Assembly: GCA_903951595.1 (NCBI GenBank)
Contig: CAJBCQ010000264.1
Span: 1-36,296 of the forward strand
Reading direction: 5' to 3'
DNA from: an uncultured Hyphomicrobiales bacterium
Lineage (GTDB): Bacteria > Pseudomonadota > Alphaproteobacteria > Rhizobiales > Aestuariivirgaceae
Length of the DNA stretch: 36,296 nt
The stretch's first letter is position 1. Each line of letters begins with the position of its first letter. Positions 1 through 36,296 of this stretch are shown here, piece after piece. The position numbers were made by a program, and so were the translations under genes. The notes beneath the pieces were generated by a model that saw only the letters and a list, made by a program, of their open reading frames with translations, did no database searches and was not told the origin of the DNA.

Positions 1-1305
1 CGCCTTATCGAGGCGGATATGGGGCAGGCCATGGGTGGGCGGGCGGAAGCGGATGAAGGAGACGGCTTCTTGCAAGCTGCCATCAAAAGCGCGGGCCGCT
101 TCGATAGGCAGATCGCCGGGGAAGATGGCGGCTTGGCTTATACCGTCAAAGGTTTGGTTGCCGATCTTTTCGCCTATTTCTGGCACGCCGGTGATGCAGG
201 CCAGTTCCTCGCCCTTGTCGCGCACGCGGGCTTCTTTTGTGGCGCGTACGGCGGCGATGGCGGTGACGGCGATTTGCGCGCCTGCGAATTGCGCGCGGGT
301 GGCGGCGGTGTCCACGAGCTTGCCGAGAATGCGTTCGAGACGATCGTGGGATGTATGGTGCAGCAGGTCTGCCTTGGTGGCGGCAAAAAGAATACGCTCC
401 ACGCGCTTGCCGAAAATGCGCGAGGTGAAGCTATTGGCACCTTGGCGGAAGGAGGCCAGCACATCGGTAAGCGCGTCAGATAATTCGCTGGCGGTTCCGG
501 TGTTCAGCGCGGTCAGCGTATCCACCAGCACGATCTGGCGATCGAGACGGGCAAGGTGATCGCGGTAGAAGGGCTTTACCACGCGCGCCACGTAAGCCTC
601 ATAGCGGCGGCTCATCAGGGCGGCGAGTGAGTTAGGCTGGATGGGGCCGTCCTGCAATTTGAGGGGGGCGAAGGTGAGCAGTGGTGAGCCTTCCAAGTCG
701 CCGGGCATCTGGAAACGGCCGGGGGTGCCTTGGCCGTGCTTGGTGAATATCTGGGCGCCAGCCAGAGCCAGCGTTTCATCCGCAGGCACATCGGCCTGTT
801 CGAGGGGAATGGTGGGGTGCTTTTTGAGTGTCGCTGCACTCCATTGGGCATAGGTCTGTTTCATCAGCGGCAGGTCGAGCAGCCATTCGCCGGGATAATC
901 GATGATGTCGATATGGAGCTGACGCGGATCGCGCTCGCCGCCGAAGATTCCGCGCGTTTCAACTTCCAGCGTGAGGCGAAGCTGGCTTAAGCGGCGGGTG
1001 CTTTCGGGCCAGTGGCGATCAGGGCCGGTGAGGGCGGCGATGTGATCCTCATAGGCAAAGCGTGGCAGGCCGAGGTCGGGCTGGGGTTCGAGCCACGCAC
1101 GGCGGATGCGGTTTTTCGATTGGGCGGTGAGCAGCGGCAGGCGCGCGTTGGTGGTGAGCGCGTGGACGAGGGCTGTGATGAATACGGTTTTTCCGGCCCG
1201 CGAAAGCCCCGTCACGCCAAGGCGGATCGAAGGGCTTGCCAAGTTCGCGGCAAAGTCGCGCACACCGCCGATGGCGATGCGGGTGTCATCCAAGATGTTG
1301 GTCAT
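1..1305 (-). CDS. YcjX-like (DUF463) P-loop protein, 3' end outside window (partial)
   Basis: Continuous minus-strand frame from ATG at 1305 to the window edge with no stop: MTNILDDTRIAIGGVRDFAANLASPSIRLGVTGLSRAGKTVFITALVHALTTNARLPLL...IDIIDYPGEWLLDLPLM... It has a Walker A-like GLSRAGKT and a DYPGEWLLD motif. The ORF track omits it because it lacks a stop in the window. Confidence 0.9.
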   Translation of the reverse strand, partial: MTNILDDTRIAIGGVRDFAANLASPSIRLGVTGLSRAGKTVFITALVHALTTNARLPLLTAQSKNRIRRAWLEPQPDLGLPRFAYEDHIAALTGPDRHWPESTRRLSQLRLTLEVETRGIFGGERDPRQLHIDIIDYPGEWLLDLPLMKQTYAQWSAATLKKHPTIPLEQADVPADETLALAGAQIFTKHGQGTPGRFQMPGDLEGSPLLTFAPLKLQDGPIQPNSLAALMSRRYEAYVARVVKPFYRDHLARLDRQIVLVDTLTALNTGTASELSDALTDVLASFRQGANSFTSRIFGKRVERILFAATKADLLHHTSHDRLERILGKLVDTAATRAQFAGAQIAVTAIAAVRATKEARVRDKGEELACITGVPEIGEKIGNQTFDGISQAAIFPGDLPIEAARAFDGSLQEAVSFIRFRPPTHGLPHIRLDKA

Positions 1306-1430
1306 GCTCACGGGGCGAGATGTGGGGAGGGTGGGCGGAAAAAGCAAGGGTCAGGCTTTGCAGGGATGATTCCGGAAGCGGGGGTAAGTTGTTGGTTTGG
1401 AGCGGAAAAGAAAGATAGCGGGTTTCCCGC

Positions 1431-1949
1431 TTATTCCCCGCCCTTCGGCGTCAGGAAACTCTCCAATCGTCCACCACCCACGCCAATCATTGACCAATCT
1501 GGCAGATCAAAGGCCAGCACGGCCATCGCTGCTGTGGGGTATTTGCCGCGCATCTCGCTGAGGGCTTGGGGGTCTGAGCCGTGGCCGGATAGGCGTAGGG
1601 CGAGTGAATGAACCGAAGGGTTATGGCCGATGATCATGAGGGTCGCGATCTCGCGGCCTTCCTTGGCAATGGCTTCGAGATAGGGTGAGCCATCACCAAA
1701 AGCATAGAGGCTTTCGCGCAAGATGACGGGTGGGGTGGTGCCCATTCCCGCCATCACTTGCGCCAGCGTTTGCCGCGTGCGGGTGGCGGGTGAGCATAAT
1801 ATTTGGCCAGGGATGAGCTGGTTTTTCGCCAGCTTCTGGCCTGCCGCGAAGGCCGCCTTCAGGCCGCGTTCGGTGAGGGCGCGTTCCTTGTCCGGGCCAT
1901 CACCTTCCGCCACTGCCTTGGCGTGCCGCATGATGATAAGCCGGAGCAT
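1431..1949 (-). CDS. Histidine phosphatase family protein, SixA-like
   Basis: N-terminal LRLIIMRHAKA (RHG-type catalytic motif), ...ILCSPATRTRQTL..., LMIIGHNPSVHSLAL. Confidence 0.85.
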   Translation of the reverse strand: MLRLIIMRHAKAVAEGDGPDKERALTERGLKAAFAAGQKLAKNQLIPGQILCSPATRTRQTLAQVMAGMGTTPPVILRESLYAFGDGSPYLEAIAKEGREIATLMIIGHNPSVHSLALRLSGHGSDPQALSEMRGKYPTAAMAVLAFDLPDWSMIGVGGGRLESFLTPKGGE

Positions 1950-1960
1950 GGTGTCCTCGT

Positions 1961-2881
1961 TCAGCGTTTGCCGATATCGGCCAGATGATAGGGGGTGGAT
2001 TGGTATAGCTCGTTCAGCCAGTTGGCGAAAAGCAAATGGGCATGGCTGCGCCAGCGGTTGCTGGGCTCGCGGTTCGGGTCATCATCGGGGAAGTAGTTGC
2101 AGGGCAGGGCTATGGGCTTGCCGGCTTTCCGATCCCGCCAATATTCAGCGCCCAGGGTGCCCGTGTCATATTCGACATGGTTGAACATATAAAGGCAGCG
2201 GTGCTTGTGGTCGGCGATGAGGCACAGGCCCGCATCATCGCTTTCGGCCAGCACTTCAAGGCTTGGATCGTTGGGCAAATCGGCGCGGCGCACTTCCGTC
2301 CAGCGCGAAACGGGGATGGCGAAATCATCCGAGAAGCCGCGCAAATAGGGTGAGGCGGGGTTCAGATTATGGTGGTTGAACACGCCGAATTGCTTGTGCG
2401 GCAGCGCATATTTGGGAACGCCGTGGAAATGGTGCAGGGCTGCTTGTGCGCCCCAGCAGATGTGCATGGCGGATTGGACGTTGGTTTGCGTCCAATCAAA
2501 AATCTGCTTCAGCTCGTTCCAATAGGTCACTTCTTCGAACGGCATCAACTCCACGGGGGCACCGGTGATCACAAGCCCGTCGAATTTCTCATGCGCCACA
2601 TCCGCAAAGTCGCGGTAGAAGGCGAGCATGTGTTCGGCAGACGTGTTTTTAGGTGTGTGCGCCGTCATCTTGATGAGCGTCATCTCGATTTGCAGCGGAT
2701 TGGCACCGAGAAGGCGGGCGAATTGTGTTTCGGTGCGGATTTTGTCCGGCATCAGGTTGAGCAGACCAATGCGTAATGGACGGATGTCCTGACGCGCGGC
2801 CTGACCTTCGGTCATCAGCATCACGCCTTCTGTTTCCAGAATGGAGCGGGCGGGCAAATCGTCGGGAATTTTGATGGGCAT
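1961..2881 (-). CDS. metA: Homoserine O-acyltransferase MetA (acetyl-CoA type predicted)
   Basis: [73 protein letters not shown], all characteristic of MetA. Confidence 0.93.
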
Positions 2882-2884
2882 GGG

Positions 2885-3802
2885 TCAGCGTTTGTCGATG
2901 ATGCGGGAGATGAGGTCGGTGAAGTTCTTTTCGGCTTTGAGGGCTGGAATGTCTTCCATCTCGATTACATAGCCGAAATTCTTGGCGATGGTTTCATAGA
3001 GCGGAATGCGGTGGTGCAGCAGTTCCTCAAAGCCCCAGGCGGCAAAATCATCCGGGTCTACCGCATCATCCGAAGCGATGGATTTGAGCTTTTTGTATTC
3101 GGCCCATTTGGCGTTGAGAAAGCCCGGCTCATAATACATGGGCTTGGGGCTTTTGCGGAAACGGTCCACCAGCATGCGGGCATGTTCGGGCGTGCCGCGG
3201 ATGTAGAGAAGCAGGGTGTTTTCGGCCAGTGAGGCCAGAACGGGATCGGCCGGATTTTCCGGGTTCACCACTTCGCACAGGCTGCCGCCGCTGTCGCAGA
3301 TGAAGTGTTCATAGCCATAAATCTCGCGCGCTTTGCGCACGAAATCGGGCACATCCAGCAAGGCTGCCACTTCGGCTTCCCGGTGCTGGGCCTGACGGCG
3401 CTTATATTCGGCAAAGCTGATGCCGCCTAATTCCGGGTTGCCGGGCTTGCCGAGATAGGTGGAAAGCGGGTCGAGATTTTCGAAGGTGATGTTCGATGAG
3501 ATGTAGATCGAGTCTGTTTTCAAAAGCTGGCGCAGGAAGGGGTTCTTCATCGCCTCGCGCTTGAAATTATCAACGATATGCTCGCCCATATAACGGGTGC
3601 CGATGCGGTAATCGACCGAGTAGTGGAACCAGCCAGCATCCCGAAGCAATTGCGCCAGCGTGGTTTTGCCCACCCCGGACATGCCAAAAATGGTCACTGC
3701 CTTGTGTGGCAGGGCGATGAAGTCTTGGGCCGATTTGAAGCGCATGGGGCGGGTTTCCGGGCGAATGTCAGGGGTTCTTCCTAGACCAGAGCGGGCTTGC
3801 AT
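2885..3802 (-). CDS. P-loop ATPase-like protein
   Basis: 305-aa ORF with Walker A GMSGVGKTT, 3 bp upstream of metA in the same orientation. The start may be internal (MRFKSAQDF...). Confidence 0.7.
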   Translation of the reverse strand: MQARSGLGRTPDIRPETRPMRFKSAQDFIALPHKAVTIFGMSGVGKTTLAQLLRDAGWFHYSVDYRIGTRYMGEHIVDNFKREAMKNPFLRQLLKTDSIYISSNITFENLDPLSTYLGKPGNPELGGISFAEYKRRQAQHREAEVAALLDVPDFVRKAREIYGYEHFICDSGGSLCEVVNPENPADPVLASLAENTLLLYIRGTPEHARMLVDRFRKSPKPMYYEPGFLNAKWAEYKKLKSIASDDAVDPDDFAAWGFEELLHHRIPLYETIAKNFGYVIEMEDIPALKAEKNFTDLISRIIDKR

Positions 3803-3833
3803 GCAAAGCTCATAGAAAACAGGAGAAGCTCAC

Positions 3834-4601
3834 ATGGCCGGAAGACTTAAGGGACGCGCAACCATCGTGACCGGGGCGGCGAGCGGCATGGGAGCGGCTT
3901 CAGCCAAGCTTTTTGCTGCCGAGGGTGCGCGGGTGGCGGTGGTGGATGTAAATGGGCCGGGGGCGGAAGCAGTGGCCGCGGAAATCCGCTCTGCCGGGGG
4001 CCAAGCCATTGGCATTGCCTGTGATTTGAGCGATGAGGGGCAAGTGGCCCGCGCCATCGGGCAGATTGAGGCGGCGCAGGGGCCAACTTCGGCGCTTTTC
4101 AACCATGCCGGCGGCATCACCATCAAGCCGTTCCTGGAGCTTTCGGTGGCCGACTGGGATCAGCTCATGGACCGGAATGTGAAAAGCATGTTCCTGATGA
4201 CGCGCGCGGCCCTGCCTGGGATGATCAAGGCCGGTGGTGGGTCCATTGTTTGCACCTCGTCCATTTCGGCCGTTTATGCCACCCCGATGGAGGTGCTGTA
4301 TGTGGCCACCAAGGGGGCCTGCCACATGTTTGCGCGCGGCATTGCGGTGGAATTCCGGGATAAGAACATCCGCTGCAACACGGTCTGCCCCGGCTTCATC
4401 AATACCCCGCACGGCCAGCGCGAAATGAAGGAATTGCAGGCTTTGGGGGTGGATGCTTCTGAAGCGGCAATCGCGGCCCAGCAGGGCCGCTTGGGCCAGC
4501 CGCAAGATATTGCAAATGCAGCACTTTTTCTGCTTTCCGACGAAGCGGCCTTCATAACAGGGGCGCATTTGTTCGTCGATGGCGGGTTTTCGGCGGTGTG
4601 A
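3834..4601 (+). CDS. SDR family oxidoreductase
   Basis: [15 protein letters not shown] (TGxxxGxG), [24 protein letters not shown] (YxxxK), [18 protein letters not shown]-terminus. Confidence 0.92.
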
Positions 4602-4709
4602 GATAATTTTGTCTTAACCAAGCCTATTGTGAAGCCCCGGTCCCATGGATATATAGGCCCAAACTTCGGGGGTACCGGAGCATTTTTCCGGAACAGACAG
4701 GACTATTCG

Positions 4710-5126
4710 ATGGCAATCGAAATCGACGGCGATTACCGTCCTTCGGAAGACGAACCGTTCATGAATGAGCGGCAGCGGGTTTATTTCCGCAAAAAGCTCA
4801 ACGACTGGAAAGACGAGATCCTGCGCGAAAGCGCCCAGACGCTGGAGCATTTGCAGGACGAAAACCACGTTCTTCCTGATATTGTGGACCGGGCTTCCTC
4901 AGAAACCGACCGGGCGCTGGAATTGCGTACCCGCGACCGGCAGCGCAAGCTGATTTCCAAGATCGAAGCGGCATTGTCGCGCATCGAGGACGGTACTTAT
5001 GGCTATTGCGAGGAAACGGGCGAGCCCATTTCGCTCAAGCGCCTGAGTGCCCGGCCGATCGCCACCCTGTCGATCGAGGCGCAGGAGCGCCATGAGCGGC
5101 GCGAGCGGGTTTACCGGGACGATTGA
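4710..5126 (+). CDS. dksA: DksA/TraR-family RNA polymerase-binding protein
   Basis: MAIEIDGDYRPSEDEPFMNERQRVYFRKKLNDWKDEIL...YGYCEETGEPISLKRLSARPIATLSIEAQERHERRER. ATG at 4710 preferred over the track start at 4629. Confidence 0.9.
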   Translation: MAIEIDGDYRPSEDEPFMNERQRVYFRKKLNDWKDEILRESAQTLEHLQDENHVLPDIVDRASSETDRALELRTRDRQRKLISKIEAALSRIEDGTYGYCEETGEPISLKRLSARPIATLSIEAQERHERRERVYRDD

Positions 5127-5135
5127 TCCTTTCCA

Positions 5136-5546
5136 TCACCGAAAGGTGGGATCGGTTGGAATTTCGCCTTCCGGTGGCACAGCGCGCAAATGCGGCGCGC
5201 GCTGGGCTGCGGTTCGGGGCGGGGCAGTTGGTTGCTCGTCATTTTCGTTGCGGAACAGGCTGCCAGCGGCCAGCGTCGGTTCGGCCTCCGACTTGTTATA
5301 GGCCTTTTCGATCAGCAAATCCTGCGCGCCGCCGATGAGCAGCAAATGCTCGGTATTATCGCGGCGTACGATGACGAGGCGGCGGCTTTTGTCTACTTCA
5401 CAATAGTCGATGACTGAAAGCCGACCCAGGCGCCGGGCCGTGAGTGCGCCACGGGCGCGCAGCACGAATAGCACAATGGCCAGCACGACGATGATGGCTC
5501 CGGCCACGGTGGAGATGGCCAAAAGGTTCTCAAATCCAGCGCCCAT
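5136..5546 (-). CDS. FliO-like membrane protein
   Basis: N-terminal TM segment (IIVVLAIVLFVLRARG) followed by a FliO-like domain (RLVIVRRDNTEHLLLIGGAQDLLIE). Confidence 0.65.
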   Translation of the reverse strand: MGAGFENLLAISTVAGAIIVVLAIVLFVLRARGALTARRLGRLSVIDYCEVDKSRRLVIVRRDNTEHLLLIGGAQDLLIEKAYNKSEAEPTLAAGSLFRNENDEQPTAPPRTAAQRAPHLRAVPPEGEIPTDPTFR

Positions 5547-5635
5547 CGCTGTTTCCTTTCTTAACTGGGGGCCAAAAACCTTGGCCCGCGAACTTCGTTT
5601 CCATACCTTCTATACTCCGAGCCGAATCGAGAGGC

Positions 5636-8170
5636 ATGCTGAAAATAATGGACACAAACGGAGCCATGGATTTGCGCGCGGGCGCGGCGGCCGGAAAGGG
5701 TGGCGGCGGGCGATCTTTTGCGGGCATTTTGATCGCGTTGCTGCTGGCTGTGGCCTGTGCGGCGGCGGCTTATGCCTTCCGTGGTGATACGCCCTTGTGG
5801 ATGGTGGCCCTTGCCGGTTTTGGCTCATTCATGGGGCTTTTGTTCCTGGTTGGAATTGCCGCCGGGTTTGTTCATGTCGGCAGCCTGCCGCGCCAAAGGG
5901 CGTTTTATGACGGGCTATTTGAGGCGCTGGGGGACGCGCTTGTGGTGACGGATGCGCGCGGGCGCGCCATTTATGCAAATTCCGCCTATCGCGCGCTTTT
6001 GGCGCAAGCCGGGCTGCCGCGCCAGGTGGGCGTGGAGAATCTTTATTCCGGCTATCCGGAAATCGCGGAGCGCATTTATCGATTGTCGCAGGCCGCGCGC
6101 GAGGGGCGTGAGGGGCGTGAGGATGTGCGGTTGGCGGCAGGCTCTGCTGCGGCAGGCGCAAAGCCGGATCGGGCGGTGTGGCTGAGCCTGAGTGTTGCAC
6201 CCATCGCGGCGGGCCAAGGCAAGCATACGCTGTGGCGGCACACCGACATCACGGCTGAGCGCAGCCAGCAGGAGCATGCTTTTGGTCGCCTGCAACATAT
6301 CATCAATTATCTCGACCACGCGCCATCTGGCTTTTTTTCCACGGCTGCTGATGGCCGCATCGAATATGTGAACGCCACCTTGGCAGGCTGGCTGGAACTT
6401 GACCTAGCGCAAACTTCCGATGGATCGCTGAAGCTGGCTGATATCGTTACCCGTGAGGGTGCCAAGGTTATTCTGGGCCTTGCCCCAGCCTCCGCAGGTG
6501 AGAGTGCGCGCACGGAAGTTTTTGATCTCGATTTGCGCGGGCGTGGGGGGCAGATCATTCCGGCGCGGGTGATCCATCGGGTCGAGTTTGATGAGCGCGG
6601 CATGCTGCTGCCGTCGCGCTCCATTGTGCTCGACCGGCGTTCAGAAAGCACGCAAGGGGCCGCCCATGCTGAAGCGCGGCTTTCGCGGCTGTTCAATGAT
6701 GCGCCCATCGGCATGGCGATGGTGGACGGCCAAGGCCGTATTACCAATGCCAACACCTCTTTCCTGAAATTAAGCCCTGAAGCGCGGCGCGGCGCGGTGC
6801 TGGAGCAGATTGTGACCGAGGGTGGCAGGCGGGCGCTGCGGGCGGCTCTTTCGGGCGTGTATCAGGGTGGGCAAAACCCGGTACAGGCGGCGGATGTGAG
6901 CTTTATGGGCGACCAGCCGCGTTCGGTGCAGATGTTTGTTTCGCGCGGTGAAGATGGCGGGCCGGGGCAGGGGGTTGTGGTGTTCGCGGTGGATATGACC
7001 GCACATCGGGCGTTGGAAATCCAGTTGGCGCAGAGCCAGAAAATGCAGGCCATTGGCCAGCTTGCCGGTGGCGTGGCGCATGATTTCAACAATGTGCTGA
7101 CGGCCATTATCGGCTTTTCCGATTTGCTGCTGGCGCGGCATCGGGCGACCGATCCGGCCTTCCAAGACATTATGAACATCAAGCAGAATGCCAATCGTGC
7201 CGCCAATCTGGTGCGCCAGTTGCTGGCATTCTCGCGCCGCCAGACATTGCGGCCGGAGGTCTTGTCGCTGACCGATGTGATTGCCGATCTGGGCAATTTG
7301 CTGGGACGGTTGCTGGGCGAGAAGGTGGAGCTGAAAGTTTCACATGCGCGCGATGTGGGCCATGTGAAGGTGGATGTGAACCAGTTCGAGCAGGTGATCA
7401 TGAACCTTGCCGTCAACGCGCGTGACGCCATGCCTGAAGGCGGTGTGTTGACGGTGCGAACGGCCAATGTGGGGCCGGAAGAAGCCGCCAAGGTGCATCC
7501 GGGGCTTATGCCTGCGGGTGATTATGTGCTGTGCGAGGTTTCCGATACCGGCACGGGCATGCCGCCGGAAGTGATGCAGAAAATCTATGAGCCGTTCTTT
7601 TCCACCAAAGAAGTGGGCAAGGGCACGGGGCTGGGGCTTTCCACCGTCTATGGCATTGTGAAGCAGACGGGCGGCTTTATTTTCTGCGACAGCCGCGTTG
7701 GTGAAGGCACCGTGTTCCGCATCTATTTGCCGCGTCACGAACCAGAAGCCGAAGCGGCGCGCGAAGTGGTGAAGGCGGAGCCGGAAAAGCAGGATCTGAC
7801 AGGGCGCGGAACTGTTTTGCTTGTGGAGGACGAAGACGCCGTGCGGGCCTTTGCTTCACGCGCCTTGCAATCGCGCGGGTATAAGGTTGTGGAGGCGGAT
7901 TCTGGTGAAAGCGCCTTGGGCGTGATTGAATCCGGCGAGCCGATTGATCTGGTGCTTTCGGATGTGGTGATGCCGGAAATGGATGGGCCAACCTTGCTGA
8001 AGGAATTGCGCCGCCGGGGCATTAAAACCAAGGTTGTTTTCATTTCCGGCTATGCCGAAGATGCGTTTGAAAAGAATCTCGAAGGCCAGCAGGATTTTGC
8101 CTTCCTGCCCAAGCCCTTCACGCTGAAGCAGCTTGCCGAAACGGTGAAAAAGGCGATGGAGGGCGGCTGA
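5636..8170 (+). CDS. cckA: Hybrid sensor histidine kinase CckA
   Basis: Two N-terminal TM segments, PAS-like region, H-box GGVAHDFNNVLTAIIGFSDLLL, N-box NLAVNARDAMPEGG, DTGTGMPPEVMQKIYEPFFSTKEVGKGTGLGLSTVYGIVKQ, C-terminal receiver VLLVEDEDAVR...LVLSDVVMPEMDG. Confidence 0.93.
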   Translation: MLKIMDTNGAMDLRAGAAAGKGGGGRSFAGILIALLLAVACAAAAYAFRGDTPLWMVALAGFGSFMGLLFLVGIAAGFVHVGSLPRQRAFYDGLFEALGDALVVTDARGRAIYANSAYRALLAQAGLPRQVGVENLYSGYPEIAERIYRLSQAAREGREGREDVRLAAGSAAAGAKPDRAVWLSLSVAPIAAGQGKHTLWRHTDITAERSQQEHAFGRLQHIINYLDHAPSGFFSTAADGRIEYVNATLAGWLELDLAQTSDGSLKLADIVTREGAKVILGLAPASAGESARTEVFDLDLRGRGGQIIPARVIHRVEFDERGMLLPSRSIVLDRRSESTQGAAHAEARLSRLFNDAPIGMAMVDGQGRITNANTSFLKLSPEARRGAVLEQIVTEGGRRALRAALSGVYQGGQNPVQAADVSFMGDQPRSVQMFVSRGEDGGPGQGVVVFAVDMTAHRALEIQLAQSQKMQAIGQLAGGVAHDFNNVLTAIIGFSDLLLARHRATDPAFQDIMNIKQNANRAANLVRQLLAFSRRQTLRPEVLSLTDVIADLGNLLGRLLGEKVELKVSHARDVGHVKVDVNQFEQVIMNLAVNARDAMPEGGVLTVRTANVGPEEAAKVHPGLMPAGDYVLCEVSDTGTGMPPEVMQKIYEPFFSTKEVGKGTGLGLSTVYGIVKQTGGFIFCDSRVGEGTVFRIYLPRHEPEAEAAREVVKAEPEKQDLTGRGTVLLVEDEDAVRAFASRALQSRGYKVVEADSGESALGVIESGEPIDLVLSDVVMPEMDGPTLLKELRRRGIKTKVVFISGYAEDAFEKNLEGQQDFAFLPKPFTLKQLAETVKKAMEGG

Positions 8171-9489
8171 TGCGGACAGTTCACGCGCTAGCAGCGGAGC
8201 TTGATGCAGGCCGCTTGAGTGCATCGGCACTGGTGGAGGAATCGCTCTCGCGCATTTCGGCCCCGGCTTTCATGGTGGTGGATGCCGAGGGTGCGCGCGC
8301 GCAGGCGGCACTCATCGACGGGCTTCGCAAGCGGGGGCGGGCACCTTCGCCATTTGCTGGCATTCCTTTGGGTGTGAAGGATTTATTCGACCTTGCCGGC
8401 GAGGTGACGCGGGCGGGGTCTGTTGTGTTGAATGATGCGCCTGCGGCGGTGTGTGATGCGCGCGCGATTGCGCGGTTGAAGGCGCAAGGCTTCATCGTGA
8501 TGGGGCGCACGAATATGACGGAATTCGCCTATTCCGGCTTGGGCCTGAATCCGCATCATGGAACCCCGCTTTCACCGTTTGATCGCGCCCATGCCCGCAT
8601 TGCCGGGGGTTCTTCTTCGGGTTCTGCCGTGGCGGTGGCGGAGGGGATGGTGCCTGTGGCGATTGGCACGGATACGGGTGGTTCCTGCCGCGTGCCTGCC
8701 GCTTGGTGTGGGGTGGTTGGATATAAGCCCACGCATGGGCGTGTGCCGGTTCAGGGCGTTTATCCATTGGCACCGAGCCTGGACAGTGTGGGGCCGTTGG
8801 CGCCTTCGGTTGCCTGTGCGGCGGCGGTGGATGCCATCATGGCTGAGGATTGGAATGGCGTAATTGCGCCGCGCGATGTGGCGGGATTGCGGTTGGGGCG
8901 GCTTTCGACGCTGGTTCTGGACGCGCTGGAGCCGCAGGTTGCGCGTTCGTTTGAGGCGGTCTGTGCGATGCTGGCAAAAGCGGGTGCGCGGATTGAGGAT
9001 GTGGCCATTCCCGGCCTTGAGGATTTGCGCGACATGAATGCCAAGGGTGGCATTTCGGCGGCCGAATCCTATGCCCATCACGGCCCGCTTCTGGCCGCGC
9101 GCGGTGGGGAATATGACCCGCGCGTGCGGGTGCGTATTTTGGCGGGTGAGCGGATTACGGTTGCCGATCATCTGGCGCTCTTGGCGCGGCGGGCGGAATT
9201 GATTGGGGTGGCGGATGCGAGGATGGGCGGGTTTGATGCGTTGATTCTGCCATCGGTTGCGATTCTGCCACCGCCCTTGGCCGCTTTTGCCGATGATGCC
9301 GAATATGCGCGGCTTAATTGGCTGGCGCTGCGGAACACATTCACCGGAAATTTCCTGAACCGCTGTGCCATATCGCTTCCGATTCCCGGCGACGGCCCGG
9401 TTGGGCTGATGCTGATGGGCCTTCCGGGTGCCGATGCGGGACTTTTTGGCGTGGCGGCGGCGGTGGAGCGGGTTTTGAAACTGACTTAA
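8170..9489 (+). CDS. Amidase signature family protein
   Basis: GVKDLFD, GGSSSGSAVAVAEGMV and GTDTGGSCRVPAAWCGVVGYKPT (Lys-Ser-Ser triad region). Starts on the cckA stop (TGATG). Confidence 0.92.
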   Translation: MRTVHALAAELDAGRLSASALVEESLSRISAPAFMVVDAEGARAQAALIDGLRKRGRAPSPFAGIPLGVKDLFDLAGEVTRAGSVVLNDAPAAVCDARAIARLKAQGFIVMGRTNMTEFAYSGLGLNPHHGTPLSPFDRAHARIAGGSSSGSAVAVAEGMVPVAIGTDTGGSCRVPAAWCGVVGYKPTHGRVPVQGVYPLAPSLDSVGPLAPSVACAAAVDAIMAEDWNGVIAPRDVAGLRLGRLSTLVLDALEPQVARSFEAVCAMLAKAGARIEDVAIPGLEDLRDMNAKGGISAAESYAHHGPLLAARGGEYDPRVRVRILAGERITVADHLALLARRAELIGVADARMGGFDALILPSVAILPPPLAAFADDAEYARLNWLALRNTFTGNFLNRCAISLPIPGDGPVGLMLMGLPGADAGLFGVAAAVERVLKLT

Positions 9490-9724
9490 AATCAAAGGCT
9501 TCGCATGATGCTTGTAACTCAGAGTTGCTAAATTTATACTTACTTCTCTTTTTAATTGAATTTTATACTCAGCCCTGCTATTCAAATCACCAAGGGTCCG
9601 GAGCCACGCACCTCTCTCCCCGGTGAGGCGGTACGATGCAAAGCTCCGAGTGTGATTCCGGGCCCGCCTTTTCCCTCCCCGAATGTTTTATTTTTGTTCG
9701 TGTTCTGTTTTTGGGTTGAAACAA

Positions 9725-9739
9725 GAACAAAACTAGTAC
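9725..9739. promoter_or_regulatory. Candidate LexA/SOS box upstream of recA
   Basis: GAAC-AAAACTA-GTAC, one mismatch to the alphaproteobacterial GAAC-N7-GAAC operator, 78 bp upstream of the recA ATG. Confidence 0.6.
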
Positions 9740-9817
9740 ATGATGATTTTTATGGGGAGCGGGTGCGGGGAATTTGCATCCGTTGGGGCCCATGTGGAAT
9801 AAGGGGAGTTCACCATC

Positions 9818-10888
9818 ATGGCTAATCTGAAAGTTGTCGAGACCGGCATGGACAAGCAAAAGGCACTGGACGCGGCGCTGGGGCAAATTGAGCGCGCGTT
9901 CGGCAAAGGCTCCATTATGAAATTGGGCGCCTCTACGGCGCTGGAAGTGGAAGCGGTTTCTACAGGCTCGCTGGGCCTCGACATCGCTTTGGGCATTGGT
10001 GGCCTGCCGAAGGGCCGCGTGATTGAGATTTATGGGCCGGAAAGTTCCGGCAAGACGACACTGGCGTTGCAAACCTTGGCTGAATGCCAAAAGCGCGGCG
10101 GTATCTGCGCCTTTGTGGACGCTGAACATGCGCTCGACCCTTCCTATGCCAAGAAGCTTGGCGTCAATCTGGATGAGCTTCTGATCTCGCAGCCGGACAC
10201 GGGCGAACAGGCGCTGGAAATCGCCGATACGCTGGTGCGCTCTGGGGCGGTTGAAATCCTTGTCATCGACTCGGTGGCGGCTTTGACGCCGCGGGCTGAA
10301 ATCGAAGGCGAAATGGGCGATTCATTGCCCGGTTTGCAGGCCCGTTTGATGAGCCAGGCTCTCCGCAAGCTCACCGCTTCCATCTCCAAGACCAATTGCA
10401 TGGTGATTTTCATCAACCAGATCCGCATGAAGATCGGTGTGATGTTTGGTAGCCCCGAGACGACGACGGGCGGCAATGCGCTGAAATTCTATGCCTCTGT
10501 GCGCCTCGACATTCGCCGCATCGGTGCCATCAAGGACCGGGAAGAAGTGGTGGGCAACCAGACCCGCGTGAAAGTGGTCAAGAACAAGGTCGCCCCGCCC
10601 TTCCGTCAGGTTGAATTCGACATCATGTATGGCGAAGGCATTTCCAAGGTGGGCGAGCTGATCGATTTGGGTGTAACGGCCGGAATCGTCGAGAAATCCG
10701 GCTCTTGGTACTCCTATGACGGTGAGCGCATCGGGCAGGGGCGTGACAATGCCAAGACCTTCCTGCGCGCCAATCCGGACATGGCCAATGCGATTGAGGC
10801 CAAGATCCGCGCCAATGCGGGACTGATCGCGGCCAAGATCACGGGTGCGCCCAGTTCTGATGGCGACGCTGACTCGCCTGACGAATAA
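9818..10888 (+). CDS. recA: Recombinase RecA
   Basis: [59 protein letters not shown], full-length 356 aa. Confidence 0.98.
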
Positions 10889-10977
10889 GCTCTTTTTGAC
10901 CTTCTGAACCTCATTTCGGGCGCCCATCCCTCACCCCCGGGAGCCCGGAAAAGGTGTGTGCCCCACACCGCAAAGGC

Positions 10978-11003
10978 CGCCCTCCCGCTCCCCCGGGAGG
11001 GCG
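10978..11003 (+). terminator. Hairpin / probable terminator between recA and alaS
   Basis: Perfect 10-bp inverted repeat CGCCCTCCCG-CTCCCC-CGGGAGGGCG followed by TTTGCGTTT. Confidence 0.65.
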
Positions 11004-11123
11004 TTTGCGTTTCGGGTGGCCTTTGTCTGGCACCTGTGGGGCCGCAAATGTGGACACACATGCAATCCTTGGCTTAATAGGGGCCAGCATCCGCATTCTT
11101 TTAGCAAAGCGAAGATAAGCCCC

Positions 11124-13778
11124 ATGTCCGGTCTCAGCGAAATCCGTTCCACCTTCCTCGATTACTTCCGCAAAGCAGGCCATGAGATTGTGGCCTCCAG
11201 CCCGCTCGTGCCGCGCAATGACCCGACATTGATGTTCACCAATTCCGGCATGGTGCAATTCAAGAATGTGTTCACGGGCGTTGAGAAGCGGCCCTATTCG
11301 CGCGCGGCCACCGCGCAGAAATGCGTGCGCGCCGGGGGCAAGCATAATGATCTTGATAATGTGGGCTATACCGCGCGCCATCACACTTTCTTCGAAATGC
11401 TCGGCAATTTCTCTTTCGGCGATTATTTCAAGGAAAATGCCATTGAGCATGCGTGGAAGCTGATCACGCAGGAATATGGGCTTGATAAGAACAAGCTATG
11501 TGTGACCGTCTATCACACCGATGATGAGGCCTTTGGTTTGTGGAAGAAGATCGCGGGGCTTCCTGAATCCAAGATCATCCGCATCGACACCCATGACAAT
11601 TTCTGGGCGATGGGCGACACCGGGCCATGCGGGCCGTGCTCGGAAATCTTCTTTGACCATGGCGACAAAATCGCCGGCGGGCCTCCGGGTTCAGCGGATG
11701 CCGATGGGGATCGGTTCATCGAAATCTGGAATCTCGTGTTCATGCAATATGAGCAAGTGACGAAGGAAGAGCGCGTAAACCTGCCGCGCCCGTCGATTGA
11801 TACGGGCATGGGGCTGGAGCGCGTTTCGGCCGTGTTGCAGGGCGTGCATGACAATTATGACATCGACCTGTTCAAATCGCTCATCCGCGCGATTGAGGAG
11901 CAGACGGGTGTTCCGGCCGAGGGCAAGGCCAAGGCTTCCAATCGCGTGATCGCCGACCATTTGCGCGCTTCGGCTTTTCTCATTGCTGATGGCGTGCTGC
12001 CTTCCAATGAAGGGCGCGGCTATGTGCTGCGCCGCATCATGCGCCGGGCCATGCGGCATATTGAATTGCTGGGTGCGCGTGATCCCATGATGTTTAAGCT
12101 CGTGCCCGCTTTGGTGCGCGAAATGGGGGCGGCCTATGCCGAATTGCCGCGCGCGCAAGGCTTGATTGAAGAAACGCTTCAGCTCGAAGAAACCCGCTTC
12201 CGCAAAACGCTGGATCGCGGGCTTAAGCTGCTCGATGAAGAAACCGCGAATTTGAAGGAAGGCGACAAGCTTTCCGGCACTGCGGCTTTCAAGCTTTACG
12301 ACACTTATGGTTTCCCGCTCGACCTCACGCAGGATGCGCTGCGCGCGCGTGGCATTACGGTGGACACGGATGTGTTTGCATCTGAAATGGAACGCCAGAA
12401 AGCCGAAGCGCGCAAAGCTTGGACGGGTTCGGGTGAGGCCAAAACCGAAACCATCTGGTTTGATGTGCGCGATAAGCAGGGGGCGAGCGAATTCCTCGGC
12501 TATGACACGGAGCGAGCTGAAGGTGTCGTCAAATCCATCGTCCAAGATGGCAAGGAATTGACCGCACTGGCGCAAGGCCAGTCGGGGCAGATCGTGCTCA
12601 ACCAGACGCCGTTTTATGCCGAGTCCGGCGGCCAGGTGGGTGATGAAGGCATGATCCGCACAGCCGATGGCGCACGCTTCCGCGTCACCTCCACCACCAA
12701 GCGTTTGGGTGATCTCTTCGTTCATGCCGGCGTGCTGGAACATGGCGTGCTAAAGGCAGGCGATGCGGTGGAATTGGAGGTGGATCACACCCGCCGTTCG
12801 GCCACGCGCATGCACCATTCTGCCACGCATTTGCTGCATGAAGCACTGCGCCGGGTGCTGGGCACTCATGTGGCGCAAAAAGGTTCGCTTGTGGAGCCGG
12901 GGCGTTTGCGTTTCGATTTCTCGCACACCAAGCCGATGAGCGAAGCGGAAACGGCTGAGACCGAGGCCATCGCCAACCGCATTGTTTCGCAGAATGATGC
13001 GGTTTCCACCCGCCTGATGAGTGTGGATGATGCGATTGCCGAAGGGGCCATGGCGTTGTTCGGCGAGAAATATGGCGATGAAGTGCGGGTCGTTTCGATG
13101 GGCCGGGGCTTGGGTGCGGATGACAAGCCGGTTTATTCGCTGGAACTGTGTGGCGGCACGCATGTGGGCCGCACGGGTGATATTGGGCTTATCAAGATCG
13201 TGGCCGAAAGCGGTTCTGCGGCCGGGGTTCGCCGTTTGGAAGCCTTGGCGGGGGATGCTGCGCGTGATTATCTCAACGCGCAAGACAAACGGCTTTCCGA
13301 CACGGCCAATGTGCTGAAAGTCTCGCCCGCCGATGTGCCGGAGCGCGTGGCAGCGCTTGTGGAACAGGCGCGGCGTTTGGAGCGTGAGCTTTCAGACGCC
13401 AAGCGCAAGCTTGCCATGGGTGGCGGTGGTGCGGCGGATGAAGCGGCTGTGGTGGCGGTGAATGGCGTCAACTTCATGGGCCGCGTGTTGCAGGGGCTGG
13501 ATCCGAAGGATTTGAAGCCGATGGCCGATGAGGCCAAGAAAACAATCGGCTCTGGCGTTATTGCGCTGGCGGCCGTCAGTGATGATGGCAAGGGTGCCAT
13601 TGTGGTGGCGGTGACGGATGATCTGACGGGCAAATTCTCAGCCGTTGATCTGGTGCGCTTAGGCTCGGCTGCCATGGGCGGCAAGGGCGGCGGCGGCAGG
13701 CCAGACATGGCGCAGGCCGGTGGCCCAGATGGGGCCAATGCGGCGGCGGCGGTGGGGGCGGTGAAGGGGGCTATTTAA
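11124..13778 (+). CDS. alaS: Alanyl-tRNA synthetase
   Basis: [52 protein letters not shown]..., [36 protein letters not shown] at 11124; the track ORF extends upstream without support. Confidence 0.97.
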
Positions 13779-13787
13779 TCTTCGTCT

Positions 13788-13817
13788 TCCCGGACGCCAC
13801 GAAGTGGTGCGCCGGGA
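13788..13817. repeat. Palindromic intergenic hairpin downstream of alaS
   Basis: TCCCGG-A-CGCCAC-GAA-GTGGTG-CG-CCGGGA (one GU pair). A second hairpin GCCCGGC-TCAAG-GCCGGGC lies at 13847-13865. Confidence 0.55.
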
Positions 13818-13973
13818 CAGGGCTTTCGGCCTTCGATCCAGCCCTGGCCCGGCTCAAGGCCGGGCTGACGTGTGATGAAGGGTCATGCCACTTCCGTCTC
13901 AATTGCAGGCACCAGCGGCTTACGTTAACAATCCGCGCTATTGCAGCGCAACATTCAGAACTCTGAGGGAATC

Positions 13974-15185
13974 ATGGCGAAAATCAAGGTGGCGAATCCG
14001 GTTGTGGAGCTGGACGGTGATGAGATGACGCGCATCATCTGGCAGCTCATCAAGGACAAGCTGATCCACCCCTATCTTGATATTCCCCTCGAATATTACG
14101 ATCTGTCGGTTGAAAACCGCGATGCCACGGGCGATCAGGTGACGATCGACAGTGCCAATGCCATCAAGAAGCATGGTGTGGGTGTGAAATGCGCCACCAT
14201 CACGCCGGATGAGCAGCGTGTGAAGGAATTCAACCTCAAGAAAATGTGGAAGTCGCCCAATGGCACCATCCGCAATATTCTGGGTGGCGTGATTTTCCGC
14301 GAGCCGATCATCTGCAAGAATGTGCCGCGTTTGGTGCCGGGTTGGACGCAGCCCATCATCATCGGCCGCCACGCCTATGGTGACCAATATCGCGCCACCG
14401 ATTTCAAGTTCCCCGGTGCGGGCACGCTGTCGATCAAGTTCGTGGGCGATGATGGCCAAGTGATTGAGCATGAAGTGTTCAAGGCACCCGATGCCGGTGT
14501 GGCGATGGCCATGTATAATCTGGATGACTCGATCCGCGAATTTGCGCGCGCTTCGCTGAATTATGGCTTGTTGCGGAATTATCCGGTTTATCTCTCGACG
14601 AAGAACACCATCCTGAAAGCCTATGACGGGCGCTTTAAGGATATTTTCCAAGAGATTTTCGACGCTGAGTTCAAAGACAAATTCGCCGCCGCCAAGATCA
14701 CCTATGAGCATCGCCTCATCGACGACATGGTGGCTTCGGCCATGAAGTGGTCGGGCGGTTATGTGTGGGCGTGCAAGAATTATGATGGTGACGTGCAGTC
14801 GGACACCGTGGCGCAGGGCTTCGGCTCGCTCGGCCTCATGACTTCCGTTCTGATGACGCCCGATGGCCGCACGATGGAAGCGGAAGCCGCGCATGGTACA
14901 GTGACGCGCCATTACCGTCTGCATCAGCAGGGCAAGGAAACCTCCACCAATTCCACCGCCTCCATCTTCGCCTGGACGCGCGGGCTTTCGCATCGCGCCA
15001 AGCTCGACGGCAATGCCGAGCTTGGCCGCTTTGCCGAAACGCTGGAGAAGGTGACGGTGGATGCGATTGAGCAGGGCTTCATGACCAAGGATTTGGCCGT
15101 GCTGGTGGGGCCGGAGCAGAAGTGGCTTTCCACCGAAGGCTTCCTCGACAAGGTGGACATGCTGTTGCAGAAGGCGATGGCCTGA
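13974..15185 (+). CDS. icd: NADP-dependent isocitrate dehydrogenase
   Basis: [31 protein letters not shown]...[43 protein letters not shown] at 13974. Confidence 0.96.
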
Positions 15186-15221
15186 CGCGAAATAGCCCGC
15201 GCAGGCTTTCGGCTGTTGGCG

Positions 15222-15389
15222 GTGAGGGTGGCTTTGCCAAACCGCACACTGTCGGCTTTCCTTGAAATCGCCGCTTTGATCCTCGTCATATTGCCCATCA
15301 TCATGGGCTGCTATGCGTTGCCTGCGATGCAGACAGGCAGCCTGTCATGGTGGCAGGGGCTTGCGGGGATGAACGCCCTTCGGGGCTGA
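15222..15389 (+). CDS. Possible small membrane protein (~55 aa, GTG start)
   Basis: VRVALPNRTLSAFLEIAALILVILPIIMGCYALPAMQTGSLSWWQGLAGMNALRG*, with one hydrophobic segment. Absent from the ORF track, probably because it is short. Confidence 0.4.
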   Translation: MRVALPNRTLSAFLEIAALILVILPIIMGCYALPAMQTGSLSWWQGLAGMNALRG

Positions 15390-15408
15390 AGCAGAAAGGA
15401 CGTGCGCC

Positions 15409-15891
15409 ATGCAAGGCAAGCCGCTTTTAACCGGAGGCTGCCAGTGTGGCACCGTCCGCTATGCCATTCTGGAAGAACCCGGCCGCGCCAGCATCTGCCA
15501 TTGCCGCATGTGCCAAAAGGCATTCGGCAATTTCGGCGCGCCCTTGGTGAATGTGGACCGCACAGCCTTGCGCTGGACGCGCGGGGTGCCTTCCGAATTC
15601 CGCTCGTCAGTTCCCGTGGCGCGTGGCTTTTGCAGCCATTGCGGCACGCCTTTATACATGGTGGAGGACGGCAGCGAAAACGTAGAAATCGCCATCTGCA
15701 CGCTGGACACACCGGACGCGGTGACGCCGCAATATCAGACGGGGGTGGAGAGCGAAGTAGCTTGGTTCAAAATTCTACATGAATTGCCGAGGGAGCGGAC
15801 GGAGGATTACCGCACGCGCGAGGAGCTGGAAGGGCTGAGGAGCTTGCAGCATCCGGATTATGATATGGAGGAGTGGGTGGTGAGGGGGTGA
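15409..15891 (+). CDS. GFA family (glutathione-dependent formaldehyde-activating / CENP-V-like) zinc-binding protein
   Basis: GGCQCGTVRYAI, CHCRMCQKAFG and GFCSHCGTPLYM cysteine motifs. Confidence 0.92.
   Translation: MQGKPLLTGGCQCGTVRYAILEEPGRASICHCRMCQKAFGNFGAPLVNVDRTALRWTRGVPSEFRSSVPVARGFCSHCGTPLYMVEDGSENVEIAICTLDTPDAVTPQYQTGVESEVAWFKILHELPRERTEDYRTREELEGLRSLQHPDYDMEEWVVRG
15739..15891 (+). repeat. Direct repeat copy 1 (153 bp, 3' end of the GFA gene)
   Basis: acgggggtggagagcgaagtagcttggttcaaaattctacatgaattgccg...gagtgggtgg...TGA. Pairs with 16437-16589 at an offset of 698 bp, with 7 mismatches counted by eye (four in the last 11 bp). Confidence 0.97.
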
Positions 15892-16113
15892 TGCAATTCG
15901 CGCTGGTGCGAAGGTTGTATGTGTGAAAATATCTACTCAAGATAGAGCGGTTCGGGGTGTTCATCTGAATGCAAGCGGCGGCGTTCAAAAAGCACAAGGA
16001 TCTGGCACTGTTCTTCAGTGTGATCTGTTCGCTCCTTTTTTCTCTTTTTCAGATTTTGTATTGTTAGATCAAGGTGAGCTAACTCGATTTGTTCTAAATT
16101 TGATGCCAAAAAA

Positions 16114-16431
16114 ATGCCGCTATTTGAATCGCTTTCAACCCGAGATGCCGCAAGTTTCGCATATGTCTCAATAGTCAGTCTTGCGTATATGTTCGCATCA
16201 ATATTGATAATTTTCATCAATATTTTTCAGGTGGGCCTTGTTCGTGGTAAATTACTTTTTTTGTTGATTTCGTGGGTTTACAGCTTTTCTTCGCAGCACT
16301 TGGCATTAGCGCAATACATAGCTGATTGGAATGTCTCAGTTTCAATCTTCATGTGGGGAGTCATCAACTGCATACTTTCGTTTGCCGCGCTATCAGTAAG
16401 CAAGGAAGCTGACAAAGCGCATAACAGTTAA
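16114..16431 (+). CDS. Small predicted membrane protein (105 aa, ~3 TM) in the inserted segment
   Basis: Hydrophobic stretches FAYVSIVSLAYMFASILIIFINIF, LLFLLISWVYSFSSQHLALAQYI, VSVSIFMWGVINCILSFAALSV. In an AT-rich block; stop lies 5 bp before repeat copy 2. Confidence 0.5.
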   Translation: MPLFESLSTRDAASFAYVSIVSLAYMFASILIIFINIFQVGLVRGKLLFLLISWVYSFSSQHLALAQYIADWNVSVSIFMWGVINCILSFAALSVSKEADKAHNS

Positions 16432-16436
16432 GTTCA

Positions 16437-16589
16437 ACGGGGGTGGAGAGCGAAGTAGCTTGGTTCAAAATTCTACATGAATTGCCGAAGGAGCGGACGG
16501 AGGATTACCGCACACGCGAGGAGCTGGAAGGGCTGAGGAGCTTGCAGCATCCGGGTTATGATATGGAGGAGTGGGTGGTTAAAAGGTGA
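16437..16589 (+). pseudogene. Direct repeat copy 2: detached 3' fragment of the GFA gene
   Basis: Same frame as the GFA C-terminus (TGVESEVAWFKILHELPKERTEDYRTREELEGLRSLQHPGYDMEEWVVKR*). An in-frame TAA lies just upstream and there is no full N-terminus. Confidence 0.9.
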
Positions 16590-16593
16590 TTCC

Positions 16594-17163
16594 ATGCAGT
16601 CTCCGCGGGGTAGGGCGGTTGAGTTGGTGACGGATCGTTTCACTATCCGCAGTTTGCGGGCAGGTGATGCGATGGGAGTGTTTGCGGATTGGATTGCTGA
16701 TGCGGAGCTGATGGGCGCGCTCAATATGCCGCCGCGGCGGTTTGCTGTGGCGGAGCTTCAGTCATTCATTCTCGCTCATGACGACCACTCGCGATATCTT
16801 ACCGGCATTTTCACACGCGAAGGTGGGGCGCTGATTGGTGTGCTGATGATCGAGATCACCCACGCGCACCAGCTTGCCAAAGTTTCCGGCTTTCTGGGCG
16901 ACCGCAGCTGGTGGGGCAAATCGGTTTTGGAGGAGGCGGGACGGGCGCTGTTCGGCGAATTCTTCGGCAAGCGTGGCATGGCCAAGGCCACAGCACAGGT
17001 GTGGGAAAAGAACTATGCCATTTCCATCCCTCTGCGGCGGCTGGGGTTTCGGGTAGAGGGATTATTGAAGGATGAGATTCGCATATTTGATGGCAGTGGT
17101 CGGCGCAGCCAATTCATTCTGGGGCTGCTGGCTTCAGATTGGCAAGCGGATCAGAAGCCGTAA
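16594..17163 (+). CDS. GNAT family N-acetyltransferase (RimJ/RimL-like)
   Basis: LVTDRFTIRSLRAGDAMGVFADWIADAELM...GFLGDRSWWGKSVLEEAGRALFGEFFGKRGMAKATAQVWEKNYAISIPLRRLGFRVEGLLKD. ATG at 16594. Confidence 0.85.
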   Translation: MQSPRGRAVELVTDRFTIRSLRAGDAMGVFADWIADAELMGALNMPPRRFAVAELQSFILAHDDHSRYLTGIFTREGGALIGVLMIEITHAHQLAKVSGFLGDRSWWGKSVLEEAGRALFGEFFGKRGMAKATAQVWEKNYAISIPLRRLGFRVEGLLKDEIRIFDGSGRRSQFILGLLASDWQADQKP

Positions 17164-17768
17164 GTCAGCCCTACCCGCGCTACGACCATGGATGTATCCA
17201 ATTCGATTGACGGGTTTGTGAGCGTTTCCAGATTGAGGGTTTCTTTTTGGAAGTTCAAATACAGGCCCTCTGCCTTGATATGGATGCGTTCTGAAATTTG
17301 TTGTTCTAAGCCGCCGCCAATCGTCCATCCGTTCATGTGGTCACGGTCGCTGCCATTGGCATTTGCAACGTCAATGCCCAGCATCGCCAATCCGCCCGTC
17401 GCATAAAACAGGGTTCCGTCAGCGTGAAGGCCCGCGCGCGCCCGCGCTGTGGCAAACCAGTCCTGATCGGCCGTCACTGTGTTTTTTAGCGCCAGCTCGG
17501 TTCCGGTTCCGATCGCGGAAATGTCTCCTTCAAGGCCGAAGACAAAATTGCCATGTTGCAGATTGCCGCCAAGCCCCAGACCTGCAAGGGCGTTGAGATC
17601 ATGGTCCTTGGTGGAGCTTGTGCCTTGCTCGCCAAAAACTTCGACACGCGAAAGGCCGACGGTGCCGGTGCCATAAAAGCCGGTCCATTCATCAGCCATT
17701 GCGGGCTGAACGGTTGAAAATATGAGCAACGTGCTGATGGAAAGAAAGATTTTCAAGGCGATTCCCAA
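17151..17768 (-). CDS. Outer-membrane beta-barrel (porin-like) protein
   Basis: Signal peptide MGIALKIFLSISTLLIFSTVQPAMA, repeated amphipathic strands, WFATARARAGLHADGTLFYATGGLA, C-terminal VARVGLTYGF (terminal Phe). Confidence 0.85.
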   Translation of the reverse strand: MGIALKIFLSISTLLIFSTVQPAMADEWTGFYGTGTVGLSRVEVFGEQGTSSTKDHDLNALAGLGLGGNLQHGNFVFGLEGDISAIGTGTELALKNTVTADQDWFATARARAGLHADGTLFYATGGLAMLGIDVANANGSDRDHMNGWTIGGGLEQQISERIHIKAEGLYLNFQKETLNLETLTNPSIELDTSMVVARVGLTYGF

Positions 17769-17874
17769 ATAACTTCTTCTTAATACTTAATTATTGGCAG
17801 TATTCTGCTTGTTGGTCAACCAAGTGGGCCGCCCCCTTGCCCTCCACCCCCCGCTCGTGGCAATTCCTCATCCC

Positions 17875-18687
17875 ATGTCTGGAACCGATCATACCCAAGA
17901 GAACCCCAAAAGTCCCGGCCCCTGCGTCATTCTGGTGGAGCCGCAATTGGGGGAGAATATTGGCACGGCCGCGCGGGCCATGGCGAATTTTGGCTTGCAT
18001 GATATGCGCCTTGTGGCCCCGCGTGATGGCTGGCCCAATGAGCGGGCGGGCAAGGCGGCTTCGGGTGCGGATTGGATTCTGGAAGGGGCCAGCATCCACG
18101 CCGATACGGTGCAGGCGGTTAGCGATCTCAATTATGTCTATGCCACCACCGCGCGCCCGCGCGACATGGTGAAGGAAGTCATCACGCCGGAGCAGGCTGG
18201 ACTCGATATGCGCCGCCGGATTGCGGCGGGTCAGAAGGTTGGCATTCTTTTTGGGCGCGAGCGTATCGGGCTGCTCAATGAGGAAATCAGCTTGGCGGAT
18301 GTGATCATGATGGCACCGGTCAACCCTGCTTTCGCCTCCATCAATGTAGCGCAAGCTGTGCTGCTGGTGGGTTATGAATGGTATAAGCACGAGGCCACCA
18401 CGCTGGGCCAGGCCACGCCGCAGGAAGCGGCCTTAACGGGGCCGGGCTTGCAGCAGGCAGGCTCAACACCTGCCACGAAGGAGCAGCTGGAGGGTTTCTT
18501 CCAGCATCTGGAGCGCGAGCTTACCGATTGCGGCTTTCTGCGTCCGCCGGAAAAGGCGCCGAGCATGATGCGTAGCATCCGCAATATCTATATGCGCTGT
18601 CAGCTTACCGCCCATGAAGTCAGCTCTCTGCGCGGCATCGTGTCGGGTCTCACCTATAAGCACACGCGCGGCAAGCAGAGCGAATGA
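17875..18687 (+). CDS. trmJ: TrmJ-like SPOUT RNA methyltransferase
   Basis: VILVEPQLGENIGTAARAMANFGLHDMRLVAPRDGW, GILFGRERIGLLNEEISLADVIMMAPVNPAFASINVAQAVLLVGYE. ATG at 17875. Confidence 0.85.
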   Translation: MSGTDHTQENPKSPGPCVILVEPQLGENIGTAARAMANFGLHDMRLVAPRDGWPNERAGKAASGADWILEGASIHADTVQAVSDLNYVYATTARPRDMVKEVITPEQAGLDMRRRIAAGQKVGILFGRERIGLLNEEISLADVIMMAPVNPAFASINVAQAVLLVGYEWYKHEATTLGQATPQEAALTGPGLQQAGSTPATKEQLEGFFQHLERELTDCGFLRPPEKAPSMMRSIRNIYMRCQLTAHEVSSLRGIVSGLTYKHTRGKQSE

Positions 18688-19493
18688 GCCGCCCGCCCCG
18701 CATCCTGCTGTTTGATTCCGGCATGGGCGGGCTTACCGTGGCGGCGGCTGTCGCCCAAAGGCTGCCGCAGGCTGAGTTGTTCTATTGCGCCGATAGTGCC
18801 GGTTTTCCCTATGGCGCGTGGGAAGAGGTGACGCTGATTGAGCGCATTCTTGCCGTTGTTGGCCGCGCGGTGGCGCGCACGCTGCCGGATGTGTGCGTTG
18901 TTGCCTGCAACACGGCCTCCACCATCGCCTTGAACCAATTGCGCGAGATTTACCCGCTGCCTTTCGTGGGAACCGTGCCCGCCATCAAGCCTGCGGCTGA
19001 ACAAACCCGCTCTGGCATTATTGGCGTGCTGGCAACCCCCGCCACGGTGAAGCGCGAATATACGCAAGGCCTCATCCAAGCCTATGCGGCGCAAGCTTGC
19101 GTGTTCCTGCATGGCGCAGCCCGGCTGGCGGGCATGGCGGAAGCCAAGCTCAAGGGCGAGGGGGTTGATCTTGCCGAACTCGCCGATGAAATCGCCCCCG
19201 TTTTCCGCATACGCGGTGAGGCGCGCACCGATTGCGTGGTGTTGGGCTGCACGCATTATCCGCTGCTGGCCGAGGAGATGAAGCTGGCCGCACCTTGGGA
19301 AGTATCGTGGATCGACCCATCCCCGGCCATCGCACGCCGCGTGGCCGATGTGCTGGCGCGCGAGCGCCTTTCGGAGCAGGGGCCATCGGGGGCGGTGAAG
19401 GCGGGGACGGTGATGTTTACCGATGGCAAGGGCGCGAAAAACGCCGCAGCTTATGGGCCGTTGTTTGGGCGGGTGGAGATGTTGGAGGTTTGA
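18684..19493 (+). CDS. murI: Glutamate racemase
   Basis: ILLFDSGMGGLTVAAAV, VVACNTASTIAL, GVLATPATVKREYTQGLI, VVLGCTHYPLLAEEM. 4-bp ATGA overlap with trmJ. Confidence 0.95.
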   Translation: MSRPPRILLFDSGMGGLTVAAAVAQRLPQAELFYCADSAGFPYGAWEEVTLIERILAVVGRAVARTLPDVCVVACNTASTIALNQLREIYPLPFVGTVPAIKPAAEQTRSGIIGVLATPATVKREYTQGLIQAYAAQACVFLHGAARLAGMAEAKLKGEGVDLAELADEIAPVFRIRGEARTDCVVLGCTHYPLLAEEMKLAAPWEVSWIDPSPAIARRVADVLARERLSEQGPSGAVKAGTVMFTDGKGAKNAAAYGPLFGRVEMLEV

Positions 19494-19541
19494 TTCAAGC
19501 CTGCACATTCTTGAAGATTTGATACGGAATGGAGGTGTCAC

Positions 19542-19646
19542 ATGAGTGTAAAACTCGCCCATCTGGCCGTTCGTATTCTCAAATACACCGCAATCGGTCT
19601 CACCATTTGTTGTTCGGTATCCATCGGCCTCTTTCTGATGGTGTAA
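19542..19646 (+). CDS. Candidate small membrane protein (34 aa)
   Basis: Strong Shine-Dalgarno GGAGGT just upstream; MSVKLAHLAVRILKYTAIGLTICCSVSIGLFLMV*. Absent from the ORF track (too short). Confidence 0.5.
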   Translation: MSVKLAHLAVRILKYTAIGLTICCSVSIGLFLMV

Positions 19647-19777
19647 AAACCATCGGGTTAATCATGCAATTCAAAGCATAATTCATTGCGCTAAAATCTC
19701 TATGGTTGTAGCTTTTTGTCTGCGGGCTTTAAGGGTCAACCCGCAATTTTCTGCATCACAGCATAAGGCCCAGTTAG

Positions 19778-20890
<1,113 letters not shown>

Positions 20891-20917
20891 TCGATCAAGC
20901 ACAACGCACAAACAACC

Positions 20918-20945
20918 AAGGGCCCCTTTTCAGGGGCCCTTTTTT
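20918..20945 (+). terminator. Rho-independent terminator of the TRAP dctP gene
   Basis: AAGGGCCCC-TTTTCA-GGGGCCCTT followed by a T tract. Confidence 0.9.
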
Positions 20946-22581
20946 AATCGAAGCTTGGTGGAGGCGCTGTTGTATCCAAGCTTGGTATTTCGATATGGAT
21001 GGAGTTCGTGTCGATCACGGCTGCAGCTTTGGGAATGGAAAGCTGAGGGAATAGCATAATCATGCCCACCATGAAGATCTGCAGCACAATGAAAACCATC
21101 GCCCCACGGTAAATCTGGGTGGTGGAAATGCCTGCGACCTGTTTGCCAGTCACCTTATCGGTGTAGGTGCCGGAAGGTGCCACGGAGCGCATGTAAAATA
21201 GTGAAAAGCCAAAGGGTGGTGTCAGAAAGCTTGTTTGCAAATTCATACCCAGTATGACGCCGAACCAGACAAGGTCGATTCCCAGTTTCGCTGCAACCGG
21301 TACGATGAGTGGAATAACGATAAAGGCGATTTCAAAAAAGTCGATGAAGCAGCCGAGGATGAATACCAGCAGATTGACCACCAGCAGGAAGCCCCACACG
21401 CCGCCGGGCAAATCGAGGAAAAGCTCCTCAACCCATATATGTCCGTTGATGCCATAAAAAGTCAGCGAGAAAATGCGGCTACCGATCAGGATGAACAGCA
21501 CGAAGCAGGAAAGGCGGGTGGTGGCGTCTAGCGCCTCACTCATTAGAGTGAAGTTTAGGCGGCGTTTTGCAAAGCCGAGCAGCAATGCGCCTGCTGCGCC
21601 CATGGCACCACCTTCTGTTGGTGTGGCAATGCCCAGAAAGATTGTGCCCAGCACAAGAAAGATGAGCGCCAGTGGCGGAATGAGCACGATGATCACTTGT
21701 TGCGCCAGCCGTGAAAGCAAGCCAAAGCCGCCCGCCTTATCGGCCACTGCCACGGCATAGGCCGCTAGCACCCCGATGCAGGCGGCCCAGATTCCATCAC
21801 CCTGTCCGGGGATTTGCTGCAGCACCAGATAGCTGGCGATGGCAAGGGCTGCTGCGCCTGATGCCACCACCAGCAGGGACGTGAAACTGCCTGTCAGCGT
21901 GCGGGCGGATAGGGGAAGGGCGGGTACGGATTTGGGCGAAACAATCGAGATAAACAGAATATAGCTGCAATATACCCCCACCAGAATCATGCTGGGAATG
22001 ATGGCGCCGGCATACATGTCGCCAACCGAAACCCCCAGCTGGTCGGCCAGCACGATTAGCACCAGTGAAGGCGGTACGATTTGCGCCAAGGTGCCGGATG
22101 CAGTGATGACGCCAGCCGCCAGCGGTCGGTCATAGCCATAGCGCAGCATGATGGGCAGCGAGATGAGACCCATGGCCATGACGGATGCCGCCACCACGCC
22201 GGTCGTGGCTGCCAGCAACGCGCCCACTAGAATGACCGCATAGGCAAGCCCGCCGCGCACGGGGCCGAAGAGCTGGCCGATGGTATCCAGCAAATCCTCT
22301 GCCATTCCAGATCGCTCAAGGATAATGCCCATGAAGGTGAAGAATGGAATGGCCAACAGGGCATCGTTGCGCATCACATCCAGCACGCGGCCGGGCAGTG
22401 TTTGCAGCAAGGGCCAAGATAATGAAATGTCGTTGGAATAGGGTGACAGTTCAACAGCGATGGCAAAGAACAAAAGTCCGTTCGCCGCAATGGCAATGGC
22501 AACCGGATAGCCCAGCAGCAGGAATACGATCAGCGCCATGAACATGATTGGCGCCAAATTATGGGCAATGAACTCGATCAT
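20944..22581 (-). CDS. TRAP transporter large permease subunit (DctM-like)
   Basis: 545 aa, multiple TM segments; FMGIILERSGMAEDLLDTIGQLFGPVRGGLAYAVILVGALLAATTGVVAASVMAMGLISLPIMLRYGYDRPLAAGVITASGTLAQIVPPS. Confidence 0.95.
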   Translation of the reverse strand: MIEFIAHNLAPIMFMALIVFLLLGYPVAIAIAANGLLFFAIAVELSPYSNDISLSWPLLQTLPGRVLDVMRNDALLAIPFFTFMGIILERSGMAEDLLDTIGQLFGPVRGGLAYAVILVGALLAATTGVVAASVMAMGLISLPIMLRYGYDRPLAAGVITASGTLAQIVPPSLVLIVLADQLGVSVGDMYAGAIIPSMILVGVYCSYILFISIVSPKSVPALPLSARTLTGSFTSLLVVASGAAALAIASYLVLQQIPGQGDGIWAACIGVLAAYAVAVADKAGGFGLLSRLAQQVIIVLIPPLALIFLVLGTIFLGIATPTEGGAMGAAGALLLGFAKRRLNFTLMSEALDATTRLSCFVLFILIGSRIFSLTFYGINGHIWVEELFLDLPGGVWGFLLVVNLLVFILGCFIDFFEIAFIVIPLIVPVAAKLGIDLVWFGVILGMNLQTSFLTPPFGFSLFYMRSVAPSGTYTDKVTGKQVAGISTTQIYRGAMVFIVLQIFMVGMIMLFPQLSIPKAAAVIDTNSIHIEIPSLDTTAPPPSFD

Positions 22582-23114
22582 GAGTGCTGGCCTTCGCGGG
22601 TGGGTTCATCCATTGCACCGGTAAGGATGGCGGCGCGCTTGATCGTTTCGGATATCATTTGCAGGAACAGCAGCGAGAAGCCTGCAAGGATGAACAGCTT
22701 TGCCGGCCAGACCGCCAAGCCCCCGGCATTGGCCGAACTTTCGTTTTCGATGAAGCTATTGAAGAAGAAGGGAACCGATAGCCAGATGAGCACAAGGCAG
22801 AACGGTGCCAGCATCAGCAGGTGGCAGACCAGATCGATGATGTCACGGGTGCGTTTGCTGAAGCGGTTGGAAAGCGCATCGATACGCACATGGGCATTGC
22901 GCTGAAGGGTGTAGGCACCCGCCAACATGAACACGGCTCCGAAAAGGAGCCATTGCAATTCAAGCCACGCATTGGATGAATGATCGAAAACCTTACGGAT
23001 GATCGCATTGCCCGCGCTGACAATGACGGCGGCCAGAATAAGCCAGCGAACGTGATAACCCATGAAACGCGTAAAGCGGTCGATGCCGCGGCTTAAACTC
23101 AGCAACATCAGCAT
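22578..23114 (-). CDS. TRAP transporter small permease subunit (DctQ-like)
   Basis: 178 aa, 4 TM segments; ELQWLLFGAVFMLAGAYTLQRNAHVRIDALSNRFSKRTRDIIDL. ATGA overlap with the large subunit. Confidence 0.93.
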   Translation of the reverse strand: MLMLLSLSRGIDRFTRFMGYHVRWLILAAVIVSAGNAIIRKVFDHSSNAWLELQWLLFGAVFMLAGAYTLQRNAHVRIDALSNRFSKRTRDIIDLVCHLLMLAPFCLVLIWLSVPFFFNSFIENESSANAGGLAVWPAKLFILAGFSLLFLQMISETIKRAAILTGAMDEPTREGQHS

Positions 23115-23299
23115 TGCAAGACAGCTCCCCAGCCTGTTTTCGAGCGAGCGTACATGCGATTCCGCCTATCCTAAAAGTGGAGATTTCGAGTTGTGCAATT
23201 TCGAGCTATAAGTTTATGGAACATAAGTGTCAGGGTGCCATCTGTTCCCACCCCCCATTTGACTTCTGCCCCCATTCCCGCTATCCACCGCTCACATCG

Positions 23300-23394
23300 C
23301 GCGGGTTCCGGTCACGGCACCCGCGTTATTGCTTGCCTGTGAAGGATGGCCCCAAGCGCAAACGGGGTTTTCTTCTGTCAGCCGGGAAACCGGC
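23300..23394 (+). promoter_or_regulatory. Structured rpsD leader (candidate)
   Basis: Hairpins CGCGGGT-t-CCG-GTCA-CGG-c-ACCCGCG (23300-23325) and GCCGG-GAAA-CCGGC (23381-23394), about 40-130 nt upstream of the rpsD ATG. Confidence 0.45.
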
Positions 23395-23433
23395 AAAGGA
23401 GGGCCAAGCTCCCGTAATCATTAGGAGTTTCGT

Positions 23434-24051
23434 ATGACGAAGCGCGCAAATGCTAAGTATAAGCTCGACCGCCGGTTGGGTGAGAATATCTGGGGTCGGC
23501 CCAAATCCCCCGTCAATAAGCGTGAATATGGCCCCGGCCAGCACGGCCAGCGCCGCAAGAGCAAGCTTTCGGATTTCGGCGTGCAGCTGCGCGCCAAGCA
23601 GAAGCTGAAGGGCTATTACGGCAATATTTCCGAGCGCCAGTTCCGCGCTGTTTATGCCGAAGCCTCACGCATCCCCGGTGACACGTCGGAAAACCTGATT
23701 GGCCTGTTGGAGCGGCGTTTGGATGCCGTGGTTTACCGCGCCAAGTTCGTGGCCACCCCCTTTGCCGCCCGCCAGTTTGTGAGCCATGGCCATGTGACGG
23801 TGAATGGCCGCAAGGCAACCGTTGCCTCCATGCGCCTGAAGGTGGGTGATGTGGTGGAAGTGCGTACGCGCTCTAAGGAACTGCCGATCCTGCTCGAAGC
23901 CACCCAGCTGGCCGAGCGTGACGTGCCCGATTACGTCGAAACTGATCACAAGAAGATGACCGCCAAGCTGACCCGCATCCCCGCTTTGGCGGATGTGCCC
24001 TATCCGGTGCAGATGAGCCCGGGCCTCGTGGTTGAATATTACTCGCGCTAA
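23434..24051 (+). CDS. rpsD: 30S ribosomal protein S4
   Basis: [70 protein letters not shown]. Confidence 0.98.
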
Positions 24052-24075
24052 GCGATAGATACACTTCTCGGTTTA

Positions 24076-24109
24076 ACGGGGTTGCGGAAACGCAGCTCCG
24101 TTTTTGTTT
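24076..24109 (+). terminator. Rho-independent terminator of rpsD
   Basis: 11-bp stem ACGGGGTTGCG-GAAA-CGCAGCTCCGT (two GU pairs) with GAAA tetraloop followed by TTTTGTTT. Confidence 0.85.
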
Positions 24110-24232
24110 GGGAAAACAGGCGGCTGGATTTCGCGGTCGGTTGTGTAAATGCCTGAAGTTGCGTCATTTATATTTTGCATCCTCAGCGTGCTTTGAGTCA
24201 TAATCACGCGTGAAGCAAAGCGGAATCATGGC

Positions 24233-24643
24233 GTGAACACCCAGCCCACAAAACGCATACTCACCTACGGCACGTTTGATGTCCTGCATTTCGGGCATAT
24301 GCGGTTGCTTACGCGCGCGCGCAAGCTGGGCGACAAGCTGTTGGTGGGCCTTTCCAGTGACAGTTTCAATGCCATGAAAGGTAAGCAGGCAGACTGGAGC
24401 TATGAGCGCCGCCGCGAGGCGTTGCTGGCCACGCGGCTTGTGGATTTTGTGTTCCCGGAGACGCATTGGGAGCAGAAGCCAGGCGACATTGCGCGGCTGA
24501 ACATCGACACATTCGTGATGGGCGATGATTGGCAAGGCAAGTTTGATGATCTGAGCGCGCATTGCGATGTGGTCTATCTGTCGCGCACGCCGGGCATTTC
24601 TTCAACTTTGCTGCGCAATGCCATGCGGGCAGCTGTGGTTTGA
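24233..24643 (+). CDS. Glycerol-3-phosphate cytidylyltransferase-like protein (TagD family)
   Basis: RILTYGTFDVLHFGHMRLLTRARKLGDKLLVGLSSDSFN, WEQKPGDIARLNIDTFVMGDDWQGKFDDL, VVYLSRTPGISST. GTG start. Confidence 0.9.
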   Translation: MNTQPTKRILTYGTFDVLHFGHMRLLTRARKLGDKLLVGLSSDSFNAMKGKQADWSYERRREALLATRLVDFVFPETHWEQKPGDIARLNIDTFVMGDDWQGKFDDLSAHCDVVYLSRTPGISSTLLRNAMRAAVV

Positions 24644-24644
24644 C

Positions 24645-25565
24645 ATGAGCGAGCCGCATCTCAACCGACAGCCCTTGGCGGTACGCTTGTTCGTGGCACC
24701 TGCGCTGCGGCTGGCGCTGGCGGCGAGCTTGTTGCTGTGCTTGGTCGGTTTCTGGATGCTGCATATCTTCCGCAAGCTCACGGGTAAGGGCGCACCAGAA
24801 GGCTCTGCAAAAAAGTATCCAACCCGCAAGCGGCCCATGCATATGGGCAACGCACTTGCCGCACTGAAGCTTACGCAGAAACTGGCGGATCAATGTGGTG
24901 CCAAGCCATTCCTGATTTCGGGCACGCTGTTAGGCATCCACCGCAATGGTGCGTTATTGGCGCATGACAACGATCTGGACCTTGGCATTTTCGCGGATGA
25001 TCCGGCCTTGGGCGCGCTGGTTCAAGGTTTGCGCGCGGCACCACAGGTGGTGCGGTTAACTGAAAATCGGCTGGGGGCAGTTGGCAGAATTGCCAATCCT
25101 TCCATTCCCAATCTCTATGATGATGTGATCCTCTACAAGATCAATTTGCAATGCCTGCCCGATGCGCGGCCTGTGCGGCTGGATTTATTCGTACACTTCA
25201 ATGTCCAGGGCTTTGTGGCCCACGGCTCCACACGCACGCTATGGGCTAATTCCCCCTTCACTCTGTCCCAAATGGAACTGGAAGGTGCCAAATTCTGGGC
25301 ACCGGCAGACCGAACACTCTATCTGACTGAGAATTACGGGGATTTCAGCGTGCCGAAAGTGAACTTCGAAAGCTCGGTGGATTGTCCGAACGGGATGAAC
25401 ATTCTGACGTTTCCAGCCTGTGCAATGCTGGCGAAGAAGTGGGTGATGTTCGGCATTTCAAAAGACCGTATTCGTGAAAACCTCTTGTGCCGAAGAGGAT
25501 ACGATTTTTGCAGGATGAGTTTGGGGTTGAGGTCGATCTCTTCCATCGCCAATGAAGTGAAATAA
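24645..25565 (+). CDS. LicD/fukutin-like nucleotidyltransferase-fold phosphotransferase with N-terminal TM anchor
   Basis: KPFLISGTLLGIHRNGALLAHDNDLDLGIF resembles the LicD/FKTN GTLLG...DxDxD core; N-terminal TM LALAASLLLCLVGFWMLHIF. ATG at 24645, 1 bp after the TagD-like stop. Confidence 0.7.
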   Translation: MSEPHLNRQPLAVRLFVAPALRLALAASLLLCLVGFWMLHIFRKLTGKGAPEGSAKKYPTRKRPMHMGNALAALKLTQKLADQCGAKPFLISGTLLGIHRNGALLAHDNDLDLGIFADDPALGALVQGLRAAPQVVRLTENRLGAVGRIANPSIPNLYDDVILYKINLQCLPDARPVRLDLFVHFNVQGFVAHGSTRTLWANSPFTLSQMELEGAKFWAPADRTLYLTENYGDFSVPKVNFESSVDCPNGMNILTFPACAMLAKKWVMFGISKDRIRENLLCRRGYDFCRMSLGLRSISSIANEVK

Positions 25566-25573
25566 GCAATCCA

Positions 25574-26971
25574 ATGAAATTCAAACGCAAATCTGCCTCA
25601 GACAGCGATCAGGGCAAGATCACTTCTGACCATCTACAGAAAAACGCAGCCATTAAAATCGCTGCGCGATTACTAAGCAAATCTGGGATTCAATACTGGG
25701 TCTTTGAATGTGGTGTTGGAAGTGTTTTTCTTGTGGTGCGTGACTATGACCTGAGGGCGACTTACGCTGCACTTAGAGAATGCAAAGACCTCTACATGGG
25801 CTCCATGTGGCAACGTATAAAGCTTAATCTCCTATTTTTCAAAAAACTTAAAATATCTAGTCGCCTAAAGGAATCTGGATCGTTTCAACTCCTAAGCCTA
25901 GCTTCCTCAAAAGGAAAACATACGAATAAGTTGAGATTGAGCAAAGACACACCAATCGGGCGCTATGTTGAATCTGAGTTTTTGGAAGGATTCCCCGACG
26001 GCATCGAGACTCCAATTTCACGACGAAATTTGCTGCAGCATATCAACTTCCCGATTGATGTCGTTTACACTTGGGTGGATTCATCAGACAAGAAGTGGGC
26101 AGCAAAATTAGCAAAGTTCAAGCCAGCCAAAATTGGTAATGAAACGCGAGACTCGGTTTCTGACGCAAGGTGGCGGAGTTGGGATGAGCTTTTCTATTCT
26201 ATGAAATCCATTGAAAAATATGCGCCTTGGGTTCGGAAGGTATTTGTTGTCACGGATCAACAGAAACCGGACTGGTGGATAACTAGAAAAGATGTTGTGA
26301 TCGTTCATCATCGCGACTTTTTTGCCAAGTACATTTCACTACCGACGTTTAACTCCCATGTTATTGAGTCACAATTACACAGGATTCCAGGTCTGAGTGA
26401 GCACTTTATCTATTTCAATGATGATGTATTTCTTGCAAGATCTCTTAAGCCGTCAAGTTTCTTTTTGCCAACTGGTATAAGCAAATTCTTTCCGTCGTCC
26501 GCTATGTTGCCTCTGGGTGATGTAGTTGCGGACGACATAGCACCCGATGCAGCGGGAAAGAATCTGCGAAAAATGCTTGGCGATTCAATTGTCACGCCTG
26601 TAAACAAAATGAAACACACACCTCATCCGCTGCGTAAGTCGATTCTTGGTGAACTAGAGATGCGCTTCTCGAAGCAATATCATGAATTGGGTCAAAACAA
26701 ATTCCGCTCTAGTAATGACTTCTCACCAGTCACACAATTATATCCCTATTGGGCATTCTTACGTGGGCTTGCAGTTCCGTCGACATGTAAACTGTACTAT
26801 TTTGATATGGCTACGAAGAGTGCCATAAAACTGAGTTTTAGGTTGTTAAGGATGGGCCGATTTGATTTCTTCTGTCTGAACATGAGCCAAGGAACAGGTA
26901 ATGCGACTTGGTTCAGGATCAAGACAAATGTAATCCGCTTCTTACTTGCCTGCAAATTCTCAACCAAATAA
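25574..26971 (+). CDS. Stealth-family capsular polysaccharide phosphotransferase
   Basis: IDVVYTWVDSSDKKW (CR1), RDSVSDARWRSWDELFYSMKSIEKYAPWVRKVFVVTDQQKPDW (CR2), HVIESQLHRIPGLSEHFIYFNDDVFL (CR3). Confidence 0.9.
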   Translation: MKFKRKSASDSDQGKITSDHLQKNAAIKIAARLLSKSGIQYWVFECGVGSVFLVVRDYDLRATYAALRECKDLYMGSMWQRIKLNLLFFKKLKISSRLKESGSFQLLSLASSKGKHTNKLRLSKDTPIGRYVESEFLEGFPDGIETPISRRNLLQHINFPIDVVYTWVDSSDKKWAAKLAKFKPAKIGNETRDSVSDARWRSWDELFYSMKSIEKYAPWVRKVFVVTDQQKPDWWITRKDVVIVHHRDFFAKYISLPTFNSHVIESQLHRIPGLSEHFIYFNDDVFLARSLKPSSFFLPTGISKFFPSSAMLPLGDVVADDIAPDAAGKNLRKMLGDSIVTPVNKMKHTPHPLRKSILGELEMRFSKQYHELGQNKFRSSNDFSPVTQLYPYWAFLRGLAVPSTCKLYYFDMATKSAIKLSFRLLRMGRFDFFCLNMSQGTGNATWFRIKTNVIRFLLACKFSTK

Positions 26972-27012
26972 CGTCTTAAGAACTCAAAAGAAAACCCGAA
27001 GAAAGCTACACT

Positions 27013-27774
27013 ATGATCCGTCAGTTCTTAAATCGCCTTCTTCTTCCGTATAAAATTCGTATCGTGCGTCTAAATGGCCGTCTTTCTGAACTCCATCATT
27101 TGCTGCAACCTTATAATTATAAAATTCAGAAGAGATTTTTGAGAGGTCATGGGAGCGTTGTTTCTCGTGGACCTTTTTCGGGTCTTCAGTTTAGGCGAGA
27201 TGCAAAAAAACTTTTAGGCACTTACGAGCACGAGCTTCACGATTCGGTTGAGGAGCTGATTTGTTTCAAGCCAGATGTGATTTTGAATATTGGATCGGCG
27301 GATGGATACTACGCCTTAGGCCTCGCCAAGCGTCTGCCGGAATCAAAGGTATTTGCTTTTGACTTGAACAAAAAATTTGAAGGAATTATCTCAGAATTAG
27401 CGAATAGAAACAACGTCACCGTTCATTTCTTCGCCCGAGCTTTTGATAAAAATGATTTAACTCACGTAAACGGTTTGAAAACTGCAGTTGTACTTGATGT
27501 GGAAGGTGCAGAAATGCAAGTGTTGGAGACATTTGGTAATTCACTCAATGGGATGTTCTTGATTATCGAAACACATGATATTTTTGTGCCGGACATCACA
27601 AAAGCTGTCGTCAGTCGGCTTGAAGCCACACATGAGATCTCTGAAATAGAAGAAGCTACTAAGCAGACTGATTTGCCAGCACTAAGTGCCTTTAGTTGCC
27701 TTGATCGTGCGCTTCTGGTTAATGAGTTTAGGGCTGGCAAACAGGTTTGGCTTGTTGCTAGACCGCGTGGCTGA
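27013..27774 (+). CDS. FkbM-like SAM-dependent methyltransferase
   Basis: DVILNIGSADGYYALGLAKRLPESKVFAFDLN (SAM-binding motif I-like), TAVVLDVEGAEMQVLETF. Confidence 0.65.
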   Translation: MIRQFLNRLLLPYKIRIVRLNGRLSELHHLLQPYNYKIQKRFLRGHGSVVSRGPFSGLQFRRDAKKLLGTYEHELHDSVEELICFKPDVILNIGSADGYYALGLAKRLPESKVFAFDLNKKFEGIISELANRNNVTVHFFARAFDKNDLTHVNGLKTAVVLDVEGAEMQVLETFGNSLNGMFLIIETHDIFVPDITKAVVSRLEATHEISEIEEATKQTDLPALSAFSCLDRALLVNEFRAGKQVWLVARPRG

Positions 27775-27782
27775 GTAGTAAA

Positions 27783-28859
27783 ATGCTTGCTGTCTGTTTT
27801 ATAACAAATGAACGCCACCTTTCGCTTGCAGTCGTGGCCGCGAGGCAAGCGGAGAAGTTCAAATCATCAGCAGATATTCATATATTCATCGAGGACGCGG
27901 GATTTGATCTAGCTCGTCTGGAGGTGCTTTCGCGGCAGCACGCACATCACTTTCATCTTAACGAGCTTAGTCGCTTTATACCAGATGGACTGCCGCAGAA
28001 CGAGAGATGGCCTTCCTTGACGTTTGGGCGATTGTTCCTCGCAAATGTTTTGCAGGGTTACGATCGTATTCTCTACTTGGACAATGACATACTTGTTGTT
28101 CGAGACTATTCCAAGCTTGTTGATATAGAATTTGGCGACGCGGCATTGGCCGCAGTGACCGACTTTTCTGTTTTGTACAAGATAAGCGACCCCGAGAAGT
28201 TTGGAGGTATGCAATGGTCAGACTGGTTTCGACGGATTGGTAAAAAGCATAATACCTATTTTAATTCAGGTGTACTTTTGATTAATCCTTCGAAATGGCT
28301 TGCTGAGAAGCCCCACGCTTCATTGAATCGTTTTTTTTCAGAATATGGGTATTGGGCAAGAATGTATGATCAGGATTTTTTGAATTGGTTTTTTGATGGC
28401 AAATGGTTAGAGCTTTCTCCTCGCTGGAATTTTCCTGGTTATTTTTTTGGCTTGGGCTTCGAAGATACTCTCAAGCCTACGTTCCTACACTTTTATGGTA
28501 GCCGCGTTCCTTGGCGTAATTTTCCTTTTCAGGTTGAGCATCGCAGATTTGCAAGGGCTTATGCTTCGCTTTGCGAAGAGGTAGGCCTGCAATTTAGCGA
28601 CTTGCCCAACTCTGGCTATTCTCGTGATATAGTTTGGGGCTACTTGCAGAGGATATACTTGAAGCTTTTGTCGTTTGTTTTCAAGCCGAAGCTGGCGTTG
28701 AGGCGATGGAAACGACGCTCCGCTGTACTGCAAAGTTATTTTGACGACCATCAGCTGTTTGTTGATGGTGAAGTGGTGGCGAGTAACCGAGCGGCACGCC
28801 CCGTCTATGTCGGAAACAAGTTTTTTGATATGAGATGGGTTAAAGATTTGGACTTATAA
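27783..28859 (+). CDS. Glycosyltransferase family 8-like protein
   Basis: WPSLTFGRLFLANVLQGYDRILYLDNDILVVRDYSKLVDIEFGDAALAAVTD, YFNSGVLLINPSKW, YDQDFLNWFFDGKWLELSPRWN. Confidence 0.88.
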   Translation: MLAVCFITNERHLSLAVVAARQAEKFKSSADIHIFIEDAGFDLARLEVLSRQHAHHFHLNELSRFIPDGLPQNERWPSLTFGRLFLANVLQGYDRILYLDNDILVVRDYSKLVDIEFGDAALAAVTDFSVLYKISDPEKFGGMQWSDWFRRIGKKHNTYFNSGVLLINPSKWLAEKPHASLNRFFSEYGYWARMYDQDFLNWFFDGKWLELSPRWNFPGYFFGLGFEDTLKPTFLHFYGSRVPWRNFPFQVEHRRFARAYASLCEEVGLQFSDLPNSGYSRDIVWGYLQRIYLKLLSFVFKPKLALRRWKRRSAVLQSYFDDHQLFVDGEVVASNRAARPVYVGNKFFDMRWVKDLDL

Positions 28860-28861
28860 TC

Positions 28862-30571
28862 ATGACCACCCCCCTCATACTCACCGCCCTTCGTCTCGTC
28901 CCCCTCCGGCGGCGGGTGTTGATGGTTGTTTGCCTGTTCATCTACAGCATTGTCGATCTTCTCGGCGTTACCATGCTCATCCCTTTGCTGGGATTTGCTG
29001 TTCCAACTGAGGGGCGGTCCAACAAATATCAGGAATTTCTGGATCCCGTTTTCGCCTTCCTGCACCTCACCCCCGGCATTGAGGGGGTGTTGGTGCTTTA
29101 TGCTGGGTTGATCCTGCTTAAAACCGTGTTCTCGGTGCTGCTCATGCAGGTTACGGGGCGGCTGGTGGCTAATCTCACGCAGTCCATTCGGCATCGGCTT
29201 TCGGAAGGCTTGATGCGCGTGAAGTGGCCTTGGCTGATGCGCCATTCGGTGGCTCATCTCACTGCCATTGCCAGCCGCCAGTCCAGCACCGTGGGTGAGA
29301 TGTTCCACAATGCCGCCAATCTGATTGCCATGGTCTTGCAGGTGCTGGCCTATGTGGCACTGGCTTTCGTGTTTTCCTGGCAGGCGGCCCTATTGGCCTT
29401 GGCGCTGGGGGGCATGGTGTTTGGTTGGTTCGGCACCATTGTTCGCATGCGCGGGGCTTCGGCCGAGCGATATGCGGTGGCCGCTTCCGGCCTTGCCTCG
29501 CGCTTTGCCGATGTGCTCACCAATATCCGCTCCATCCGTGGCATGGGCCGCACGCCGCAGCTGTTGGGCCTTATGCGGGCGCAGTCGGCTGACATGAAGC
29601 AGAGCTTCCGTAACAAGCTCATCATGTCGGATCTGTCGGCGGAGATTTTGGAACCGGTTACGGCGCTTATTATCGCTTTTTGGTTCTATATGGCGCTCGT
29701 TTGGTGGCAGCTGCCCATGCACCATCTGTTCGTCATCGGGCTGTTGCTCATTCGCTCCAGCACGCTGTTGTTCAGCGTCTATCGCCTCATGTTCCGGGTG
29801 GTGGATGCGAGCGACACTTTCCGCAGCGTGTTGCGCGTGCTGGATGACACCAAGCGTCATGCCGAAAGCTTCAAGGGCCGGGCAGCACCCAGTCTCAATA
29901 ACGCGCTGGAGGTAAAGGATTTGAGCTTCAGCTATGACAAGAAGCATGTGCTGGAGGATTTTTCGCTCACTTGCCATGCCGGGCAAATCACCGCGCTGAG
30001 TGGAAGTTCGGGGGCAGGCAAGTCCACGCTTATTGATATTCTTCTGGGCCTGCAATTGCCGCGCAAGGGCCAGGTGCTGCTGGATGGAAGCTCCTTGTTT
30101 GATGAGCTGGATGTGGAGGCCTGGCGCAGTCTGATCGGCTATGTGCCGCAGGAGCAGACGCTGTTCCACGATACGGTCATGCGAAACATTACGCTCGGTG
30201 ATGATCATCTCACGGTGGACGATTGCTGGCGCGCGCTTGAGCAAGCAGGTGCTGCTGAATTTGTGCGGGGCTTGGCTGCTGGGCTGCAAACAAATGCGGG
30301 CGAACGCGGGGCCGCCCTTTCTGGCGGTCAACGCCAGCGCATCATGCTGGCGCGCGCGCTCGTTCGTCGCCCGCGCTTTTTGGTGCTGGATGAGGCCACC
30401 GCAGCGCTGGACCCGGAAACGGAAGCTTCTATTTGCGAGGGCGTGCGCGGCCTAGCGCGTGAACACAATATCACCGTGCTTGCCATTTCGCACCAGCCCG
30501 CTTGGGCGCACGTGGCCGATCAGGTGCGCGAATTGCAGCCCCTCACCAAGGCACCTGTCAGCGCAGGCTAA
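28862..30571 (+). CDS. ABC transporter, fused permease/ATPase (MsbA/PglK-like exporter)
   Basis: N-terminal TM domain; ALSGSSGAGKSTLIDILLGL (Walker A), ALSGGQRQRIMLARALVRRPRFLVLDEATAALD (signature and Walker B). Confidence 0.93.
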   Translation: MTTPLILTALRLVPLRRRVLMVVCLFIYSIVDLLGVTMLIPLLGFAVPTEGRSNKYQEFLDPVFAFLHLTPGIEGVLVLYAGLILLKTVFSVLLMQVTGRLVANLTQSIRHRLSEGLMRVKWPWLMRHSVAHLTAIASRQSSTVGEMFHNAANLIAMVLQVLAYVALAFVFSWQAALLALALGGMVFGWFGTIVRMRGASAERYAVAASGLASRFADVLTNIRSIRGMGRTPQLLGLMRAQSADMKQSFRNKLIMSDLSAEILEPVTALIIAFWFYMALVWWQLPMHHLFVIGLLLIRSSTLLFSVYRLMFRVVDASDTFRSVLRVLDDTKRHAESFKGRAAPSLNNALEVKDLSFSYDKKHVLEDFSLTCHAGQITALSGSSGAGKSTLIDILLGLQLPRKGQVLLDGSSLFDELDVEAWRSLIGYVPQEQTLFHDTVMRNITLGDDHLTVDDCWRALEQAGAAEFVRGLAAGLQTNAGERGAALSGGQRQRIMLARALVRRPRFLVLDEATAALDPETEASICEGVRGLAREHNITVLAISHQPAWAHVADQVRELQPLTKAPVSAG

Positions 30572-30932
30572 ACAGCTCAGCCATCTTGGCATCCGCATAG
30601 GCAAAGCAACCGGCAAGCTCCGGGCTTACAGGCAAATCGCGATATGCGCCCATGGCACCCTGTTGCATCAATCGGCCTGCCAAGCCCGGCGCATCGCCGG
30701 TGACGACCCACACAGAGCCGAGCCAAGTGCGCCGCACCGGGGTTCCGCCGGCGTTCACAAGCTTGGTGAAGGCTGCATCCGGTTCTGTTCCGGGGGCAAA
30801 GACGACGAGCATGGTGCCGGTGTCATCGGGCTTCAGCGCCGCCACGCGCAAGGTCAAGGCCATGCCGGCCACCCAAACCGCCAGCACGCTCACCGCCAGC
30901 GTTAATGCCAGCCTGTGGCCCGGCCAGGTCAC
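30558..30932 (-). CDS. Hypothetical membrane-anchored protein
   Basis: 124 aa with an N-terminal TM; ATGA overlap with the upstream MFS gene and 14-bp convergent overlap with the ABC exporter gene. Confidence 0.6.
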   Translation of the reverse strand: MTWPGHRLALTLAVSVLAVWVAGMALTLRVAALKPDDTGTMLVVFAPGTEPDAAFTKLVNAGGTPVRRTWLGSVWVVTGDAPGLAGRLMQQGAMGAYRDLPVSPELAGCFAYADAKMAELFSLR

Positions 30933-32176
30933 GCGCCCGCGCCCTGCGGCGTGAAGGCGGGTGCGCGCGCTTCACGAATGGGCAGATGCACAAGGGCGGC
31001 AAACAGGCCCAGCGCCACGCCCATCCACCATACGGGGTCATAGGTGCCATAAATGTCATGCAAGAGCCCGCCCAGCCAGACGCCAAAAAAGCTGCCGATC
31101 TGGTGGCTCAAAAACACGAAGCCATAAAGTGTGGCCATGTATCGCGTGCCAAACATCACCGTCACCAGCCCCATGGTCAGCGGCACGGTGGAAAGCCAAA
31201 GCAGGCCCATTACGGCGGTGAAGATGAGGGTGGATACAGGCGTGATCGGCAGCGTGATGAAAGCGATGACGGCAATGGAGCGGCCCAGATAAATCAACGA
31301 CAGCGCATAGCGTTTCACATAACGCCCGCCAATCATGCCTGAAACATAAGAGCCAACCACATTAAACACGCCCACAATGGCGATGGACCATGCCGCCAGC
31401 CAAGTGCTGATGCCATGTTCGATTAGATAAGGCGGCATGTGGATGGTAACGAACGCCAATTGGAATCCGCACACGAAAAAGCCCAGCACCAGCAGCACGA
31501 AACTGCCATGGCCGAAGGCTTTGGCAATGGCTTGGCGCAAATCCAAATCCGTCTCGCCAGCCGCCGCGCGCGCTGCGGCACTGTTGTCGGCCTTGGCACT
31601 TAAAGGAATGGCCAGCGGAATAATGAACAGCAAAATGGCCGCCAGCAGCATCAGGGCGGATTGCCATCCAAAAGCGGCGATGAAGGCTTGGCCGAGGGGT
31701 GCGAATATGAACTGGCCCATGCTGCCCGCTGCCACGGCAATGCCAAAGGCCCAGCTTCGCTTTTCTGGCGGAACCAGCCTGCCAAAGGCGGCCATCACAA
31801 TTGAAAAACTCGCCACCGCGATGCCGGACCCGACGAGCACGCCGCCCGTCATATAGATCAGCCCTGGCGTGTGCGAAAACGGCATCAGGAACAGGCCCGC
31901 CGCATAAAGCAACGCCCCCACCATCAACACGCGCGTCGCGCCGAAGCGGTCGGCAAAGGCACCGGCCACGGGCTGCATGATGCCCCAAGCCAAATTCTGC
32001 AACGCCATCGCAAAACCGAATGTCTCGCGCGGCCAGCCATGAAAATCAGTGATCGGCTTATTGAACATCCCCATGGATGCCCGCCCGCCAAAACCGATAA
32101 TGGCAATGAGGCACCCGGCGATGATGATGACGGAGGGTTCCATATACCAAGGCCGAGGGGAGGGGGAGTTTGTCAT
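30929..32176 (-). CDS. MFS transporter
   Basis: 415 aa, ~12 TM; GWPRETFGFAMALQNLAWGIMQPVAGAFADRFGATRVLMVGALLYAAGLFLM. Confidence 0.93.
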   Translation of the reverse strand: MTNSPSPRPWYMEPSVIIIAGCLIAIIGFGGRASMGMFNKPITDFHGWPRETFGFAMALQNLAWGIMQPVAGAFADRFGATRVLMVGALLYAAGLFLMPFSHTPGLIYMTGGVLVGSGIAVASFSIVMAAFGRLVPPEKRSWAFGIAVAAGSMGQFIFAPLGQAFIAAFGWQSALMLLAAILLFIIPLAIPLSAKADNSAAARAAAGETDLDLRQAIAKAFGHGSFVLLVLGFFVCGFQLAFVTIHMPPYLIEHGISTWLAAWSIAIVGVFNVVGSYVSGMIGGRYVKRYALSLIYLGRSIAVIAFITLPITPVSTLIFTAVMGLLWLSTVPLTMGLVTVMFGTRYMATLYGFVFLSHQIGSFFGVWLGGLLHDIYGTYDPVWWMGVALGLFAALVHLPIREARAPAFTPQGAGA

Positions 32177-33060
32177 GCCGTTTCCTTTTTGCCGAACAGG
32201 GCAGGGCCAGCCTGCGCAATCGCAACGCCTGCAAGGACCATCACCCCACCTGTCACGATATTCACCGTAATCACCTCATCCAGCAACACCGCGTCGGCTA
32301 TCACCGCCACCACCGGCACGAGATAGAGGAACACGCCTGCCAAGGCACTGGGCAGGCGACCGGCTGCGAAGTTCCAGGTGATGGAGGCCAGGAATGTGGA
32401 TACGCCGCCAAGATAGGCCATTTCCAGCCAGTTACGGGCCGTCATGTTGAGGAAGGCTTGGGGGGTTTTGGGGCTGGCGAGCAGCAACATGGGCAGGGTG
32501 GCCAACACAATGCTCCATGCGGTAATCGCCATGGCACCATAGCGTTGGATGAGTGGGCGGGCGGCGATAACATAGGCAGACCAAGCAATGCCCGCGCCGA
32601 AGATCATCACGGCACCCTTCACCATGTCCGTATTGCCTGCCTGAAGGTCAGGCCAGAACAGCATTACCGTGCCGCTGAAGGCCACCAGCAATCCGGCGAT
32701 GGTGGAGCCGGTCAACGCCTCGCGGTTCACGAGAGCCGCCATCAGCGCGATGAGGATGGGCTGCGTGCCGATCACCAATCCACCAAGCCCAGCGGTGGCA
32801 TGATTGAAGCCGAATACGGAGCCGATATTATAGCCGAACATGCCCACCCAGCCGAGAAACAGCAGTCGCGGCCAGTCTTCGCGCGCGATGCGCCAGCGGC
32901 CATGCATCATCAGAAAGGGCAGATAGGCCAGGCTCACCATCACATAGCGGATGATCAGCGAATTAGCAGGGCCGAGATCTAGCCCCAGCGTTCGCACGAA
33001 TACTGGCCCGATGCCCCACACCACTTGCGTGAACAGCATGGCCAGCACGGCTTGCGTCAC
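32173..33060 (-). CDS. DMT/EamA family transporter
   Basis: 295 aa, ~10 TM, EamA-like repeat; ATGA overlap with the MFS gene. Confidence 0.9.
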   Translation of the reverse strand: MTQAVLAMLFTQVVWGIGPVFVRTLGLDLGPANSLIIRYVMVSLAYLPFLMMHGRWRIAREDWPRLLFLGWVGMFGYNIGSVFGFNHATAGLGGLVIGTQPILIALMAALVNREALTGSTIAGLLVAFSGTVMLFWPDLQAGNTDMVKGAVMIFGAGIAWSAYVIAARPLIQRYGAMAITAWSIVLATLPMLLLASPKTPQAFLNMTARNWLEMAYLGGVSTFLASITWNFAAGRLPSALAGVFLYLVPVVAVIADAVLLDEVITVNIVTGGVMVLAGVAIAQAGPALFGKKETA

Positions 33061-33926
33061 GGCTTCCTCGTGGTGGTTCTACGACAGATCACGATGCCTG
33101 CCAGAATGGCTGCCGCCGACATCACCTTCATCACCGTCAAGGGTTCACTCAGCAACACCCACGCGGCCAAGGCGGCGACAGCCGTCTGGATGAATTGCGT
33201 CATGGACGAGAAGCTGGCGGGCAAATGGCCGAGTGCGAAGATGATGAGGCCTTGTCCGCCTGTGTGGCTGATCAGCGCGATGCCGAAAATCACCGCCCAG
33301 CCCATCACTGATCCCGGCAGCATGGGTGCTCCAGAGGCAAGGGCCACGCCCAGCATGAAAAGGCCGGAGACGACGGTGGTGTAAAACACAATCGTTTGCG
33401 CGCTGTGGCGTTGGCGCAGATGGCCGGAGATCATCATATAGGCGGCATAGGTGATGGCCGCACCCAGCCCAAACGTGTCGCCTAGCATGCGGTCAATCGG
33501 TGGGGCGCCAACGGCTTTTTGCAGCACCAGCGAAATGGCTCCGCTGATCGAAAGCGCAAAGCCCAGCATATAAATGGGGCTTGGCCGTTCACCAAACAGC
33601 ACAATGGCCGAGAGTGTGACGATGAGCGGTGCCAGATTGGCGATCAATGTCGCGTCCGTCACGGTCGTATAGTAGATGGATAGGTGCCAACAGGCGATGT
33701 CGATGCCGAAGGCAAGGCCCGCCAGAATGCACAGCGCATGGTCCCTGCGGGTGAAAGCCTCTCCACCGCGCCGAGCATAAGGGGCCGTCAGCAGGGCCAC
33801 CACCGCCAGCACGGGGATGGATAATCCCATGCGCCAGAATCCGGATGCCAGAGGTGCTAAATCCGACAAGCGCACCAGCACGGGCGAAAAGCCAATGGCG
33901 ATGCCTCCGGCGATCAGCGCCAGCAA
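33057..33926 (-). CDS. DMT/EamA family transporter (second paralogue)
   Basis: 289 aa, ~10 TM; ATGA overlap with the next EamA gene. Start uncertain (TTG at 33926; in-frame CTG upstream, no ATG). Confidence 0.88.
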   Translation of the reverse strand: MLALIAGGIAIGFSPVLVRLSDLAPLASGFWRMGLSIPVLAVVALLTAPYARRGGEAFTRRDHALCILAGLAFGIDIACWHLSIYYTTVTDATLIANLAPLIVTLSAIVLFGERPSPIYMLGFALSISGAISLVLQKAVGAPPIDRMLGDTFGLGAAITYAAYMMISGHLRQRHSAQTIVFYTTVVSGLFMLGVALASGAPMLPGSVMGWAVIFGIALISHTGGQGLIIFALGHLPASFSSMTQFIQTAVAALAAWVLLSEPLTVMKVMSAAAILAGIVICRRTTTRKP

Positions 33927-33970
33927 GGCGGTGGTGCTGCGGTCGGGTTTGGCCTTATCGCTGGTGGCGC

Positions 33971-34291
33971 TCAGGCAATGCCCTTTTCGGTGAACAGGCC
34001 TTGCAGTTCGCCCGATTGGAACATCTCGGTCACGATATCGCAGCCGCCGATGAACTCGCCCTTTACATAAAGCTGCGGAATGGTGGGCCAGTTGGCGTAA
34101 TCCTTGATGCCCTGGCGGATGCCTTCATCGTCCAGCACATTTACGCCCGTATAGGGCACGCCGACATGGTTGAGGATCTGCACCACACGGCCCGAAAAGC
34201 CGCACATGGGGCTTTCCTTGGTGCCTTTGAGGAACAGCACCACATCGTTGGCTTTCACTTGGGCGTCAATCTGCTTCAAAACGTCTGTCAT
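33971..34291 (-). CDS. grxD: Monothiol glutaredoxin (Grx4/GrxD, CGFS type)
   Basis: [45 protein letters not shown]. Confidence 0.97.
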
Positions 34292-34294
34292 GGT

Positions 34295-34531
34295 TCACTC
34301 CTGTGGGGTGCTGGTTTGCAGGGCCAGCGCGTGCAATTCGCCGCCCATGCGGCCTTTCAATGCCTGATAGACCATCTGATGCTGCTGCACCCGGGTCTTG
34401 CCTTTGAACGAAGCTGAGATGACGGAAGCGGCATAATGGTCGCCGTCGCCCGCCAGATCGCGGATTTCTACCACGGCATCCGGCAGGGCCTCACGGATCA
34501 GGTTCTCAATGGCTTTGGCATCCATGGCCAT
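34295..34531 (-). CDS. bolA: BolA family protein
   Basis: IENLIREALPDAVVEIRDLAGDGDHYAASVIS...RVQQHQMVYQALKGRMGGELHALALQT; 3 bp before grxD. Confidence 0.92.
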   Translation of the reverse strand: MAMDAKAIENLIREALPDAVVEIRDLAGDGDHYAASVISASFKGKTRVQQHQMVYQALKGRMGGELHALALQTSTPQE

Positions 34532-34672
34532 GGGGTTGGGCTCCGTCGCGGTTTGTACAGATGGTCAGGATTTAGGCCTGCTGGAGGATTCCTGCAATGC
34601 CCAGCACGCGCAGGGCTGGCATGATGAATTGAGTTGTGTAAAATTTATCGCACAATCCTGAGAGGAGAGTCC

Positions 34673-34792
34673 ATGCCCCGCACCGCCTTTGCCGCTTGGC
34701 GCGGCCAGATGTATGGCACCAAGCCGTGGTTTGAAATCAACGAGCGCGGATCGCTGCATATCATGTCCGGCAATGATGCCGTGGGCCGTTGA
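34673..34792 (+). CDS. Candidate small protein (39 aa)
   Basis: AGGAGA Shine-Dalgarno just upstream of ATG; MPRTAFAAWRGQMYGTKPWFEINERGSLHIMSGNDAVGR*. Confidence 0.4.
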   Translation: MPRTAFAAWRGQMYGTKPWFEINERGSLHIMSGNDAVGR

Positions 34793-34975
34793 GTCAGGCG
34801 GTGAGAGCGGCTTTCCGCGATGGCCATCCGCAAGGGGTTGGTGCATGGCGAAGCGGGCTTCTAGGAGCCGCGAGCGCGAGCAAAAATTTGCCCCGGCCGC
34901 GTGCCAGAGGCAGAGACGGTACCGGGGCGTACCTGATGCTTATAGCGCAAGTGCTGGTGAAAATCAAGTTTGCGG

Positions 34976-35677
34976 ATGGCCGGCATGGATGAGGCCCAAA
35001 TCAATGCGCTGGAGCTGACGCTTTCTTCTGAGCGGTTTGGGCGATATTTGTCATGGGCCGAAGGCGACCGGGCCCGAGCCATCCATTTATACACAATGAA
35101 TTGCAGGCTTTCCGAGAGCTTGTATACGCCGCTGCACATGCTCGAGGTGGCGTTGCGCAACAGAATTCACGATGTTGCTTCGACATTGGTGGCAGGTAAC
35201 AAACTGGCATGGTTTGATCTTGCGCAGTTTCAAAGGGGAGATCGGCAGGCCGAGCAGCTCGCCAAGGCGAAGTCGGACCTCACCTCAGACCGGAAGCCCG
35301 TTGAGCCAAGCCGCATCGTCGCCAGTCTCACCTTTGGCTATTGGACGAGCTTCTTCAGCCGCGATTATGAAAATCTCTGGCAGCAGGGGCTTCACCGCAT
35401 CGCTAGGCGCCCGAATGGCAAAGGATTGCAGCGCAAGGATTTTGCCCAGCCGCTCATGCCACTTCGCCTTTTACGCAACCGCATCGCGCATCATGAGCCC
35501 ATCATTGGATGGGATTTGCCGAAGCACTATGATAAAATCATTGAGCTTGCCGAGTGGCTTTCCCCGGCAGGGGCGCAGTGGTGTCGGGATAACTCGCGTT
35601 TCCCGGCGCTGTATCCCGTTGAAGGGATCGCTCTTTTTGATGGTGTCAATTCACCGACGCCAGTTCCCCATTCATGA
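34976..35677 (+). CDS. Abi-like (AbiD/AbiF-type) abortive-infection family protein with HEPN RX4H motif
   Basis: RFGRYLSWAEGDRARAIHLYTMNCRLSESLYTPLHMLEVALRNRIHDV...RIVASLTFGYWTSFF...PLRLLRNRIAHHEPI. ATG at 34976 or 34985. Confidence 0.85.
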   Translation: MAGMDEAQINALELTLSSERFGRYLSWAEGDRARAIHLYTMNCRLSESLYTPLHMLEVALRNRIHDVASTLVAGNKLAWFDLAQFQRGDRQAEQLAKAKSDLTSDRKPVEPSRIVASLTFGYWTSFFSRDYENLWQQGLHRIARRPNGKGLQRKDFAQPLMPLRLLRNRIAHHEPIIGWDLPKHYDKIIELAEWLSPAGAQWCRDNSRFPALYPVEGIALFDGVNSPTPVPHS

Positions 35678-36296
35678 ACGCCGGGAACCAGTTTTCATGG
35701 GCGCGGCGCAGGTCGGTGAGTGGCACGCTGGTGCCGTCCAGCTTCAGCGCGTCGCCTTTCACCGTGCCGATCAAGGCGGCGGGAATGCCGGCGGTGGCGG
35801 CTTCGGCCAGCAGTTTTTCAGCCGAGGTGGCGGGGCAGGTGATTACGTAACGCGCTTGGTTTTCACCGAACAGGGCCGCATGGCCCGTCACATTCACTTC
35901 CGCGCCAAGGCTTCCCGCCAGTGCCATATCACTCAACGCACCCACCAATCCGCCGTCGGACAGATCGTGGCAGGCCGTCACGCGCTGGCTGCGGATTAGG
36001 CCGCGCACGAAGTCGCCGTGTTTGCGTTCTTTCACCAAATCCACATGCGGAGCCGGGCCTTCTTCGCGGCCCAGCACTTCGCGCAAATAGAGGCTCTGGC
36101 CCAGATGCGTGCCGTGACCGCCGATCAGCACAATGGCTTGCCCTTCCGCCTTGAAAGCCAGTGTGGCCATGACCGCGATATCGGGGATGAGGCCCACACC
36201 GCCAATCGCGGGTGTGGGCAAGATCGCCTGCCCGAAGGTCTCGTTGTAAAGTGACACATTGCCCGACACGATGGGGAAATCGAGGGCGCGGCAGGC
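35646..36296 (-). CDS. purL: Phosphoribosylformylglycinamidine synthase subunit PurL, C-terminal part (5' end outside window)
   Basis: ACRALDFPIVSGNVSLYNETFGQAILPTPAIGGVGLIPD...GENQARYVITCP; the frame stays open to the window edge beyond the track start at 36269. Confidence 0.95.
   Translation of the reverse strand, partial: ACRALDFPIVSGNVSLYNETFGQAILPTPAIGGVGLIPDIAVMATLAFKAEGQAIVLIGGHGTHLGQSLYLREVLGREEGPAPHVDLVKERKHGDFVRGLIRSQRVTACHDLSDGGLVGALSDMALAGSLGAEVNVTGHAALFGENQARYVITCPATSAEKLLAEAATAGIPAALIGTVKGDALKLDGTSVPLTDLRRAHENWFPAFMNGELASVN

Follow-up and report, generated by a model that had tools for sequence, protein, structure and literature searches.

How did the end of a gene come to stand twice, on either side of DNA that is unrelated to it? 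This question is raised by a GFA-family gene in the draft genome of an uncultured Hyphomicrobiales bacterium. The window, that is the whole stretch of DNA that we analysed, comprises 36,296 nucleotides. A preliminary description had noticed that the last 153 bp of the GFA gene recur 698 bp downstream with 7 mismatches, and our alignment confirmed this. The two copies form a direct repeat without gaps (95.4% identity), with mismatches at positions 15791, 15816, 15857, 15882, 15884, 15885 and 15886, and the longest exactly identical stretch that they share is 52 bp. The 5' boundary of the repeat is abrupt and lies in the middle of the GFA gene, at ACGGGGG, while the 3' boundary is the GFA stop codon (TGA and one matching T). 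Since the next-best direct repeat in the window is 44 nt at 75% and none comes near 153 bp, the repeat is far beyond chance. Both the repeat and the DNA enclosed by it (the cargo) match their own genome at this place alone. We also considered whether the repeat runs on beyond the GFA stop codon as far as the start of GNAT, but the local similarity there was not significant (p 0.056 and 0.51).

Features of the locus, with positions counted from the first nucleotide of the window
Feature	Position	Strand	Basis
GFA-family gene, 160 aa, intact	15409-15891	+	Pfam PF04828 GFA, E 7.4e-22
Repeat copy 1, 3' end (last third) of the intact GFA gene	15739-15891	+	95.4% identity to 16437-16589; invariant HPD kept
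AT-rich cargo, 545 bp	15892-16436		41.4% GC; single copy in own genome; plasmid, phage and IMG/VR searches gave chance matches at most
Orphan ORF, 105 aa, hydrophobic, coding status uncertain	16114-16431	+	ORF listing
Repeat copy 2, detached, decaying GFA tail lacking the start and the zinc-binding part	16437-16589	+	D to G at an invariant position; R to K
Shine-Dalgarno-like site for GNAT, AAAAGGTGAT	16582-16589 and neighbouring bases	+	7-nt run matching AAAGGAGGTGAT
GNAT acetyltransferase gene, 189 aa	16594-17163	+	PF13302, E 2.6e-11
Outer-membrane beta-barrel gene (omp), GNAT partner	17151-17768	-	PF13505, E 5.5e-13

The GFA gene matches its family profile with 78 bits against a curated cut-off of 24.3, and its protein is at most 63% identical to the products of the GFA genes that follow icd in members of the bacterial family. 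Relatives often carry two or three complete GFA paralogues side by side (L008, L032, L033, L044, L046, L076, L080, L086, L105 and others); the second paralogues are complete and about 40-55% identical to our query. A virus-borne GFA was found in one IMG/VR contig, whose 44% relative is uninformative.

The fate of the two copies can be read from the residues in which they differ. Aligned with 20 related GFA proteins, copy 1 has the HPD motif whose aspartate is invariant among them, and copy 2 has HPG. At another position copy 1 has an arginine that matches several of the closest relatives, and copy 2 has lysine. The changes that can be polarised fall in copy 2, and nothing in copy 1 looks foreign. 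Since this aspartate is kept in copy 1 and in all relatives aligned, copy 2 is, judged from these residues, a detached, unconstrained and decaying copy. Its decay tells nothing about which copy came from outside; the preliminary description had taken copy 1 for the incoming replacement, a reading that these differences do not support. Four of the seven differences are nonsynonymous and three are synonymous, which gives an omega of about 0.5 between the copies, compared with about 0.11-0.28 among four relatives of genus g7 (uncorrected, and seven changes are too few for such a comparison). The differences lean toward drift after duplication, in a number too small for proof.

The enclosed segment was confirmed to be AT-rich, with 41.4% GC (measured over 15898-16436) against 57.0% for the window, and to carry an ORF of its own. 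In a 389-kb sample of the own genome 164 of 3687 equally long windows (approximately 4%) are as AT-rich, so the composition alone is weak evidence for foreign origin. Searches of plasmid, phage and IMG/VR sequences for DNA or protein relatives of the cargo gave chance matches at most. The ORF has no match in Pfam or NCBIfam and no convincing one in PHROGs, and in 298 genomes of the order and 385 of the class its matches are all weak (22-35% identity). Its length is barely above chance (p = 0.046): a Markov simulation of the longest ORF reaches it in 4.6% of trials, so the ORF may be no gene and is possibly non-coding.

On the other side of the cargo, the stop codon of copy 2 lies 4 bp upstream of the GNAT ATG (16594), as had been described. 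The 7-nt run ends 3 nt upstream of this ATG. The Shine-Dalgarno-like site consists of the end of copy 2 and the next base; it is a good match at a suitable distance, from which we infer that the end of copy 2 probably still acts as the ribosome-binding site of GNAT.

Next, the surroundings of the locus were compared with those of relatives. GNAT relatives with 36-41% identity are partnered with an omp gene, not with GFA (L114-L116), and the GNAT-omp pairing recurs in L114-L116 and L141-L143. Wherever the neighbourhood of a GNAT relative in the family was read, no GFA-GNAT pair was seen. The gene order in relatives (> and < give the strand) is rpsD< murI< trmJ< icd> GFA> alaS< recA<. Counted over loci with readable orientation, some of which represent one genome twice, icd and GFA are on the same strand in 32 of 32, GFA and alaS are convergent in 35 of 35, and trmJ and icd are divergent in 14 of 14. 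The order in the window is recA> alaS> icd> GFA> cargo, tail, GNAT> omp< trmJ> murI>, with the icd-GFA block inverted in place between alaS and trmJ (region 9818-19493) compared with all relatives whose orientation could be read. The GNAT-omp pair is located between rpsD and murI in genome G072 and beside rpsD in genome G033 (L115, L116, L142 and L143), and was therefore probably relocated in the present lineage from the rpsD side to the GFA side. Judged by gene order, the 3' flank of GFA with its GNAT junction is a lineage-specific rearrangement seam. The preliminary description regarded copy 2 as the ancestral GFA 3' end, now detached. The detachment agrees with the decay of HPD to HPG, but the ancestral adjacency to GNAT is unsupported: it was seen in none of the relatives read, and after the inversion and the relocation it cannot be called ancestral. 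Elsewhere in the window, TRAP transporter genes (DctP and DctM, 19790-22581) separate murI from rpsD, two genes that relatives have close together. The partly AT-rich stretch at 24567-30571 is probably a surface polysaccharide cluster, with LicD-like, methyltransferase-like, glycosyltransferase family 8 and ABC transporter genes.

We searched the genomes of the family and the order for an empty site, a donor or an alternative cargo and found none; the own genus is represented by its own genome alone, and thus the absent empty site reflects absent data. The matches obtained from 398 genomes of the order included no second detached or truncated GFA tail. The claim that no integrase is present was borne out for tyrosine integrases, which gave no match in the contig (C264). 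When four integrases of the own genome were used as queries, a single weak match lay near GFA genes of relatives; it is in L033, at a distance of approximately 5 kb from GFA rather than at its end. The suggested parallel with integration at tRNA 3' ends is one of geometry alone, as no recombinase was found and no reuse of the site was seen in relatives. Nearby direct repeats elsewhere in the 389 kb of the own genome are few, and none was seen with the GFA-cargo-tail layout: a short-unit tandem array in C20, repeats in C214 and C255, and one in C220 that we take to be a pair of PAP2-like paralogues. Another detached gene end of this genome is found in C73 (L186, 4988-5305 and 7708-8703), where 2.7 kb separate the intact gene of a tyrosine integrase from a truncated copy of its tail (116 bp, 85%). 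A tyrosine integrase of 344 aa encoded in contig C113 (L148) differs from the XerC/XerD-like pair and presumably resembles IS91-type-associated integrases.

We put it at about even chances that the 0.5 kb of unrelated DNA was captured when a single homologous crossover took place within the GFA tail. The donor would have consisted of a GFA tail and approximately 0.5 kb of unrelated AT-rich sequence, and recombination would have occurred by homology in the tail. The donor may have been a small circle that entered by a single crossover, or a linear piece that entered by homology-facilitated illegitimate recombination (HFIR), with one end anchored by homology and the other joined by chance. GFA would have remained intact, ending in copy 1, and the second tail would have been left before GNAT, where it lost its coding role and drifts, with its end probably serving as the GNAT ribosome-binding site. 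That the DNA came from another strain, in a single event, and that the old end was displaced downstream is what we infer from this layout. Both routes had been proposed in the preliminary description; the anatomy, a partial duplication of a homologous gene end around non-homologous DNA, fits them and both are documented experimentally (PMC3240628), while the empty site or alternative cargo that would have accompanied them was not seen in the genomes searched. This explanation is favoured because the 5' boundary is arbitrary and the 3' boundary is at the gene end, as expected if the homology of the donor ended with the shared gene. It is also supported by the intact GFA gene, by a cargo of 41% against 57% GC that is single-copy and has no relatives, by the derived residue in copy 2 and by the lack of a tyrosine integrase in the contig. 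Against it stand the missing donor, empty site and alternative cargo and the ratio of four nonsynonymous to three synonymous changes, which is more drift-like than expected of a functional conspecific donor, seven being too few to decide. The deletion and microhomology of HFIR would be visible only with the parent sequence.

Since the 3' flank of GFA is a rearrangement seam, an event confined to this locus is plausible as well, and this is the main rival to homologous capture. GFA or its tail would have been duplicated in tandem during the icd-GFA inversion and the arrival of GNAT-omp, and the 5' part of the second copy would have been lost or replaced by AT-rich DNA, all without import through GFA homology. 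The inversion relative to all relatives read, the different location of GNAT-omp in two of them, the frequency of complete tandem GFA genes and the 4:3 ratio, which fits drift after an identical duplication, all speak for it. However, the second paralogues of relatives are complete and clearly diverged, no remnant of a GFA 5' part was found in the cargo, the window shows no inverted copies of 28 nt or more, and the exact boundary at the stop codon would become a coincidence. We regard such a local duplication as less likely, with perhaps half the weight of capture. Considerably less probable is a dead site-specific element that had its attachment site in the GFA 3' end, comparable to that of e14 in icd, supplied a replacement for the gene end and was afterwards left without its recombinase. 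The geometry is that of e14, in which one tail completes the host gene and the second lies at the far end. Yet no recombinase was seen inside the element and no tyrosine recombinase in the contig, the cargo ORFs have no convincing match to known families, the cargo is merely 0.5 kb, and neither the truncated tails nor the GFA-end integrase matches expected of a reused site turned up in relatives. In the e14 case (PMC2973815), the differences are mostly synonymous (10 of 12), against three of seven here.

A misassembly, through the wrong joining of strain variants or of an array of 698-bp units that had collapsed, is about as improbable as the dead element. The genome is in 264 contigs, most sampled ones of 1.5-20 kb, and the copies are exactly identical over up to 52 bp. 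But a single sequence read twice would not differ at seven sites, a chimera joined at the repeat would in the simple case give one tail rather than two around unique DNA, the window has no N, and the join of cargo and copy 2 has no known repeat that could mislead an assembler. A staggered double-strand break followed by end joining can yield direct duplications flanking unrelated DNA, and needs no recombinase. Its Ku-dependent form, with the cargo as filler DNA, is very improbable here, as no Ku gene was found in the own genome, which is scored 100% complete; Ku-independent end joining is possible. As improbable as Ku-dependent joining is a small recombinase-free cassette family that repeatedly inserts at the 3' ends of protein genes and carries the gene's own tail, here that of GFA. 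Most likely, the locus is a scar of chance DNA capture or rearrangement, left by a single event, and not a novel kind of mobile element.

The cargo shares with integron gene cassettes a small DNA segment with one orphan ORF, and the end of this ORF, ...GCATAACAG, is reminiscent of attC. We rejected this candidate, since the window has no attC-like pair of core sites and the relevant strand forms no stable or significant fold. With e14 in E. coli icd the locus shares a near-identical replacement 3' end, which keeps the host gene intact, and a second copy at the far end. The loss of e14 alters icd at 12 positions, 10 of them synonymous and 2 nonsynonymous (PMC2973815, citing Hill et al. 1989). 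However, e14 is a 15-kb excising prophage, while here we have 0.5 kb, no recombinase and no other occupied sites among those seen. In the T6SS effector-immunity arrays of Vibrio, one-sided insertion shifts the old gene end downstream, by a mechanism that the authors propose (PMC5361080). Incoming DNA anchored by homology within a gene and old gene ends displaced downstream are common to both; in our case no effector or immunity genes were recognised, the event is single and the host is a GFA-family gene.

The locus also resembles the outcome of experiments in E. coli, in which small non-replicating circles gave gene-end duplications of 109-950 bp by single crossing-over, and HFIR joined foreign DNA anchored by one homologous end, the classical form usually leaving a deletion and 3-10 bp of microhomology (PMC3240628). 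The gene-end duplication around unrelated DNA and the lack of a site-specific recombinase are shared, the known system being RecA-dependent (PMC3240628). There, the parents were known and the event was selected, whereas here it is seen without donor or empty site. The locus is thus a real, ordinary recombination scar of a known kind, a new example and not a new system. It would represent a natural case in which short unrelated DNA was taken in via homology at one end of a gene that was kept working, and in which the leftover gene end could come to provide the translation start region for the gene that follows.
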